Source of the DNA: a virus
IMG/VR virus record: IMGVR_UViG_3300044953_000377
Span: 62,001 to 126,000 of that record
Reading direction: 5' to 3' (one strand)
Length of the DNA stretch: 64,000 nt
Position 1 is the first letter of the stretch. Every line of letters starts with the position of its first letter. Shown here piece by piece: positions 1-64,000 of this stretch. The position numbers and the translations under genes are program-made. The notes under the pieces were generated by a model. It saw only the letters and a program-made list of their open reading frames with translations, had not been told where the DNA came from and did no database searches.

Positions 1-2
1 AT

Positions 3-1637
3 GAAAGGATAGTTCAGTACATAGGTGATATAGACGTTGTAAATTCAGTACAGAATTCAGAGAACGCATACTCTGAAGTCTATATCCATGTTCCTACCGG
101 AGACGGAGGTACTCCATACGTTTTATTTAAAACTATAGCGGACGAAAATTATTATCCAGATAGAACCTGGACACACTTACCTCCGGATCCAACAGATACG
201 GAGTATTTACAAGGAAGAGATTCTGCTTCAGGACTATACGGACCTAATGGATTACCAAAATTAGCAATATTTGATCAGGATGTTTTAGGAGAACCTGGAG
301 TTAGTGGAACATCAGCAACAGGATCTTTTACAAATAACTGGTATTCCCCAAGAGACGAGGCAAACTCGTATTTTAGTGATCCTACTTTTTTTGATAATAG
401 TAATTACGAGATTGAAAAATATGTAGCTGCTTCAGGACCTGGAGGTTACTCGGTAACATATAAGAGAAATAATCTAGACGGGGTTCAAATAGATTTTGAT
501 CCAGCTTCATATAGAGCTATTCAAAACTATGTAGGTATTTCAACTATCGAAGAATGGAATGGAACGCCTATTACAACTTCTTTCGAGTTTAACGCAGTTT
601 TGGTTTATTATGATGTTTACGATCCTAATAACCCTACAGATTCAGAAACTAATCTCTATGGGATTCTTTTCCTGAACGATCCTGAGCCTGTTTCCCTAAA
701 CGCAGGTAAGCTCCCTTCATTTAAGAAGTTTAAACCCGATCTGATTACTAAACTTAATGGTAATTCATACGGATTTAAAATAAATCTAAAGTTTGATACC
801 GATGTAGAAAGCACAGGAGTTGAGCAGGCTATTAACGACTACTCTTCTTTCTCTCTTTCTATCTTTATGGATGCTGCTACAGTTTTACAGGATGCTGCTA
901 AAAATCTTAATGATAGAACATTACAGATAGCTGGTATGCAGAATGATATTAATAATCTTAAAGATCTAATAATAAACACTGACGACAGCGCGGAGATAAA
1001 AGCAAGATTGGACGTGGTCGAAGCTTCTTTACAAGCAAACCAAGCACTTTTTGATAACACCCAGGATATTATAAGCCTTATAGAAAACAACACTGATACT
1101 ATTAACAACATATTACAAAATCAGACTTCTATTAATATGTCTTATAATCTTGATCTATTAAAAGACGGGGACGGGACATCTGTAGATAGGAGCACTCCTA
1201 ATATATTGAAGGTTAATGTTACTCAACAGGATTACAACATTTCTAATAATTCTTTATTTACTATAAATCCTGTAGCAGGAAACACTGTTCCTCTTTCAAT
1301 TTATACTAACTATTTAAAACATAAAAATAACGGAGTTTCAATAACAGCTAATAATGATATCGTTATAAGAATAGATGACAGTATAAACAAATGGAAAAAA
1401 GGACAGGTTTTAAGACTTGTTATAGGAGACGATATAGATCTAGGAAATTATTCACTTGTTATTCTAACTGACGCATTAGGTGAATATCCTAAATCAGCAC
1501 CTTCAGGAGTACCATATTCATCTGTAGTTGCAGGATTTCTTAATACACAGTTTTCTGGATCTAATTATAAACCAATTTTTGATATTGTTTGTATAGACGA
1601 TAAGAACTTAATATTTGAAGTTGATCAAATAAAATAA
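3..1637 (+). CDS. Virion structural protein, 5'-truncated by window edge
   Basis: The reading frame is open from the first bases of the window and ends at the TAA at 1635-1637, so the true start lies upstream and at least 544 residues are present. The visible part is rich in Asn, Ser, Thr, Pro and Gly and looks beta-structured. Around 840-1130 there is a heptad-like stretch (repeated Asn/Asp/Leu/Ile, e.g. MQNDINNLKDLI) that suggests a trimeric coiled coil. It is followed, 5 bases later, by another long protein of the same composition. This makes a tail fibre, baseplate-associated or neck protein the likely role. I recognise no specific family. The internal TTG at 600 is not a convincing start because coding continues upstream. 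Confidence 0.75.
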   Translation, partial: ERIVQYIGDIDVVNSVQNSENAYSEVYIHVPTGDGGTPYVLFKTIADENYYPDRTWTHLPPDPTDTEYLQGRDSASGLYGPNGLPKLAIFDQDVLGEPGVSGTSATGSFTNNWYSPRDEANSYFSDPTFFDNSNYEIEKYVAASGPGGYSVTYKRNNLDGVQIDFDPASYRAIQNYVGISTIEEWNGTPITTSFEFNAVLVYYDVYDPNNPTDSETNLYGILFLNDPEPVSLNAGKLPSFKKFKPDLITKLNGNSYGFKINLKFDTDVESTGVEQAINDYSSFSLSIFMDAATVLQDAAKNLNDRTLQIAGMQNDINNLKDLIINTDDSAEIKARLDVVEASLQANQALFDNTQDIISLIENNTDTINNILQNQTSINMSYNLDLLKDGDGTSVDRSTPNILKVNVTQQDYNISNNSLFTINPVAGNTVPLSIYTNYLKHKNNGVSITANNDIVIRIDDSINKWKKGQVLRLVIGDDIDLGNYSLVILTDALGEYPKSAPSGVPYSSVVAGFLNTQFSGSNYKPIFDIVCIDDKNLIFEVDQIK

Positions 1638-1642
1638 AAAAA

Positions 1643-4600
1643 ATGTCGAATACTAAAAATTCATTTTCATCATTAATAGCACAGTTTCTTAGGCTACAGA
1701 AAAACTCTCTGGAGATTATAAATAAGCTTAATGATGTGACAACATCTTCCAAGGATTCTGTTGAAGTGGAATTCTTGATGGATGATAACACTTCTGAAAA
1801 TATACAAATACCATCTTTCGGATATTTAAAAACTGAGATAAACAGACTAGATCAAAACATAAAAGCTTTATCTGGATTAGAAGACAATAGAGCAAACGTT
1901 AGAAATCCGGACGGCACAGTTGCTAAGATATATCAAGCTAAAACATTAAAGGACCCATCATCTCCTGCTAGCTTACAGGTTCCTTCTACCTTCCAAGCTA
2001 GAAATAACTGGTTTTTTGAATCTTTCTTAAATCCTCTTCTTTATATAGAAATTGATGTTGAAAATCAAATCCCAGAAAATTCAGAAAGTGTTTATGTAAA
2101 AAGAATAATTGCAAACACACAGTCCGATGTACAGAAGCAATATTTTGATAATAATATTAAGGGCAGAAATGATTTAAGTGATAGTGATTTTATAGCTTCT
2201 TTAGAAAGCCAAGGAATTCAATATTTTATTGATGAACAGATAAATGATCTAGATTTAAGAACAATAAGATATACAGGTTCTTTTGGGGTATTAAGGATAT
2301 TTGACGAGGAAGTACAAGTAACTGTAAACGGAACAACAACCACTAATACGGTTAGAAAATATAAACTTAACACACTAAGGTACAACGACGTTTTAGCAGA
2401 CACAGAAAACTCCAGAACACTAACTAAAGGAGAAATACTAATAACTGCGGGGGGAACTAAATACGAGATAACATCAATTGATTCAACTAATCAAACAGTA
2501 GTATTTAAAAGATTATTTGGGTTTGAAGCTATCCAACTCGGAGATTCGGTGCTAACAATATATTCTAATGTATTGTCTAATAGACAGGTAGAAGTAAACG
2601 TTGGATTTGACGAAAGACAAGGGGTATTTATTAAATCTATTGACGGGGACTTTAATGTCGCATCTAGTAAATATAGTCCAGGTATTTGTTTTTTTTCTAG
2701 TGAGCTCCAGATAACAACTACCGACGGTGTAAAAACACTAGAGGCTTTTTATAACTCACAGGTTTCTGACTTCGGTAAAATATTTATAGCATCAGCGAAA
2801 GATAATACAATCCCTGCTATATATGGGCAAACTCCATCATCTCCTGTAGTTTCTCCTGGTAACTTTAAAGTGGTAAGAGTAAACTCACAAATAACAAACT
2901 CTAAAGAAAGTGATGCTTTTAAAGATAAGGTTAAAACAAAAAACACACTAAAGAATGAAATAGATTCAATAGATAGGGCAATAGATCAAACTAGAAAACA
3001 ATTATCGGAATTAACAACAACCTCAGTTGGTAAAACCCCAACTGCAGAATTTAAGAAACTCAATGATAAAATTAGTGCTCTTTCAAAAGACAAGGGGGTT
3101 AAAACCGAATTAGTATCTACTAATATAACAGAATTAAATAATTTAATTATAGCGGTGCCTGAATTAACAGAGGCACCTAAATACAGAGTAAGGGGATTTT
3201 GGCCTATACCTGAACCTATAGTGGATCCTAAGACTGGAGAACAAAATATAGTTCAATTTAATGTAAGATATAGATATCTTTCGTTGACTGGCAATCCAAA
3301 TGGTGTAGATCAGATAGATTATATTGATAATAATGGAGTAGCAAAAACCGGGCAGTTTACTAACTGGGAACAATTTAAAAGCGATGTAAGGAAAAAAGTA
3401 TATGACACTAATACTGGAACATATGTATGGCAAATCGAGGACGTTAGCGACGCTAATACTGTTAATATAAATCAGCTAGACATTCCTATAACAAAAGGGG
3501 AAAAGGTGGAAATACAAATACAGTCCATATCTGAGGCTGGGTGGCCAACTAATCCTCTAACTTCAGATTGGTCGACTTCTGCAATAGTTGATTTTCCACC
3601 TGATCTTGTAGTTGAGGTCGACAATTCATCTTTTGTAGTACAAAATAATACTGACACAGCGGTTTCTAAAGTGCAGAGCGATTTACAAGCAAAAGGTCTA
3701 GATCAACATTTATCTACACAATTTACATCAGGGGATAAATTCTATGCTCACAATTCTTCCGTTATTGCATCTGGATTTTTTGATGCAACAGGGAAAGCAT
3801 TAGATCTTTTTCAGAAATTAACTCAAATTGATAATGAGCTACAGTCTCTAAGGGCCTTAATAGCTAGAGCTAAGGGGACGCTTGGTGTTTATATAAGAAG
3901 CGGAAACACATCTAACAAGATCAACCCAGGAAGTACTATAAACTTATTTGGAGGATATTATGATCAACTTATAGATCTTTCAAATCCTAGTAATAAAGGT
4001 AAGATAGCAAATGTAGTCTATTATTTAGAACTAAGAAACGAAGCAGCAACTCCTCTAGAGCTTTCTTCCTTGATTCCTGGAGGACAAAATGTCAAAGCAC
4101 CAAATTCTATTACCGGACAGACAGATTACAACAACAATAGAAAATACGGAGAAACCCCTATTCAGCTTTCTGGTATTGTCGATGCTAATGTTAATACAAC
4201 TTCGCCAGGATCATTCGTGCAAGCTTCTGGATATCAAAGTGGTAATGCTTTTTCCCAGTTTGTTTACAATAGATATAAGAGCGTAGGGCTTGACGAAGAA
4301 TTATATTTTATTCCACCTACATCACTATCGTGGAACATAGATAATGGCTCATCTGTAGGAGGTAGCCAGTTACCAATAAATAACGACGGGATAATAATAC
4401 CATTTAAACCATCTACAACAGGTGTGGTAAATGCTGGTGCTAATGCTAACATATGGGGAGGAACATACACAGCAGGAGCACCTGATATTAACGGAGATCT
4501 TAATGAGTTTTGTATCCATATTTCACATCCTGACATAAATGATGGAAACTCAACAATTTTTGAATCTTTGATAAGACCATCGGTTTTACCTACTGGGCCT

Positions 4601-5143
4601 ATGAATTATCCTTCTTTTAGACATGCCTTAGGGTTTGAGACCGACACTAATATATCATCTTCAGTACCTGGATTTCAATCTTCTTCTTACCAACAGTTAG
4701 AATATTATCCAGCTAACTCAGGATCTAATTTCGGCACTGATGATAACTCTTACCCTAATAAATTAGGGTTTGTAGAAAGCGATGAATTCTTATGTGGTAA
4801 GTTCTCCTGTGGAGCTTATTTATTTATGGCTCCTACTAATCACACAGCAGTTCAAATCGAGGGTTCTACCCAATTAGCTAAAAAGACTTTAGATTTTGGA
4901 CAGGAGAATGCTATAACAGTACCACTTGTTTTTCAAATGAGAGCTCAAGATAAACTAGGATATGTTGGAGGATGGAGATCCGCAGGTAACCTTAAGAATA
5001 TTACTTATAATAAGAAAATAGGAATAGATATACAGGTGAAAAATGAGGATCTTTTTTCTTTCGATGTTTTAGTATCTGGAAGTTATACTAAGACTTCATT
5101 AGTTTCACCAGCTTATTCTCAAAGTAAGAAAACAACTATCTAG
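1643..5143 (+). CDS. Large virion structural protein (baseplate/tail-associated, 1166 aa)
   Basis: ATG start after an A-rich leader, 5 bases after the previous stop. The N-terminal ~80 residues are helical and may form a coiled coil. A second predicted coiled coil lies near residues 430-490. Residues ~510-660 look like a fibronectin-III-like fold, with alternating beta strands ending in GWPTNPLTSDWSTS. Another helical heptad patch is near residue 740 (LTQIDNELQSLRALIARAK). The rest is beta- and Gly/Ser/Asn-rich. The size and the chain of three consecutive giant proteins fit baseplate wedge or tail appendage proteins of a large myovirus. No enzymatic motif is visible. The family is not recognised, so the role is inferred from composition and neighbours. 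Confidence 0.75.
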   Translation: MSNTKNSFSSLIAQFLRLQKNSLEIINKLNDVTTSSKDSVEVEFLMDDNTSENIQIPSFGYLKTEINRLDQNIKALSGLEDNRANVRNPDGTVAKIYQAKTLKDPSSPASLQVPSTFQARNNWFFESFLNPLLYIEIDVENQIPENSESVYVKRIIANTQSDVQKQYFDNNIKGRNDLSDSDFIASLESQGIQYFIDEQINDLDLRTIRYTGSFGVLRIFDEEVQVTVNGTTTTNTVRKYKLNTLRYNDVLADTENSRTLTKGEILITAGGTKYEITSIDSTNQTVVFKRLFGFEAIQLGDSVLTIYSNVLSNRQVEVNVGFDERQGVFIKSIDGDFNVASSKYSPGICFFSSELQITTTDGVKTLEAFYNSQVSDFGKIFIASAKDNTIPAIYGQTPSSPVVSPGNFKVVRVNSQITNSKESDAFKDKVKTKNTLKNEIDSIDRAIDQTRKQLSELTTTSVGKTPTAEFKKLNDKISALSKDKGVKTELVSTNITELNNLIIAVPELTEAPKYRVRGFWPIPEPIVDPKTGEQNIVQFNVRYRYLSLTGNPNGVDQIDYIDNNGVAKTGQFTNWEQFKSDVRKKVYDTNTGTYVWQIEDVSDANTVNINQLDIPITKGEKVEIQIQSISEAGWPTNPLTSDWSTSAIVDFPPDLVVEVDNSSFVVQNNTDTAVSKVQSDLQAKGLDQHLSTQFTSGDKFYAHNSSVIASGFFDATGKALDLFQKLTQIDNELQSLRALIARAKGTLGVYIRSGNTSNKINPGSTINLFGGYYDQLIDLSNPSNKGKIANVVYYLELRNEAATPLELSSLIPGGQNVKAPNSITGQTDYNNNRKYGETPIQLSGIVDANVNTTSPGSFVQASGYQSGNAFSQFVYNRYKSVGLDEELYFIPPTSLSWNIDNGSSVGGSQLPINNDGIIIPFKPSTTGVVNAGANANIWGGTYTAGAPDINGDLNEFCIHISHPDINDGNSTIFESLIRPSVLPTGPMNYPSFRHALGFETDTNISSSVPGFQSSSYQQLEYYPANSGSNFGTDDNSYPNKLGFVESDEFLCGKFSCGAYLFMAPTNHTAVQIEGSTQLAKKTLDFGQENAITVPLVFQMRAQDKLGYVGGWRSAGNLKNITYNKKIGIDIQVKNEDLFSFDVLVSGSYTKTSLVSPAYSQSKKTTI

Positions 5144-5146
5144 TAA

Positions 5147-8100
5147 GTGGCAAGGAAAATAATTAAACAAAATTCGTCTTTCGGAGTTCTCAGAGCCAAT
5201 CCAAGGATATCTGGAAACGTAAAAATTACCGTTGACTCTAAGAGTGATATATGGCTTAATTCTATAGATTCTAATTCTGAGATGTCTAATAGCTATTACA
5301 AAGGCTTTAGAATATCTCCGGAAACTTCTTATGATAAGGATCTTTATAGATTTTTCAGAGAGGGTAAAACACCATCTCAGTTTATTTTTGGAATGATTGG
5401 AGAGGGGGATCCTGTTCAAAACCAGATAAAAGACCTATCTGATAGTTACAGCTTTTTTTATAGCTCCGGTGTTTCCCCTTTGATTTCCGATAAATATGAT
5501 GAAGATTTTTCTTACCTAGCTCCTTTTTGGCTGGGTGAAGATATACCAGATCATTTTGTTATTTTTAAATTAAATGATCCTATAGATTACTCATATAAGG
5601 TTCCAGTAACTTCTCTTGTTATTGGAACTACTTATAAAGTATTACAGGACACTTCCGTAGATCCTCAAAGTCCTGGATATCTTCCATTTCAAATATCCTC
5701 TGGAAGCCAAACTTATACTGACGGTAACGTTTTTACAGCTACCTCTTTCACTTTTAATGTTCTACAGGGACAAGGGTCTGTAATACTTTTAGATCCTCTA
5801 TATAACATGGCTAATGTAGAGAACACAGAGGATCATTTTTATGATAAGATACTTCCTAAATCTACTGTTGTAGCAAGTTTTGATTTAACTGAGAATACTA
5901 AAATAGGTAAGTATCTAAGAAAAATAAAAACAACCCCTGGATACACAGACAGTTTAATTGATGTTAGATTCGAAGAAAATCAGTTAACCACCTTTAACGG
6001 TGTTAATTACCAGGTTGGTATATTTGATAAGAAAGGGGATTACTTAATAGACTATTATAAAAATCCAGAAACACAAATAGGATTCGAAGATTTTATAACT
6101 AATGGATTTAGAAATAATGGTATATTAAGCTATAAGCTTTTAAATCTGGAGTTCTTGTTTAATGATAACGATTCTCCAAACTACACTATAAATAGATATT
6201 TTGGGTTATATGTTAATGCACCAGAGATAGCTAAATTTAAGATAGACGGGGATGCTTTTTATAAGAGTCAAGGATCGTCTGGTAATATCCCCGTACCCGA
6301 AAAAAATAATAAAGGATACTACTTTCAAGAAACTTCCTATTATCAATATAATGATAACGGAGTAAGATTATACTTAGATCCTAATGAGATATCTGGTATT
6401 ATACCAAACTCAGACGATGTAAATATATTAGAGGAGACAAAAATTTTTTGGATAAAAGATAAGAACGATAACTTTCATTCATTAAAAAGATACGAGGATT
6501 ATGGAAATTCTTCCCCTGATCCTCTATATTCAGTTTACGGGATAAGCGGATATGAGAACCAATTAGTAATACAGGATACTTCCCTAGATTTATCATTATT
6601 ATCAGGAAAAGACATAGACACTAGAAAGCAATATCCAGCGGTAACTACAGGACAAAAAGGGAGAGGATACAGTGTTATTAGAATAGCGGGGGAGCTAAAT
6701 AATTATAATGAGAATTCATTTATATTTTATAACCCTTTAGGATATCACGGATTACCTGGAGCTAAATATGACATAATAAGGGCATCTGATCTTTCCTCCA
6801 CTATTGACGAGTGGGGCCCAGGAAGTTTCTATGCTCAGGATGAAGTTTATTACTACCATCCCTTCGGAACAAATGAAAAAATTGCTGAGGCTTTAACTGG
6901 AATTTTTAACAGCTTTAATTACAACTCCTTTGAAGCATTTAATTCCGGGGATGAAGTTGTAATAAGAACAAACGCAGTAGGTGCGCAGGAGAACACTAAA
7001 TATTATTTAGACTTTTTCCAAAACTTTACAACCCTCCAAAGAATGCCCGACTCCAAAAGAGGTATAGTCTTTATAAACGAAAAAGATGTCTGTGACATAA
7101 ATCAAAGACAATCCTTTCTGGGTGGATCTAATTATTCTAATACAAGAGTTAAAGTTAAAATAGAGGATGCAAATAAGATAGAGGTAGGTAAAACCTTTAT
7201 TGAAACTATAAAAAGTACAGTTACTGATTCATTTAATAATATACCAGAATACTCCAATAAAGGAGCTTCCGTCGTTATAGGAAAATATAGATTTGTTGAT
7301 CAGTATGCTAGAGATGAAAAAGGAGAAATAGTAGGACTTAAAGATTTTGAAACCCACGCTACTCTTGAAATAGCTAATTTTACTGAATCTATAGCTTTTG
7401 GTACATCTGGATCTATTTCTGCTTTTAATACTTATAATGTTTCACTGGGTATTTTTTCTTTCTATGGATTAAGGGAAATTGATATGGATTTCTGGTATAG
7501 CCAGTACGGATATACACCAACCCCGGAATATTATAAACATTTAGATGTGCAACCCTCTGGGATAACTAAAATAGTTCCGAGGAAAACTTATTTTGTTTCT
7601 AATGGAGCATTTGTAGATTATGGTGGAAACACGATAACTGGTCCAAATTTCTTTGAAGGGGTAGTAGGTGAGGATCAGTACACATTAGCTACAGGATCGA
7701 CTGGGGCAGAGTCTAATGTTTTCCCTACGCTATCATCTAGAGGTAACATTACAGTTGGTGTTACTCCTAGTAATTTCGACTATTCTTTTTATCCGGATTT
7801 AGATGCCTTCCCTGGATTTTATGGAATACAATCCCTTCAGTTTATCGACAATGCTATAGGATTAGATACAAAATACAAGCAATTAAATTTTGGTAAGCTA
7901 AATTCTGAATATGACTACACGCAGGACAACTATAATCCAGTGTTTGCTACAAACAGTAGAGTTAGTCCTTATATAACTAAATGGGTTTATAGAGGAGGAA
8001 CAGATGTCAGAGGAAATGGATACAGATTAAATGCTAACATAGCTTTTAGTCCTTTAAATTTTTCTCCTAGCTTTTTTAGAAGATCTCAAGATCCACAGTA

Positions 8101-10759
8101 CTTTACACACGAATGGTATCAGTTACAAAAACCCCCTTATTCCTTTCCAGAAGAAAGCGTACATTTAGATAAGAACTATTTGGCTAGAGAGATCGATCAG
8201 TCATTCTTGACTAATGCAAATCCAGCTTTAAGAGATTATTTCCTGGATTATTTTTCAATAGAGGGTGACGACTTAGCACAATATTATCCAGGGAGCACAA
8301 CAATAAACAAAATAGGACTAACTGAAAGATATTCAGTGTTCGATTTCAATACTGGTAGTAAATTTTCTGAAACATTATTTAGAGGAGCTAAAGTAAGAAT
8401 TAAAAGAACCTTTACTGACTATGCTCAGGGAGAATCTACTAAATATATAGAGGATGATCGTTTTTATGACGACTATAAGTTTTCTTGTGTCGTAGTGCCA
8501 ATAAGAAATATACTGGACGAGATACAAACACCAGTTAAAGTAAAAGTAATAGAGAATAGAACATTTAAGAATATAACTTTTATCGTTGAGGTTTTAATTG
8601 AGGATGCTAGGGTTTTAAATTTCGAAGATATAAGCCCGGAAAACCAATATCTAGATCTAGATTATTTCTTATTATACTCTTTAAAAGACAAGCTAGACAG
8701 TTCTTATTTTTCTACGGTTGTTAGTTCTTCTCTTCCTTCCGGATTAGTAGAATTACCAACTGTTGGGGATATAAAATTATCTTCAGCTCTTAATATATCA
8801 TCAGCACCTAATATACAAGGACTATTTTCATCGGTTAATCCAGGTACAGTGGGAAATGAGGGTGAAATTTATATTATTCCTAATCCTGATTACGAAACTG
8901 ACTTAAGGGACGAAGTAAACTTTACCTATCTTCCTTCTGTTCAACCGGATTCTATTTCTGGACCTAATTCTACCAGCCCTGGATCTTTCTATGGAATTGC
9001 TGGACCTTCGCCTTACAACGGGTATACTCTTCCTTTTCCTACTGGTGTTGGACAGGAGGTTATAAATTTTACTAACACACAGCCGGGATACGAATTTAAT
9101 TTTAGCGATATTGGTATTCCTGGACCTGTTAATATACCAACTATAGCAAATTACTCCTCACTTTCTAATATTCCTATTTATCAAAGGCAAGGTGGAGTTG
9201 GCTATTGGGAAAATATATTAGAAAAAATATCTTTTGCTAATCTTTCCTTATGGGTAAATACTGGATATCCTTACATAGATTATTTAACTTATGAGTGGGA
9301 CGAAACATCTGGTACCACAAAGGTATTAGAGAATCAATTTGTTTTAGAGTTCATAAAGCCTTCATTCTTTGAACAGGAAACAGTTATTGTTGCGGTAGAA
9401 ATAACGGATAAACCCCAAGAATTAAGCGTATTTAATGTTGGCTATGAAACTGAAGATGTTGAAGGAGAGAGTGAGCTTTATAGATATGGGGGAGAATATG
9501 TTCCTAGCTTTAGAGAAGTTTTAAATTTTGAGAATGTAAAATATGATGCTCCTGAATGGGCAATACCAAACTATAGTACATTTATAGTAAAGATAGTTGA
9601 AAAACCAGAAAAATCATTATTATATGATATTGGTTCTACTAGTTGTTTAGAAATAGATGGTGTACCACAGGGAGAAATAAATTTAATTAAAGGAATAACT
9701 TATTATTTTGATCTTAGTGATCCTAGTAATACTGGATATCAGATATATTTTTCAGAAGAACAAATTGGTAACAACTTCTCCAATGATTCAATAACGCAGG
9801 GATATACACTAGTCGGTACACCAGGAACTACTGGAGCTTATATAGAAATGGATGTACCTTATGATTTGCCTTCCCCTATCTATTATGTAGCAGAGGGCGG
9901 AAAATTCATGGGAGGAAATATAAAAGCGATAGACTCGATAGAGTATTCTTACTGTTCTTTCGGACCATATAAAGATAATTTCGGGGTATCTAGAAATGTT
10001 AATTATTACAAATATTCACCTCAGTGGATATTTAGGATAGGACAAAATTCTCCTTATAATCCGGTTTATAACATCATAGGAGAAACCCCAGTAGATAGAA
10101 GGAATCTTTCTATTTTCGAAAGTTCTTGGGATCCTGGATTTTATAGAGAATATACAGGCCCTACCGGATATGTAAACCTACCTGGCACAAGAGTAATGAA
10201 AGAACAAAAATCTTTCTTTGGTAGCAAATTTATGCAGACCCCGGATCTAATAAATTCTCAAAAACAATTAGTATATCCACAATCATTAAAGGATGTTCTT
10301 GATTTGAACTATAATAACTACCCCAACTATGAAATACTATGGGAAAATAACCCAACTGAATTAAAAGGTGTTATTTTAATGGATAGAATGTTAAATAGAT
10401 ATTTCCTAGAAAATGGAGGAAAAGAATCGTTTAACAAATTTATAATTCCAGAATTTGGATTTGGTAGCACATCTGATATTGATGATGATTTTAAAGAATA
10501 TATGAATCAGAATATAATTCCTATATTTCAATCCAAACTAAACAGAGGATATCTTAAAAAAATACCCATCACAGCAACCGAGACTCTAGTTCCCGTAATA
10601 GGAAATTTAGCGGACTATCAGAAATTGATTAATGGATATTTCAATTCAGGAGAGGTGAGATACACTAAAGTGAATGATCTAAGATATGAATTTAGAATCC
10701 CTAAAGATCCTTCTTTTAACTATTCTGTCTGTTTCTCTATAGATATAGGAAAAATTTAA
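5147..10759 (+). CDS. Very large virion structural protein (1870 aa)
   Basis: Begins with GTG at 5147 (MARKIIKQNSSFG), 3 bases after the previous stop, and runs 1870 codons without interruption. This is the longest gene of the window. The protein is rich in Tyr, Asn, Pro, Gly, Ser and Asp and poor in Cys. It has no transmembrane segment or coiled coil, a composition typical of multi-domain beta-structured tail or baseplate proteins. The tight spacing to both neighbours suggests one late transcript of structural genes. A motif resembling GATATATAA follows it before the next fibre gene. No known domain could be identified by eye; assignment as virion protein is inference from size, composition and context. 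Confidence 0.75.
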   Translation: MARKIIKQNSSFGVLRANPRISGNVKITVDSKSDIWLNSIDSNSEMSNSYYKGFRISPETSYDKDLYRFFREGKTPSQFIFGMIGEGDPVQNQIKDLSDSYSFFYSSGVSPLISDKYDEDFSYLAPFWLGEDIPDHFVIFKLNDPIDYSYKVPVTSLVIGTTYKVLQDTSVDPQSPGYLPFQISSGSQTYTDGNVFTATSFTFNVLQGQGSVILLDPLYNMANVENTEDHFYDKILPKSTVVASFDLTENTKIGKYLRKIKTTPGYTDSLIDVRFEENQLTTFNGVNYQVGIFDKKGDYLIDYYKNPETQIGFEDFITNGFRNNGILSYKLLNLEFLFNDNDSPNYTINRYFGLYVNAPEIAKFKIDGDAFYKSQGSSGNIPVPEKNNKGYYFQETSYYQYNDNGVRLYLDPNEISGIIPNSDDVNILEETKIFWIKDKNDNFHSLKRYEDYGNSSPDPLYSVYGISGYENQLVIQDTSLDLSLLSGKDIDTRKQYPAVTTGQKGRGYSVIRIAGELNNYNENSFIFYNPLGYHGLPGAKYDIIRASDLSSTIDEWGPGSFYAQDEVYYYHPFGTNEKIAEALTGIFNSFNYNSFEAFNSGDEVVIRTNAVGAQENTKYYLDFFQNFTTLQRMPDSKRGIVFINEKDVCDINQRQSFLGGSNYSNTRVKVKIEDANKIEVGKTFIETIKSTVTDSFNNIPEYSNKGASVVIGKYRFVDQYARDEKGEIVGLKDFETHATLEIANFTESIAFGTSGSISAFNTYNVSLGIFSFYGLREIDMDFWYSQYGYTPTPEYYKHLDVQPSGITKIVPRKTYFVSNGAFVDYGGNTITGPNFFEGVVGEDQYTLATGSTGAESNVFPTLSSRGNITVGVTPSNFDYSFYPDLDAFPGFYGIQSLQFIDNAIGLDTKYKQLNFGKLNSEYDYTQDNYNPVFATNSRVSPYITKWVYRGGTDVRGNGYRLNANIAFSPLNFSPSFFRRSQDPQYFTHEWYQLQKPPYSFPEESVHLDKNYLAREIDQSFLTNANPALRDYFLDYFSIEGDDLAQYYPGSTTINKIGLTERYSVFDFNTGSKFSETLFRGAKVRIKRTFTDYAQGESTKYIEDDRFYDDYKFSCVVVPIRNILDEIQTPVKVKVIENRTFKNITFIVEVLIEDARVLNFEDISPENQYLDLDYFLLYSLKDKLDSSYFSTVVSSSLPSGLVELPTVGDIKLSSALNISSAPNIQGLFSSVNPGTVGNEGEIYIIPNPDYETDLRDEVNFTYLPSVQPDSISGPNSTSPGSFYGIAGPSPYNGYTLPFPTGVGQEVINFTNTQPGYEFNFSDIGIPGPVNIPTIANYSSLSNIPIYQRQGGVGYWENILEKISFANLSLWVNTGYPYIDYLTYEWDETSGTTKVLENQFVLEFIKPSFFEQETVIVAVEITDKPQELSVFNVGYETEDVEGESELYRYGGEYVPSFREVLNFENVKYDAPEWAIPNYSTFIVKIVEKPEKSLLYDIGSTSCLEIDGVPQGEINLIKGITYYFDLSDPSNTGYQIYFSEEQIGNNFSNDSITQGYTLVGTPGTTGAYIEMDVPYDLPSPIYYVAEGGKFMGGNIKAIDSIEYSYCSFGPYKDNFGVSRNVNYYKYSPQWIFRIGQNSPYNPVYNIIGETPVDRRNLSIFESSWDPGFYREYTGPTGYVNLPGTRVMKEQKSFFGSKFMQTPDLINSQKQLVYPQSLKDVLDLNYNNYPNYEILWENNPTELKGVILMDRMLNRYFLENGGKESFNKFIIPEFGFGSTSDIDDDFKEYMNQNIIPIFQSKLNRGYLKKIPITATETLVPVIGNLADYQKLINGYFNSGEVRYTKVNDLRYEFRIPKDPSFNYSVCFSIDIGKI

Positions 10760-10776
10760 TAGAGGGATGGATTTTT

Positions 10777-10785
10777 GATATATAA
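10777..10785 (+). promoter_or_regulatory. GATATATAA motif, candidate phage promoter
   Basis: GATATATAA lies 17 bases upstream of the fibre gene start at 10803, in the gap after the 1870-residue gene. The same 9-mer recurs before many genes of this window and may be a late-type -10 element. Confidence 0.4.
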
Positions 10786-10802
10786 TGTAACTATAAAAAG
10801 AG

Positions 10803-13466
10803 ATGCCACAGATTAATATACTAAATATTTTACAAGGAGACAACCAGTCTACCATAGTTGATAAATTAAATTATAATTTCGATCAAATACTTAGTGCAGG
10901 TGGAGGACCACAGGGAGCTCAAGGATTGATAGGTCCTACGGGACCGATTGGACCTCAAGGACCACAAGGGGTTCAGGGAGTACAAGGACCTTCCGGAACT
11001 AAATGGTTTGTACAGGATACATCGCCTGCTTCAGGTGGAATTACTGGATCAAATCCTTTTAATTTTCCAACTTTGGGTGATTATTGGCTAGATCCGGACT
11101 CAGCAAATCAGGATATTTATGTGTTCACTGCCACTGGATGGGTTAACACGGGATATGGATTAAGTGCTGGGGATTTATTTCAGAAGGTAACCCCTGTTAA
11201 TATAATTGGCGGTGCAACTGCTCAGGCTATATTAATGGCTGGTGCAACCGCAGGAGATAAGGGATTGGTATTATCCGATTCCACTGTTAATGAATACACA
11301 CCAGGAGGTATTTCCATAGACAATTTAAACTTTGAAAACGCAAAGCTAAAGATTGCTACAAAGGACGATAGAACAAAATTAATAAGTTTTGCTAGATCCA
11401 CTTTTGATATAAGTTCGAGCGGATCTGGTTCAACCGGGAGCTTTTACAATCCATATTTTTCTTGGGACCTTTCTGTTAACCCTTCCGGATCTACTGGTGT
11501 GGGTTTAGGATTTTATAATCTTAGCTTTGTAAATCCTAAGGGATCAATAGGAATAGTATCTAATGGAGCAACTGCTGAGTCTGGTATAAATATGCTGAGC
11601 AGCAGTGAGATAACCGCAACTTCATCTAGCGATAATATCTTACTTAAGACGTCTTCGATTAATAAAGGGACTTTTATAGATGCTAGTTCTAATGGAGGAT
11701 TTTTAGAACTTTCTAATAATACATCTACGCCTTCTAATCAAGCCGATGCACCCATTTTTGCTAACTCTACCGGAGTAGGATTAGGATTAGGGACCGGACA
11801 GTTTAAACATGTCGGTGTTTCTGTTGATAACCGAAGATTAGCAGTTAATGGTAACGTAAGTATAGGAACAGGATCTGCGCCTCATACATCTTCCTTATTT
11901 GTTGGACAATCGGGAACGCCTAATTATAATAAAGGGGTTTTATTCACAGAGGGACATGCTATGTTTGGGTACACTGATCCGACCGGAGATAACTCTGGAG
12001 GATTACAAACAACTGGACCTTCGGAGCTAGCTGGAAGATATCCTCAACTGTTTGTTACATCTCCTAACTTCGGTCCGGGTATACAAATAAAAACTAAAGG
12101 AGCTAATTATTCTCCTAGAACAATAATAGGTGACGGCATCTTTGACGGATCTGGGACAGGTCCTAGTATAGTTCAAGAATTTTTTGCAGGGACTGGGTAT
12201 AACTTAGGTGGTTTTAATCAACCCTTAATAAATTACACTCAGAAGATATCAAATGTATCTAACTCAGGATCTTCTGGTCCTGTTTTTTCGGTTACAACAT
12301 TTGTAAATGGCGGTGTTTATAATTATGTTAATTCAGCATACAGAACTCTTATAGAAACTAAAAATTCTAATAAGAGATTAGAAATTATGGCCAATGGTAC
12401 TGGTGGAGGAAACACCATTACTATGGGAACAATAAATAGTTCTTTATTATCAATTTACGGTGCTTCTGGGAGTACATCCGGAGGGGTTTCTATTGGAGTT
12501 AATTCTAATATCTCTCCAGAATTAGCCTCACTAACAGGTGCAACATTTCGAGCAAATAATAGAGCTAATCACAGTTTATATGTTACTGGAGTTCAAACAA
12601 TAGGTACAGACGATCCACGTTCTCTATTTAATTTAGCTGCAACAGGTACTAATAAACCAGTTGGTGGTAACTCTTTACTAAAAGTACATAGAAATTTATA
12701 TTCTACAACTTCTACACTTGGAAAGGGGACTTTTGCTACTGGGTTTTCAGTGAACAATTATCCAAATGGAATAGAAATAACCTCTATTGTTCCTCTAAAT
12801 CCATCTACTGGACCTAGCGCTAATGATTCTGTTGCTATTGCAGTAGGTGCATCAACGGGGGCATCCCCGGTAACTGCAGCAAGCGCTACTGGATTCTTCG
12901 TTTCTAATTTGGGTACAAACATATCAGTAGGACAGTCCATAGATTACAATGCTGCTATTGGTGTATCTGGGGCAGGAAATGATGCAGCAATAAGTGCTAA
13001 AGGAAATATTAGCGGAATAGGGAATCTTAATATAAGTGCTACCGGTACTTTTGGGGGCAACGTTAATGCTTCTGGTGGAAATATAACTAATTCATTAAAC
13101 GTTGGTGACGGGCTTTTTCAAGGAGGATCAATAACTTTAAATGCAAGAACCCCGATATACAATATGATATCGGGTAAAGCTATTGCTCATATAAACGGGT
13201 CAACAGCGACTATAGTTTACGGAACAGGATTTACCGTCGGAATGGTTGCTTCTGGACTTAACACCGCAAAATTAAGAGTAACTTATAGTAATCCTTTTTC
13301 TACCAGTAATGTTATTGCAATCCCGACGTATACTAGCGCCAGTTCAGGTATTCCAACTATAGATGTGGTTCACTTTAATTCCACAACAACATTCACTGAT
13401 TTTATAATATTAGGTGCGGCGACCGGAACACTTACAGTTAGCTTTATAATACAGGAAATAGGTTAA
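10803..13466 (+). CDS. Collagen-repeat tail fibre protein (887 aa)
   Basis: ATG at 10803. An N-terminal ~33-residue helical anchor (MPQINILNILQGDNQSTIVD) precedes a short collagen-like Gly-X-Y run at about residues 34-62 (GPTGPIGPQGPQG). A long Gly/Ser/Thr/Asn-rich beta repeat region follows to the C terminus. Collagen-like triplets and such beta repeats are usual in trimeric phage tail fibres and fibre tips. The C-terminal ~120 residues are beta-rich and could be a knob or chaperone-like tip. It follows the giant structural proteins and precedes a small helical protein by 2 bases, so it is likely part of the tail gene cluster. Receptor binding is inference. Confidence 0.8.
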   Translation: MPQINILNILQGDNQSTIVDKLNYNFDQILSAGGGPQGAQGLIGPTGPIGPQGPQGVQGVQGPSGTKWFVQDTSPASGGITGSNPFNFPTLGDYWLDPDSANQDIYVFTATGWVNTGYGLSAGDLFQKVTPVNIIGGATAQAILMAGATAGDKGLVLSDSTVNEYTPGGISIDNLNFENAKLKIATKDDRTKLISFARSTFDISSSGSGSTGSFYNPYFSWDLSVNPSGSTGVGLGFYNLSFVNPKGSIGIVSNGATAESGINMLSSSEITATSSSDNILLKTSSINKGTFIDASSNGGFLELSNNTSTPSNQADAPIFANSTGVGLGLGTGQFKHVGVSVDNRRLAVNGNVSIGTGSAPHTSSLFVGQSGTPNYNKGVLFTEGHAMFGYTDPTGDNSGGLQTTGPSELAGRYPQLFVTSPNFGPGIQIKTKGANYSPRTIIGDGIFDGSGTGPSIVQEFFAGTGYNLGGFNQPLINYTQKISNVSNSGSSGPVFSVTTFVNGGVYNYVNSAYRTLIETKNSNKRLEIMANGTGGGNTITMGTINSSLLSIYGASGSTSGGVSIGVNSNISPELASLTGATFRANNRANHSLYVTGVQTIGTDDPRSLFNLAATGTNKPVGGNSLLKVHRNLYSTTSTLGKGTFATGFSVNNYPNGIEITSIVPLNPSTGPSANDSVAIAVGASTGASPVTAASATGFFVSNLGTNISVGQSIDYNAAIGVSGAGNDAAISAKGNISGIGNLNISATGTFGGNVNASGGNITNSLNVGDGLFQGGSITLNARTPIYNMISGKAIAHINGSTATIVYGTGFTVGMVASGLNTAKLRVTYSNPFSTSNVIAIPTYTSASSGIPTIDVVHFNSTTTFTDFIILGAATGTLTVSFIIQEIG

Positions 13467-13468
13467 TC

Positions 13469-13684
13469 ATGGATAAAAATTGGTTCATACAAAGATATTC
13501 AGATATACATAATGATCTGAATAAACTTGAAAGAGAGATAGAAGAGCATTTAAAAAATAAAAAAGATCTATTAGAAAATGATCAAAAATTGGAAGATCTA
13601 AAAAGAAAAACAATTGAGACCATAGATCTATTAAATAAAACAAGAAAAGATGAAAGAAGAATTTTTAATTACCAAAATTCTTAA
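13469..13684 (+). CDS. Small helical protein of unknown function (71 aa)
   Basis: A 71-residue, highly charged, almost entirely helical protein (HNDLNKLEREIEEHLKNKK) that looks like a short coiled coil. It starts 2 bases after the fibre gene and overlaps the start of the next gene by 35 bases, so translation is probably coupled. There is no signal peptide, Cys or recognisable domain. Position between a fibre gene and a membrane-anchored protein suggests a virion-assembly or lysis accessory role, but this is only context. Confidence 0.6.
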   Translation: MDKNWFIQRYSDIHNDLNKLEREIEEHLKNKKDLLENDQKLEDLKRKTIETIDLLNKTRKDERRIFNYQNS

Positions 13685-14447
13685 AAGAAAAGATATAGTG
13701 CTTGTTGCAGTTATTGCAATATTACTCTTATTGCTATTTAGACAGTGTAGAAGCAACGCGGATCTTAGGTCCCAGATGTTTGTACAAAATCACAATTTAG
13801 CTGCTCTGAAAGACTCTGTAAGAGTCCAAAAAAATAGAGCAGGGGAAGACATGTATGTTAGAAAAACCCTTTTTGCTTCTAAAAAGAATTTGGAGGATCT
13901 AAATAAGAATCTTTCTGACGAGCTTAAGAAAGTTAAAGGACAGGTTATTGTTATACATGATGTAGAAACAGTTGTTGAGACTGACACCCAATACGTTAAT
14001 AACTATCTTACAATTTACAAGGATGGAAGTTATAGTTTGGATTGGAAATTTGATACAATATTTTCAGCTAACAATTACAGGAAATTTTCAGGTAATAGCT
14101 TCTTTAAAATAGATTCAGTTACCAATAAAGTGACCCCCGGTGTTACCAGAATAAATAAGGACGAAATGGGATTTTCTTTTGTAACTGGACTAAGGGAGAA
14201 GGATAAATCCCTAGAGATTTTTGTAACCCCTAAATATCCAGGAATGAAGATAACTGATATTGAGGGTGCTATTATTGATCCCTATAAATCTACTGTTTTA
14301 AAGAATATGTTTCCGACTAAGAAATTCTCTGTAGGTCCTTATGTTGGGGTTGGACTTGGGGGTGGCTATGGTATAAACGGGAAACCAATAATAGGTGCAA
14401 TGTTTAACGTCGGAGTGGGTATACAATTTTCTATCATTAAATTTTAA
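13650..14447 (+). CDS. Membrane-anchored protein with coiled coil, spanin-like architecture
   Basis: 265 residues. A basic N terminus is followed by one strong transmembrane segment at about residues 17-31 (IVLVAVIAILLLLLF). Next come a helical region to ~residue 100, a beta-rich middle and a glycine-rich C terminus (VGPYVGVGLGGGYG) with a terminal aromatic residue, resembling an outer-membrane-type or beta-barrel-like end. An inner-membrane anchor, a periplasmic coiled coil and a beta C-terminal part are what one would expect of a spanin-like protein in a Gram-negative host. Small membrane proteins of similar architecture occur in other Bacteroidota phages. Function is inferred from architecture only. 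Confidence 0.6.
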   Translation: MKEEFLITKILKRKDIVLVAVIAILLLLLFRQCRSNADLRSQMFVQNHNLAALKDSVRVQKNRAGEDMYVRKTLFASKKNLEDLNKNLSDELKKVKGQVIVIHDVETVVETDTQYVNNYLTIYKDGSYSLDWKFDTIFSANNYRKFSGNSFFKIDSVTNKVTPGVTRINKDEMGFSFVTGLREKDKSLEIFVTPKYPGMKITDIEGAIIDPYKSTVLKNMFPTKKFSVGPYVGVGLGGGYGINGKPIIGAMFNVGVGIQFSIIKF

Positions 14448-14448
14448 G

Positions 14449-14457
14449 GATATATAA
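14449..14457 (+). promoter_or_regulatory. GATATATAA motif, candidate phage promoter
   Basis: GATATATAA directly after the stop at 14447 and only 3 bases before the ATG at 14461. If it is a -10 element the transcript would be almost leaderless. It could alternatively act as an AT-rich translation-initiation sequence. Confidence 0.35.
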
Positions 14458-14460
14458 ATC

Positions 14461-16794
14461 ATGGCTTATACCTCAACGGAAAGATTTATAAAGTTTGGTA
14501 GTTACCTATTAATGGAGTATGACTACACTACTGCACCGACTCCTGAAATTTATTATGTTAACACTGGTAATCCTGCTATAGGATATGAGAAAATTGTTAA
14601 TGGATATTTCAATAATGCTGTTCAGATATTAAATAACCCAGCATCTGAATTCACGACGGGAAACGTAAGGGATCTTAGTGTTGTACAAACTGACAAAAAT
14701 AGATTTGTAACCCTAGATCAGGATTATTTAGTTCCCTATCTAGATACCGATCCTAAATTAACCCCGGTAAACAATTTACCTGTCGTATTTCCTTCTAACA
14801 TAGGAGTTTATTATGACACTATAAAATTCCATATAGTAGCAGGATACAATTTCGAAAACATAGATGGTATAATAATAAAAGGAGAATTCCAAGAAAGAAC
14901 AGGAAAGAAAGCAACTATATTTCAAAGATTAATAACTAAATCTGACACTTCTTCTGTGGTGCTTAATCCTAACCCTATCTATTTAGGTGGTGCTCTTTAT
15001 GATCATTACATAGAGGTAAAGATTCCTGCTTATGCTAACATGGTTTATGAGTTTGATATATTAGCAAATACTCCCGCACAGGCAAACACTTTAGCAGCTA
15101 AGATATCTTCAGATGGAAATGGATTTTTAAAGGACGCTCCGATAAACGTGTCCTTGTATGAGGTAACCCAGACTGTTCTTAAGAATGGATATGAAAATTA
15201 TATAGCACAGTTAAGAAGCTCTCTGTCCGTAATACCTAAGGATAATTTTTCTTCCTTAGCTGCTGTTATTCAACAAAATCAATTTTACAACTATCTAGAA
15301 TTTTATCCAACCTGGGATGGAAATTTTTTAGAGGATTTTCTAAACGCTGAAGGTAAAGTTGGAAACATTTATTATGTGATAAATGAAATAGAAGTTAAAG
15401 AACAAGTTGGACTAACATATATTACAACTTATAACTTCAGTAACACACAGGCGCAAGATTTTAATGCTCCTAGTATATTTAGGCCGATTCTTATAAATCC
15501 ATTAACCACTTCTTTCTTAGTTAACTACACTATGAGATTAGTTAATAAGGGAAATCAGAATCAAATAATCAGAAGATCGTCTATTAGTTCTTTCGATGTA
15601 AACAAATACGGGAAAGAAAACAATGTGATCTCCCTTACTACTGGAGCTTATTCACAGAAGGTTTATAATAAAATAGTTCAAGCACCAAACGTTGTATCTG
15701 GTGGAATTATACCAAATCCTGCTGCTCCTATAGAAAAAAGAATTCCAGTTTTTTATAAGGATAACAGCATATCAATAACGAAAGAAACATTGGTAATAGA
15801 TAGGAATGGTGATTTGATATCAGAAACATCAGTTCCTGGTGCAACCCAAATATTTGGACAAGGCAAAGGAAAAATAGTTGTTGATCCTTTTGATAACTTC
15901 TACAAGTTTACAGTCTATAATTACAAGGAAGGAACATCTCCTGAAATAATTGATCTTGGAACATCCCTAAGTTACTATATAGTTTTTCTTGATAGCAGCG
16001 GACAAAGTGTAAGAGTTGAGAATATAAAAAATAAATCGACTGTTTCTAATCCTTCTGCTGGACAGATAGCATTTAAAGTTGTAGATACTAATTCTAAAAA
16101 AGTATTAGGGTTTACATCAAGGGATTTTTATATTATAACAAAAACACCAGATGGAACTGAAACTAAGCTATATTCCGGATCTTGGGAAACCCAGGCAGAA
16201 TTTATAGCAAGAACAAGTGTTACTACTGGAGAAGTTACACCAGCTACGGGAGGAGTTACTGGAGCTAGCGTTGTTACTACTACAGACGTGGCAGTTACTG
16301 GATCGACCGGAACAACTGGAGCTAGTACATCTGAAGGAAATCAAATAACTTCTAAAGTTCCTGTAACAAAATCTCTTAAAATTAAAAAACCTTATCGTCT
16401 AGGAAGTAGCTCTATCCTTAGTGTTAAACCTGCATCTCTTTTAAACACAACTGGGGGTTTCGTAAAAACAGGAAAGGGAGAAACTACTACGCCTTTAAAG
16501 AGTAGCATACAGGCTAACAATATAAACATTGATGCTTTGGCAGATTCTATATCAGGAAGAGAATCTCAGGGCTTAAGTGTGCAGAAGGTTGTTAATTATT
16601 ATTTTACTCCAGGAGCGCCAGGTGCTAATTTATTTAAAGGACTTAAAGCAGCTCAGTTCTTAACAGCAGCTCTCCAAGTTCACCCAAAACTAGAAAATGG
16701 AGCATTCGACAAAAAATATATACAATACTGTAACGCTTTAGGATTTCCAGTTACTGACGATCCCAATTCTGCTAAAAATAACCCTAATAAATGA
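14461..16794 (+). CDS. Virion structural protein, probable baseplate/tail component (777 aa)
   Basis: ATG start (MAYTSTERFIKFGSYLLMEY). Residues 1-580 are mixed beta, Asn/Tyr/Pro-rich. Around residues 585-625 lies a low-complexity Gly/Thr linker (VTGSTGTTGAS) similar to linkers in the protein at 51764. The C-terminal ~60 residues are helical and end near YIQYCNALGFPV. The stop overlaps the next gene's ATG (16791), so the pair is translationally coupled. The next gene encodes a tube-like protein, which supports a baseplate or tail-tip function. Family not recognised. Confidence 0.7.
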   Translation: MAYTSTERFIKFGSYLLMEYDYTTAPTPEIYYVNTGNPAIGYEKIVNGYFNNAVQILNNPASEFTTGNVRDLSVVQTDKNRFVTLDQDYLVPYLDTDPKLTPVNNLPVVFPSNIGVYYDTIKFHIVAGYNFENIDGIIIKGEFQERTGKKATIFQRLITKSDTSSVVLNPNPIYLGGALYDHYIEVKIPAYANMVYEFDILANTPAQANTLAAKISSDGNGFLKDAPINVSLYEVTQTVLKNGYENYIAQLRSSLSVIPKDNFSSLAAVIQQNQFYNYLEFYPTWDGNFLEDFLNAEGKVGNIYYVINEIEVKEQVGLTYITTYNFSNTQAQDFNAPSIFRPILINPLTTSFLVNYTMRLVNKGNQNQIIRRSSISSFDVNKYGKENNVISLTTGAYSQKVYNKIVQAPNVVSGGIIPNPAAPIEKRIPVFYKDNSISITKETLVIDRNGDLISETSVPGATQIFGQGKGKIVVDPFDNFYKFTVYNYKEGTSPEIIDLGTSLSYYIVFLDSSGQSVRVENIKNKSTVSNPSAGQIAFKVVDTNSKKVLGFTSRDFYIITKTPDGTETKLYSGSWETQAEFIARTSVTTGEVTPATGGVTGASVVTTTDVAVTGSTGTTGASTSEGNQITSKVPVTKSLKIKKPYRLGSSSILSVKPASLLNTTGGFVKTGKGETTTPLKSSIQANNINIDALADSISGRESQGLSVQKVVNYYFTPGAPGANLFKGLKAAQFLTAALQVHPKLENGAFDKKYIQYCNALGFPVTDDPNSAKNNPNK

Positions 16795-17342
16795 TTTTAA
16801 ATGTCAGGCAAAATGGCTTCATATTCAATTTTCCAAAGGGATTTATTTTACCTGAAGTCCTTCAAAAGTATGAAAAGTATATCAATAGGATGCCTATTCC
16901 TTATGATACCGTAGATAACTTTATAAACTCTACGATACAGCAGGTTAACTTCCCAACTCTAAGAACTATAGATTCAGTAGAACAAGTTAGACCCGGTGGA
17001 TTTAAACAGACATATAAAAGCGCGACAACTCTCCAGAATTTAATTCAGAGGGATTTCACAGTAACTTTTAAATTGGGCGAGGGATTTATAAACTATTGGG
17101 TCCTTTACGAGAACATCATAAAGTTTTTAGATTTCCAAAATCCTAACGAGTATCTTCCCGACTTCAGATTGTTACTTCTCGATAATGATGGAGTTGTTAT
17201 GGCTAGTGTACTTTTACAGCAGCCAATATACACCTCACTGTCTGAGATACAATTAAACTATGCTAGCACTACCCCTCAATTTTCCACTTTTAGTATAGGC
17301 TTTAAATGCAACTACGTTAATCTTAATCTTGAAATCGGATAG
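16791..17342 (+). CDS. Tail-tube / tube-initiator-like protein (183 aa)
   Basis: Start ATG overlaps the previous stop (ATGA). The 183-residue protein alternates beta strands with one central helix (FINYWVLYENIIKFLDF), then strands resembling LLLLDNDGVVMASVLLQQ and a last amphipathic strand (FSIGFKCNYVNLNLEI). This size and pattern resembles the tail-tube fold shared by T4 gp19 and gp54. The match is by pattern only, and either tube or baseplate tube-initiator is possible. It overlaps the following RuvC-like gene by 14 bases. Confidence 0.5.
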   Translation: MILNVRQNGFIFNFPKGFILPEVLQKYEKYINRMPIPYDTVDNFINSTIQQVNFPTLRTIDSVEQVRPGGFKQTYKSATTLQNLIQRDFTVTFKLGEGFINYWVLYENIIKFLDFQNPNEYLPDFRLLLLDNDGVVMASVLLQQPIYTSLSEIQLNYASTTPQFSTFSIGFKCNYVNLNLEIG

Positions 17343-18015
17343 AATAATAGGTATAGATTTCTCATTGAATTCTCCTGGTATTTGTATATTGGAAGAAACA
17401 TCTTGTAAGTGGATTAGTCTTCACCGAACAAAAAACATTATAGATAAGATGCTGAAAAAGGAGGGATCTCCTTTTCATGTGTTGAATGATAGTAAATCAA
17501 TAGATATAAATATAATCGAGAAAAAAGAATTTAAGGGGGAATATCACATAATAGAAAGGGACAAAATAGTAAATGCAGTTTATTTTTCTGAAAAACTAAT
17601 AGATTTAATTGATCCGTATTTAAATGAAAAAACTATAGTTGGTATGGAGGGACTTTCGTTTGGATCTTCCGGTAATTCTCTTATTGATATTTCTATGACT
17701 ACTGCTTTGGTTAGATCTGGTATAATAAAAAAGATAGATCCTAATAATTTTTTTATCCTATCACCCACGGCAATTAAAAAATATGCTTTAAGGGGAAACT
17801 CAAAGAAGGATGAATTATATAATACATTAGTAGAGAAAAGAATTGATGACGATAGACTTAAGCCATTTTTGAGTATTTTAAAAGAATATAGGGATTTGTG
17901 GGTAAAAGGAACTAATAAAGTGGAAGGTCCTTGTTCCGATTTAGTGGATGCAACATGGATATCTTTATTCGTTGAGAAAAATTTAGAGAAACTTTTATCT
18001 GGTAAGAAGATATAA
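17329..18015 (+). CDS. RuvC-like (RNase H fold) Holliday-junction endonuclease
   Basis: Starts at TTG 17329, overlapping the previous gene, giving MKSDRIIGIDFSLNSPG. The first strand carries the nucleophilic-site Asp in GIDFS (residues 8-12). A second acidic position follows in GMEGLSFGS (~residue 105), and a final acidic pair near SDLVDATW (~residue 205). This D...E...D spacing is that of RuvC-type resolvases. It is followed by SSB, primase, UvsY and UvsW genes, a recombination-dependent replication block. It may therefore resolve recombination or packaging branches, the job that T4 gp49 does with an unrelated fold. The catalytic assignment follows the family; the in vivo role is inferred. 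Confidence 0.7.
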   Translation: MKSDRIIGIDFSLNSPGICILEETSCKWISLHRTKNIIDKMLKKEGSPFHVLNDSKSIDINIIEKKEFKGEYHIIERDKIVNAVYFSEKLIDLIDPYLNEKTIVGMEGLSFGSSGNSLIDISMTTALVRSGIIKKIDPNNFFILSPTAIKKYALRGNSKKDELYNTLVEKRIDDDRLKPFLSILKEYRDLWVKGTNKVEGPCSDLVDATWISLFVEKNLEKLLSGKKI

Positions 18016-18055
18016 GTATTAAATAATAAGTAATAATTTAAATAATTTAAGTATC

Positions 18056-19024
18056 ATGGAAGAAAATTTTGACATTTTTAATCTGGACAATGAGGCATTT
18101 TTTAAACAAGAAGTTAAAAAGGACGAGGATGAATCCATCTATAAACCTTACCCCGAATTAGGTAAAGATGGGGTTTACAAATCTTTGGTTAGATTTTTAC
18201 CAAACATTAAAAATCCAAAAAAATCGAAAATTCACCAATACTACGTTTGGTTGAAAGACCCAGTAGATGGAACAAATCACAAAGCTATTTGTCCGTCGAC
18301 AGTGGGAAAAAAATCAATTCTTAAAGACCTCTTTTGGAAGCTTAAAAATTCCCCTTCTGCTAAAGATCAAGAGATTTCTAAATCTTTCTCTAGAAAAGAA
18401 GATTTTTATTCTTTAATTCAAGTAGTTAGAGACGCAAACCGTCCAGACCTTGAAGGTAAGATCATGATCTTCAAATTCGGTAGAAAAGTTAACGATCTTA
18501 TCGAACAGCAAATTAAACCAGAATTCGGTAATCCTTCAAATCCTTATGATTTGTTTGAGGGTAAGAACTTTGGTATTCAGGTAAGAAAAGTAGGAGAGTG
18601 GAACAACTACGATCTTTGTCAATTTGTTGGAGATAAAATGCCAATTATGATTGATGGAGAAGCAGTAGATAAAACAGAGAAAGGAAGAGATATTGTAACT
18701 AAATATCTTAAGACAGGTCCTTTGGATCTAGAAAAATACGACTATAGCGATTGGTCAGATGAAGAATCTGAAAAGATCATGAGAATTGTTAGAAATACTA
18801 TTCCTGATGGAAGAATGGTTTCTGAGATTATTGGATCTAGCTCTGATTCTAAAACATCTTCAGCACCAACGGTTTCTGCAGATGATTTCTATGAGCAAGC
18901 TAATTCAAGATCAACCACGTCAACAACTGATGATGATGATGTTGAGGAAGCACATGCAAAACCTACTAAGTCCTCACCTAAAAAATCAGCACCGTCTCTT
19001 GACGATCTTTATAACGATCTATAA
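18056..19024 (+). CDS. 32: Single-stranded DNA-binding protein, gp32-like
   Basis: 322 residues. An N-terminal cooperative-binding-like segment precedes a core with the gp32 pattern: KSLVRFLPN near residue 43, YYVWLKDP near 63, then aromatic and basic positions. The C terminus is a Ser/Thr-rich linker ending in acidic residues (TDDDDVEE and SLDDLYNDL), matching the partner-interaction tail of T4 gp32. The T4 zinc site (His plus three Cys, including a CxxC) is not visible: only one Cys remains in KAICPSTVGKKS. The gene precedes primase, UvsY and UvsW, so it probably coats ssDNA during replication and recombination. Start ATG at 18056 follows an A/T-rich leader without Shine-Dalgarno. Confidence 0.85.
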   Translation: MEENFDIFNLDNEAFFKQEVKKDEDESIYKPYPELGKDGVYKSLVRFLPNIKNPKKSKIHQYYVWLKDPVDGTNHKAICPSTVGKKSILKDLFWKLKNSPSAKDQEISKSFSRKEDFYSLIQVVRDANRPDLEGKIMIFKFGRKVNDLIEQQIKPEFGNPSNPYDLFEGKNFGIQVRKVGEWNNYDLCQFVGDKMPIMIDGEAVDKTEKGRDIVTKYLKTGPLDLEKYDYSDWSDEESEKIMRIVRNTIPDGRMVSEIIGSSSDSKTSSAPTVSADDFYEQANSRSTTSTTDDDDVEEAHAKPTKSSPKKSAPSLDDLYNDL

Positions 19025-19042
19025 TTAAAATAATAGATTGTT

Positions 19043-20116
19043 ATGGAATCAAAGACTATAAGTGGTCTATCAGTAGATAGAATAAAAGGAATAGTATCTT
19101 CCGTTCTACTTAAGTTCTTTGGAAAGGATTCTCAGAGATTAAAAATCTATCAAGGGGGCAACAGATTAAACTTCTGTTGCCCTTATTGTGGAGACTCTAA
19201 GGATGCTAAAAAGAAAAGAGGTAATCTATATCTAGACACTTTAACTTACAAATGTTATAATGGGGGTTGTGGTATTTTTAAAAATCTCAACCAATTCACA
19301 AGGGATTTTGAAATACAATCAATGCTTTCTTCGGATGAAATATCAGAGATAGCAGAAATCTCTAGAAATTCCACTATAAGGAAAAAGATAAGAAACTCTC
19401 TGGATTATTTCTTTGCTGAAAATTACAAAGATATACTTGTTGATCGTGAAGAATTTAAAGAAAGATTAGGTCTCATTGAAGTTCAAGGCACTTATGGAGA
19501 GGTTTGGCTTCTAAAAAGAAATCATGTTCCAGATGCGAAGTTCTTATGGGATCCAAACAGAAGAAATCTGTATTTATTAAATCTTTCGGGGGACGAGACT
19601 AAGATAATTGGATTACAAATAAGGCCAGTAGCTAAAAAGAATGGAGAAAGTAAATATTACACTTACAAGTTAAGTGGGATTTACAAAAATCTTTTTAAAG
19701 AAACAGAGCCTGAGATAATATTAAAAGCTGAAGAGGTTGATCCAATATCAAGTGTATTTGGATTTTCTACCGTGGATCTAGATTCGATGATAACAACTTT
19801 TGAAGGACCTTTAGATGCTTGGCTTTGTCCCAATGCGATAGCACTTTGTTCCATTAACAACCCTTTTCCTTTCGATGTAACTAATAAAAGATGGATGCTT
19901 GATGGAGATGAAGTTGGGAGACAAAAGGCAAGAGAATTCATAGAAAAAGGAGAGCAAGTTTTTCTTTGGGGTAAATTTATAAAAGAATGTGATCTACCAG
20001 AAAGGGAAAAATGGGATCTTAATGATGTTGTTAACTATGTAAGATTAACTGGTAAAAAAATAAAGAGGCTAGACAATTTCTTTTCCTCTGATAAGTGGGA
20101 TATTATAGATATATGA
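19043..20116 (+). CDS. 61: DNA primase, gp61-like
   Basis: 357 residues. An N-terminal zinc-binding domain shows CPYCGDS at about residues 46-52 and CYNGGC at ~72-77. A TOPRIM-like catalytic part has an acidic residue in FEGPLDAW (~residue 255) and DGDEVGRQKA (~residue 285), the metal-binding Asp-x-Asp. This is the layout of T4 gp61, which makes primers with the replicative helicase. The ATG follows 18 bases after the SSB stop. The stop overlaps the start of a small gene (ATGA), indicating a co-translated replication operon. Confidence 0.85.
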   Translation: MESKTISGLSVDRIKGIVSSVLLKFFGKDSQRLKIYQGGNRLNFCCPYCGDSKDAKKKRGNLYLDTLTYKCYNGGCGIFKNLNQFTRDFEIQSMLSSDEISEIAEISRNSTIRKKIRNSLDYFFAENYKDILVDREEFKERLGLIEVQGTYGEVWLLKRNHVPDAKFLWDPNRRNLYLLNLSGDETKIIGLQIRPVAKKNGESKYYTYKLSGIYKNLFKETEPEIILKAEEVDPISSVFGFSTVDLDSMITTFEGPLDAWLCPNAIALCSINNPFPFDVTNKRWMLDGDEVGRQKAREFIEKGEQVFLWGKFIKECDLPEREKWDLNDVVNYVRLTGKKIKRLDNFFSSDKWDIIDI

Positions 20117-20292
20117 AAAAGAACAACAACAAGATAAAATACCCAATAGATATTAAGGGAGATATAGAATTTCCCGAGTTATATGTTTCTGAAAACTTTT
20201 CTGTTGTTAATATAAAAAAGAAGATAAGTTCAGAAGTAAAAGAAGTTAAAAATAACAAGAAGAAAAAATGTCAGAGCAACAGTCTAATGTAG
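20113..20292 (+). CDS. Small basic protein of unknown function (59 aa)
   Basis: The start ATG at 20113 overlaps the primase TGA. The 59-residue product is very Lys/Asn-rich (MKKNNNKIKYPIDIKGD), ends with a Lys run (NNKKKKCQ) and overlaps the next gene by 25 bases. It has no recognisable domain. Its place between primase and UvsY suggests a small replication accessory factor, without direct evidence. Confidence 0.5.
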   Translation: MKKNNNKIKYPIDIKGDIEFPELYVSENFSVVNIKKKISSEVKEVKNNKKKKCQSNSLM

Positions 20293-20732
20293 AGAAAAAA
20301 GATTTCGCAAGAGAGTTCCGATTAGAAAGAGAAGAGTGGACTGAAAAAATAAGGATAATTTCTGTGAGGATGAAAAACATAAAAGAATTAGCTGAGGTTC
20401 AGGTTGAGCTATACTCAAGCAGACAAATTCTTCTTGAAATGTATTCTAAACTTGGTCAGGTAATGGTTAAGTTAAATTCTAAGTACAGAAAGGACAAAGC
20501 TGAGAGATTAAGATACTATTCAGAATCTGTTCAGGTTAAATATGGAGCGAATGAGAAAACTCCTTTGATAGAGGGAGATCTCTCTGAGCTAAAAGAAAGA
20601 ATGGATCTTGTAGATGGACAGATCTCTTTTTTCAATGAGACTATGAAAACGGTGGATCACATGCTTTATGGTATACGCCACAGAATAATGTTGGAGGAAT
20701 ATTTAAGAAGCGGTGCAATAAGAAGGGATTAG
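20268..20732 (+). CDS. uvsY: UvsY-like recombination mediator
   Basis: 154 residues, almost all helical and highly charged. Its order of features resembles T4 UvsY: LYSSRQILLEMYSK, a basic stretch ending KAERLRYYSE, an acidic segment, then a long helix toward ISFFNETMKTVDHMLYGIRH. T4 UvsY (137 residues) loads the UvsX recombinase on gp32-coated DNA, and in T4 its gene sits next to uvsW. Here the next functional gene is uvsW, separated only by a decayed homing endonuclease. Gene order and the helical pattern together support the call. Sequence identity looks low, so an unrelated coiled-coil protein remains possible. Confidence 0.6.
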   Translation: MSEQQSNVEKKDFAREFRLEREEWTEKIRIISVRMKNIKELAEVQVELYSSRQILLEMYSKLGQVMVKLNSKYRKDKAERLRYYSESVQVKYGANEKTPLIEGDLSELKERMDLVDGQISFFNETMKTVDHMLYGIRHRIMLEEYLRSGAIRRD

Positions 20733-20755
20733 CCTATATTTTATTCCATATAGAA

Positions 20756-20764
20756 GATACATAA
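20756..20764 (+). promoter_or_regulatory. GATACATAA, variant of the GATATATAA motif
   Basis: One-base variant of the recurrent 9-mer, 5 bases before the ATG of the GIY-YIG endonuclease remnant at 20770. All other homing-endonuclease genes here have the exact motif in the same place. Confidence 0.35.
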
Positions 20765-20769
20765 TTCAT

Positions 20770-21461
20770 ATGGAACACAATGATTATTATATCTATGTCT
20801 ATTTAGATCCAAGAAAGGGAGGTAAATATTCTTATGATGGGTTTGATTTTGATTTTGATCCATTTTATATAGGAAAGGGTAGAAATCACAGATTGAGAAT
20901 ACATTTACTCAAAGTCAAAAGGGGTAATTATAAGAATCTTCCTAAATATCATGTTATAAAAAAAATATTAGATGATGGATTAGATCCTATATTAATTAAA
21001 TATAAGGAAGGACTTTTAGAGAAAAATGCCTTTGATATTGAAAAAGATATGATCAAAAAAATAGGGAGGAAAGATCTAAACAATGGACCTTTAAGAAATT
21101 TCAGTAACGGAGGAGAGGGGAACGGAGATAGAAAGTTTACAGATGAGCATTGAATTAACTTGAGTTTATCTAGAAAAGGAAAAGTATCGGATAAACAAAG
21201 AGATCATTTAAAATCTATACACGAAAAAATGAAAGGTAATAAAAGAACTCCCGGATTTAAGTTTTCTGAAGAAAGTAAGAAAAATTGGCAGAGTCTCATT
21301 ATAAGCCGGTTTTGCAGATAGGAAATAATAATGAAATATTAAACGAATTTCAATCTATAAAAGATGCAGAAAAATATATTGGCGTGTCGATTAAGAAAGT
21401 ATTAAAGGGGGAGGGTAATACTGCAGGGGGATTCTTCTGGAAGTATGAAAATAATTATTAG
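20770..21461 (+). pseudogene. Decayed GIY-YIG homing endonuclease between uvsY and uvsW
   Basis: The ATG at 20770 opens a 127-codon frame with a GIY-YIG signature: YIYVYLDPR near residue 7 and FYIGKGRNHRLRIH near residue 35. An in-frame TGA at 21151-21153 stops it. The same frame then continues with a NUMOD3-like basic helix region (LSLSRKGKVSDKQ). Near 21297 the frame shifts, and the last part reads as a NUMOD1-like DNA-binding module (FQSIKDAEKYIGVS...GGFFWKYENNY) ending at 21461. A full-length gene would be a SegA-type GIY-YIG nuclease with NUMOD modules. It carries two lesions, so it is probably dead, although the N-terminal catalytic part could still be made. It sits 2 bases before uvsW. 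Confidence 0.8.
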
Positions 21462-21463
21462 TA

Positions 21464-22474
21464 ATGTTAACATTTGTAGTAAGTGAGGATATTAATTGGT
21501 TAAGTTTAGTAGATTATTCTGAAGATTTTGAGAGAAAGCAGATAGAGATATCTTTAACTAAAAAAATACACAACCATTTCTTTCATCCACTTGTTAAGAA
21601 AAAACATTGGGATGGTTCAATATGTTTTGTTGATAAAAAATTACCGGTATGGAGAGTTCCTATAGGTCTTTGGTCTGAGGTATATCAGATATGTGAAAAA
21701 TATAAGATAGAATTAAACATTGAGGGATTAGAGAGATTAATAGATTCAGGTTTCACTCTAGAATCTTATACTGATTGGTGTAACGAGTTCTTTAAAGATG
21801 GTGTCGGTGGAGATCCTAATAAAATGCCTAGAGATTACCAAATAGAAACAGCTTGGAAGATAATAAAATTTAAACTTTCAGTTTCAGAAGTTGCAACAAG
21901 CTCAGGTAAAACATTAATTGCTTTTATGGTAATGGCTTACCTAAAAGAGGTAATGAAAGTTAAGAAATTCTTAATGATTGTTCCTAATACGAATCTTGTT
22001 ATACAAGGATCTGAAGATTTTGAAGAATATGGACTTCAAAAATTAGAGGACTGTGAAATTCAACAGATACATGGAGCAAATAAGAAAAAAATATCTGGGG
22101 GATTAATGATAGGGACATATCAATCCCTTGTAAAGATGGATCCTGAATTTTTTGAAGATGTTGAAGCTGTGTTTGTTGATGAGTGTTTGCATCCAGATTC
22201 TTTAATAACTATATATGATGGATCTCTAAAAAAAATAAGCGATGTTAAAATAGGTGAAATGGTTTTAACTGTAAATAATAAAACAGGGGATATGGAATCT
22301 AAGCCGGTTGATTTTGTTTATCATAATATGTCTAAAGATAATCAAATGTATGAGATAGAGACTGAATGCGGTAAGATATTAAAGGTCACGGGTAATCATA
22401 AATTGAGACTTTCTAATGGTGAATGGAAAGGAGTGGAAGATTTGAAAGATTCTGATGAGCTTTGGGATATATAA
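21464..22474 (+). CDS. uvsW-N: UvsW helicase N-terminal fragment fused to split-intein N half
   Basis: 336 residues. Residues 1-240 are the N-terminal part of an SF2 helicase like T4 UvsW, with the Walker A motif in VATSSGKTLIAF (~residue 145) and the start of the Walker B/DExH box in AVFVDE (residues 235-240). From Cys241 the sequence is an intein N half of 96 residues: block A CLHPDSLITIYDG, block B VTGNHKL, ending at the TAA inside a GATATATAA motif. The helicase resumes after the intein C half at 23431 with CHQAQS, which would restore DECH. The two halves together would give a 513-residue helicase, close to T4 UvsW (503). Trans-splicing is inferred from the preserved terminal residues. 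Confidence 0.9.
   Translation: MLTFVVSEDINWLSLVDYSEDFERKQIEISLTKKIHNHFFHPLVKKKHWDGSICFVDKKLPVWRVPIGLWSEVYQICEKYKIELNIEGLERLIDSGFTLESYTDWCNEFFKDGVGGDPNKMPRDYQIETAWKIIKFKLSVSEVATSSGKTLIAFMVMAYLKEVMKVKKFLMIVPNTNLVIQGSEDFEEYGLQKLEDCEIQQIHGANKKKISGGLMIGTYQSLVKMDPEFFEDVEAVFVDECLHPDSLITIYDGSLKKISDVKIGEMVLTVNNKTGDMESKPVDFVYHNMSKDNQMYEIETECGKILKVTGNHKLRLSNGEWKGVEDLKDSDELWDI
22466..22474 (+). promoter_or_regulatory. GATATATAA motif overlapping the intein-N stop codon
   Basis: The last codons Asp-Ile-stop of the UvsW intein N half are the motif itself. It lies 13 bases before the ATG (22488) of the nested endonuclease gene. It is a candidate independent promoter for that gene. Confidence 0.5.
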
Positions 22475-22487
22475 TATTAAAAGAGCC

Positions 22488-23324
22488 ATGTGTAGCAATC
22501 AAATCAAAAAACAAATTAATGAATATATAATCAAGAACAAAAAATTTATAACCCAATATAGAATGAGGGAAATATTAGATAAGGAAAAAAGAGCCTTATC
22601 TAATATTAGACTTTTTTCCGGTATAGATATTCCAGATACAGTGGGCACTGTTAAATCGCTTTTATGTTTAATCGATGATAATAATGGTATATGTGAGATG
22701 GATGGATGTATTAACGAAAAGTCAAGGGATTCTGGTAGATGGGTGCTAAGAAAGTTTTGTAGTAGAAAGTGTGCAGATAGAGATTTTGCATTGAAACAAT
22801 CTGGATTAGGAAATTCTTTTCATAAGATATCAGAGGAATCTAGGAAAAGTATGGGCGAAAAAATATCCGAAAAAATTAATAAGAAAATACTAAAAGGTGA
22901 ATTCACACCGAATATAACTAATTCTTGGTTAAATAGCAAGATATCTGTTAATATTAATGGCAAATTAAAATTTGTAAGATCATCTTGGGAAGCATATTTT
23001 TATATATTAAACCCAGAACTTAGTTATAAATTAATAAGGATTCCTTATTTAGACAAAAAAACAAAAAAACCTAGGAATTATATAACGGATTTTTGTGATT
23101 TTACTAATAAGATAATATACGAGATAAAACCTAAGACAAAAATTAAAGATAATCCTGAAAAAATAGAGAGCGCTAAAGAATGGTGTTCTCTAAATTTCTA
23201 TTCTTATGTGATAATAACACAAGATTGGATAATAGAGAGATATAATAAGAAATTATTAGAGAATCAACCGGAGGGTGAAAGAATATCGATGCTTATTGAA
23301 AAAATGATAAAATATGAAAATTAA
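22488..23324 (+). CDS. Nested homing endonuclease of the uvsW split intein (PD-(D/E)XK-like)
   Basis: Start taken at ATG 22488, just after the GATATATAA motif; an in-frame ATG at 22455 would overlap the intein half. 278 residues. There is a Cys cluster resembling a treble-clef zinc finger (CEMDGC...FCSRKC, ~residues 66-95). A C-terminal nuclease-like core follows, with SSWEAYFYIL (~residue 167), an Asp in YITDFCDF (~202) and EIKPK (~213): a Glu...Asp...Glu-x-Lys order typical of PD-(D/E)XK enzymes. It ends 11 bases inside the uvsW C-terminal fragment. It probably cleaves intein-less uvsW alleles and spreads the split intein. Nuclease family is by motif order only. Confidence 0.7.
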   Translation: MCSNQIKKQINEYIIKNKKFITQYRMREILDKEKRALSNIRLFSGIDIPDTVGTVKSLLCLIDDNNGICEMDGCINEKSRDSGRWVLRKFCSRKCADRDFALKQSGLGNSFHKISEESRKSMGEKISEKINKKILKGEFTPNITNSWLNSKISVNINGKLKFVRSSWEAYFYILNPELSYKLIRIPYLDKKTKKPRNYITDFCDFTNKIIYEIKPKTKIKDNPEKIESAKEWCSLNFYSYVIITQDWIIERYNKKLLENQPEGERISMLIEKMIKYEN

Positions 23325-24252
23325 ATCTATAAGAAAGATTAACAACGCTGAGGATGTTTATAATTTGAGAATAAAATCTGATGATGGAAATAATCATAAT
23401 TATATAGCTAATGGAATCCTTGTAAGCAATTGTCACCAAGCTCAGAGTGCATCTATAAAGAAGGTTGTTGCAGTATGTAAAGATTCTAAATGGAGATTTG
23501 GATTATCTGGAACTCTAGCAAACAAAAACACCGCTGAATATCTAACAATCCAACAGTTTTTAGGTCCTCTAATAATGGAGATATCTCCCAAGTTTTTATT
23601 TGATAACAAATATGCTACTCCGGTTTCAATTAAGATTGTAAAAATGGACTGGATGGATGACGAGATAAAGGAAAAGCTATCATCCCTTAAAGAGAACAAG
23701 ACTGAAATGGAAGGTAACGAGATTTTTAATTTGGAAAGAAAATTAGTTGTTGGCTCAGATAAAAGACTTAATTATATAATAGATTTTGTTCTCAAAACAT
23801 CAAAGAACTCATTAATACTTTTCCAATCTGTTGGAGAAGGTTACGGTAAGAAAATTTATGATGGAATAAGAGAAAGAACTAATGATAGAGAAGTCTACTA
23901 TATTGATGGAGATACAGATCCTGACAAGAGAGACATATTTACTAAGAGGATGGAAGAAGGGGTTAACAAAATAATGGTTGCTTCTTTTGGTACTATGTCC
24001 ACTGGTATATCTGTAAAAAATATTCATAATATATTCTTAACCGAATCATATAAGTCGGAGGTACTTATAAAACAGAGTTTAGGAAGGGGCATGAGATTGT
24101 TCGAGGGTAAGGAAAAAGTTAACATAATAGATTTCGTAGATGATTTTGCTTGGGGCGGAAAAGAGAACTATTTGCTAAAGCATTCGAAGGAAAGAATAGA
24201 AATTTATAAAAGGGAACATTTCGATTATAAAATTTATAATGTCAAAATTTAG
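23314..24252 (+). CDS. uvsW-C: UvsW helicase C-terminal fragment with split-intein C half
   Basis: 312 residues. Residues 1-39 are an intein C half (MKIKSIRKINNAEDVYNLRI, then NYIANGILVSN) with the block F/G pattern and terminal Asn39. Cys40 is the +1 nucleophile and begins the C-extein CHQAQS, completing the DECH helicase box. The helicase C-terminal RecA domain follows, including a SGT-type motif III (GLSGTLANKN) and motif VI (QSLGRGMRLF, near residue 260). In T4, UvsW unwinds recombination and R-loop intermediates and drives the origin-to-recombination switch. The start overlaps the endonuclease gene by 11 bases. Function requires splicing or association with the N-terminal fragment. Confidence 0.9.
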   Translation: MKIKSIRKINNAEDVYNLRIKSDDGNNHNYIANGILVSNCHQAQSASIKKVVAVCKDSKWRFGLSGTLANKNTAEYLTIQQFLGPLIMEISPKFLFDNKYATPVSIKIVKMDWMDDEIKEKLSSLKENKTEMEGNEIFNLERKLVVGSDKRLNYIIDFVLKTSKNSLILFQSVGEGYGKKIYDGIRERTNDREVYYIDGDTDPDKRDIFTKRMEEGVNKIMVASFGTMSTGISVKNIHNIFLTESYKSEVLIKQSLGRGMRLFEGKEKVNIIDFVDDFAWGGKENYLLKHSKERIEIYKREHFDYKIYNVKI

Positions 24253-24259
24253 GAAATAG

Positions 24260-24268
24260 GATATATAA
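24260..24268 (+). promoter_or_regulatory. GATATATAA motif, candidate phage promoter
   Basis: Located 7 bases after the uvsW stop and 20 bases before the ATG at 24289 of a capsid-tag protein, so it probably separates the replication block from the accessory block. Confidence 0.45.
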
Positions 24269-24288
24269 AGTAGAAATAAAGAAATTTG

Positions 24289-24894
24289 ATGTATAAAATT
24301 AAAAACTTCAAGGATTTTTGCCAAATTAATGAGTCTAATGAGGAGCTTTTCTTCAGAAGACATTTGGGTGGAAATGCCTCTACTTATGATGATAGAGCTA
24401 AGAACCATTATGATTTAGGCAGTAATCCCACTGTCCTACAGAAAACTCGAGACTTTTTCCAAAAAATGGAAAATAGAATAAACAGAGCGGCAGAAATAGG
24501 AAAGCAACAGGTAAGACAAAACAGAGCAACAAGAACTCATGGGGGTCCAGACACAGGATTCGAGATGCTTTTTGGAGCTTTATCAGTTGTACCCAATGTG
24601 TTAAAAAGAGTATTTGGTCCTACTAAATATGAATTCACTAAAAAATCCCCTAGCGATGAGAAAGTGGATATAGAATTCATGAGACACACAAATGAAGACT
24701 TTGCACAAAATGAACTTCCCGCTATAAAAACGGAAGATCAATTAGCAGATCATATAGGAGATCTTTATAATAGAGGCGACGTAGTAATAGGACAAGTTCC
24801 TGTATTAGATGATATAGCTAGAAATAGGGTAAATCTCTATTATCAACATCAGGCAAACCCAGCTCAGCCTATATTCCAAACAAATAATGTATAA
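24289..24894 (+). CDS. Protein of unknown function with capsid-targeting-like N-terminus
   Basis: Start chosen at ATG 24289 (a TTG lies one codon earlier), giving MYKIKNFKDFCQINESNEE. It begins with the F-x-x-F...NES tag that recurs in this window and resembles the T4 internal-protein targeting peptide (MKTYQEFIAEA). Cleavage after Glu in QINE|S would be expected if the prohead protease acts as in T4. The remaining ~185 residues are charged and mostly helical, with no recognised domain, Cys or membrane segment. The gene is the first of a run of accessory genes behind a GATATATAA motif. Packaging in the head is inference. Confidence 0.6.
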   Translation: MYKIKNFKDFCQINESNEELFFRRHLGGNASTYDDRAKNHYDLGSNPTVLQKTRDFFQKMENRINRAAEIGKQQVRQNRATRTHGGPDTGFEMLFGALSVVPNVLKRVFGPTKYEFTKKSPSDEKVDIEFMRHTNEDFAQNELPAIKTEDQLADHIGDLYNRGDVVIGQVPVLDDIARNRVNLYYQHQANPAQPIFQTNNV

Positions 24895-24897
24895 AAA

Positions 24898-25743
24898 ATG
24901 AAAAAATTCTCTTCAGCAGTAGAAAAAAAGAAGCAAGAACTAAAAGAAAGTCAGGTAGTTAATGAAAGAAACATGTACCTTGAATTCTCTAAAAAATATC
25001 ACAAAAAACATGGTGTTTCTGGACCTTTCGATAAAAAATTCCAGGGAGATAAAAAAGCTCAGGAAGAATACATGGAAGGCCTATCTAAAGCTTGGAGTGA
25101 TTATAAAAAAGAGAAAGGTATAAAACCTAAATCTACTGGATCGAAATTCGATTTTGCTAAAAAGAAAGTAAATGAATCTAAATCTCTAAAAATGGCTAAG
25201 AGCATGATAGGTGACGGAGGGGATCCTAATTATCATTTCGTAACAATGTGTGATGACTTTTATTTTGAAAAAGATGGAGAAATGATCAGATACAGTAAAG
25301 ACATGATGTCTGCTCCACTTAAAGTGAAAACCACTCCAGATTTAGGAGCTTACACTTTTGGACCTTTTGCTAATTTAAATGAGTCTAAAATGTTTGCAGC
25401 AAGTATAGAATTAGACGAGATCAATGGTCCTAGAATGGTAACAATCGAAGACAGAAAAAATGGAGACGTCTACTTTAAATATTTAACTTGTAAGATGCAG
25501 CCAGTTTGGAACGAGATAGAGGAAGAAGAAATGGAGGACGAGGAAGAACACGAAGATCCAAATTCTGGGTATACTTACGGGAGGGAGCACAATGGTCATC
25601 CAGAGGAAACAGAAGACCGCTACGATGATGAAGATGAGGATGAAGATGATGAGTACGCTGCTACTATCCCTCAAGGAGATGACGATGAGGTCGAAGATGA
25701 AATTGAAGACGACGAAGACGAGGACGAATACGACGAGGAATAA
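24898..25743 (+). CDS. Protein with very acidic C-terminal tail (281 aa)
   Basis: ATG directly follows the previous stop (TAAAAAATG). The N-terminal ~100 residues are Lys-rich and helical (MKKFSSAVEKKKQELKES), with NES-like spots but no clear F-x-x-F tag. Residues ~100-200 form a mixed alpha/beta part. From about residue 200 to the end the chain is dominated by Asp and Glu runs (DEDEDEDDEY, EDDEDEDEYDEE). Such tails occur in DNA mimics, histone-binding proteins and prohead-core proteins, so a head-core or DNA-mimic role is possible. No domain is recognised. Confidence 0.6.
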   Translation: MKKFSSAVEKKKQELKESQVVNERNMYLEFSKKYHKKHGVSGPFDKKFQGDKKAQEEYMEGLSKAWSDYKKEKGIKPKSTGSKFDFAKKKVNESKSLKMAKSMIGDGGDPNYHFVTMCDDFYFEKDGEMIRYSKDMMSAPLKVKTTPDLGAYTFGPFANLNESKMFAASIELDEINGPRMVTIEDRKNGDVYFKYLTCKMQPVWNEIEEEEMEDEEEHEDPNSGYTYGREHNGHPEETEDRYDDEDEDEDDEYAATIPQGDDDEVEDEIEDDEDEDEYDEE

Positions 25744-25748
25744 TAAAA

Positions 25749-26192
25749 ATGTTTGGACCTATACAAAGTACCGCACTTTATACGGTTTTACATCACTATA
25801 CAGGATGTAAGATACATTCAATCTCACCCGACGGTGATGATTTTTCATTTAGAACATTTCTAGGAGAAAGAGGAATACTTACTGAAAATAATACTGGGAA
25901 CTGGAACATTACTATAGGAAAAGAGCTTGTATACACGATCGAAAGGGATATCTTTAAGGTATTGATTAAGCCAGATAAAAAAAGCTCTTTAGAAGACTAT
26001 ATGGACATATTAAATGATTTAAATAACAATCCAGACGTAAGCTATAGATCCAGGATTTTGGTAGTAAATATCATGAAATTTTTAGAGGAATATGTAATAA
26101 GTTCTGGTTTTGTCCCAAATAAAAATTTAAGGATAGGACCTCTTTTAATTTGTAATTTAAAAGGTAAAAAAATTATTAATTGTTTAAACTAA
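25749..26192 (+). CDS. Hypothetical protein (147 aa)
   Basis: ATG at 25749 (MFGPIQSTALYTVLHHYTG) 5 bases after the previous stop. Mixed alpha/beta, with a C-terminal strand segment rich in hydrophobics (LRIGPLLICNLKGKK). The stop overlaps the ATG of the next gene (TAATG), so the two are translationally coupled. No motif or family recognised. Confidence 0.55.
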   Translation: MFGPIQSTALYTVLHHYTGCKIHSISPDGDDFSFRTFLGERGILTENNTGNWNITIGKELVYTIERDIFKVLIKPDKKSSLEDYMDILNDLNNNPDVSYRSRILVVNIMKFLEEYVISSGFVPNKNLRIGPLLICNLKGKKIINCLN

Positions 26193-28198
26193 TGGCTGGA
26201 ATAAAATATTTAACGGACATATACGAAAAAAAAGGAAAGTCCTTTATTGAAAGCCTTTTCAATAAAAATTTAACTGTAACAGAAAATCTAGACGGTCCTT
26301 CTTTTTCTTTTGAAAGGGATTTTACTGGCGATAACATATCTTTCTATAAAAAGGATCAAGATAATCCTATAACCAAGGTGGATAGGATATTAATGAGATA
26401 TTACGAAAAGCCTATAAGCTATATAGAATCTCTATCTCTTGAAATCACAGATCAGCTTCCTAAGGGATGGAGATTCGGAATGGTTTACTTTCCTAACAAA
26501 AAGCCAGTCAGAATTGAGTACGATAGGATACCAAAGAATCATCTTGTTTTAACACATGTTGTTGTTAGGGATGAATTCGGAGATATTATTAAAAATTTAC
26601 AGGACAGAGACGAGCTCGATGAATGGGCAGACAAGTTAGGGGTTGAAAGATCGCCCATCATATTTCAAGGTAAACTTGACAGGGACCAAAAAATAGCTAT
26701 AATGGATTTCCTTTCTACTCCATTGGCAGATCTTAAGAATAAATTTCAGACCTCTAGTTTTAGTAACTATCTAATTTCAATCTTAAATAAAAATGTAGAA
26801 AGAACAACACTCGGTAAGGATTTACAGGGGGAGATAGATTCTCTGGTTTTTAGATTCGAGGATGAAGACGGAAAGGAGGAAACTGTTTTAGCAAAAATGG
26901 TTGATCCTATTTTTCATGAGATAAACAGAAGCAGAAAAGTTACTCAAACATCTTATTTTCCTAGTGATGTTTATTCTTTGTGTCTTATAGATGTAATGAA
27001 TTTTATACTAGAGGAGGGGGTAGAAAACTTTATGGCTAAAGGTAATGACCCAGAGGAAAGATACATCAGTTTTGTTTTTGATGTATTTAAGAAGTTTGTA
27101 TACGAGGAGGGTGATAAATATGTAGGTGCGGATTTTCAAAAACCAGAATACTTAAAAACCGAAGGATTTGAAATAAATAAGGATTTAATAACTGACGAAG
27201 AAATTTTAAAGTCTATAGAAGACGACGAAGTTTATATAGACATTTTACAAATGATCCTTAACTCTTTTAGAAAGCTTAAAAGAAAACCGCATGGATTTTT
27301 TACAGAGGGACTAATCCAGCAATTTAATATACTAATTGAAGATATTGCTAGCTATATAAACGCCAAAAAGAAAGATTTAGTTGAAGAGTCTTTAGGGGTT
27401 CCCAGCTTTGTTTGGTTTAAAAAAGCCGTTAGTAAATTTAATCCAATAATAAGTGATGAGTATGAAATAGACGAGCTAAAAGAAATAATAGAAGGCTCTT
27501 CTTCTGGAGAGATTACACCTCTTAATGAATCTGAAACTCCTGAGGTTATAACCGAAGATGAGCAGAAGGAAGAAGACGCTTCAGAATTTTTCTCCTTTAA
27601 AGATTTTAAAAAAGTAGTAGCTACTCACAAAGAAAAAAAGAAGATAAAGATATTAAACGAGAACAATCAGAAAGTAAATATAGTAATAGGTAAATTTCAG
27701 CCCTTTAATAACGGACATTTAAAAATGTGTACAAGATTAAAGAAGGAAAATAATTTACCAGTATTTCTGTGTGTAGTTCATCCCCGGAGTGAGCCAGGAT
27801 CTAAATATCCATTCTCCGATGATTTAATAAAAAAATCCATAGGATCTTTAACATCAGAGAACAACAAACTTTTTGCAGGATATGAAATGATCCCGTCCAA
27901 CCTTTTGGAGGATGCTCTAAATGCAGTAGTAAAACATGCTAATCCTGCTTCTATATGTATAGGTGAGAGAGATTTTGAAAATATGATTCTTCAAAGAGAA
28001 TGGGTAAGGAATAAATATGATTTAGAGGGGGGAGATATAGAAATATACAAAACCCCGCAATGGTCAAATAATAATGATATTAGAACTTACATAAAAGATG
28101 GTGATTTCCAGCAATTTAAAGATAAAGTTCCAAAATCGATAGCAGTGCTTTTCAATGAATTTACTAAACAAATAAATGGATCTGAGGAAGATATATAA
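26192..28198 (+). CDS. Ligase-like domain fused to NadM-type nucleotidylyltransferase domain
   Basis: Start set at ATG 26192, overlapping the previous stop (TAATG). 668 residues. The N-terminal part resembles an RNA/DNA ligase adenylation domain: VTENLDGPSFSFE (~residues 30-42) sits where a K-x-D-G nucleophile motif would be, but the Lys is Asn. The middle is helical. From about residue 490 there is a cytidylyltransferase/NMN-adenylyltransferase-like domain with the signature GKFQPFNNGHL and a late NNNDIRTYI, a degenerate form of the S-x-T-x-x-R motif. Just before it, FFSFKDFKKVV resembles the capsid tag, but internally. It may be a pseudo-ligase fused to an NAD or nucleotide-metabolism enzyme. 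Both domain calls are by motif. Confidence 0.6.
   Translation: MAGIKYLTDIYEKKGKSFIESLFNKNLTVTENLDGPSFSFERDFTGDNISFYKKDQDNPITKVDRILMRYYEKPISYIESLSLEITDQLPKGWRFGMVYFPNKKPVRIEYDRIPKNHLVLTHVVVRDEFGDIIKNLQDRDELDEWADKLGVERSPIIFQGKLDRDQKIAIMDFLSTPLADLKNKFQTSSFSNYLISILNKNVERTTLGKDLQGEIDSLVFRFEDEDGKEETVLAKMVDPIFHEINRSRKVTQTSYFPSDVYSLCLIDVMNFILEEGVENFMAKGNDPEERYISFVFDVFKKFVYEEGDKYVGADFQKPEYLKTEGFEINKDLITDEEILKSIEDDEVYIDILQMILNSFRKLKRKPHGFFTEGLIQQFNILIEDIASYINAKKKDLVEESLGVPSFVWFKKAVSKFNPIISDEYEIDELKEIIEGSSSGEITPLNESETPEVITEDEQKEEDASEFFSFKDFKKVVATHKEKKKIKILNENNQKVNIVIGKFQPFNNGHLKMCTRLKKENNLPVFLCVVHPRSEPGSKYPFSDDLIKKSIGSLTSENNKLFAGYEMIPSNLLEDALNAVVKHANPASICIGERDFENMILQREWVRNKYDLEGGDIEIYKTPQWSNNNDIRTYIKDGDFQQFKDKVPKSIAVLFNEFTKQINGSEEDI
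28190..28198 (+). promoter_or_regulatory. GATATATAA motif overlapping a stop codon
   Basis: The final Asp-Ile-stop of the ligase/NadM-like gene forms the motif, 11 bases before the ATG of the metallopeptidase-like gene at 28210. Confidence 0.4.
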
Positions 28199-28209
28199 AA
28201 CAACTTATT

Positions 28210-29082
28210 ATGGGAATGAAAAGAATATTATCCTTCAACGATTTTGCTATTTTTGAGTATAAAGGATTTGATTATTTGGAACACAGAAATTTAAATGAAG
28301 CAATTTATTTAGACGAAAGAAACAAAACACCACACGATCCCGCAGCTCTAAAGAAAATGAGGGCTTGTGTGTTTTTATTAAATGGATCATATCCATTTTT
28401 TGCATCGATGCTATCTCGATTGATGATCAGAGAAAACAGAAATCTTAAATTTAAAACGATGGCAACTGACGGTGTTAGTATACACTATGATCCTGATTTT
28501 GTTCTTAATCACAGTGATGCTGAGATAATTTGGGTTATTGCACATGAGGTTTTACATAATACCCTAGTTCACTTTTTAAGATGCCCTAAAGATAAAACAA
28601 AAGCAGGTGTATGGAACGTTGCAGCGGATTATGCACTTAATCAATTGTTAACTCCAATAGATCCTAGCACATTAAACACAACTAAACCTAAGCCAGCTAC
28701 TAAAGGCGGTATAGGAAAAATGGTAGAAGGATCTTTATATCCTGGATGTGGTCACGTTCCTTACGACCACGAATTTGTAAATAGAGGAGCCGAATGGATT
28801 TACGAAAAACTTCTAGCTAATGGATATGTTCCTGAACCTGGAGATGATACAACTCCGCCTCCGTATCCACCTTCACCACCTCCACCACGGGATCCTGAAG
28901 TTGGTGATATTATCTATGATAAAGATAATGATTCATATGGTATAATTAAATCTATAGATAATTCATTGGGTGAGCTTGAGTATGATCCTATACCAAAAAA
29001 TAAGGTTAAAGAATACTTACAAAGAAAAGTTAATGATAAGAATATATTAGGAGATGATATAGAAAAAGAATTAGATTTCTGA
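28210..29082 (+). CDS. VWA-associated putative zinc metallopeptidase with capsid-targeting-like tag
   Basis: 290 residues. The N-terminus MGMKRILSFNDFAIFEYKG carries the recurrent tag; a second ATG at 28216 fits the tag even better. Residues ~45-150 resemble the N-terminal domain of DUF2201-type putative metallopeptidases, with HEVLH at residues 112-116 as zinc-binding helix and VAADYALNQLL further on. A Pro-rich linker follows (PPYPPSPPPP, ~residue 220), then a small beta domain. It is followed by a VWA protein and a MoxR AAA+ ATPase. That trio is a common association in which the ATPase and VWA protein remodel or activate a target. Peptidase activity is not shown. Confidence 0.7.
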   Translation: MGMKRILSFNDFAIFEYKGFDYLEHRNLNEAIYLDERNKTPHDPAALKKMRACVFLLNGSYPFFASMLSRLMIRENRNLKFKTMATDGVSIHYDPDFVLNHSDAEIIWVIAHEVLHNTLVHFLRCPKDKTKAGVWNVAADYALNQLLTPIDPSTLNTTKPKPATKGGIGKMVEGSLYPGCGHVPYDHEFVNRGAEWIYEKLLANGYVPEPGDDTTPPPYPPSPPPPRDPEVGDIIYDKDNDSYGIIKSIDNSLGELEYDPIPKNKVKEYLQRKVNDKNILGDDIEKELDF

Positions 29083-29093
29083 TTTAATATATT

Positions 29094-29165
29094 ATGAAAG
29101 CTAAGATAACAGTAAAAAGAATTTAAGAAATGAAAGCAAAAATAACAGGTGTAAGAATTCAGGAA
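29094..29165 (+). repeat. Imperfect tandem duplication of the VWA gene's 5' end (2 x 36 bp)
   Basis: Two 36-base units, 29094-29129 and 29130-29165, both start with ATGAAAGC and are near copies. The second is the real start of the VWA gene (MKAKITGVRIQE). The first encodes MKAKITVKRI and then a stop, so it survives as a 10-residue leader ORF. Confidence 0.7.
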
Positions 29166-30134
29166 ATAAAAGGAAGCGGAGGATCTGGAGATGATACAAT
29201 GGGGGATGACTTCGGAATCCAAAAACCAGAAAATGTTGATGAATGGATAGACGATATTCCTGACGGAGATACCCCGGAAAGAGATAAAGACGGAAAGATA
29301 AAAGAGGAGGATCCCGAGTTCAAAAGATCAGATAGTCCAGGTGGTGGAAAATCAGCTCCTGACGGATATAATCCCGGGGAGGTTCTTAGACCGGGAGAGT
29401 TAGGTGATCTCGGAGGGGACAGTGGTCTTAACGGTGAAGCGTTAGCTGAAGAATGGGGGAGTGTTACTAGAATAGCATCTAGTAATGCAGGAAACATACC
29501 CGGAGAATTAAAAAGAGCAATTAGAAAAGTTAAAAGACCGGTTATAGATTGGAAGAAGGAGCTTTCAAAGTACATAGATCAGGCAATATCTAAATCAAAA
29601 TATACATTACCTGCTAGGAGATTTTTAGGAGCAGGAAAAGCTCAGTATGGATACAAGAGATACAAGGAGGATTTTGAGAGTGCGGTTATTGCTATAGATA
29701 CCTCAGGATCTATTACCAGGGAAATAATAGAGCAATTTCTGGGTGAAGTAATGAGTATAACACAGGAATATAGTCCGCAGAAAACTGTTATATTGTATTG
29801 TGACACTCAAGTTTATCCTCCGGATATATTAGAGCCAGGAGATACCCCTGATTTTAGTAAAATAGCTGGCGGTGGTGGTACTTATTTTTGGCCCCCTTTC
29901 AAATGGGTACAAAAAAATATGATAGATGAAGAGGGAGAAAAACCCACGGTGTTTATATACTTTACCGACGGTGAAGCAGACTTTCCTTCGGAGATGGATT
30001 ATGATATTTCTGAATATAGCGATAGATGTATTTGGGTATTCCTCACATTTAATGATGAACCATATCCAAATCCACAGCCTTTTGGAGAAAGAATAGATAT
30101 TATTCTTGCCAATAAGAATGTCAAAAGAATATAG
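29130..30134 (+). CDS. VWA-domain protein partnered with MoxR ATPase
   Basis: 334 residues. The first ~110 residues are disordered, with Asp/Gly/Pro/Glu-rich stretches. The next ~60 are basic and helical. A VWA-like domain follows, with the MIDAS motif in IAIDTSGSITREI (~residue 190), an Asp in YCDTQVYPP and a late FTDGEAD. A MIDAS motif binds metal and mediates protein contacts. It lies between the HEVLH metallopeptidase gene and the MoxR gene, so the three likely act together. It has no clear capsid tag, unlike its neighbours. Its last ~60 residues are clearly related to the short protein at 59736. Confidence 0.75.
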   Translation: MKAKITGVRIQEIKGSGGSGDDTMGDDFGIQKPENVDEWIDDIPDGDTPERDKDGKIKEEDPEFKRSDSPGGGKSAPDGYNPGEVLRPGELGDLGGDSGLNGEALAEEWGSVTRIASSNAGNIPGELKRAIRKVKRPVIDWKKELSKYIDQAISKSKYTLPARRFLGAGKAQYGYKRYKEDFESAVIAIDTSGSITREIIEQFLGEVMSITQEYSPQKTVILYCDTQVYPPDILEPGDTPDFSKIAGGGGTYFWPPFKWVQKNMIDEEGEKPTVFIYFTDGEADFPSEMDYDISEYSDRCIWVFLTFNDEPYPNPQPFGERIDIILANKNVKRI

Positions 30135-30139
30135 AAGTA

Positions 30140-30148
30140 GATATATAA
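30140..30148 (+). promoter_or_regulatory. GATATATAA motif, candidate phage promoter
   Basis: Five bases after the VWA stop and 20 bases before the MoxR ATG (30169). It suggests that the ATPase can be transcribed separately from the VWA gene. Confidence 0.45.
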
Positions 30149-30168
30149 AGCAAATAACAAAAAATAAA

Positions 30169-31770
30169 ATGGGCAAAAGAATTTATAATTTCAATGAGTT
30201 CGTAAATGAATCTTATATGAGCGAGGGATTTTTCTCAGATTTGGGATCAAAAATATCATCATGGGCAAAAGGCTTATACAATGCAATTAAGTCAGGTTTA
30301 ATTAGATTAATATCTTCAGGTCCTAAAGCAGGAACACGAAGAGTTGCTCTATTTGACGATTCAAAGAGTGAATCAATTTTAGATCAGGTTAACAATTTCT
30401 ATAGGGGAACTGAATACTATAACATGTTCAATCTTGAAAAACCCGAGACCCTCGGAGAAAGTTACTTATGGGAAGAAGTTGTTCCTTTAGAATATCCAAT
30501 GAAAGATGATGTTCCTAATTATTCAGAGCCAGAAATAAAAGAGGACATCAAAATAAACATGAGAGAGATCTTCAGAATTGCTGATGAAATGGATGCTGCT
30601 AGAAAAGCTGGAGCAACTGAAGACGAATTAGATGATATGTACAGGGGAATTCTTGATGTTAAACCTATCTTTATTTATGGAGCTCCTGGGATTGGTAAAA
30701 CACAAATCGTAGCCCAAGTGTGTGATGAATTAGGAAAAGAATTATATGGACATAAACTTTCTTTAGTTAACATAGATGGTGAAAATGCAGAACCGGTTGA
30801 TTTCGCTGGTGTACCTAGTGTGGTAGACATTGAAGCTCCATCTAAAGAAAATCCTTTAGGTAGAGGCGTTACAAGATCAAATGTTAACGCAGACATTTTA
30901 CCCTATGATAACGGAAGAAACGGTAAAGGAGGGATCATCTTTATTGATGAGTTAAATCGTATGCCCGAGGAGGTTATTAAAATCTTTATGAAACTTGCAC
31001 AATCAAGAAGAATCGGTAACAACTATAATATCCCTGAGAGATGGTACATAGTAGCAGCAGGTAACAGAAAAGAAGACGATAAATCAGTTAAAGAATTAGG
31101 AACTGCACTTAGAGACAGATTCCAGGCAGTTAACTTTGTCCCTACTGTAAAAGGATTTATATCATATGTAGAGAGAACCAGATATAAAGACGTGGTTCTT
31201 CCAGAACTTTTAGATTTCTTAGAATTCCAGCCGGAATTCTTCCATAGTTTAGATCCAGCAATTAAGAAAACTAAATATCCTACGCCTAGATCTTGGGTTG
31301 ATGCCTCTAACTCTCTGGGAAGGGTAATCAGAAATCTAAAATCGGAAGGGATTACTAATATACCAGAAGAAGTCATAAGAAAAGAATTTGCTAAAAACGT
31401 AGGTTATGACGCTACTGAAGCTTTCTTGAATTTCTATAAAATTGCTAAGGATATTCCTGTAAAGGAGCTCACCTTAGTTTTCACTGATCCAGAAAAAGCT
31501 CCTGTACCTGCAGACAAAGGAAACAGAGCGGATTATACACATGCTTTATTCTCCGCAGTTATTAGAAAGAGTAAGGAAATGTCATTAACAACTAAAGAAG
31601 TTTGTAACTTTGCTAAATGGTTAGACAGAACAGATCTTGAAGAGGAAGGATCAGCAGCTCTTACTACGTTCTTTAATACTCACCCAGAATTGAAAAAAAA
31701 TCCTGAAATGTACTCTTGTATAGGTCCTTTAGCAGATAAATGGGGAACTAAATTGGGAATAGAATTCTAG
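30169..31770 (+). CDS. MoxR-type AAA+ ATPase with capsid-targeting-like tag
   Basis: Start at ATG 30169 gives MGKRIYNFNEFVNESYMSEG, a textbook copy of the window's tag; an in-frame upstream ATG lies inside the VWA gene and is less likely. 533 residues. After the tag and a basic amphipathic segment, the AAA+ core shows Walker A GAPGIGKTQI (~residue 170), Walker B GIIFIDELNRM (~260) and a sensor in AAGNRKEDD (~300). MoxR ATPases act as chaperones with VWA proteins to mature or activate targets. It directly follows the VWA and metallopeptidase genes. Tagging of an ATPase for the capsid would be unusual. Confidence 0.8.
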   Translation: MGKRIYNFNEFVNESYMSEGFFSDLGSKISSWAKGLYNAIKSGLIRLISSGPKAGTRRVALFDDSKSESILDQVNNFYRGTEYYNMFNLEKPETLGESYLWEEVVPLEYPMKDDVPNYSEPEIKEDIKINMREIFRIADEMDAARKAGATEDELDDMYRGILDVKPIFIYGAPGIGKTQIVAQVCDELGKELYGHKLSLVNIDGENAEPVDFAGVPSVVDIEAPSKENPLGRGVTRSNVNADILPYDNGRNGKGGIIFIDELNRMPEEVIKIFMKLAQSRRIGNNYNIPERWYIVAAGNRKEDDKSVKELGTALRDRFQAVNFVPTVKGFISYVERTRYKDVVLPELLDFLEFQPEFFHSLDPAIKKTKYPTPRSWVDASNSLGRVIRNLKSEGITNIPEEVIRKEFAKNVGYDATEAFLNFYKIAKDIPVKELTLVFTDPEKAPVPADKGNRADYTHALFSAVIRKSKEMSLTTKEVCNFAKWLDRTDLEEEGSAALTTFFNTHPELKKNPEMYSCIGPLADKWGTKLGIEF

Positions 31771-31771
31771 G

Positions 31772-32044
31772 ATGAAAAAATATAGCCAGATAAAAGAGGG
31801 TCATACCTACAAGTATGACCTTTCTAATAGTAAAAAACTTTTAGAAGAGGCTATAGAAAGGATAAATCTAGTTAAGGAGGAATTCTCTAAATTAGAGGAT
31901 GTAGATTTAGAAGAACTAGAAGAAGGCTGGAACCTTATAGATAAATACTACGGAAACGTTGTAAGAGGAGAGATATTCAAAAGAAAGAAAAAAAGATATA
32001 TCCCAAACACCTCTGCAGTTTTTCCAAGAAAAGGAGATAGTTAA
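31772..32044 (+). CDS. Small charged helical protein (90 aa)
   Basis: ATG 2 bases after the MoxR stop (MKKYSQIKEGHTYKYD). Mostly helical with Glu/Leu/Lys heptads (LEDVDLEELEEGW) and a basic C-terminal end (KRKKKRYIPN). The first residues faintly resemble the capsid tag, but the second Phe and NES are missing. A strong hairpin overlaps codons 9-18. No family recognised. Confidence 0.5.
   Translation: MKKYSQIKEGHTYKYDLSNSKKLLEEAIERINLVKEEFSKLEDVDLEELEEGWNLIDKYYGNVVRGEIFKRKKKRYIPNTSAVFPRKGDS
31797..31825 (+). terminator. Hairpin with T-rich tail downstream of the MoxR gene
   Basis: A perfect 8-base inverted repeat, GGTCATAC (31799-31806) and GTATGACC (31813-31820), with a 6-base loop, extendable by two weaker pairs and followed by TTTCT. 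It lies 27 bases after the MoxR stop but inside the start of the next gene. It could terminate or attenuate transcription after the ATPase gene. Confidence 0.4.
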
Positions 32045-32046
32045 TT

Positions 32047-32583
32047 ATGAAACATATAAAATTATTTGAGCATTTTTTAATGGAAGAAGACGGATTCGGT
32101 AGAGGCTTTTTTGCTAAAAGAAAGAACGGAAAAGTTTCCAAGTACTATTTTAAAATGGAAGGTGAGGAAGAAAATCTAGGATTTATCATCAATATAGGTA
32201 AACTTTCACGTGGATCTTCTATAGATGAAGCAGAAAATAGTTATTGTGTTGTATCGGTAGAGCCAATTAAAATACGAATACTTGATGACTATTTAGTAAA
32301 TGATACAGATTATAAGTCTAGAGAGGATGACGATTTTAATCTCACTAAATCAGAGTTTATGAGATTTTATAGTATCTTAAGTGAAGCAATAAAAGACTAT
32401 TTACAAAATAATCCTAAGGTCTCTAAAATCTATGACGAGATTACAATGAATCTGAGTGTGGATTTCTCTGAGTATAAAGACAGAGTAGAAACATTAATGG
32501 GAGAATGGAGCTACGAAAAATGGAGCGTTCAGGAAGGACCGGATGATGAAACTTTAATTTATACTAGAAGGGATCATGACTAA
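32047..32583 (+). CDS. Tagged protein of unknown function (178 aa)
   Basis: ATG 2 bases after the previous stop. The N-terminus MKHIKLFEHFLMEEDGFGRG follows the tag pattern (F-x-x-F-L-x-E), with cleavage plausible after the Glu. The rest is alpha/beta with charged surface and a C-terminal Trp/Glu-rich part (MGEWSYEKWSV). No catalytic motif is visible. It overlaps the next, also tagged, gene by 8 bases, so both are likely made together. Confidence 0.55.
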   Translation: MKHIKLFEHFLMEEDGFGRGFFAKRKNGKVSKYYFKMEGEEENLGFIINIGKLSRGSSIDEAENSYCVVSVEPIKIRILDDYLVNDTDYKSREDDDFNLTKSEFMRFYSILSEAIKDYLQNNPKVSKIYDEITMNLSVDFSEYKDRVETLMGEWSYEKWSVQEGPDDETLIYTRRDHD

Positions 32584-32887
32584 TAATATTCTTTCATATA
32601 AAGAATTTATAAATGAATCTAGGATTCCAATAGCTTGGGCTAAGCCATCAGCTACAACAATAAAGGTTCTTTCTTTTATAATGGAGAAAGAAAAAGTAAC
32701 CAAAAGAGAACTTATGGAATTTCTAGATAGCATACCAGAAGATGCTTCCGGGAAAAAGCCTTCTATGAATTGGATTAGAGGTCAAAAAAAGTATATCAAA
32801 TATAAAGTACAGGAGGAGGAAGCAAACTATTTTTCACTAACAACTCTGGGTAAAAGAATTCTAAAAGCATCTAGCGTAAACGAATAA
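32576..32887 (+). CDS. Tagged small protein, possible winged-helix fold (103 aa)
   Basis: MTNNILSYKEFINESRIP is one of the best matches to the T4 targeting peptide (TYQEFIAEA versus SYKEFINES). The ~85 residues after the predicted cut contain helices (ATTIKVLSFIMEKEK, KRELMEFLD) and end with LTTLGKRILKAS, a helix-turn-helix/wing-like order. A DNA-binding winged helix carried in the head is possible but not proven. Start overlaps the previous gene by 8 bases. Confidence 0.55.
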   Translation: MTNNILSYKEFINESRIPIAWAKPSATTIKVLSFIMEKEKVTKRELMEFLDSIPEDASGKKPSMNWIRGQKKYIKYKVQEEEANYFSLTTLGKRILKASSVNE

Positions 32888-32933
32888 ATCGTATATTTTT
32901 TTACTAAATCCTTTAAAAAATTAAACATTTTAA

Positions 32934-32941
32934 TAGATTTG
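32934..32941 (+). promoter_or_regulatory. TAGATTTG, candidate Bacteroidota-type -7 box
   Basis: TAGATTTG matches the TAnnTTTG consensus of Bacteroidota housekeeping promoters and lies 22 bases before the H1-like gene. The -33 region is only T-rich (CTTTAAA), so the match is partial. Confidence 0.35.
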
Positions 32942-32963
32942 CGGTAGAATAATATATTTAGAA

Positions 32964-33143
32964 ATGGAAAATTACGAAAAAATCAAGGAATTAGTAGAAA
33001 GCATGTCTAAAGATATGGAAGCTTTTTACGTAAAAGGTAACAAGTCTGCTGGTACACGTGTAAGAACTGCTTGTCAAGAGCTTAAGAAACTAGCTCAAGA
33101 TTTAAGAATTAATGTACAAGAAACTAAAAACACTAAAGCTTAA
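32964..33143 (+). CDS. Histone H1/Hc1-like small DNA-binding protein (59 aa)
   Basis: A 59-residue protein (MENYEKIKELVESMSKDM...). The core YVKGNKSAGTRVR followed by the helix CQELKKLAQDLR closely matches the small Hc1/H1-like histones widespread in Bacteroidota genomes: helix, Gly-Asn-Lys-x-A-G-T-R turn, helix. Such proteins bind and compact DNA. It sits behind a TAGATTTG box and an A-rich leader. In a phage it could organise viral DNA or compete with host chromatin proteins. It is a clear sign of a Bacteroidota host lineage. Confidence 0.8.
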   Translation: MENYEKIKELVESMSKDMEAFYVKGNKSAGTRVRTACQELKKLAQDLRINVQETKNTKA

Positions 33144-33148
33144 TCTTT

Positions 33149-33325
33149 ATGGGTTACTATATTTGTAAAGTTAGCTTTTTTACTGGTAAGGTTTCTAAAA
33201 GTACCAGTAAGGCAAAGGCATCTAGATCTGAAATACTTGTAGAGGCGGAGAATGTAACTGATGCTGAAGCAACCCTTCACAAGCACTTAGCTGGTGATAA
33301 TGCAACTGCTCATTTAGATTTCTAA
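33149..33325 (+). CDS. Small protein with DUF4494-like pattern, ended early by an in-frame TAA
   Basis: The ATG at 33149 gives 58 residues (MGYYICKVSFFTGKVSKST...), with the pattern CKVSFFTGK...SEILVEAENVTDAEATLHKHL. This resembles DUF4494-type proteins of Bacteroidota. After the TAA at 33323-33325 the same frame continues for 17 codons (VTSVAQSKIESIVQNRG) to a second stop at 33377-33379. That segment matches the expected C-terminal helix of the family. The protein is thus either a nonsense-shortened allele or made by readthrough. The domain call is from memory of the family and is tentative. Confidence 0.45.
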   Translation: MGYYICKVSFFTGKVSKSTSKAKASRSEILVEAENVTDAEATLHKHLAGDNATAHLDF

Positions 33326-33387
33326 GTTACTTCAGTAGCACAGTCTAAAATCGAGTCTATAGTACAGAATAGAGGTTAAAAAATATA

Positions 33388-33422
33388 ATCCACGATGGAT
33401 ATATAATCTATCGGGGATTTTT
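33388..33422 (+). terminator. Rho-independent terminator-like hairpin
   Basis: A 13-base stem (left arm 33388-33400, right arm 33406-33418) with one mismatch, one wobble pair and a 5-base ATATA loop, followed by a T tract at 33418-33422. It lies 9 bases after the second stop of the DUF4494-like frame and before the next gene. This is the best terminator of the window. Confidence 0.7.
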
Positions 33423-33445
33423 GTATTCCCTAATTGAATTAAACT

Positions 33446-33619
33446 ATGGGAAAACATAAAAAAGAATCTGCGGAGACCAGTTCATATGAACCTCCTGTTT
33501 CTCCAGTAAAAATACCAAAGGGGGATAAGGGGTTTAATATAGTTAAAAATAATTACAGAAGATTTATTTGGACTTGGAATCAATACACGGATAAAAGGCC
33601 CAAGTTTCAAAAAACGTAG
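33446..33619 (+). CDS. Small hypothetical protein (57 aa)
   Basis: ATG at 33446 (MGKHKKESAETSSYEPPVSP), 57 residues, basic with a Pro-rich middle and a C-terminal aromatic/basic stretch (NNYRRFIWTWNQYTDKRPK). It is preceded by an AT-rich leader after the terminator and followed 4 bases later by the next gene. No family recognised; it is supported mainly by uninterrupted frame and tight packing. Confidence 0.45.
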   Translation: MGKHKKESAETSSYEPPVSPVKIPKGDKGFNIVKNNYRRFIWTWNQYTDKRPKFQKT

Positions 33620-33623
33620 TGAT

Positions 33624-33968
33624 ATGCCAGCAGTTTCTAAAACACAACAGAGATTAATGGGACAAGCCCACGGGGTCAGAAAATTCTTGGACACCAATGG
33701 GAAAGAGGGTTTGAACCCAAGAAAGATTGATTCAGTATACAGGGAAACTATAGTGGAGATAGCTAAGAACATGAAGAAAAAAGCTCTTAAGGATTACGCT
33801 AGCACTAAACACTCTAACCTTCCAGAGGAAGTTGAGGAAGTAGAAGAGGGGATTGCTACTATAATACCGCATCTTAGTCCCGAGTCTAATAAGCCTAAGA
33901 AGTCTAAAGCAAAAAAGATGCAGAATCTTTCTGATTATAGAGAATTTGTAACTAAAATAAAAAAATAA
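33624..33968 (+). CDS. DUF3008-like small basic phage protein (114 aa)
   Basis: Begins MPAVSKTQQRLMGQAHGVRK, the characteristic start of DUF3008-type phage and bacterial proteins. A basic helix follows (NMKKKALKDYASTKH), then an acidic patch (EEVEEVEEG) and a Lys-rich stretch. The C-terminus (NLSDYREFVTKIKK) resembles the capsid tag of other proteins here, but at the opposite end. DUF3008 proteins have no proven function. Packed 1 base before the next gene. Confidence 0.6.
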   Translation: MPAVSKTQQRLMGQAHGVRKFLDTNGKEGLNPRKIDSVYRETIVEIAKNMKKKALKDYASTKHSNLPEEVEEVEEGIATIIPHLSPESNKPKKSKAKKMQNLSDYREFVTKIKK

Positions 33969-33969
33969 T

Positions 33970-34437
33970 ATGAGTGAAGATTGCGGATGTGGCGGAGTCA
34001 CAGATAATATCAGAAGCTATGATTCTTATAGAGCTTCTAAATACGACCAAGATTCTTTAGTTGGTAAAAGAGTTTCTCTTATAGATGGAAGAAGCGGAAG
34101 AATCGATGATTCTATTAGAAACAGTGTTGGCGAGGTGATAGGATATGTTATAGAAGGCGAAAGAGGTATGTATAGGGTGTTTAAAGATAAGATCTCTAGC
34201 GAACTTGAAGAAAGCGGGGGCGCTATGGCTTCTTTAGCGGGAACCCTCGGAATGGGTAACGTTGTGCCTCCTGGACCCGGGAGAACTGGATCTGGGGATC
34301 AATTTCCTAGTTTAACTGTGGGTACACCTGCAGCTAAAAAAAAGAAGAAAAAGGTTTCTAAAGAAACACCTAATCCAATAAGTAACTCGTTGATGGATTT
34401 TAAAACTTTCCAAAGAGCATCAAAATCGAACCAATAA
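33970..34437 (+). CDS. Hypothetical protein with Cys-rich start and KOW-like segment (155 aa)
   Basis: Starts MSEDCGCGGVTDNIRSYD. Residues ~30-75 (VGKRVSLIDGRSGRIDD...GYVIEGERGMYRVFKDK) look like a small beta barrel. A Gly/Pro-rich linker follows, then a Lys run (AKKKKKKV) and a C-terminal MDFKTFQRASK that recalls the tag motif. Role unknown; the Lys-rich segment could contact nucleic acid. Confidence 0.5.
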   Translation: MSEDCGCGGVTDNIRSYDSYRASKYDQDSLVGKRVSLIDGRSGRIDDSIRNSVGEVIGYVIEGERGMYRVFKDKISSELEESGGAMASLAGTLGMGNVVPPGPGRTGSGDQFPSLTVGTPAAKKKKKKVSKETPNPISNSLMDFKTFQRASKSNQ

Positions 34438-34462
34438 TATTTATTTTTCTTAATTTAGCTAT

Positions 34463-34849
34463 GTGCAAAGAATTAAGATAATACAGGAAGAATATGCTAA
34501 TGATCCTTGGAAAGTTTTAGTATGCTGTATATTACTTAATCAAACTAGTAATAAACAGGTAAGACCTTTAATAGAAAGCTTCTTTAAAAGATGGTCAAAT
34601 CCTAAATCTCTAATGTATGAGGATGATATGACCATTTCTGATTTTATAAAGGCCACAGGATTTCAAAACATAAAAGCAAAAAGAATAAAAAATTTCTCTC
34701 ATGCTTGGTATTCTGGTATAAGAGATCCTTTTAAGTTTCCTGGTATAGGAGATTATGGAAGGGAAGCCTGGCGGATTTTTGTAACCAAAGACACATCATT
34801 TATTCCTAAGGATAAGAAGCTTAAAATGTATTTAGAATCGATTCAGTAA
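34463..34849 (+). CDS. HhH-GPD DNA glycosylase, MBD4-like
   Basis: 128 residues from a GTG start. The order DPWKVLVCCILLNQTSNKQV (~residues 12-31), then FPGIGDYGREAWRIF (helix-hairpin-helix, ~residue 93) and IPKDKKLKMY is that of MBD4-type mismatch glycosylases. The Asp in the last motif corresponds to the catalytic Asp. Such enzymes remove T or U opposite G. Phage use could be repair of deaminated DNA or attack on modified host bases. It lies among accessory genes, with no obvious operon partner. Confidence 0.7.
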   Translation: MQRIKIIQEEYANDPWKVLVCCILLNQTSNKQVRPLIESFFKRWSNPKSLMYEDDMTISDFIKATGFQNIKAKRIKNFSHAWYSGIRDPFKFPGIGDYGREAWRIFVTKDTSFIPKDKKLKMYLESIQ

Positions 34850-34859
34850 TATATACTAC

Positions 34860-35441
34860 ATGAATCATCTATTTACGTTTCAACAGCTTTTTGAAAAGCT
34901 TCAAATGGTAACAGCTAACTGGGCAGTAGTAAGCAACGAATCTTCTTTTGAAAAGAAAGATGAGAATGGATATTTAGTTTTTAGTAAAAATGGAACATTC
35001 TCAATTATATACAACAAGAAAAAAGAGAACGAAGAAGCTAGGATAGAATTTTATTCTAGTAAAGAAAATTCAACGGATAAAAAATCAGTTTGTGAGTGTA
35101 AAATAACTACTACTTCGGGATCTGACAGAGTAAAAAAAGGATTTCCTGATATCACACCAGATAATATGTGGGATATATTGGTGACTTTCTTTGATTACAG
35201 TGATCTCGAGAAAGTAGATAAAAATGCGGTAGATGTATTCATGATGGGATTCACTAAATCTATCAAAGAGGTTAATAGGAGTGAGGAAAAAGATCAGCTA
35301 GCACCTTCATTTAAAGTTTTCTATAAATATTTAAGCGAGTGGAGTAAGAAATCTAAAGAAATTCCTCCGGTTACCACTGACGAGTATAATTTCATGGATA
35401 TAATAAACAAATTTGCTTCCTATTTTAAATCAAACAAATAA
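34860..35441 (+). CDS. Hypothetical protein with tag-like start (193 aa)
   Basis: ATG at 34860 (MNHLFTFQQLFEKLQMVTAN). The start has F-x-x-F-spaced aromatics and an early Glu, a weaker version of the window's tag. Residues ~20-90 are beta-rich (GYLVFSKNGTFSIIYNKK) and the remainder is helical. Its stop abuts the convergent minus-strand gene at 35442. No motif recognised. Confidence 0.5.
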   Translation: MNHLFTFQQLFEKLQMVTANWAVVSNESSFEKKDENGYLVFSKNGTFSIIYNKKKENEEARIEFYSSKENSTDKKSVCECKITTTSGSDRVKKGFPDITPDNMWDILVTFFDYSDLEKVDKNAVDVFMMGFTKSIKEVNRSEEKDQLAPSFKVFYKYLSEWSKKSKEIPPVTTDEYNFMDIINKFASYFKSNK

Positions 35442-35747
35442 TTAGATTGATTCTTTCTTTTTGAGTTGTTCTAGATAGTCTTTCCAGACAAGTCCACCCT
35501 CTTTAATTCCTGCTTTTTGAAATTTATGGAGCTCTGCTCTTTTAGACATTATATAGGAAGCTATAATTGCGTCCTTCAATTCTATTTCTTTTCGATCTAG
35601 CATTTCCTGAACCTTTTTAATTGATTTCATTGCTTCATCCCTGTTAGCAAATCTAAGGCCTGGGGTATACTTCCTTTCTCCGTCAAAAGGATTTACGTCT
35701 TTTAGGTATACATCCTCGAATAATTTGAAAGATAGAATTTTTTTCAC
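35442..35747 (-). CDS. Tagged small helical protein on the minus strand (101 aa)
   Basis: Reads on the minus strand from a GTG (35745-35747): MKKILSFKLFEDVYLKD. The start is very similar to that of the protein at 60118 (MKKIVSFKLFENGKF). The rest is charged and helical (EAMKSIKKVQEMLDRKEIE). A minus-strand AATATATAA lies 3 bases upstream, a variant of the recurrent promoter-like motif. It is one of only two minus-strand genes in the window. Function unknown; packaging is inferred from the tag. Confidence 0.55.
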   Translation of the reverse strand: MKKILSFKLFEDVYLKDVNPFDGERKYTPGLRFANRDEAMKSIKKVQEMLDRKEIELKDAIIASYIMSKRAELHKFQKAGIKEGGLVWKDYLEQLKKKESI

Positions 35748-35799
35748 CTATTATATATTCCTTTTTGAAACCTCTTCCCTACAACACTATAAAATAGAT

Positions 35800-37206
35800 A
35801 TGATCATAGATATTGAGAATACAGGAAATGGATTATCTGTTTCACATTATACAGAGGAAGGAGAAGTTAATTTATTGAAAATTCAGGTACCAAAGCATCT
35901 ACAATTTGTTTGGCAAAAAACATTGGAGAACGACAAAAGTAAAGATAAGGAATGGAGGTCGTGGGACAATTTTCCTGTGAAGAAAGTTAACACTAGTAAG
36001 TTTGACAAGTATAGGGTGGTAGAAATATTAGAAGCTATAGATCCTGAAATAACAAAACCCCTTTGGGATTACCAAACTCCAAAAAAATACTTTGTCGATA
36101 TAGAGGTTGAAATCACGGATAATCGTGCAGATTCTTTAGATAATGAAAACTCTAAGAACCGGGTGCTTTCAATAGGAATGGCTTCTTCACAGGGAAAGAT
36201 CCTTGTTATTGGACTTGAAGATATTCTTCAGGATAAAATATTAAAAATAGAGAAAAGGATAAAGGAGCACTTTAAAGATCAAGCAGGGGAATGGACTTTT
36301 AATTATAGGAAGTTTGAGACTGAGTTTGATATGCTTTATACTTTCTTCTCTAAGCTAGTTCCTAAGATGCCTTTGATAACTGGGTGGAACTGGTTTGGAT
36401 ATGACTGGCCTTATCTTATCAATAGAGCAAAAAGATTAGGAATAGATCCAAAAATAGCTTCACCTAGTGGAATTCTCTTAGGAATGAATCAGATTCCGAT
36501 GCACATTTTAATGGTTGACTATCTTGACATCTATAAGAAATGGGATAGGGTCATAAAGATCAGAGAATCTAACTCATTAGACTACGTTGCTAATCAAGCT
36601 ATAGGAATAAAAAAGATTTCTTATAGTGGAACATTAAAAGATTTATACGAATCAGATTTTGAGACATTTATCTTTTATAACGCAGTCGACTGTGCTTTAG
36701 TCCATTATATAGATAAAAGGTTGGACACCCTTTCAACTTTCTTTAAAATTGCCGAAGTTAGTAGAGTGGAAATAAACAGAGCTTTATCCCCGGTATGGAC
36801 TACTGAGGTACTGATGCTAAGAAAATTCTTGGAAAGAAAAAGAGTTATTGTCAACGAGAGAAAAGGAGAATCTCATGTAAAGTTTGAGGGAGCTTATGTT
36901 AAGAAGCCAGAGAAGGGATTATACGAATGGATTGCTTGTTTTGACTTTGCCTCCCTATATCCTAATACAATGATGCAATGGGGAATTTCTCCTGAGGCTT
37001 ACATAGGAAAAAATCTAAAGGAAATACCTGAAGGAGCAATAAAGACCTCCTCGGGAGCAGTTTTTTATAATAAAGATGGGCAAGAACCTATACTTAGAGA
37101 AATATTGAAAGGACTTTATTCTCAAAGAAAAGCTACTAAGAAAAAATATTTTGAGTGTGAAAAGGAAATAGAAAAAATTAAAAAAGAAATAAAATTAAAA
37201 TCATAA
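35800..37206 (+). CDS. 43A: DNA polymerase family B, N-terminal fragment (exonuclease plus start of palm/fingers)
   Basis: Start set at ATG 35800 (MIIDIENTGNGLSVSHYTEE). 468 residues. Exo I is in KKYFVDIEVEI (~residue 95), Exo II region in WNWFGYDWPYLINR (~residue 200) and polymerase motif A in DFASLYPNTMMQWGISPE (~residue 388). The chain ends in a helix (KKYFECEKEIEKIKKEIK), which corresponds to the fingers hairpin of T4 gp43. Motifs B and C are absent here; they are encoded at 56812-59662. No intein sequence ends this fragment, so it must join the rest non-covalently. Known split gp43 genes exist in some T4-like phages. It is followed 3 bases later by dUTPase. Confidence 0.9.
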   Translation: MIIDIENTGNGLSVSHYTEEGEVNLLKIQVPKHLQFVWQKTLENDKSKDKEWRSWDNFPVKKVNTSKFDKYRVVEILEAIDPEITKPLWDYQTPKKYFVDIEVEITDNRADSLDNENSKNRVLSIGMASSQGKILVIGLEDILQDKILKIEKRIKEHFKDQAGEWTFNYRKFETEFDMLYTFFSKLVPKMPLITGWNWFGYDWPYLINRAKRLGIDPKIASPSGILLGMNQIPMHILMVDYLDIYKKWDRVIKIRESNSLDYVANQAIGIKKISYSGTLKDLYESDFETFIFYNAVDCALVHYIDKRLDTLSTFFKIAEVSRVEINRALSPVWTTEVLMLRKFLERKRVIVNERKGESHVKFEGAYVKKPEKGLYEWIACFDFASLYPNTMMQWGISPEAYIGKNLKEIPEGAIKTSSGAVFYNKDGQEPILREILKGLYSQRKATKKKYFECEKEIEKIKKEIKLKS

Positions 37207-37209
37207 ATT

Positions 37210-37674
37210 ATGGCAAACACAGATAACAAATGTTCAGATCTTTCGGTGGAGGATTTTTACACGGGGTCTGAAGACACTTTAGGATTAGTTTACAACAAAC
37301 AAAAAGAACTCCAGGAAAGGTATGGGTTCGATTTCAAAGATTGGTCTATCAAACAGATATCAGATTTTTGGATGGTCAATAAGCACGCACTTGGTGATGA
37401 ACTAAATGAAATGTTCGATGCACTGGGAGGAATTAACGATGGTATAGGATCTGCTGGTTGGAAATACTGGAAAGGCGACAACAAAAAAACAGAGACTATG
37501 AAAATCTCAGATCTTTCAGAAGCTGACAAGTTGGAGCTATATTATGAGTGGATAGACGGATTACATTTTTATATGAACTTCGCTATTTCTATTGGTATGA
37601 CAAGTAAGGATATTGTTAATCTTTATATGTCTAAACATAAAGAAAATCATAGAAGACAGGATTCAGGATATTAA
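37210..37674 (+). CDS. Dimeric dUTPase (all-alpha NTP pyrophosphatase)
   Basis: 154 residues, all helical. A YNKQKELQERYG start, an acidic helix with DELNEMFDALG (residues ~60), WKYWKG, then ELYYEWIDGLHFYMNF and the C-terminal YMSKHKENHRRQDSGY are the hallmarks of the dimeric dUTPase family. The Glu/Asp residues bind Mg2+ and the C-terminal Lys/Arg residues contact the substrate. It hydrolyses dUTP to dUMP and PPi, keeping uracil out of DNA and feeding dTMP synthesis. It lies between the polymerase fragment and the ribonucleotide reductase genes. Confidence 0.85.
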   Translation: MANTDNKCSDLSVEDFYTGSEDTLGLVYNKQKELQERYGFDFKDWSIKQISDFWMVNKHALGDELNEMFDALGGINDGIGSAGWKYWKGDNKKTETMKISDLSEADKLELYYEWIDGLHFYMNFAISIGMTSKDIVNLYMSKHKENHRRQDSGY

Positions 37675-37697
37675 AATACAGATTCTCGTATTTCTTT

Positions 37698-37706
37698 GAT
37701 ATATAA
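37698..37706 (+). promoter_or_regulatory. GATATATAA motif before a homing-endonuclease remnant
   Basis: Ends 3 bases before the ATG (37710) of the GIY-YIG pseudogene. The placement matches the other homing-endonuclease genes of the window. Confidence 0.4.
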
Positions 37707-37709
37707 AAA

Positions 37710-38572
37710 ATGAAAGCTTTTGTATATCTTTGGACTAATAGTAAAAATCTTATGTTGAATCTCATATAGGAGATATGGATGATGGATACATAGGATCTGG
37801 TAAATATTTTATTAATTCATATAATAAAAATCCTGAATTTTTTTCAAGAGAGATATTGGAGGTTATAGAAGGTCCATACGTAAAGGAAAGAATAAAAGAA
37901 AGATAGGAATATTATTTAGATCTTTATAAGGTTTCAAAAGATCCTCTATATTATAACATAAGTAATAGGTATTTTGGAGGCGATGTTTATTCTGGATTAA
38001 GCGAGGAGGATAAAAAAAATATGATTAATAAAACAGTCGAAAAAACTAATGAAGATAGAATTAATAATCCGGAAAAATGGAAAATGATATACAGTAAAAT
38101 GTCCAAATCAAAAAGGGATAAATCATTACCAGTTAATCAGTTTGATAGTGAAGGAGTATTTATTAATTCTTATTCATGTATAGAAGAAGCACATGAAATA
38201 ACTGGAATATCTAAAGGAAATATCCATTCCGCTATAACAGGTAAGAGAAATAGTGCAGGTGGATTTAGATGGTCGTTTACAAAAGAACCGAATAACATTG
38301 TTAGTAAAAAATGTGGAAGGCCTAATGGAATTAAGAATAAGATTAAGATTGAAAGATCACATACTAATATAAGAAAAATGCAGGTAACTCAATATGATTT
38401 GTTTGGTAATTTAATTAAGATTTGGGAATCAGCATCCGAAGCATCTAAAGAATTGGCCCTAAGCTCCGGATGTATAACACATTTTGTTAATGGAAGAAAA
38501 CCAAAGTCTGGAAACTATGGTGGATTTATATGGGAAAAAGGAAATTATATCACATATACTATATACGAGTAA
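37710..38572 (+). pseudogene. Decayed GIY-YIG homing endonuclease near the polymerase split
   Basis: Opens with MKAFVYLWTNSKNL, the GIY part. One base seems lost around 37751; restoring a T gives YVESHIGDMDDGYIGSGKYF, the YIG part. After that the frame runs to a TAG at 37903-37905 and continues to 38572. The end part (from ATG 38021) carries two NUMOD1-like modules (SCIEEAHEITGISKGNIHSA and SASEASKELALSSGC). The gene thus has a frameshift and a nonsense codon. It stands 0.5 kb from the polymerase N-terminal fragment, so it may be the element that once split the polymerase. The 183-residue DNA-binding end is still open. Confidence 0.8.
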
Positions 38573-38603
38573 TAAAATAATATTAATATATAAAATAAAA
38601 AAA

Positions 38604-39584
38604 ATGGAAAAATTATTGACACCCAATCCTAAAAGATTCTCGTTGTTTCCCGTTCAACATCACGACATGTGGACAATGTATAAAACAGCTGAAGCATCTT
38701 TTTGGACAGTAGAAGAAATAGATCTAGCTCAAGATATAACACACTGGAGAGATAAATTAAACGATAACGAGAGATATTTTATTAAGCATGTAATTGCTTT
38801 CTTTAATAACTCCGATGGAATTGTAAATGAAAATTTAGCTGCAAACTTTTTTAATCAAGTACAATATCCAGAGGCAAGATGCTTTTATGGATTCCAATTA
38901 GCAATAGAGAACATTCACGGAGAAACGTATTCTCTTCTTATTGATTCCTATATAAGAGACGGAGAAGAAAAGGAACATCTATTTAATGCTATTGATACTG
39001 TTCCCTCAGTCAAAAGAAAAGCTGATTGGGCTATGAAATGGATAGAGAAAGGGTCATTCATAGAAACATTAATTGCTTTTGCTGCTGTGGAAGGAATCTT
39101 CTTTTCTGGATCATTTTGTTCCATCTTCTGGTTAAAGAAAAGAGGACTAATGCCAGGACTATGTTTTGCTAATGAACTAATATCTAGAGATGAAGGATTA
39201 CATTGTGATTTTGCTTGTTTACTTTACACTAGTCACATCGAAAACAAACTTCCAGAAGAAACAGTTGTCAAGATAATTAGTGAAGCTGTAGAGATCGAAA
39301 AAGAGTTTGTTACTTCATCATTACCTGTAAGACTTATTGGAATGAACTCTGAGCTTATGTGTCAATATATAGAATTCGTTGCTGATCGTTTGCTAATTTC
39401 TTTAGGGTGTAATAAGATTTATAATAATAAATGTCCTTTTGATTTTATGGTTAACATAGCCCTTGAAAACAAAGGTAACTTCTTTGAAGGAAGAGTGGGT
39501 TCATACCAAAAATCCGGTGTTATGGACAGTACTAAAGACAATAAAGATTCTGGTAAATCCTTTACTATGGATGCTGACTTTTAA
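38604..39584 (+). CDS. nrdB: Ribonucleotide reductase class I, small subunit
   Basis: Start set at ATG 38604 after an A-rich leader (an upstream in-frame ATG falls in the endonuclease remnant). 326 residues. Metal-ligand motifs: EEIDLAQD early, [17 protein letters not shown] (E..H pair), [10 protein letters not shown] and DEGLHCDFA. This diiron/tyrosyl-radical subunit pairs with NrdA to make dNDPs. The C-terminus [12 protein letters not shown] fits the peptide that docks to the large subunit. nrdA follows after one small gene. Confidence 0.9.
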
Positions 39585-39635
39585 TTTGGTAACAGATCCC
39601 CAATTGAATATATATAAGGCATATAATTAACAACT

Positions 39636-39962
39636 GTGGCTCAGAAAACTAGATCTCAATTTAAAGTAATATTTTCCCAAGGAAATATCCTAAATCAACA
39701 GGATTTCCATGACTTTATAGATAGTTATTGGAACTTGCCCGATGATGGTTCTTTTACTGGGATAACTGGGCCTTCTGGACCTACCGGACCTACTGGATAT
39801 GGTGTTCAAGGAGCAACCGGGCCAACAGGTGACACGATGTTAACATCAGTTCCTGGTGCAACCTCAACAACTGGAACAACTGGAAATTATGCAGCTGGTT
39901 CCGGAGCTTTCTATTTTCATGACGGCTCCCAATGGTGGAAGGTTAACGGTACAGGATTTTAA
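39636..39962 (+). CDS. Small collagen-repeat protein (108 aa)
   Basis: GTG start ([20 protein letters not shown]). An N-terminal helix is followed by Gly-X-Y triplets at about residues 41-68 ([13 protein letters not shown]) and a C-terminal beta part with [16 protein letters not shown]. Its layout is a miniature of the 887-residue fibre protein at 10803. It may be a short fibre or head decoration protein. It is oddly placed between nrdB and nrdA. AATATATATAA lies 18 bases before the start. Confidence 0.65.
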
Positions 39963-40070
39963 TTTTTATTTGTATCATAAATACAGATACACAAAGCTCA
40001 CAATTCTTAAAAAATATTAAAAGAATCGAAACTAACTGTCGACTAAAAAATAAAAAAATAAACTTGTAAA

Positions 40071-42437
40071 ATGGAAGTAATAAAAAGAGATGGCTCTAGG
40101 GAAAGAGTGAAACTAGATAAGATTCTTAACCGAGTTAAAAAGCAGTGTTATGGATTAAATATGGACTATATAGAGACGATGGAGATAGCAAAAAAGGTTA
40201 TACATGGACTTTATGATGGAATTACTTCCGTAGAATTAGATACATTAGCTGCTGAAACTGCTGCAGCATTAACCCCTACACATCCAGACTACTCTATATT
40301 GGCTTCTAGGATTTGTGTTACATCCTTACATAAAAGAACTCCAAAAAGTTTTTCCCTAGTTATTGAGCAACTCTATAATTACATTGATCCTAGAACAGGA
40401 TTGAAAGCACCTATGATTGCTGATGATGTCTACGAGATCATCATGAATAATTCAAAAGATATAGATTCTCAAATAATAACTGATAGAGATTTGGAATATG
40501 ATTATTTTGGGTTCAAAACTCTGGAAAAATCATATCTATTAAAAATAGATGGTCTTCCAGCAGAAAGACCACAGCAAATGTTAATGAGAGTAGCGATAGG
40601 AATTCATAAAAATGATTTGACCTCTGCTTATAAGACATACGATTTAATGAGTCAGGGATATTTTACTCACGCAACACCTACATTGTTTAACTCTGGTACT
40701 AGAAGACCACAGCTTTCTTCTTGTTTTTTAGTTTCAATGGATGATGATTCGATCCGGGGAATTTATAAAACTCTTTCGGATGTAGCTCATATTTCTAAGA
40801 ATGCAGGAGGTATTGGATTACACATACACAACGTAAGAGGTACAGGAGCTTACATTAGAGGCACTAACGGAACATCTAATGGTATTATCCCGATGCTTAA
40901 GGTGTTCAATGAGACTGCAAGATATGTTGACCAGGGGGGAGGAAGAAGAAAAGGATCCTTTGCTGTTTATTTAGAGCCTTGGCATTGTGACGTTGAAGAT
41001 TTTTTAAATCTTAGAAAAAATCACGGTAAGGAAGAAATGAGAGCTAGAGATCTTTTCTTGGCTTTATGGACGCCTGATTTATTTATGGAGAGAGTAAGAG
41101 AAAACGGGGATTGGACGTTATTCTCACCAGACGAAGCCCCTGGATTAGATGACTGCTATGGAGAGGAGTTCAATAAGCTTTATACTAAATATGAATCTGA
41201 AGGAAAGGGTAGAAAAACTGTAAAAGCTCAAGATCTATGGTATAAAATTATAGAGGCACAGATAGAAACTGGAACACCTTATATTCTCTACAAGGATTCT
41301 GCTAACGGTAAGTCAAATCAAAAGAATTTAGGTACAATTAAATCATCTAATCTTTGTACGGAAATTATAGAGTACTCAGATGCTAAAGAAACTGCAGTTT
41401 GTAACCTTGCTTCCATTGCCCTTCCTAAATTTATTATACCGGGTAAGAAACCTAAGTATGATTTTAATGCACTCAAAGATATAGCATATACGGCTACAAT
41501 AAATCTTAATAGAGTAATAGATGTTAATTATTATCCTACTAAGGAGACCAAGACTTCTAATATGAAGCACAGACCTATAGGTATAGGCGTACAGGGATTA
41601 GCAGATACTTTTGCTATATTAAAAATACCTTTCGATTCTGAAGAAGCTAAGCAATTAGATAGAGAAATGTTTGAAGCAATATATTATGGTGCTATGTGTG
41701 CTTCTGTCGATCTTGCAGAGAAAGAGGGAGCATACCAATCTTTTAAAGGATCTCCTCTATCTAAAGGATTATTTCAATTTGATCTATGGGATGAAAAACC
41801 TAGTACAAGGTGGGATTGGGAGGAATTAAGAGAAAAAGTTAAAACACATGGTGCTAGAAACTCTTTATTACTTGCACCAATGCCTACTGCATCGACTAGT
41901 CAGATTCTAGGTAACAATGAATGTTTTGAACCTTTCACTTCTAATATCTATATTAGAAAAACACTATCTGGAGAATTTCCAGTAGTTAATAAACATCTTG
42001 TTAAAGATTTAGTTAAGCTTGGATTATGGAATGAATCATTAAGGGATAAGATTATTATTAATAACGGATCAGTTCAGGATATACCAGAAATACCAGAGGA
42101 ACTTAAATCTATCTACAAAACTGCTTGGGAAATGAGTCAGAAGATTATAATAGATCACGCTGCTATTAGGTCTCCGTTCATCTGTCAGAGTCAGAGTATG
42201 AATCTTTTTGTACAGGATGCTAATTTTGCTAAACTATCTTCAGCACATTTTTATGGGTGGTCTAAAGGGTTAAAAACCGGAAGCTATTATATCAGAACTA
42301 AAGCTGCTTCAACAGCTATAAAGGGATTAGGGATAGATACTAGTAAAACAGAGGACATAAAAACGGAGGAAGACAATTATAGCGATCTAGTTTGTAGTAT
42401 TGATAATCCTGGAGATTGTAAAGCCTGTGGATCATAA
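40071..42437 (+). CDS. nrdA: Ribonucleotide reductase class I, large subunit
   Basis: 788 residues from ATG 40071. An N-terminal ATP-cone ([20 protein letters not shown]) precedes the catalytic barrel. This has [13 protein letters not shown] (first active Cys), NLCTEI and CNLASIALP (second Cys), and [19 protein letters not shown]. The C-terminus ends CKACGS, the redox-active Cys pair that takes electrons from thioredoxin/glutaredoxin. The ATP cone predicts allosteric overall regulation. A ~108-base leader upstream shows no clear promoter. With nrdB and dUTPase it supplies dNTPs for phage replication. Confidence 0.95.
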
Positions 42438-42445
42438 ATAAAATT

Positions 42446-43102
42446 ATGGATAAAAAGAATAATCCTAAGAAAATAAACAACTTCAAAGAATTCGTAAAAG
42501 AATTTGGAGACATTGACGGCAAGGAAAATTTAGAAGATATACCTTGTATAATTTTAACTGGTCCTCCTGGATGCGGCAAAGGTACACAGTCAAAGATAAT
42601 ATCTAAGGGTATGAGATGGAAACACGTTTCTACCGGCGATATATTAAGAGCTTCTGATGACAGGGATATTAAAAAGATGATGAAGAACGGAGAGTTACTT
42701 CCTGATGAATTAGTAGGAAAGGAACTAATTGCATATCTCAAAGACTACTCTAAGCATCACGATCCTAAGGGATTTATATTTGATGGTTATCCAAGAAATC
42801 TTGCACAGAGAGATATTTTTGAAGAAATATGTAGGGTAAACAAATTAAAGCTCGTATATATTTTCTTTTTAAACGGACCTGAAGATTTATTAAAGAAGAG
42901 AATTATTAACCGAGGTAAATCTTCGGGAAGATCAGACGACAAAAGCGAGAAAGCTTTTGAGAAAAGAATGAAAGAATATAACGAGCAAACCCTTCCCATG
43001 ATAGAATCAATGAGGAATGGAGGAAACTTCCTAGAGATATCTGCCACTAAGGATCTTGAGGGGGTTTCTTCTTTAATATTTAAGAAATTGAATGAAATTT
43101 AA
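42446..43102 (+). CDS. adk: Adenylate kinase-like NMP kinase with tag-like N-terminal extension
   Basis: 218 residues. P-loop GPPGCGKGTQ (~residue 38), NMP-binding HVSTGDILRA (~55), FDGYPRNLAQ (~113) and a LID-region Arg-rich part (RIINRGKSSGRSDDK) are those of adenylate kinases; the LID is the short type. The first ~30 residues (KKINNFKEFVKEFGD) are an extension with the F-x-x-F-V pattern seen in the tagged proteins. It could phosphorylate AMP or other NMPs to sustain nucleotide pools. Whether the extension is a true packaging tag or just similar is unclear. Confidence 0.8.
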   Translation: MDKKNNPKKINNFKEFVKEFGDIDGKENLEDIPCIILTGPPGCGKGTQSKIISKGMRWKHVSTGDILRASDDRDIKKMMKNGELLPDELVGKELIAYLKDYSKHHDPKGFIFDGYPRNLAQRDIFEEICRVNKLKLVYIFFLNGPEDLLKKRIINRGKSSGRSDDKSEKAFEKRMKEYNEQTLPMIESMRNGGNFLEISATKDLEGVSSLIFKKLNEI

Positions 43103-43150
43103 TTTATAAAATAGTCTATAACTATTAAAAAACAATTAAAAAACAATAAA

Positions 43151-44383
43151 ATGGATAATGTCGAAAAAGAATCCCCTGTTGAGAATCAGGAAATAAATCA
43201 ACCAACCCAGCCAACTATCTGTTTAACTATGATAGTTAAAAACGAATCTCAAGTAATTAGAAGATGTATAGATTCGGTAAAAGATTATATCAGCTATTGG
43301 GTTATTGTAGACACAGGATCTACTGACGGAACACAAGATCTCATTAAAGAAATCATGGCTGAGTATAACATTCCCGGGGAACTACACGAAAGACCTTGGG
43401 TTGATTTTGGACACAATAGAACTGAAAATCTACGATATGCCAAGGATAAGGCAGATTACCGATTAATAATAGATGCGGATGATGTACTTGTCGTTGAAAA
43501 TCCTGAAGTTAATCCATTCTTAAATGTAACCAAGGATTTCTATAAAATAAAAATAAGACTAGGTTCATTAGCATATTATAGATCCCAACTAATTAGAGGG
43601 GATCAAGATTGGAAATATGTTGGTGTTTTACACGAATATCTTTCTGGACCAGAAGACATGGATCTCGAGGAGGACTTTTTAGAAGGGGTAGAAATGCACG
43701 CTTCAGTTTCGGGACACAATAGAGACATTAAAGGTAAAGACAAATACTATAATGATGCTTTAATTTTCGAAAAGGCTATTTTAACTACCACAAAAGAAGA
43801 ACTTCCTATAGATTTGGAAAGAAGATATGTCTTTTATATGGCACAAAGCTATAGAGATGCTGGAATGCACGAAAGATCTATCGAAGCTTATCAAAGAAGA
43901 GCTGATCTAGGAGGATGGAACGAAGAAGTTTATATTTCCAAATATTGGATTGCTAGACAAAAGCAGACAATGCAAAAACCCGACGAGGAAATAATTGATG
44001 CTTATTTAAAAGCTTGGGAATACAGACCAAATAGACTTGAATCATTATATCACCTTATTAAATTCCTGGGGAGCAGAAAGAGATATGCTTTAGCTTTTGC
44101 TCTATCTTCAATAGGAATGAAAACTGGACCATGCTCAGATATCCTTTTCGTCGAAGATGAAATTTGGAAATGGAGAATGCCTGATGAATATTCAGTACTT
44201 GCTTACTATAACGGAAATGCAGAGGAAGCACGTAAGACTACAAGTATTATAATTAATTCCCCAGTATTCCAAAAAATAACTAAGGGTGAGCAAGATAGAA
44301 TCCTTAAGAATTTGGATTTCTATAAAAAAGCTATAGACCGAAATACAGAAGAAGAGCCTAAAGAGGAATTACAGGAATCTTAG
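43151..44383 (+). CDS. Family 2-type glycosyltransferase with TPR-like C-terminal part
   Basis: 410 residues from ATG 43151. The GT-A fold begins ICLTMIVKNESQVIRRCIDS (~residue 23), then VIVDTGSTDGTQDLI (~55) and the metal-binding DADD in RLIIDADDVLV (~108). The last ~200 residues are helical, with TPR-like spacing (YVFYMAQSYRDAGMHERSIE). Related enzymes glycosylate DNA bases, proteins or surface sugars. In T4-like phages glycosylation often protects DNA, but the substrate here cannot be told from sequence. Confidence 0.8.
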   Translation: MDNVEKESPVENQEINQPTQPTICLTMIVKNESQVIRRCIDSVKDYISYWVIVDTGSTDGTQDLIKEIMAEYNIPGELHERPWVDFGHNRTENLRYAKDKADYRLIIDADDVLVVENPEVNPFLNVTKDFYKIKIRLGSLAYYRSQLIRGDQDWKYVGVLHEYLSGPEDMDLEEDFLEGVEMHASVSGHNRDIKGKDKYYNDALIFEKAILTTTKEELPIDLERRYVFYMAQSYRDAGMHERSIEAYQRRADLGGWNEEVYISKYWIARQKQTMQKPDEEIIDAYLKAWEYRPNRLESLYHLIKFLGSRKRYALAFALSSIGMKTGPCSDILFVEDEIWKWRMPDEYSVLAYYNGNAEEARKTTSIIINSPVFQKITKGEQDRILKNLDFYKKAIDRNTEEEPKEELQES

Positions 44384-44391
44384 GAAATGTA

Positions 44392-44400
44392 GATATATAA
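44392..44400 (+). promoter_or_regulatory. GATATATAA motif, candidate phage promoter
   Basis: Eight bases after the glycosyltransferase stop and 16 bases before the ATG of the tagged gene at 44417. Confidence 0.4.
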
Positions 44401-44416
44401 CATAAAAAGTTATATA

Positions 44417-44899
44417 ATGAGAATTCTAAGATTTGCGGATTTTTTAAATGAGTCTGTTTATAACGTAGGAATTCCTCTTTACAGAGGATCTAGCTTCCAA
44501 CCAGAAAGAACAATAAAAAGAAATAAGTTTATTGGGGAGCTTCAGGATTTCCTTACTCAAGTTGCTAACGGTACACTTTCCGAAATCACAGTAATAGCTG
44601 AAATACCAACACAAGGTAAGAATGTGCCACAATATCTAAAAGATATTTATGCTGAAATGGGATATGATCCTAGCGAAAATCAGGAAGATATGTATGACCC
44701 TGAGACTGATGTTTACATGGGAAATAGAAGCAGAACAGCAGATGAACCTTATAGAAATATATTTGTAGACTCGGAGTTTATTGTTAAAGATGTTGATCAA
44801 ACAAAAGGAGTTATTATTGCAGTTCCTTATTCTTTAAAAAGAAAGAATGTTACTGTAGAATTAACACCTGATATGATTGACGAGGCTTACGTTAAATAA
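44417..44899 (+). CDS. Tagged protein, possible ADP-ribosyltransferase-like fold (160 aa)
   Basis: MRILRFADFLNESVYNVG is a clear example of the tag, with a predicted cut after Glu13. Right after it comes IPLYRGSSF, which resembles the first Arg motif of ADP-ribosyltransferases. Near residue 118 NIFVDSEFIVKDV could be the acidic motif strand, but the central S-T-S motif is not obvious. T4 also packages an ADP-ribosyltransferase (Alt) as an internal protein, so the analogy is attractive. Without a structural prediction this stays a weak call; the alternative is a plain unknown internal protein. Confidence 0.55.
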   Translation: MRILRFADFLNESVYNVGIPLYRGSSFQPERTIKRNKFIGELQDFLTQVANGTLSEITVIAEIPTQGKNVPQYLKDIYAEMGYDPSENQEDMYDPETDVYMGNRSRTADEPYRNIFVDSEFIVKDVDQTKGVIIAVPYSLKRKNVTVELTPDMIDEAYVK

Positions 44900-44917
44900 T
44901 TTAGCACTTACTAACAT

Positions 44918-45277
44918 ATGGATTTTGATGATTTTTATATAGCAAAAATCGGAGACCATACTTTCATATTAGAAGATTGCAAAGACTTTCCAAAAGGGCT
45001 TTCAGAAAGAGAGCATCTCCTCGAAAATGAGGGGATGCTTTTTAAGTTTAATGATCCTGGACATAGATCTTTTCATATGAAAGGATGTCTAATACCTTTG
45101 GATATTATATTCATAAAAGGGGGTAAGATACAAAAAATATATCATAACTGTAATCCTTGCGAGCTTAATGAGTGCGAGCGGTTCGAACACGAGGATGCTG
45201 ATACTGTAGTTGAACTTATGGGAGGTACATGCAAGAAAAATAGAATCAATGAGGGTTTAATTTATAGGCTTATGTGA
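44918..45277 (+). CDS. DUF192 family protein (119 aa)
   Basis: Contains the family pattern GLSEREHLLENEGMLFKF (~residues 28-45), then FHMKGCLIPLDIIFIKGG and a late VVELMGGTC. DUF192 proteins are small, often secreted or envelope proteins of bacteria and archaea with unknown activity. Here no signal peptide is present. The 3' end overlaps the convergent homing-endonuclease gene by 8 bases. A terminator-like hairpin lies within the conserved segment. Confidence 0.75.
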   Translation: MDFDDFYIAKIGDHTFILEDCKDFPKGLSEREHLLENEGMLFKFNDPGHRSFHMKGCLIPLDIIFIKGGKIQKIYHNCNPCELNECERFEHEDADTVVELMGGTCKKNRINEGLIYRLM

Positions 45278-46430
45278 TTTCTTGATTACTTTTAATTTTT
45301 TCTATGATTTTATTAATTGTTAATTCTATTGTTTTTTCATTAGAATCGTCAGAAAATATTTCTATTACATCAAATCCTAATCTTTCCGCTATTTTATTTT
45401 TATAAACATCAAGATCTCTTTTTTCCTCTGCATTTAATCCCATGAAATTCCATTTGTCCCATTTATTCTTTTCCCATTTGGGATTGGGATGGTATCTTTT
45501 TCCGTGATATTCTATAATTATTTTTAATTTTGGTATAGTAAAATCATAAAAAAATATTTTTTTTGAATCCTTATCATATAAAAAATATTCCTTAGATCCT
45601 GATATCCCCCAATATATCTCATTTATTTGTAAATACCTTCTAATTTTTTTGTATATTTTTTTAAATAGAATTAGGGATTCCTTAGATGTGTATGTATTGG
45701 AGCATCTTTTAATTATTGTTTCTGTGTATTTTTTATTTCCCTCTTCTTGTCCGTATCTGCTTATAAATCCATTAAGAGATTGAGAATTACTTAGATTTTT
45801 ACACATATTTTCATATCTTATCGTGCCCTCTATTTTTCCATATTTCTTAATTATTTTTTCTAGATCGAAAGTTTTCTGTAATTCTGAAACTTTTTTCTTT
45901 GCATCTTCCTCGGATATTTTTTCTTTTTTCATCCAGTATTCATATTGATTCCAAGTGACCCCATGATATTTTTTCCTTTTGGCTGAATTTTCTTTCTGTG
46001 TATCTTTTATTTTTAAAATTGCTTCTTTTTCAGATAGCCCCCTCTCTATCCAATATTCAATATTAAATTTTCTTTGTGATTTTATTTTATATTCTGCTTC
46101 CTCCTTGGTGTAATTGATCCCGGTCTTAGGATTTATTTTATTTTTCCAGTAATCTATTTGCATAGGACTTCCGTTCGGTATATTATTTACACGATTTTCT
46201 TGCCTTTTCAACAAGGAATCCTCTCTACTCCATCCTCTTTGTTCCCAGTATGTAATAGTAAATTTTCCAACTTTCATAAATCCTTTGTCCATTCTAAATT
46301 TTGATAATATCTTATTAATGGATTGGCCGGTTTTAGGAGATTCTTTTTCTATTATAATTCTTAACTCCTCCTTATATTTTGGTGGAAGATCTATTAAAAA
46401 TTTTTCTAATTCTATGTTTGATTTATTCAT
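45270..46430 (-). CDS. Free-standing VSR-like homing endonuclease (386 aa)
   Basis: Minus strand, start at 46430 (MNKSNIELEKFLIDL). It contains several short repeats of the type SEEDAKKKVSELQ / SEKEAILKIKDTQ / SREDSLLKRQENR, which look like modular DNA-binding helices, plus KYGKIEGTIRYE and RYGQEEGNKKYTE. The C-terminal ~110 residues form a VSR/EDxHD-type nuclease: FFYDFTIPKLKIIIEYHG, KRDLDVYKNKIAERLGFDVIEIF. It shares module style with the polymerase-intein endonuclease at 57552. It lies just upstream of, and divergent from, the topoisomerase large-subunit gene, which may be its target or linked site. A GATATATAA motif is on its own strand. Confidence 0.75.
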   Translation of the reverse strand: MNKSNIELEKFLIDLPPKYKEELRIIIEKESPKTGQSINKILSKFRMDKGFMKVGKFTITYWEQRGWSREDSLLKRQENRVNNIPNGSPMQIDYWKNKINPKTGINYTKEEAEYKIKSQRKFNIEYWIERGLSEKEAILKIKDTQKENSAKRKKYHGVTWNQYEYWMKKEKISEEDAKKKVSELQKTFDLEKIIKKYGKIEGTIRYENMCKNLSNSQSLNGFISRYGQEEGNKKYTETIIKRCSNTYTSKESLILFKKIYKKIRRYLQINEIYWGISGSKEYFLYDKDSKKIFFYDFTIPKLKIIIEYHGKRYHPNPKWEKNKWDKWNFMGLNAEEKRDLDVYKNKIAERLGFDVIEIFSDDSNEKTIELTINKIIEKIKSNQEIT

Positions 46431-46453
46431 ATCTGCTAATGGATATTATATTT

Positions 46454-46462
46454 TTATATATC
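46454..46462 (-). promoter_or_regulatory. GATATATAA motif on the minus strand
   Basis: On the minus strand the 9-mer lies 23 bases upstream of the VSR-like endonuclease start (46430). It is part of a larger palindromic AT-rich region between the divergent genes (TGGATAT ... ATATCCA). Confidence 0.45.
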
Positions 46463-46484
46463 CATTAGAAGCAGAGAAACTTTT

Positions 46485-46493
46485 GATATATAT
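46485..46493 (+). promoter_or_regulatory. GATATATAT, variant motif upstream of topoisomerase gene
   Basis: Variant of the recurrent motif, preceded by CTTTT, 32 bases before the topoisomerase large-subunit ATG (46526). Confidence 0.3.
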
Positions 46494-46525
46494 ATCATAT
46501 AAATCTAATAGATAAATATTAATTG

Positions 46526-48316
46526 ATGGAAGAAAAGAATAAGGAAATTAGAGTCCTTTCTGAAAAAGATCATGTTAGACAAAGAAGCCATGTATATGTG
46601 GGGTCCGTTATTAAAACCGAAGAGAAGATTCCTATAATTAAAAATAATGCTATTTACATTGAGCCTAAGGAGATGTCTATAGGAATGTATAAAATTCTTA
46701 ATGAAATAATAGATAATTCATTAGACGAAGCTAAAAGAATGAAGGGGAAAATGGAAAAAATCCAAATATTGGTCGATAGCAAATCCAATAAAGTAAAGGT
46801 TACTGATACGGGAAATGGATTTTATAAAGGTGCATCGATTAATAAGGATTCTAGTAGATCTAATATAGAAACTGCTGTATCTATGTTAAGATCTGGTTCC
46901 AATTTTAATAATGAAAATATAGAGGAATCGCTTATAGGAAACAATGGGTTAGGATCTGCACTCTGTAACTGCTTATCTGAGGAATTTTCTATAGTTACAG
47001 TAAATGACACACATTATTATGAACAAAAGTGGGAGGATTTTGTAAGAACTGAACCAATAATTAGAAAAAAAGCTCCAAAAGATAAAATGGGTACTTCTAT
47101 AGAGTTTAAACCCCTGAGAAGTTTATTTAAAAATTATAAATGGGATTTAGAAATTTTAAGATCCTCATTAATACTAAAATATAATCTTATAAAAAGAGAT
47201 CATATTCTTTCCAATCTAAATCTAGAGCTTTTGTGGGATGGTGAAAAAATAGATCTTAATTGTAGCTTTTTACCAGAGGATTCTTTTAAGATTAACACTG
47301 ATATAGGACAGATAACCATTTGGGAAAAGTATGAGGGATCTGGATCTATTAGTTTTGTTAATTCCGCTATGTGCACTGGAATACACCAGAAGATAGTAAA
47401 TGATTTCATAAACTCTAGGTTGGAAGATACATTAGGGCATCATTTTTATGACGCAATGATTGTTTTGAATCTTCCCCCTAAGTATGTTAAATTTGGAGAC
47501 CAGAACAAAACTAGGTTTGTAACAACAAGAGAAGAGATAGAAAATCTTCTTATGAACAAATTCGGATCTAAACTCCAGGAATTTTTCAAAACCGAAATTT
47601 TTGAAAGGATCTTAAAAAAAGTGGAAGAGAGAAAGAATGATGGGTATGTAAAAAAATTAAGAGCAGAAAAAAGGAAGGTTAATTTAAAACATTCACATAA
47701 ATATTTTCCAGCGCAGAAATCATTAGCTGAGAATCTTTTTATAGTTGAGGGATTATCTGCGATGGGATCTATACTCCAAAAAAGAAATCCTAAAGAAGAC
47801 GGGGTATATGCGCTAAAAGGAAAAATAAAGAACTGTAAGAATATAGGAGATTTATCTGACAATAAGGAGATATTAGAACTAATGCAAATATTAGGTCTTG
47901 ACCCTACTGCTAGAAACATAGAGGCCGTGGGATATAAAAGGATTGTTATAGCTACAGATCCGGATCCTGACGGATCTCATATCACATCTCTGCTTATAAA
48001 TCTTTTCTACAAATGGTTTCCTATGATTATAAGATCAAAGAGACTTAGTTTTTTAAAGATCCCTTTAGTTTCTGTTGGGGATTCTAAGAAAAGAAAATAC
48101 TATTGGGATATGAATGAATTCAAAAAAGCAAAACCCAGTGGAAATATTAGGTATCTAAAAGGACTAGGATCTCTATCATTGGATGATTGGGAATGGGTAA
48201 TGAGCGATAAAACACTCATATCAATTGAAGAAAGCGGGGACAGTAAAGAAAAACTAGAAATGGCTTTTGGCGATTCCTCAGAATTAAGAAAAAAATGGCT
48301 TTCAAATGTTAAGTAG
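46526..48316 (+). CDS. 39: Type II DNA topoisomerase large (ATPase) subunit, gp39-like
   Basis: Start at ATG 46526, one codon after a TTG. 596 residues. GHKL ATPase motifs: LNEIIDNSLDEAKR (~residue 60), TDTGNGF (~95) and GNNGLGSALCN (~140). The TOPRIM domain shows LFIVEGLSAMG (~410) and ATDPDPDGSHI (~475), the metal-binding Asp residues. T4 splits this function over gp39 and gp60; here one chain carries both ATPase and TOPRIM. It works with the medium subunit encoded at 53321-56050. Downstream (48336) a promoter-like motif starts the next gene. Confidence 0.9.
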   Translation: MEEKNKEIRVLSEKDHVRQRSHVYVGSVIKTEEKIPIIKNNAIYIEPKEMSIGMYKILNEIIDNSLDEAKRMKGKMEKIQILVDSKSNKVKVTDTGNGFYKGASINKDSSRSNIETAVSMLRSGSNFNNENIEESLIGNNGLGSALCNCLSEEFSIVTVNDTHYYEQKWEDFVRTEPIIRKKAPKDKMGTSIEFKPLRSLFKNYKWDLEILRSSLILKYNLIKRDHILSNLNLELLWDGEKIDLNCSFLPEDSFKINTDIGQITIWEKYEGSGSISFVNSAMCTGIHQKIVNDFINSRLEDTLGHHFYDAMIVLNLPPKYVKFGDQNKTRFVTTREEIENLLMNKFGSKLQEFFKTEIFERILKKVEERKNDGYVKKLRAEKRKVNLKHSHKYFPAQKSLAENLFIVEGLSAMGSILQKRNPKEDGVYALKGKIKNCKNIGDLSDNKEILELMQILGLDPTARNIEAVGYKRIVIATDPDPDGSHITSLLINLFYKWFPMIIRSKRLSFLKIPLVSVGDSKKRKYYWDMNEFKKAKPSGNIRYLKGLGSLSLDDWEWVMSDKTLISIEESGDSKEKLEMAFGDSSELRKKWLSNVK

Positions 48317-48335
48317 AGTTATCTAACAATAAGTA

Positions 48336-48344
48336 GATATATAC
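48336..48344 (+). promoter_or_regulatory. GATATATAC, variant of the recurrent motif
   Basis: One-base variant preceded by TA, ending 4 bases before the ATG at 48349 of a tagged gene. Confidence 0.35.
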
Positions 48345-48348
48345 AAAG

Positions 48349-49095
48349 ATGATTTTAAGGTTAAAAGATTTTGTTAGTGAGCAAGAAAACGTAGGAGCTA
48401 AAACTCCTCAAAGCTCTCCTTCTACTAGTTCTAGAAAGAACCTAAAGATAAATTGGACTAAGCCAGACCTAGCTAAGGAGATTAATCACTATGATGATAA
48501 AGCAAAATTAGAGTTTTATCAACACAACATAACTATAGGAAACAAGGACATTGGTAAAACATCTCCAAGAGCAACTAAATTTTATAAGTATATTTCAGAG
48601 CCTTTTCGGAGCGGTCACTTTGAAGATATTCCAATAGTTTCTGAAGGGAGCTTTTATGTTAAGAGTATACAGAACTTTATGGTTTATGAATACGACAACA
48701 TCGTAAACGGAGCATACGGAAGAGCATATGGCGATGTACTTATAAAAACAACCGAAGAATTAAAGAAAAGCGGATCTATAAGTTTACCTGCTCCGATCGT
48801 AATAAAATTTATAAACTTCGGAGAAACTAGAACATCAGAGGAAGAAAGTTATTATCTATTCTCTGGAAACAGAGTCGCTAACTTGGCTCTCCAATATAAT
48901 ATACCTATAAAAGCATGGGTGGTTGACCTAATTCCTTCCAGGAGGGATGTTAGACAATTTGCAGATCAATCTGGCGCTTCTGCAAATCCTACTAAATTTA
49001 AGAAACTTCTTAGAAGAGAAACAGGGAAAGAAAACATCGACGACTTAAATGCCAGGGAAAGATTCAAAATCATCCAATCTCTTAAGAATTTTTAA
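48349..49095 (+). CDS. ParB/Srx-like nuclease-fold protein with tag-like start (248 aa)
   Basis: MILRLKDFVSEQENVG resembles the tag, with Glu at the expected distance. Residues ~140-195 read LPAPIVIKFINFG...YYLFSGNRVANLALQYNIPIKAWVVDL, which follows the ParB N-terminal/sulfiredoxin-like pattern: a short strand, then Ser-Gly-Asn-Arg, then a hydrophobic helix. Members bind nucleotides such as CTP or ATP and some cut DNA. The first 60 residues after the tag are Ser/Thr-rich and flexible. The combination suggests an injected DNA-acting protein, but activity is unknown. Confidence 0.55.
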   Translation: MILRLKDFVSEQENVGAKTPQSSPSTSSRKNLKINWTKPDLAKEINHYDDKAKLEFYQHNITIGNKDIGKTSPRATKFYKYISEPFRSGHFEDIPIVSEGSFYVKSIQNFMVYEYDNIVNGAYGRAYGDVLIKTTEELKKSGSISLPAPIVIKFINFGETRTSEEESYYLFSGNRVANLALQYNIPIKAWVVDLIPSRRDVRQFADQSGASANPTKFKKLLRRETGKENIDDLNARERFKIIQSLKNF

Positions 49096-49109
49096 TTTAG
49101 CTTTATAGT

Positions 49110-50027
49110 ATGAAATATAATACTAGAATGGGTTATTGTTGTCTTTGTCTTTCATTAGAAAAAGAAAAAGTCACAACAAACAGAGGAATGGTAAAAAAGA
49201 CGTTTCTAGAAAAAGGACTTCCTTACGTCTCTGAACTTGCCGTAAAGAACACAGAAGATCTTATAAGAGTAATAAATTTTAATGCCAAAAGTGGAATTGG
49301 AATGTATAGAATGAGTTCTGATATGTTCCCTTGGATGTCTGAATATGCAATATCTGATCTACCGGACTACGAAATTATAAATCTTAATCTTAAAATAGCT
49401 GGAGATATAGCTAGGGCTATGGACCAGAGACTAAGTTTCCACCCATCCCCCTATTGTGTAATTGCTTCAGAAAATCCTGCTGTTGTTGAAAAATCGATAA
49501 AGGAACTCAGACAACATGCAGAGATAATGGATCTAATGGGATTAGAAAGAAGTCATCAGTATCCAATAAACATACACATAAACACAACTAAGCCTTCCAA
49601 GGAAGATGCTGCTAAAAGATTTTTAAAATCTTTCGAATTACTTCCTGATGGTGTAAAGAAGAGGTTGGTTGTTGAAAATGACGATAAGAAAAGCCAATTC
49701 ACTCCTACTGATTTATATAATATGATATATAAAGAGTCGGGGATTCCTATAACATATGATTTTTTACATCATAAATGTAATCCAGACGAGATATCTGAAG
49801 AAGAAGCTTTAGATCTTTGTATATCAACCTGGCCTGAAAATACAATAGCTTTAACTCATTTTTCAGATTCTAGAAAACTTTATGAAGATTCTAGTGCTAA
49901 AGAGGTAGCACACTCCGACTGGATTTGGAGTAAAATAGAAACTTATGATCGAGTTTTCGATATAGAATTAGAGGTCAAGATGAAAGATCTTGCCTTACTA
50001 AAATATTTGGAGAAATGGAAGGAATAG
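49110..50027 (+). CDS. uvdE: UV damage endonuclease (UvdE/UvsE family)
   Basis: 305 residues. The start MKYNTRMGYCCLCLSLEK, then VINFNAKSGIGMYRMSSDMFPW (only part shown), RLSFHPSPYCVIAS, INIHINTTKPSKEDAA, RLVVENDDKKSQFT, TYDFLHHKCNP and LTHFSDSRK give the TIM-barrel metal ligands (His, Glu, Asp, His) of UV endonucleases. The enzyme nicks DNA 5' of UV photoproducts, an alternative to T4 DenV. It overlaps the next gene by 13 bases. Confidence 0.85.
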   Translation: MKYNTRMGYCCLCLSLEKEKVTTNRGMVKKTFLEKGLPYVSELAVKNTEDLIRVINFNAKSGIGMYRMSSDMFPWMSEYAISDLPDYEIINLNLKIAGDIARAMDQRLSFHPSPYCVIASENPAVVEKSIKELRQHAEIMDLMGLERSHQYPINIHINTTKPSKEDAAKRFLKSFELLPDGVKKRLVVENDDKKSQFTPTDLYNMIYKESGIPITYDFLHHKCNPDEISEEEALDLCISTWPENTIALTHFSDSRKLYEDSSAKEVAHSDWIWSKIETYDRVFDIELEVKMKDLALLKYLEKWKE

Positions 50028-50230
50028 AAGAAATAGATTTATCTAAATCTAAATGGAGCCCGGAAAATGAGATTTATCTCATGTCTGTCGTGGAAGGTAT
50101 AAAAGAAAATTACCCCCAGATAGATCTGGACGAAGAGCTAAAAGAATCTGGTTATCCAATAGATGAATTAACAGATCCTAAAATTATTGTTTCATTTATG
50201 AAAAAGCTCAATAAAAAATATACGGATTAA
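50015..50230 (+). CDS. Small acidic hypothetical protein (71 aa)
   Basis: ATG at 50015 overlaps the UV endonuclease end. 71 residues, acidic and helical (MEGIEEIDLSKSKWSPENE, then IDLDEELKESGYPIDE). The stop overlaps the ATG of a tiny membrane protein (TAATG). No domain recognised. Confidence 0.5.
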   Translation: MEGIEEIDLSKSKWSPENEIYLMSVVEGIKENYPQIDLDEELKESGYPIDELTDPKIIVSFMKKLNKKYTD

Positions 50231-50370
50231 TGCTTATGTTATTGTTATTAAAAAGGATATCTTTTATGGCTCTTGCTTTAGCTAGCGGGTTTTTTATCTA
50301 TGCTCTTTTATTTCTGATAGAGTTTTCCAAAATAATTTCTTGTATTTTTTATTCTTTTAAAAAACATTAA
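50230..50370 (+). CDS. Tiny membrane protein (46 aa)
   Basis: ATG overlaps the previous stop (TAATG at 50228-50232) and the frame runs 46 codons to a TAA at 50368-50370, 2 bases before the DnaJ start. The product is strongly hydrophobic (MLMLLLLKRISFMALALASG, then FFIYALLFLIEF) with a basic/aromatic tail, i.e. one long or two short membrane helices. Translational coupling and packing make it a likely real gene. It could be a holin-like or envelope protein; no evidence decides. Confidence 0.45.
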   Translation: MLMLLLLKRISFMALALASGFFIYALLFLIEFSKIISCIFYSFKKH

Positions 50371-50372
50371 AG

Positions 50373-51410
50373 TTGATTAATTACTACGAAATTTTAGGCG
50401 TCCAAGAAAATGCCGGCCAGGAGTCTATAAAGAAAGCTTACCGACAAATGGCTAAGAAATTCCATCCGGATCGAAACAGGGATCAAGGAGCGGAAGAAAG
50501 GTTTAAGAAAATTACTGAGGCTTATGAAAACATAGGGGATCCTACTAAAAGGAGAGAATATGATAATAAAAGAAATTTTAAAGATCATTTCTTTGGCGGC
50601 TTTGAAAATTTTAATAGCTGGAATCAAAAAGACCCTTTTGCAAGTCACTATGATCCCGAATTTCATCAAGATCCTAAAGGAGGACACATTAGTATCACAC
50701 TAAAAGTGACGCTCGAGGATGTGTTAAACGGAGTTGAAAGGAGAATCAAATTAAAGAGAGATAGAAAGTGTAAATGTTGTGAAGCCACAGGAGCTGAGGG
50801 GAGTAGATCTTTTCAAACCTGTGGTGCATGTAATGGAACTGGACAAATTACAATAAATAAAACCAATGGATTTGTGCAGATCAATTCTGTTACAGTTTGT
50901 AATGTTTGTAGAGGTAACGGAAAAACCATACTAGAATATTGTATGAGTTGTCTAGGAAAAGGATTGATAGCGGAGGAGGATTTAATTGATATAAACATAC
51001 CCGCAGGATCTTCGGATGGAATGCAATTTGTAGTGGCAAATAAAGGAAACGACGGTAAAGGAAACGGATTACCGGGGGATCTTTATGTGAAGATAAGCGA
51101 GATCGAAGATGAAAATTTTGTGAGAAGGGGGATTGATCTTATATCAGCAAAACAAATAACCTTCATAGACGCTGTTCTTGGAACTAATATAGATGTTGAA
51201 ATGCCGGACGGGGAAGAATTGAAAGCTATTATTTCTCCTGGTACAATTCCTGGTACTATCCTTAAATTTTCTCAAAAAGGAATACCTAATATGGGATACG
51301 GTGGCAGAGGAGATTTCTTAGTGGAAATAAATGTAAAGATTCCTTCTGATCTTAATAAGGAAGAGATAAGATTCATGGAGGAGTTAAGAGAGTATGATAT
51401 GTTTAAATAA
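50373..51410 (+). CDS. dnaJ: DnaJ/Hsp40 co-chaperone
   Basis: TTG start giving MINYYEILGVQENAGQESIK. J domain with the HPD motif in KKFHPDRNRD (~residue 30). A shortened linker precedes the zinc domain with four Cys repeats: CKCCEATG, CGACNGTG, CNVCRGNG, CMSCLGKG (~residues 133-196). The first departs from CxxCxGxG at its Gly. C-terminal substrate-binding beta domains follow (IDINIPAGSSDGMQF). 345 residues, near the normal DnaJ length. It would stimulate host DnaK ATPase, perhaps for virion assembly. A phage-borne full DnaJ is uncommon. Confidence 0.9.
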   Translation: MINYYEILGVQENAGQESIKKAYRQMAKKFHPDRNRDQGAEERFKKITEAYENIGDPTKRREYDNKRNFKDHFFGGFENFNSWNQKDPFASHYDPEFHQDPKGGHISITLKVTLEDVLNGVERRIKLKRDRKCKCCEATGAEGSRSFQTCGACNGTGQITINKTNGFVQINSVTVCNVCRGNGKTILEYCMSCLGKGLIAEEDLIDINIPAGSSDGMQFVVANKGNDGKGNGLPGDLYVKISEIEDENFVRRGIDLISAKQITFIDAVLGTNIDVEMPDGEELKAIISPGTIPGTILKFSQKGIPNMGYGGRGDFLVEINVKIPSDLNKEEIRFMEELREYDMFK

Positions 51411-51419
51411 ATTTAACTA

Positions 51420-51746
51420 ATGACGAATTTCTTTTTTTATATACTTGCAGTTTGGGGACTAACTCACATACTAGTAGCATCCAAAATAATGGAACCCACT
51501 AGAAATTGGCTTCTTATAAACGCTCCTTTTTTTGGAGATATGCTTAATTGCTACCAGTGCACTTCCTTTTGGTCATCTATGATTTTATACTTTATGTTTA
51601 ATGATTTAAGTGTGGGTGGCCTTTATTTTTATCTTAATGAAATCAAAATAGGATTCGATTTCTTATTAATTTCTTTTATTGGATCTGGTATAGTGTCATT
51701 TATATCTATAATAATGTCAATCCTGATAAATAAATCTAAAGGATAG
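51420..51746 (+). CDS. Membrane protein with CxxC motif (108 aa)
   Basis: ATG at 51420. About three transmembrane helices (FFFYILAVWGLTHILVA; SFWSSMILYFMF; FIGSGIVSFISIIMSIL). A loop motif LNCYQCTSFWSS after the first resembles the Cys-x-x-Cys-x-x-Phe-Trp feature of small DUF1360-type membrane proteins. No catalytic function known. It may alter the host envelope. It follows dnaJ by 9 bases. Confidence 0.6.
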   Translation: MTNFFFYILAVWGLTHILVASKIMEPTRNWLLINAPFFGDMLNCYQCTSFWSSMILYFMFNDLSVGGLYFYLNEIKIGFDFLLISFIGSGIVSFISIIMSILINKSKG

Positions 51747-51751
51747 GTTTT

Positions 51752-51760
51752 GATATATAC
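51752..51760 (+). promoter_or_regulatory. GATATATAC, variant of the recurrent motif
   Basis: Preceded by TTTT and ending 3 bases before the ATG at 51764 of a tagged protein. Confidence 0.35.
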
Positions 51761-51763
51761 ATT

Positions 51764-53269
51764 ATGGAAAGAAAAGTATTATCATTTAGCCAATTTTTAA
51801 ATGAAGAAGAAACCGGAATAACCGGAGCCACGGGATCTTCGGATTCAGGAAATCTAGGTAGACCAGAAACTGAAAGGGAAGCAAAGTCGAGGATCGCAAA
51901 AAATATAGTACAATCTGTTTTTGGTGGTATAGGAGGAAGCGGCGGGGTTGATAGTTATATCGATCAAACTAAAGAAGTAAAAGAATCTTTACCTTACAAA
52001 GGATGCGGAGTATCTGATCCATATAAATTAGAGAAGACTCCTCTCTCTGTAATGACTATTAAATTGCTTCTTAACTATTTACAAGAGAAAAAAGTTGGTG
52101 ACTATACGAGAGTTATAAACGAACTAAATGAGAAGAGAGCGGTAATAATTGGTATAAGAAATAGAATAGCAACAAAAAAAGAAAGCTCAAATCAAGATAG
52201 ATTTTGTGATGCCTTATATTTCATACCAGGTAATGCAAAAGATGGAACCGAAAGTGCTGGCGCTACAGGAGCTACGGGAGCTACTGGAGCATCGTCTGGT
52301 TTTATGCAGCAAAAGAAAAATGAATCTCTGTCCCTTTACAACTACATAGAACAAAGAATAACGGAATTAGAAACTGTTTCTGAATCTGGACTTTGGACAT
52401 TTGAGGATTTTTCTCGGATGAATGAAGAAAGAGAATTTTTAATTAAAAATAGGGATCTTTTAGAGTCAGGAGAAATATCAGAGAATGATTTCTTAGAGTT
52501 ATACGAGGATATCTTAGGAATAGGAGGATTTCTTAAAGGAGCTTGGGATAAAGGAAAACAAGCAGCTAACTGGGTAGGTAGGAAACTTGGATTGGTCGAT
52601 GATAAACCTAAAACTGGGAAAGTTGATATGGATAGCGAGGACAATACTAAATCTCCCTCACAACAACAATCTGGTGCTACCGGAACTACTGGACCAACAC
52701 CCCCGTCAGACTTGGGGGATAAAATTGAACCCTATCAAATAACAACAGTTGCTAGCTTAGCTTACTATGGTAAAAAGCCTATGAATCCTAAAGGTGTAGG
52801 TATTAAGCTACCCGGGGATACTCTTTATGTATTGCAGGAAAGTACATTGGGAGGAAAAACTAAATATAAGATGATGGTGGAGGCCGAAAAAATTAAAGTA
52901 GGCCGATATCCTATAGGGGTTACTAAATATGAAACATATAAACCAGCTGAAACATACACTGAAAGCTGCGGAATGCAAATACATAGATCATCAACTAAAG
53001 GCGTAGGAGTTTGTATAGGACCTTGGTCAGCAGGATGCCAAGTATTTTCTGATTATACTGAATGGCAAGAATTTATATCTAAAGCTGAAAAGGAATCGAT
53101 GAATGCCTCAAAATTCCTATATGGATTAATCCAACTGGACGACATACCAGAGGAAGTATTAAAGTCTGCAATAATCGGTTTACCATATAGTCCTCAACAA
53201 GAACAACAACCTGTTGCCCAAAACAGATCTGGGAAAGACGTAAGAAAGGTCGGTTTCAGCGAGGAATAG
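51764..53269 (+). CDS. Tagged 501-residue protein with L,D-transpeptidase-like C-terminal domain
   Basis: MERKVLSFSQFLNEEETG carries the tag. Gly-Ala-Thr repeats serve as linkers (GATGATGATGAS at ~residue 170; GATGTTGPT at ~305). The middle is helical. The C-terminal domain (~residues 330-480) has GMQIHRSSTKGVG and GPWSAGCQVFSD, a His followed by Ser-x-Gly-Cys as in YkuD-type L,D-transpeptidases and related phage peptidoglycan domains. This would make it a head- or tail-delivered cell-wall-acting protein, a plausible ejection aid. Catalysis is inferred from the His/Cys motif. Confidence 0.6.
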   Translation: MERKVLSFSQFLNEEETGITGATGSSDSGNLGRPETEREAKSRIAKNIVQSVFGGIGGSGGVDSYIDQTKEVKESLPYKGCGVSDPYKLEKTPLSVMTIKLLLNYLQEKKVGDYTRVINELNEKRAVIIGIRNRIATKKESSNQDRFCDALYFIPGNAKDGTESAGATGATGATGASSGFMQQKKNESLSLYNYIEQRITELETVSESGLWTFEDFSRMNEEREFLIKNRDLLESGEISENDFLELYEDILGIGGFLKGAWDKGKQAANWVGRKLGLVDDKPKTGKVDMDSEDNTKSPSQQQSGATGTTGPTPPSDLGDKIEPYQITTVASLAYYGKKPMNPKGVGIKLPGDTLYVLQESTLGGKTKYKMMVEAEKIKVGRYPIGVTKYETYKPAETYTESCGMQIHRSSTKGVGVCIGPWSAGCQVFSDYTEWQEFISKAEKESMNASKFLYGLIQLDDIPEEVLKSAIIGLPYSPQQEQQPVAQNRSGKDVRKVGFSEE

Positions 53270-53320
53270 AAACTTTAATCCGGTATTCCAGTATAATTTT
53301 CATCAGCGAAAATATTTTAG

Positions 53321-53881
53321 GTGGACAAAAGGATAACAATTTCAGATCAGATAAATCAGGATTACCGTAAGTACGCATTATACGTTATTCAAAGCAGGGG
53401 CATCCCGAATTTCTACGATGCACTAACCCCTGTACAAAGATTAATTCTTCAGAATTCCCCAAGCATTTTTAAAAAAACTGTTGGTGTTATAGGTGGGGTT
53501 TTTAGTACTGGCCTATATCATCACGGAGACTGCGTTTCTGGGGATACAAAAATAGAATTGGCAGATGGGGGTCAGATTAGAATAGAAGACTGGTACGATA
53601 AAAATCCGGGTTGTGATCTTTTAGTTTCTTGTATAGATACAGATACAGGTGAAAAGACTTTTGGAGTTGGTCATTCACCTAGGATAGGACAAATTAATGA
53701 CGAATTAATTGAGCTCGAATTAGAGAGTTGCGAAATAATTAAATGTACTAGGAATCATCCCTTTTATGTAAATTCTACTTGGATTAAGGCCGAGGATCTT
53801 GAGGAGGGAATGGATATAAAAGATTTTTATCATCACGCTGGATATATAAATATAAACATCCATGATGATAAAGAAATGTAA
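53321..53881 (+). CDS. 52-N: Topoisomerase medium subunit N-terminal fragment with split-intein N half
   Basis: GTG start (MDKRITISDQINQDYRKYAL). Residues 1-70 match the start of GyrA/gp52-type subunits (ALTPVQRLILQNSP) up to GLYHHGD. From Cys71 (53531) an intein N half of 116 residues follows: block A CVSGDTKIELADG, block B CTRNHPFYV. The natural sequence would read HHGD-SS(MAQAISK) after splicing, as in the HGDS motif of GyrA-type enzymes. The frame stops at 53881 after crossing into the nested endonuclease gene. The catalytic tyrosine lies in the C-terminal fragment. Trans-splicing is inferred. Confidence 0.9.
   Translation: MDKRITISDQINQDYRKYALYVIQSRGIPNFYDALTPVQRLILQNSPSIFKKTVGVIGGVFSTGLYHHGDCVSGDTKIELADGGQIRIEDWYDKNPGCDLLVSCIDTDTGEKTFGVGHSPRIGQINDELIELELESCEIIKCTRNHPFYVNSTWIKAEDLEEGMDIKDFYHHAGYININIHDDKEM
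53841..53849 (+). promoter_or_regulatory. GATATATAA motif before the nested topoisomerase-intein endonuclease
   Basis: Inside the end of the intein N half, 12 bases before the ATG (53862) of the endonuclease gene. This is the same arrangement as in the two other fractured genes. Confidence 0.5.
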
Positions 53882-54731
53882 ATCGTGCGGGAATGATTTT
53901 GAGTCAGATCTAAATCTTAACCAGTATTGCACAACAAAATGTAGATCTCGGGATAAATTCTTCAAAATACAAAACGAGGGAAAGTCTTTTAATGTATGGA
54001 AAAAAAATTACGAGAAATACCCCGAATTTTATAATTCCCTTTCTAGTTATAAAGATAGGTATAAGAATAAGTGCTTCATCTGCGGGAAAGAATATGAAAA
54101 TTTTAGTATGTGTTGCTCTAAGGAATGTTCTTTAGCAATGAAAAATTATTCTACTTTTTTAACTACTGGATCCAATCATAATTTATCTAGGAATTCAATA
54201 TCAAGAAAGAATATGGAGAAATCTTTATATGAGAAATATGTTGTCAATAATGTTTTTTCTAGAGATGATGTTTTAAATAAGCTTAAGGAAACATGGGTTA
54301 AAAAATATGGATATATTAATCTTTCTAAGGTTGATTATATAAAAAATAAAAAAAGATCAACTGCAGAAAAAAATGGATTTTGGGCTCCTAAAGAAACGAT
54401 GGATTTAAAAAATATTTATGACGAGAACGTTTATAATATTACATGGAGTCAAATGAAAAGGTTTTCTACAATTAAATTTGGCAATGATATATGGAAAAAG
54501 ATAAATGATTCTAAAAATCTTAAACAATCTGAATGGCTTACAGTTGATCATAGATATTCAAGATCTAAAGGATTTATAGATGGTATATCTCCAGAAATAA
54601 TAGGACATATATGTAATCTTGAGATTATTAATTTCGGGGATAATCGTAAAAAAAATAGTAAATGCTCGGTTACAATGGACCAATTAATCAAGGAGATAAA
54701 TGAATTTGATAAAATAGTTTATAAAAAATGA
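53862..54731 (+). CDS. Nested HNH-like homing endonuclease of the topoisomerase split intein
   Basis: 289 residues. There are two Cys clusters that look like zinc fingers: CKSCGNDF...YCTTKC and CFICGKEY...CCSKEC. The C-terminal part shows LTVDHRYSRSKGF, then HICNLEIINFGDNRKKNSK, the order of an HNH/His-Me nuclease (Asp-His, then Asn, then basic). It overlaps the intein N fragment by 20 bases and the intein C fragment by 4 (ATGA). It would home the split intein into intein-less topoisomerase genes. Its fold differs from the nucleases nested in uvsW and polymerase. Confidence 0.75.
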   Translation: MMIKKCKSCGNDFESDLNLNQYCTTKCRSRDKFFKIQNEGKSFNVWKKNYEKYPEFYNSLSSYKDRYKNKCFICGKEYENFSMCCSKECSLAMKNYSTFLTTGSNHNLSRNSISRKNMEKSLYEKYVVNNVFSRDDVLNKLKETWVKKYGYINLSKVDYIKNKKRSTAEKNGFWAPKETMDLKNIYDENVYNITWSQMKRFSTIKFGNDIWKKINDSKNLKQSEWLTVDHRYSRSKGFIDGISPEIIGHICNLEIINFGDNRKKNSKCSVTMDQLIKEINEFDKIVYKK

Positions 54732-56050
54732 GGATAAAGAAAATTAATAGGATAAAGTTAGAATCCCCTTCTGCTTTTTATGATATTACTGTAGAAAAAT
54801 ATCACAATTTTATCATAGGTGACTCGAAAATAGTTTGTCATAATTCATCAATGGCTCAAGCAATATCCAAACTTGCGAGACCTTTTTCTTGTGCTGAACA
54901 GATATTATTGGGTGATGGATTTTTTGGAAGTCCAGTTAATCCTGTACCTTCAGCTCCTAGATATACTCAGGTAAAGATCTCCAGTAAATACAAAGATATA
55001 ATAGAAAAATATAAGGATCTAAATGTTCCCAATGAGGAGGGTGGATTTGATTGGATCCATGTTGACTATCCTGTGGGTCTTTCCACTCACATTGTTGGGA
55101 TAGCAGTTGGATATAAGTCTAATGTGCTTCCCCGAAAGCCTGAAGACATAGTTGCATACTTAACTGGAAATAAATCTAAGAAATTAAAACCATATTTTAG
55201 AGGATTTAAAGGAAAGGTAACAAAAATGGATTCTCTTAAATCTGCTTGGCTTATAGAAGGGGACACTGAAATAGATGTTACAACTAGAACATTCAAGATA
55301 AACTCTATATCACCCCTTCAGAGATATGAATCTTTTTTTATTAGGCTCAACAACATTCTGGAAAGAAAATCCCTTAATTACAAGATGGATAATTTCTCAA
55401 CTGATGAAGTTAAGATCACGATAAAGTTTAGATGCACAGATCAGGAATTTAAGGAAGTCTCAGATCTAATAGCTAAAGAAACAAAACAGATAGTTACTGA
55501 AAATATAGTTTTCGTGCGGGACGGATCAGTCTTGGAATATGATTGTATAGAAGATTATTTAGAAGACTTCATTGTACACAGGGAAAGAACTATTTTAAAA
55601 AGATATGAGAGGGATCTACTTTATCTTGACGATGAATTAGAATTCTTGGAAGCCAAGGTTAAATTTCTTATTTTTATGCAGGAAAAGAAGAGAGGTGATG
55701 ATGAGGTTTCAGCATTTCTTAGTGGTTATAAAAAGGAAATATCCAGAAGACTAGAATCCATATCTTTAATAAAGCTAACAAAAGAGGAAATAATTAAGAC
55801 AAAAGAAGAAATTAATTCCATAAAATCCGATATAAAGATTAAGAACCAAGAAATAAAGAAACAAAGGGATAGAGTTAAAGTTGTTGAAAAAGAAAATTCT
55901 TTATTAAAAAAGAAAACGACTTCAAGAACAACTTCACTCTTAGGAGAAGTAAAAGAAGAATTTCATAATGGAATAAGAATATTTGATCCAGAAGAAGAAA
56001 TAATAGAAGAAGTAGAACAAGAAAACGAATTAAATATAGAAAATGAGTAA
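54728..56050 (+). CDS. 52-C: Topoisomerase medium subunit C-terminal fragment with split-intein C half
   Basis: 440 residues. Residues 1-39 are an intein C half (FYDITVEKYHNFIIGDSKIV, then CHN) ending in Asn39. Ser40 (54845) is the +1 residue of the C-extein SSMAQAISKLARPF. The catalytic Tyr is probably in APRYTQVKI (~residue 79), matching the AARYTE region of GyrA. The C-terminal ~100 residues are coiled-coil and charged. Combined with the 70 N-terminal residues the enzyme would have ~471 residues, near T4 gp52 (442). It cuts and rejoins DNA with the large subunit of 46526. The stop overlaps the next gene by 8 bases. Confidence 0.9.
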   Translation: MRIKKINRIKLESPSAFYDITVEKYHNFIIGDSKIVCHNSSMAQAISKLARPFSCAEQILLGDGFFGSPVNPVPSAPRYTQVKISSKYKDIIEKYKDLNVPNEEGGFDWIHVDYPVGLSTHIVGIAVGYKSNVLPRKPEDIVAYLTGNKSKKLKPYFRGFKGKVTKMDSLKSAWLIEGDTEIDVTTRTFKINSISPLQRYESFFIRLNNILERKSLNYKMDNFSTDEVKITIKFRCTDQEFKEVSDLIAKETKQIVTENIVFVRDGSVLEYDCIEDYLEDFIVHRERTILKRYERDLLYLDDELEFLEAKVKFLIFMQEKKRGDDEVSAFLSGYKKEISRRLESISLIKLTKEEIIKTKEEINSIKSDIKIKNQEIKKQRDRVKVVEKENSLLKKKTTSRTTSLLGEVKEEFHNGIRIFDPEEEIIEEVEQENELNIENE

Positions 56051-56810
56051 GAAACAAGCAACTTTGAATTTTAGGATTACTAATCCTACCAATTTTATGT
56101 CTTTCCTTAAAAAATTAAAATTGGTAGACAAAAGCGTTCCTTTAGAAATAGAAGGAGGAAATTTATTTGCTAAAGTTAGAACCCCTGACAAATCTGTTTT
56201 AAAATATGTGAGCGTAGATATCAATGAAATACTGGAGGGAGACTTTCCTCCAAATAGATTAAAAATAGGTATTCTTGAGATAAGTAAGTTAATCGATGTT
56301 TTTAAATATTTTGGGCCGGAAGAAGAACTTAACTTGACAGTTGATTCCCAGTCTTATGATTCAGATCTAATCGCAACGGGATTAAAATTCTCTTCCTCAT
56401 CATTAAACATATTTGTTAAGTGTGCAGATATAAGTTTACTTGCTTATATAGACGATAATATACAAAGACAGATACATTCAACTGAAGGATCGCAAGTTAA
56501 TTTTGAAATATCAAAAGAAAACTTCCAAAAAGTATCTTTATTAACGGGAATAGAATCTAACTCTGAAGAACTACTAAATTTTGATATCGAAGAAAACGGG
56601 GTGACTATCAGAGGAAATTCATTCCAATACAATTTAATAAAAGGCAAAAAGCCTAATGGATTTTCTAGCTCTAGTGTTTATACAATCTACAAAAACCAAT
56701 TCTCTTATATAGATCAGGAAAATTCGGAGATACACTTTCATGACAATAGAATATTAGTTAAATCAACGGAATCAGATTCTATAATAGCAATAGGTTTAGT
56801 AGAGGTATAA
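56043..56810 (+). CDS. Putative sliding clamp, gp45-like
   Basis: 255 residues, all beta with two helices, ATG overlapping the previous gene. The pattern FMSFLKKLKLVDKSVPLEIE, FAKVRTPDKSVLKYVSVDIN and LEISKLIDVFKYFG resembles one clamp half. A second similar half begins near NFEISKENFQKVSLLTGIE. The gene precedes the polymerase C-terminal part by 1 base, consistent with a polymerase processivity factor. T4 gp45 has 228 residues. No unambiguous motif exists for clamps, so this is a structural-pattern and context call. Confidence 0.55.
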   Translation: MSKKQATLNFRITNPTNFMSFLKKLKLVDKSVPLEIEGGNLFAKVRTPDKSVLKYVSVDINEILEGDFPPNRLKIGILEISKLIDVFKYFGPEEELNLTVDSQSYDSDLIATGLKFSSSSLNIFVKCADISLLAYIDDNIQRQIHSTEGSQVNFEISKENFQKVSLLTGIESNSEELLNFDIEENGVTIRGNSFQYNLIKGKKPNGFSSSSVYTIYKNQFSYIDQENSEIHFHDNRILVKSTESDSIIAIGLVEV

Positions 56811-56811
56811 T

Positions 56812-57534
56812 ATGGAAGAAGTAGATTACATGTCAATGAGCTTGGAAGAGCTCAATAAAAAACTGCAGGAATATCAACAAAAATCCTCCGACTTTTATAA
56901 CACTGAACAAGGTATTAAATTAACTCTTAACAGTATATATGGAGCGACAGGAAACCAGTACTTTGCACTTTTCAATCCCGATGTAGCAGAAAGTGTAACT
57001 CTACAAGGACAGGACATATGGAGATTTGCTGAGAAGATAATTAACAAGTACTTCACCGAGATGTGGCACCTTGATAGTGAATTACACGAAAAAATGGGGG
57101 TCGCTAATGTTAGGCCTCTAAATTTAGATTTTGTTGTCTACGGGGATACTGATTCGGTTTTTTCCAGATCTAAGATAATGATAATGAATAACTTGGGTGA
57201 AAAAAAAGAAATTGAAATTGGGGAATTTTTTAATGAATTAGCTGAATCGGAGGATATTTTATTAGACGATAAGGGTAATCATATTATAGAAACAAAAGGG
57301 TTTTTCTCGCTTAATTCAATTGATGAAGAATTAAGATATTCCCCGATAAAAAAAATAATAAGACACAAAGTAAGAAAGCCTAAATGGAAAATAACTACAG
57401 AATCTGGTAAAGAAGCTATAGTAACTAATGACCACTCCTTGACTGTTTTTAGATTCGGTAAAAAAATTCATATTAAGCCTTCTGAAATAAATTTAGAAAC
57501 TGATAAAATTTTATCAGTTGATGCTGATATATAA
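56812..57534 (+). CDS. 43B-N: DNA polymerase middle fragment (motifs B and C) with split-intein N half
   Basis: 240 residues. The first 30 are the second fingers helix (LEELNKKLQEYQQKSSD). Then polymerase motif B is in TLNSIYGATGNQYF (~residue 38) and the start of motif C in FVVYGDTD (residues 107-114). Ser115 (57154) starts an intein N half of 126 residues (SVFSRSKIMI...), with block B AIVTNDHSLTVF. The C-extein resumes at 58835 with SNYINLG, which restores DTDS. The insertion point equals the pol-c intein site of archaeal B-family polymerases. The N-terminal half of the enzyme is encoded 19.6 kb upstream. Confidence 0.9.
   Translation: MEEVDYMSMSLEELNKKLQEYQQKSSDFYNTEQGIKLTLNSIYGATGNQYFALFNPDVAESVTLQGQDIWRFAEKIINKYFTEMWHLDSELHEKMGVANVRPLNLDFVVYGDTDSVFSRSKIMIMNNLGEKKEIEIGEFFNELAESEDILLDDKGNHIIETKGFFSLNSIDEELRYSPIKKIIRHKVRKPKWKITTESGKEAIVTNDHSLTVFRFGKKIHIKPSEINLETDKILSVDADI
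57526..57534 (+). promoter_or_regulatory. GATATATAA motif overlapping the polymerase intein-N stop
   Basis: Asp-Ile-stop of the intein half forms the motif, 17 bases before the nested endonuclease ATG (57552). Confidence 0.5.
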
Positions 57535-57551
57535 TATATAAAAAATATTAT

Positions 57552-58694
57552 ATGGAGACGCAAATATTGAAGTCGTTGGTTAAAAGGTATAATAAAGAAA
57601 GAACCCGTGAAAATTGGGATCTTTTAGAAACTCATATAGAGGATAAGCATTTTTGTAAGGACTGTGGTGGATCTATATTTTATGAGAATTCGGTAATTAG
57701 AGTTTCTAGGGAAGGTTCTTTATATTATGATCCTACTATGACCTCTTGTAAAACATATAAAAAAATAGAGGATAGTATTTACTATCTAAATGTTTGTCGG
57801 GATTGTATTGGTAAGAAGTTCCCAGAATATCTTAAAATGAATCGATCCAGAGTTTTCAATGTGATGAATAAAATTACTATATACGCTTTTGATATTCCAG
57901 AATATGAGGCTAAAAAATTTACCAAAACCACTGCAGTAACGCTAGAAAACTTAACTAATAAATATGGAGAATCAGAGGGATTAAAAAGATGGGAAAGATA
58001 TAGAAAATTACAATCTCTAACAAATACTTTTGAATACAAGAAAGAAAAATATGGGTGGGGAGAAAAAGAATTCAACGATTTTAATAAATCACGTGCAGTT
58101 ACTCTTAAAAATATGATTAAAAAATATGGGGAAGAGAAGGGGGTCCGCATTTTTAATGAATACCTAGAAAAACAAAAGGTCAACGGAAAATCAATTTCTT
58201 GGTTCTTAGAAAAACACGGGGAGGAGATAGGTAGAAGAATTTTTAAAGAAATGCTACAAGGTAAGCTAAAAGGCATTAACTGTGTTGTAAATTCTAAACC
58301 AGCGGGAGAATTTTTTGCTAGAATTGAAAATCTTCTTGAAGATAGATTTGAAATTTATTATTTTAATAAAAATTTCGAATTTGAAGTTGTAATAGAAGAA
58401 ATCGGAAATGTTTATTATCTCGATTTTTTTATTAAAGAATTAAATGTTTGTATAGAATTTTTCAGTGATTATTACCATGCTAATCCAAAAAAATATAAAG
58501 ATCCTGAGGCACTAATTAAATTTTCTAGGATTCATAAGGTTTCTGAAATTTGGGATAGGGATAAAAAAAGAATTCAAAATCTTGAAAAATATAAAGCAAT
58601 AAAAACTATAGTAGTTTGGGAATCCGACTATTATAAAAACAAAGATAACGAGGATTTTTACAAGAAAATAATTAAACAATGTATAGAGAAATAG
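57552..58694 (+). CDS. Nested VSR-like homing endonuclease of the polymerase split intein
   Basis: 380 residues. A Cys pair CKDCGGSIF and a later CRDCIGKKFP suggest a zinc-binding N-terminal part. The middle has repeats of the form NKYGESEGLKRWERY and KKYGEEKGVRIFNEY, DNA-binding-like modules also seen in the protein at 45270. The C-terminal ~110 residues form a VSR/EDxHD-like nuclease: VYYLDFFIKELNVCIEFFSD, IWDRDKKRIQNLEKYKAIKT, IVVWESDY. It overlaps the C-terminal polymerase fragment by 16 bases. It would drive homing of this intein. Confidence 0.75.
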   Translation: METQILKSLVKRYNKERTRENWDLLETHIEDKHFCKDCGGSIFYENSVIRVSREGSLYYDPTMTSCKTYKKIEDSIYYLNVCRDCIGKKFPEYLKMNRSRVFNVMNKITIYAFDIPEYEAKKFTKTTAVTLENLTNKYGESEGLKRWERYRKLQSLTNTFEYKKEKYGWGEKEFNDFNKSRAVTLKNMIKKYGEEKGVRIFNEYLEKQKVNGKSISWFLEKHGEEIGRRIFKEMLQGKLKGINCVVNSKPAGEFFARIENLLEDRFEIYYFNKNFEFEVVIEEIGNVYYLDFFIKELNVCIEFFSDYYHANPKKYKDPEALIKFSRIHKVSEIWDRDKKRIQNLEKYKAIKTIVVWESDYYKNKDNEDFYKKIIKQCIEK

Positions 58695-59662
58695 AGTACC
58701 AATCAAAATTTGAAAAGATTAAATCGTGTGAATGTATTGGTGAGTTCGAGAATGATTATGTTTACGATTTAGAGATTGACGAGGAGGGATATGACAATCA
58801 AACTTTCTTTGCTAATCACATTTTAGTTCATAATTCCAATTACATAAATCTTGGTGCTGTTATGGATTCTTGTGAATTTGATTATGATCCTTTTGATTTT
58901 GTAAAAAATTTAAATGACTATAGACTTAAGGACTATATAAAGAAGTGCTATGACATCTATGCTAAAAAATGGAATACTGAGAACTATCAAGACTTTGAAC
59001 TGGAAAGTTTATCTTATGCAGGTATATTCTTAGGAAAAAAGAAATACGTACTTCACATAGCTTGGGAAGACCCAAACAAGGATCTATTTCCCAAGCTATC
59101 TAAAATTAAATCAACCGGTATAGAACTAGCTCAAGGAGGTACTGCTCCTTTTGCAAGGGAAAAACTTACTTTCCTTCTTAGACACATATTTGAAAAGGGT
59201 AAAGGGTTTGATATTAGGGAATTTGTAAAGATACTGAAGGATATCAAGAATGAATTCAAAGTACAAAGTCCAGATCAAATATCAATAGGTACTTCAGTTA
59301 ACAATATAGAAAATTTCATAGTAAATGATACAAGTAAATTAGAAGTTGCTAAGGGATGTCCAATGCACGTTAGAGCTGCTGGGTATCATAACTATATCTT
59401 GAATAATTCTAAACACAAAGCAAAGTACAGCTTGATAAGATCCTCGGAGAAGATAAAATACTATTACGTTAAAGTTAACAAAGAAAGGGAGAATAACGTA
59501 TTCGGATATCTTAATGGTTCTTATCCCTACGAGTTTGCTCCCCCGGTCGATTTTGACGAGCAGTTTAATCGTGTTATCCTGGATCCAATAAATAGATTCA
59601 TTGAAGCTATGGGATATACCCCACTTTCTCCTAATCTTTTACTAGTTAGAGCTCTTTTTTAA
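58679..59662 (+). CDS. 43B-C: DNA polymerase C-terminal fragment with split-intein C half
   Basis: 327 residues. Residues 1-52 are the intein C half (YVYDLEIDEEGYDNQTFF, then ANHILVHN) ending with Asn52. Ser53 (58835) is the +1 residue. The C-extein carries the rest of the palm and the thumb: FLGKKKYVLHIAWEDPN (the KKRY-like motif), TGIELAQGGTAPFAR, and a C-terminal end LLLVRALF that may be the clamp-binding peptide. Summed over the three fragments (468 + 114 + 275) the polymerase would be about 857 residues, near T4 gp43 (898). Activity needs both protein splicing and non-covalent pairing. Confidence 0.9.
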   Translation: MYREIEYQSKFEKIKSCECIGEFENDYVYDLEIDEEGYDNQTFFANHILVHNSNYINLGAVMDSCEFDYDPFDFVKNLNDYRLKDYIKKCYDIYAKKWNTENYQDFELESLSYAGIFLGKKKYVLHIAWEDPNKDLFPKLSKIKSTGIELAQGGTAPFAREKLTFLLRHIFEKGKGFDIREFVKILKDIKNEFKVQSPDQISIGTSVNNIENFIVNDTSKLEVAKGCPMHVRAAGYHNYILNNSKHKAKYSLIRSSEKIKYYYVKVNKERENNVFGYLNGSYPYEFAPPVDFDEQFNRVILDPINRFIEAMGYTPLSPNLLLVRALF

Positions 59663-59716
59663 TTCTTTGTATATTATTTTTTTAATGTTTTTTTATGCTT
59701 CTAGTTGGATACATAA

Positions 59717-59725
59717 GATATATAA
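59717..59725 (+). promoter_or_regulatory. GATATATAA motif, candidate phage promoter
   Basis: Located 54 bases after the polymerase stop and 10 bases before the ATG at 59736. Confidence 0.45.
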
Positions 59726-59735
59726 AAAAGTAAAG

Positions 59736-60107
59736 ATGTTTAAAAGAATAAAAAATTTCTCCGATTTTGTTAATGAGTCATACAGTCCTTCAGGTATAAA
59801 TGAAGGTTTCGTTTCAGCAATTAAAGACTATGCAAAAAGATTTTTCGGATGGACCGGGAAATTTTTAAAAAGTATAGTTGATGGATTAATACCTCCTTTT
59901 GCTTGGTTACAAAAAGAGAAGATCATTCCTTCTGTATTTGTTTATTTTACAGATACTAATGCAGATATGCCAGATCCTAGCATGTATAACATTAGAAAAT
60001 ATGCTAAGAAGACAATATGGTTTGTTTGTTCGCCTAAACTATACAATAATCCTCCATTTGGTAAGGTATTATATGTTCCTTTAGCAGGTATAGCTGGTGG
60101 AAAATAA
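59736..60107 (+). CDS. Tagged fusion of a MoxR-like leader and a VWA C-terminal fragment (123 aa)
   Basis: Start set at ATG 59736 (MFKRIKNFSDFVNESYSPSG). The first ~60 residues resemble the leader of the MoxR ATPase at 30169: the tag, then GF and an amphipathic basic stretch. From about residue 66 PSVFVYFTDTNADMPDP continues as the last part of the VWA protein at 29130 (PTVFIYFTDGEADFPSE), including the aromatic -CIW/-TIW strand. The VWA MIDAS DxSxS is not included. It looks like a recombined or duplicated relic placed far from the original trio; it may be a decoy or adaptor. Confidence 0.65.
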   Translation: MFKRIKNFSDFVNESYSPSGINEGFVSAIKDYAKRFFGWTGKFLKSIVDGLIPPFAWLQKEKIIPSVFVYFTDTNADMPDPSMYNIRKYAKKTIWFVCSPKLYNNPPFGKVLYVPLAGIAGGK

Positions 60108-60117
60108 AAGTAAGTAG

Positions 60118-60984
60118 ATGAAAAAAATAGTAAGCTTTAAATTATTCGAAAATGGTAAATTTGACTACAATGATCTTTTTTTAAGAAAAGATTATAAAAA
60201 GCATCTTGAGTTTTCATTAAGAGGTGAAGCTAAGTGTAACGAGGATAAAGATTTTGTTAGATGGTGTGCTTATAAAGCATACACAAATTCTATATTAGAA
60301 ATGAATCCTCCTAGTAGTGTAATTGATTCATTTGACATTGAGAAAAAAACACCATTCCCTGATGGATTATTAACATCATTCAATTTTAACAAGGAGATAA
60401 GCATGGATTCTAGTCTAGGTACAAAAAGTGTAGCTTGGTTTATAAAAAACTTCCTAGAGGAAAAAATAAAAAGAATACCTCCAGTAAATTCTGCAGTAAC
60501 AATGGAAGTTAAAGAAGCTATAGCTTCTGCTGTACATGAATCTATAAAGAATGTGATAAACGAAATATTCTTACCTTCTAATATTAGTAATATTCAAAAA
60601 TTAAAATATCTAGACTATTTAAAAAAATACACTAAGGAGAATTATTATAATTCATTAGGAGTGGACGATCTTGTTATTAATGAGCTGGATAAAAACTTCA
60701 AAATGGCTTCAGATCTTTATAAAGGAATTGAATTCTCTACTGATCTAGGAAAAAGAATATTTAATTTTATTAAGATATTTTCTATCCATAATATGGAATA
60801 TTTTAAAAATATTCCACTCCCTGAGAGAATGGCAAATTATGTAGTTTTATACTTCAGAGAATCTGAAGATTCATTTAAAGCTGCAGACGAACTTAGAAAA
60901 TCTAATGTGGGGATATATAACAGAATAAAAGATCTTTTACCTAATATAGACACTGCTGCAGATTTAGGGGATCTAGGATTTTAA
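60118..60984 (+). CDS. Tagged protein of unknown function (288 aa)
   Basis: MKKIVSFKLFENGKFDYND has a tag start close to that of the minus-strand gene 35442-35747. The remaining ~275 residues are helical, moderately charged, with no Cys cluster or catalytic motif. The predicted cut would be after Glu11. It is followed by a ferritin-like protein after 19 bases. It is probably a head-internal protein if the tag functions. Confidence 0.55.
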   Translation: MKKIVSFKLFENGKFDYNDLFLRKDYKKHLEFSLRGEAKCNEDKDFVRWCAYKAYTNSILEMNPPSSVIDSFDIEKKTPFPDGLLTSFNFNKEISMDSSLGTKSVAWFIKNFLEEKIKRIPPVNSAVTMEVKEAIASAVHESIKNVINEIFLPSNISNIQKLKYLDYLKKYTKENYYNSLGVDDLVINELDKNFKMASDLYKGIEFSTDLGKRIFNFIKIFSIHNMEYFKNIPLPERMANYVVLYFRESEDSFKAADELRKSNVGIYNRIKDLLPNIDTAADLGDLGF

Positions 60985-61003
60985 AAATAAATAAAACAAA
61001 AAA

Positions 61004-61450
61004 ATGACTTTCGACGAATTCAAAGACAAAGGAACAGAATTAAAAATGGACCTAGATATGGTTACAAGAAAAACCAAATCTTTAGGATCATCATCTGATA
61101 TTGATGATCATTTCATAAACCTTCTTTTATTCCAAGCACAGCTTAAAATAATGCACTGGGGTACAGAATCATATGCTGAACATAATGCCTTCGGATCTAC
61201 ATATGTAAGTATTGATGAAGGCTTAGATGCTTTAGTAGAATCATATCAAGGATATCACGGAAGAATAGATTTCGGGTGTGAATGTGAGTTTATAAGTTTT
61301 AAAAACGTTGAGTGCGACTCTTGGCTTAATTCTATGCTAGAATGTCTAGATAACTTAAGAGGAATGTTAAAAGAATCAGATTTACAAAATCTTATTGATG
61401 AGTTAATAGCAGCAGTTTCTAAACTTAAATATCTATTAACCCTTAAATAA
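61004..61450 (+). CDS. Ferritin-like/Dps-like small protein (DUF5856-like, 148 aa)
   Basis: ATG after an A-rich leader. Four-helix pattern: HFINLLLFQAQLKIMHWGTE (~residue 37), SYAEHNAFGSTYVSIDEGLD and LDALVESYQGYHGRID, then a C-terminal helix. The His/Glu/Asp positions in the first two helices (LKIMHW, AEH, DEGLD) resemble ferroxidase or Dps-type metal sites. Similar DUF5856-type proteins occur in T4-like phages. Possible roles are metal binding or DNA protection; none is proven. Confidence 0.6.
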   Translation: MTFDEFKDKGTELKMDLDMVTRKTKSLGSSSDIDDHFINLLLFQAQLKIMHWGTESYAEHNAFGSTYVSIDEGLDALVESYQGYHGRIDFGCECEFISFKNVECDSWLNSMLECLDNLRGMLKESDLQNLIDELIAAVSKLKYLLTLK

Positions 61451-61455
61451 CATTT

Positions 61456-61483
61456 TTTGATTGGTGGTATTTTTGTACCTTTG
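61456..61483 (+). promoter_or_regulatory. Bacteroidota-type promoter candidate (TTTG ... TACCTTTG)
   Basis: TTTG at 61456-61459 and TACCTTTG at 61476-61483 are separated by 16 bases. This approximates the -33 TTTG / -7 TAnnTTTG host consensus, slightly short in spacing. It lies 17 bases before the ATG at 61501. A likely early or host-RNA-polymerase promoter. Confidence 0.5.
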
Positions 61484-61500
61484 TTAAAACATTGTACACT

Positions 61501-62511
61501 ATGAAAATAATGAATTTTAATCAGTTTATAAATGAGAGTTATTCACAATTTAATGAATTACCTAAAGCTGTTAAGGACTTCTTTATTAATGGTGCTCAAA
61601 AGAATATTCTCTCCAAGGTTATAGGACTTAGAAATTTTTCCATAACCCTTGAAGGAGATAGAATTTATTTTACTATAAATGGTAGAAAGATATTGTTTCC
61701 GTTTGTTAATTATATAGGTGGAGAAGTCGTACCAAATACTAATAATCTTAAAGACCTTACATTAATAGAGAATTTTTATAAGGATTTAGGATTGAACTAT
61801 TCAACTGGAATGTATCACCAAGATATAAAGAAAAGAATAGAAATCGAAGAGGGAAATTACACCCCTATCGAGGATGTTGACTACAGGATAATGTCTAGTG
61901 GGGAAAAATTGCATTTTACAACAAGGGGTGTTGATGAAAATCTAGGATGGATAATCTATATAATTTTCGATTCTTTAAGAAAAGTGGTAAAGGAAGATAT
62001 ACCAGTTTTAAACCCCTTCTCCGATTTAGATTTAAATAATAATCCTTTAATTAAAATATTAGAAAAGCTTGGAGCTTATGTAGATACAAGCGAAGCTAGA
62101 AGGAAAAAGGGGATTCTAAGATTTTCCATTAAGGATTTTAATTATGGCTTGATAATACAGCCTAATGGTTATATCAGAAGGGAACTTGGACATAAAACAC
62201 CTATTCTTAGCTCCAATATGGAGATATCAGAGCCCATGTATACTGAGGAGGATTTAAATCTAAAGCTTAGCTATTTAATAAGTTATCTTATGAAGGATTT
62301 ACTTGTTTACAAGTTCAATGTTCCAGTAAAAGATGCAAACAAACTATGTAAATCTTATGTTTCTGGCGATCTGGATTCATATAGTAATTTACTCTTACAG
62401 ATAGCATCAACGAATCCCCAGATCGTTGTCATGATGCCAGACCCTAACGATGTATTAGATCCTGAGGTTAAAAAGGGTGCTTCTATGTTAAGCCGCTTTG
62501 GTTTGTTCTAA
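61501..62511 (+). CDS. Tagged protein of unknown function (336 aa)
   Basis: Start at ATG 61501, giving MKIMNFNQFINESYSQFNEL, an excellent tag match with a cut expected after Glu13. The remaining part is alpha/beta with a long helical central section, a charged loop and a C-terminal acidic segment (NDVLDPEVKKGASMLSRFGLF). No catalytic motif is seen. The gene sits behind a host-type promoter candidate, unlike most tagged genes, which follow GATATATAA. Confidence 0.55.
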   Translation: MKIMNFNQFINESYSQFNELPKAVKDFFINGAQKNILSKVIGLRNFSITLEGDRIYFTINGRKILFPFVNYIGGEVVPNTNNLKDLTLIENFYKDLGLNYSTGMYHQDIKKRIEIEEGNYTPIEDVDYRIMSSGEKLHFTTRGVDENLGWIIYIIFDSLRKVVKEDIPVLNPFSDLDLNNNPLIKILEKLGAYVDTSEARRKKGILRFSIKDFNYGLIIQPNGYIRRELGHKTPILSSNMEISEPMYTEEDLNLKLSYLISYLMKDLLVYKFNVPVKDANKLCKSYVSGDLDSYSNLLLQIASTNPQIVVMMPDPNDVLDPEVKKGASMLSRFGLF

Positions 62512-62560
62512 TTGAAACTTAACCAACCAACATCCATATAAAAGACATATTTTTTAGATT

Positions 62561-62920
62561 ATGTCATTTCACAAAAGGTACTATAATTGGGACAAAATAA
62601 TGGATTACTCTAAAAACCACGATTTTAATGGTTTTGATTTATGGATATCAAAGCCAGAGGCTCATATACTTCAGGATAATGAATCTAATGGTTTCTTCAA
62701 AGCATATTTTTGTTACGAAAGTGACGACAGCAGAAACATTCTTTTTGATTGTCTTAAAAAGGAGTCTATTGAATTTGTAAGGGATCTTATAAAGTGTATA
62801 AATGTTGTAATGGATGAAAGAAATCAAGAAATACACAAAGAGTCTATTGAAATTTATCGAGATCTGTTTATAGTTAAATGGGACACACTAGCAGATAAAT
62901 ATAAATCATTAATATTTTAA
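62561..62920 (+). CDS. Hypothetical protein (119 aa)
   Basis: ATG at 62561 (MSFHKRYYNWDKIMDYSKNH). Helical, aromatic and charged, with LFDCLKKESIEFVRDLIKC in the middle and a Trp-containing C terminus. No tag and no known motif. It is followed 5 bases later by a zinc-ribbon-like gene, so the pair probably shares a transcript. Confidence 0.5.
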   Translation: MSFHKRYYNWDKIMDYSKNHDFNGFDLWISKPEAHILQDNESNGFFKAYFCYESDDSRNILFDCLKKESIEFVRDLIKCINVVMDERNQEIHKESIEIYRDLFIVKWDTLADKYKSLIF

Positions 62921-62925
62921 ATAAG

Positions 62926-63183
62926 ATGGAAGAAAAAACACTAAAAGTAGATCTTAGTTCTACGCCTTGGATTAAATGCGAGGGAGGTAATATGTTATGG
63001 GAATCATCCATGCTTTTTAAAAGACTGTCCCCACTTATGAGCCCTTCTGGGAAAGAAGAGCTTATGCCTGCCGAGGTAATTACTTGTAAGAAATGTGGTA
63101 AAGTTCCTAAATTTTTCTTTGATGCTGCTAAGGGTATTCCAGAAGAGCTTAAATCAACATGTCACACCGACATAATATCATAA
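62926..63183 (+). CDS. Small zinc-ribbon-like protein (85 aa)
   Basis: 85 residues (MEEKTLKVDLSSTPWIKCEGG). The motif VITCKKCGKVPKFFFD has one Cys-x-x-Cys, with further Cys at about residues 18 and 79 that may complete a ribbon. Similar small Cys proteins are common in T4-like phages, with unknown function. Nothing else recognised. Confidence 0.55.
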   Translation: MEEKTLKVDLSSTPWIKCEGGNMLWESSMLFKRLSPLMSPSGKEELMPAEVITCKKCGKVPKFFFDAAKGIPEELKSTCHTDIIS

Positions 63184-63228
63184 AATAAACATTTTTACTG
63201 AATCGTTTTTTTCTTGTATCCTTTTACT

Positions 63229-63236
63229 TACCTTTG
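63229..63236 (+). promoter_or_regulatory. TACCTTTG, candidate Bacteroidota-type -7 box
   Basis: Exact TAnnTTTG box 21 bases before the ATG at 63258. A TTCTTG upstream is too close for a good -33, so the promoter call is weak. Confidence 0.35.
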
Positions 63237-63257
63237 GGTAAACTAAAAATAAAAAAA

Positions 63258-63566
63258 ATGGAAAGAAAAGAAATAAAAGTCATTTTGACTAACTACGCAA
63301 CTAAAGCTGGTAAATTTGCCTTAATAGGCGGAATCTTTATTTTAGGATACGTTTGCTCCGATGTTTATCACATGATAATTAAAGCAGAATCGCAAAAAAC
63401 AGAGGAGTCTTCAATTCCCAAGTTAACCAAAAAGATTGATAAGATATCAGTAGCCATAAACGAAAGAAATGAGCTAATGATTATCGACCGTACAGATGGT
63501 AGCTACGAGATTTACCAGGACTCGATAGGTCGATGTATATTTAATCTTTATGCAAACGTAATTTAA
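63258..63566 (+). CDS. Single-pass membrane protein (102 aa)
   Basis: Start at ATG 63258 rather than the TTG at 63234, which would overlap the promoter-like box. One transmembrane segment near residues 19-36 (FALIGGIFILGYVCSDV) follows a basic N-terminus (MERKEIKVILTNYATKAGK). A charged helical linker and a small C-terminal beta part come next. Topology predicts a soluble domain outside the cytoplasm. Possibly a lysis or envelope accessory protein; it precedes a lytic transglycosylase by 17 bases. Confidence 0.55.
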   Translation: MERKEIKVILTNYATKAGKFALIGGIFILGYVCSDVYHMIIKAESQKTEESSIPKLTKKIDKISVAINERNELMIIDRTDGSYEIYQDSIGRCIFNLYANVI

Positions 63567-63583
63567 ACTAAATACCAGAATCC

Positions 63584-64000
63584 ATGAAAACCTATTCTTT
63601 AGTGCTAAAGATAGGATTAGTAGGCATTTTAACAGTCCCATTAAGGCTATATTTTGAGTCTAATGAGATAAAAAGGATAAATTATAATGTAAACCATGGG
63701 AGCGTTATTTTAAACGCTCCTACGGCTGTTAAAATGTTTAATTCTATCGAGGTATACTCCAAAAAATATGATATACCTTTAAAGTATGCGTTGGGTATTG
63801 CCTATGCAGAAACAAGATATCAAGGACCCTTTCATTGGTCTTATAATCCTCAGCAAAAATCTTCCGCGGGAGCATTAGGACCTATGCAAATAATGCCAGG
63901 CACCGCTAATTCTGTATGGGGAAAGCAAATACCGAAGGATCAATTGATTTCTGATATAGATTTTAATGTTGAAACTTCAATGAAGGTTTTGAGAAGACTA
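63584..64000 (+). CDS. Lytic transglycosylase (SLT/lysozyme-like), 3'-truncated by window edge
   Basis: ATG 63584 opens a frame that continues past the end of the window (139 codons seen). A hydrophobic N-terminal segment (LVLKIGLVGILTVPLRLYF) is a probable signal or anchor. The catalytic Glu is in YALGIAYAETRY (~residue 72), then SAGALGPMQIMPGTANS, the hallmark of SLT domains. It cleaves the glycan strand of peptidoglycan, serving as endolysin or virion-associated enzyme. The adjacent single-pass membrane protein could be a partner in lysis. Confidence 0.8.
   Translation, partial: MKTYSLVLKIGLVGILTVPLRLYFESNEIKRINYNVNHGSVILNAPTAVKMFNSIEVYSKKYDIPLKYALGIAYAETRYQGPFHWSYNPQQKSSAGALGPMQIMPGTANSVWGKQIPKDQLISDIDFNVETSMKVLRRL

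What the first reader, a model, noticed from the sequence alone, without database searches (positions are those of the whole stretch)
56812..59662. Polymerase split by an intein at the archaeal pol-c site (YGDTD/S) with a VSR-like nuclease between the halves
Seen: N-extein ends YGDTD, intein starts Ser115, C half ends HN before SNYINLG. Known: archaeal B-family polymerases carry inteins at the same motif C position. Inference: the same active-site triplet has been targeted in unrelated genomes, and splicing is needed to rebuild the catalytic Asp motif.
Basis: partly seen in the sequence, partly recalled or inferred. Interest (0 to 1): 0.9.

Follow-up and report, generated by a model that had tools for sequence, protein, structure and literature searches.

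The report
Phage DNA polymerase broken by split intein
A bacteriophage DNA polymerase gene is cut at its active-site motif by a split intein (a self-removing protein insert in two halves) with a DNA-cutting gene between them; this is a new example of an arrangement already described and already shown to splice in related phages.

Summary
gp43B1 (56812-57534) ends YGDTD, then a 126-aa intein N-half starting at Ser115. A Vsr-like nuclease ORF follows (57552-58694). The third ORF (58679-59662) carries a 52-aa intein C-half ending HN, then SNYINLG. Fifteen related phage contigs have the same gene uninterrupted at that codon, so the insert is real and precise. All residues expected of a Ser1/Ser+1 split intein and of a Vsr-type nuclease are present.

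It is a new member of a known kind. Aeromonas phage Aes144 is annotated with the same layout (gp43A / gp43B1+N-intein / VSR / gp43B2+C-intein), and the Aes123 PolB1 split intein from such phages trans-splices in vitro (structure 9HTH).

The archaeal pol-c site is YGD|TDS, two residues upstream of this one. The break leaves both aspartates on the N-half, so splicing does not rebuild that motif. Splicing cannot give a single-chain polymerase, because gp43A is a separate gene 20 kb away.

Extras: the genome holds two more fractured genes (topoisomerase, UvsW-like helicase). The same nuclease family serves both motif-C insertion points, and its spread among polymerases is patchy, as expected of a homing element.

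The parts
56812..57153 (+). gp43B1 N-extein (finger helix, motif B NSIYGATGN, motif C up to YGDTD)
   Evidence: PF00136 positions 136-242, E=5.8e-15; phrog_1918 E=1.8e-23 and phrog_27191 matching extein plus intein half, E=4.8e-23
57154..57534 (+). Split intein N-half (126 aa + stop): Ser1, NX motif RH (IIRHKV), N3 motif TNDH; no Cys
   Evidence: PF14890 E=1.6e-6; PDB 9HTH E=3.6e-9; invariant S115, R184, H185, T205, D207, H208 in alignment A3; Cys count
57552..58694 (+). Vsr-like (EDxHD-type) predicted homing endonuclease, 380 aa, free-standing ORF between the intein halves
   Evidence: phrog_22677 E=1.7e-44; profile hits Vsr 1odg/1vsr/1cw0 E=0.0025; D291, E302, H309, D337 invariant across 17 homologues; AlphaFold2 pLDDT 82, Foldseek 1vsr prob 0.97, I-Bth0305I TMt 0.66 (E-values weak)
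58679..58834 (+). Split intein C-half (52 aa) ending HILVHN; its ORF overlaps the nuclease ORF by 16 bases
   Evidence: PF14890 119-155 E=0.0029; conserved VYDLEI...FFANHILVHN block in all element-bearing relatives
58835..59662 (+). gp43B2 C-extein (Ser+1 SNYINLG..., palm end and thumb)
   Evidence: phrog_1918 E=5.7e-40; 97% aa identity to intein-less L009
35725..37206 (+). gp43A: polymerase N-terminal half (exonuclease, motif A, first finger helix), separate gene with no intein; start codon not determined
   Evidence: PF03104 E=1.2e-9 and PF00136 16-147 E=2.4e-16; phrog_2062 residues 26-491, E=1.9e-78

Best explanation
A fractured DNA polymerase gene. A Ser1/Ser+1 class-1 split intein of the Aes123 PolB1 type sits at YGDTD|S in motif C of the gp43B half of a T4-type B-family polymerase. 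The homing endonuclease domain that cis-inteins carry at the split point is replaced by a separate Vsr-like endonuclease gene. Shown: anatomy, precise insertion, intact catalytic residues, homology to a biochemically active split intein, patchy distribution. Inferred: the two precursors (gp43B1-IntN and IntC-gp43B2) associate and trans-splice through oxyester chemistry into gp43B, which pairs with gp43A as the working polymerase. Also inferred: the nuclease cuts intein-free motif C alleles in co-infecting phages, so that repair copies IntN-nuclease-IntC into them.
For: Anatomy. Fifteen empty-site relatives, nine of them 89-97% identical in the C-extein. IntN matches the Aes123 PolB1 intein 9HTH, E=3.6e-9; that intein is reported to trans-splice, with Asp-1, Ser1 and Asn159 at its junctions. 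Aes144 is annotated with the same gp43A/gp43B1/VSR/gp43B2 layout. Residues for Ser1 inteins are present, including the NX-motif His described in PMC10189870. Vsr catalytic core and fold. Mobility: element-bearing exteins are not a clade (AU p=1.4e-85 for window+L024-26; p=0.0024 for L024-26). Local divergence: a 200-bp window centred on the insertion site has 76% identity to L009 against 92.6% overall, among the lowest 0.5% of windows.
Against: No splicing or cleavage data for this phage. IntC is longer (52 aa) than the 39 aa of Aes123 and holds two cysteines, at non-catalytic positions. The C-half Pfam match is weak on its own. The intein N-half model was poor (pLDDT 48). The divergence trough at the pol site is partly intrinsic, since intein-free pairs also dip there; at the two other fractured genes it is not exceptional. 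Deep clades of intein, nuclease and extein trees agree, so long vertical descent also plays a part.
Confidence: 0.92

Rival explanations
1. Gene in pieces without splicing: the polymerase works as three non-covalent chains (gp43A, gp43B1, gp43B2) and the intein halves are remnants.
For: gp43A/gp43B already work as separate chains in T4-like phages: 43A and 43B of phage 25 co-purify (PMC2988022). L028/L029 carry the same nuclease family in a polymerase broken just before motif C with no intein.
Against: Ser1, NX His, N3 His and terminal HN|S are all conserved across very diverged phages, which non-functional remnants would not keep; a homologous intein trans-splices in vitro.
Confidence: 0.06
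2. A true member of the archaeal/giant-virus pol-c intein allele, shared through ancient transfer.
For: Same motif C. L037 and Klebsiella phage KP13-7 carry related split inteins plus nuclease exactly at YGD|TDS.
Against: The window insertion is two residues downstream with Ser+1, not Thr+1; the best solved match is the phage Aes123 intein, the archaeal PI-PkoII intein only E=0.048.
Confidence: 0.04
3. Assembly or frame artefact, or an RNA intron rather than an intein.
For: Single metagenomic record.
Against: Independent records L024-L026 show the same junctions; no intron RNA by Rfam; junction residues are intein-specific and the same genome has two further genes with the same layout.
Confidence: 0.01

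Closest known systems
Aeromonas phage Aes144 gp43A / gp43B1 / VSR / gp43B2 (JN377900) and the Aes123 PolB1 split intein (PDB 9HTH; PMC11923092, PMC13014065)
   Same: Same host gene and break (xxDTD|S ... HN|S), gp43A already separate, split intein with nuclease ORF between the halves, no Cys in IntN, Ser1/Ser+1, Asp-1
   Different: 34% (IntN), 50% (IntC) and 35% (nuclease) aa identity; gp43A is adjacent in Aes144 but 20 kb away here; IntC is longer and has two cysteines
Tenacibaculum phage PTm1 (AP019524): 'intein-containing split DNA polymerase precursor' / 'VSR endonuclease' / DNA polymerase
   Same: Same layout and same insertion point YADTD|S..HN|S; already annotated as such by its depositors
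   Different: IntN 46%, nuclease 31% identical
Prevotella Lak-A/B/C megaphages
   Same: Nuclease plus split intein at AGDTD|S in polymerase, read with TAG=Q
   Different: Unannotated in these records; recoded genome; extra sequence or ORF(s) before the C-half
Fractured genes (Dassa et al. 2009, NAR 37:2560; title from reference lists, content from memory)
   Same: Conserved DNA-metabolism enzyme broken by a split intein with a free-standing, often Vsr-like, endonuclease gene between
   Different: Paper not held here, so whether a motif-C PolB locus was among its loci was not checked
Archaeal / Nanoarchaeum / Mimivirus pol-c inteins
   Same: Motif C of a B-family polymerase; Ser1 chemistry; the Nanoarchaeum one is also split
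   Different: Inserted at YGD|TDS with Thr+1, two residues upstream (PMC549080)

Membership tests
Aes123 PolB1-type Ser1/Ser+1 split inteins of phage PolB | Inserted in PolB motif C with Asp-1, Ser1, terminal HN and Ser+1 (xxDTD|S ... HN|S) | tested here: met
Aes123 PolB1-type Ser1/Ser+1 split inteins of phage PolB | NX-motif His preceded by Arg/Lys and N3 TxxH | tested here: met
   RHKV and TxDHS invariant in 8 aligned homologues, IIRHKV and TNDHS in the window; motif from PMC10189870
Aes123 PolB1-type Ser1/Ser+1 split inteins of phage PolB | Sequence homology to a characterised member | tested here: met
   9HTH E=3.6e-9
Aes123 PolB1-type Ser1/Ser+1 split inteins of phage PolB | Cysteine-free | tested here: inconclusive
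   IntN has 0 Cys, IntC has 2 at non-catalytic positions; reported kin also have stray Cys
Aes123 PolB1-type Ser1/Ser+1 split inteins of phage PolB | Trans-splices | not testable with these tools
   needs expression of both halves
Fractured gene arrangement | One conserved enzyme in two ORFs each carrying one intein half, with a separate endonuclease ORF between | tested here: met
   uninterrupted orthologues
Vsr-like (EDxHD) homing endonucleases | Vsr-fold catalytic core with conserved D/E/H/D and profile similarity to Vsr | tested here: met
   weak but consistent fold match
Vsr-like (EDxHD) homing endonucleases | Cuts the intein-free allele | not testable with these tools
   no assay; patchy distribution is only consistent with it
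Archaeal pol-c intein allele | Insertion at YGD|TDS with Thr+1 | tested here: not met
   window is YGDTD|S; definition from PMC549080
T4-type split gp43 (gp43A/gp43B) | Polymerase divided within the fingers into two genes | tested here: met
   PF00136 positions 16-147 in gp43A and from 136 in gp43B1; phrog_2062 and phrog_1918

The most novel reading that the evidence does not exclude
One lineage of split intein plus Vsr-like nuclease occupies two different bonds of the same polymerase motif, YGDTD|S and YGD|TDS. L037 and phage KP13-7 use the second and nearly all others the first, and in the nuclease tree the two YGD|TDS members are not a clade (AU p=0.0019), with L037 beside L035 (YSDTD|S). 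The insertion point would then have moved by two codons, or inteins been swapped around a constant nuclease, linking the phage elements to the archaeal/giant-virus pol-c site.
Probability: 0.3. Interest if true: 0.6.

Novelty: new member of a known kind. Interest (0 to 1): 0.38.

Why it matters
It adds a clean natural case, with empty-site relatives up to 97% identical, to the small set of Ser1 split inteins useful in protein engineering. The phage carries three fractured replication genes with three different nuclease types (Vsr-like, TnsA-like, and one matching a homing-endonuclease PHROG). That makes one genome a test bed for how nucleases enter inteins and split them. The two neighbouring insertion points at motif C could be used to test how intein sites shift.

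Tried and rejected
Searching viral contigs with IntN alone found no relatives; the nuclease query found them. Scanning GTDB genomes with the nuclease found none. RNA intron: rejected. Identity with archaeal pol-c: rejected on the exact bond. AlphaFold of gp43B1-IntN alone was poor (pLDDT 48) and was not used. Foldseek of the nuclease gave no match at E<0.001, only Vsr/I-Bth0305I/PvuRts1I with moderate probability. Co-conversion around the topoisomerase and UvsW inserts was looked for, but by rank these troughs are not exceptional (13% and 31% of windows), so only the pol site is cited.

Full report
WHAT IS THERE. The window is 62001-126000 of a 148,217-bp virus record. Three consecutive plus-strand ORFs lie at 56812-57534, 57552-58694 and 58679-59662. 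The first encodes finger and palm segments of a B-family polymerase ending YGDTD, followed by an intein N-terminal half beginning SVFSRSK. The third encodes an intein C-terminal half ending FFANHILVHN, followed by SNYINLG and the rest of the polymerase. Residue numbering in the finding is right: Ser115 is intein residue 1.

THE POLYMERASE IS IN THREE PIECES, NOT TWO. PF00136 positions 16-147 lie in a separate gene at 35725-37206 (gp43A, with the exonuclease domain) and position 136 onwards in gp43B1. There is no intein at that first break: an intein-domain search of the whole record finds six halves, none of them there. The uninterrupted gp43B of the relatives starts at the same place, so the gp43A/gp43B division is older than the intein. 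Splicing could therefore yield gp43B, not a single-chain polymerase.

THE INSERTION IS PRECISE AND RECENT ENOUGH TO HAVE EMPTY-SITE RELATIVES. Fifteen viral contigs encode gp43B without interruption; nine are 89-97% identical to the window in the C-extein. Six others at 56-59% are also empty (three read YSDTDSNY). Aligned DNA shows that the window differs from them by an insertion exactly between the Asp codon (GAT) and the Ser codon (TCN). In the last 57 bp before the site, identity to L009 drops to 63%. A 200-bp window centred on the site has 76% identity, among the lowest 0.5% over 6.8 kb that average 92.6%. This is the pattern left by exon co-conversion. Intein-free pairs also dip somewhat there, so I treat it as suggestive.

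THE INTEIN. IntN matches the solved Aes123 PolB1 intein (9HTH) at E=3.6e-9. Other Ser1 inteins follow (TFIIB 2.6e-5), and the archaeal PI-PkoII intein only at 0.048. Ser1, the NX-motif RH, the N3 TxxH, terminal HN and Ser+1 are present and conserved in relatives. IntN has no cysteine; IntC has two at positions not involved in splicing. The Aes123 intein trans-splices in vitro and its Asp-1 contacts the N3 His (PMC13014065). The window has the same Asp-1.

THE NUCLEASE. The middle ORF belongs to phrog_22677. A 17-member alignment has invariant D291, E302, H309 and D337. Its profile finds the three E. coli Vsr structures at E=0.0025 over exactly that core. The AlphaFold model (pLDDT 82) has Vsr and the Vsr-like homing endonuclease I-Bth0305I among its fold matches, with weak E-values.

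DISTRIBUTION. The same nuclease plus split intein sits in polymerase motif C of viral contigs L024-L027 and L030-L035, of Lak phages, Tenacibaculum phage PTm1 and Aeromonas phage Aes144, all at xxDTD|S. Huge phage LR756500 has the intein at YIDTD|S with a different nuclease-like ORF between its halves. L037 and Klebsiella phage KP13-7 have it at YGD|TDS with Thr+1. L028/L029 have the nuclease breaking the gene just before motif C with no intein at all. Intein, nuclease and extein trees agree on deep clades. In the window's own neighbourhood, however, bearers and non-bearers are intermixed: holding the bearers together is rejected (p=1.4e-85 and 0.0024). That points to homing among related phages on top of long persistence. 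In the nuclease tree L037 pairs with L035 (YSDTD|S), and the two YGD|TDS bearers are not a clade (p=0.0019); the intein tree does not reject that clade (p=0.43).

COMPARISON WITH THE KNOWN. The closest described system is in Aeromonas T4-like phages: record JN377900 is annotated gp43A / gp43B1 with N-intein / putative VSR endonuclease / gp43B2 with C-intein. PTm1 depositors also named an 'intein-containing split DNA polymerase precursor'. Further PolB split inteins from phages and metagenomes are published as tools (CP21, LCGC14, GOM-OPS-1, PolB16). The general arrangement is that of fractured genes (Dassa et al. 2009; paper not held, content from memory).

MECHANISM. Shown: intact anatomy, precise insertion, homology to an active intein, patchy distribution. 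Inferred: trans-splicing joins gp43B1 to gp43B2; gp43A + gp43B is the working enzyme, by analogy with phage 25, where 43A and 43B co-purify (PMC2988022); the nuclease converts empty motif-C alleles. Because both aspartates of YGDTD stay on the N-extein, what splicing restores is the continuation of the motif-C hairpin and the thumb.

SURROUNDINGS. The same genome has two other fractured genes: topoisomerase IV subunit A/gp52 at YHHGD|SSMAQ (53321-56050, empty in 16 relatives) and a UvsW-like helicase at motif II VDE|CHQA (21464-24252). Of the 38 UvsW homologues checked, only L051 and L068 carry that insert. The three inserts have different nucleases.

Noticed in passing
53321-56050: Topoisomerase IV A/gp52-like gene is also fractured: IntN ORF, zinc-finger/homing-endonuclease-like ORF (53862-54731, phrog_3339 E=5e-6), IntC ORF; inserted at YHHGD|SSMAQ and empty in 16 relatives.
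   Followed up: partly
21464-24252: UvsW-like helicase is also fractured, at the motif II DE|CH, with a TnsA-like PD-(D/E)XK nuclease (22455-23324) between the halves; insert found in only two (L051, L068) of 38 homologues checked.
   Followed up: partly
45270-46430 (-): A second nuclease of the same phrog_22677 family, free-standing next to the topoisomerase large-subunit gene, 28% identical over 165 aa to the pol nuclease.
   Followed up: partly
L028:4941-6998 and L029: The same nuclease family breaks a phage polymerase just before motif C without any intein; the downstream piece starts at MQEKQLVTITGGDTDS.
   Followed up: no
L092 (LR756500.1):4654-6381: Split intein of this family at YIDTD|S, but the ORF between the halves is a different, 575-aa nuclease-like protein, as if the nuclease had been replaced.
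   Followed up: no
L039 (Nitratidesulfovibrio phage SRB7757):1458-6002: Odd split: 91-aa IntN and 146-aa IntC, each with a TxDH- or DEDH-like block and a KH NX-like motif only in the C part; looks like overlapping or duplicated HINT segments.
   Followed up: no
L036:2552-6269: Polymerase with the nuclease where the C-part reads VHN|DTDS only if a TAG is read through; insertion point and splicing ability unclear.
   Followed up: no
20770-21153 and 38021-38572: Further free-standing homing-type ORFs: GIY-YIG (PF22945 E=2.4e-10) and NUMOD1-type (E=6.4e-13).
   Followed up: no
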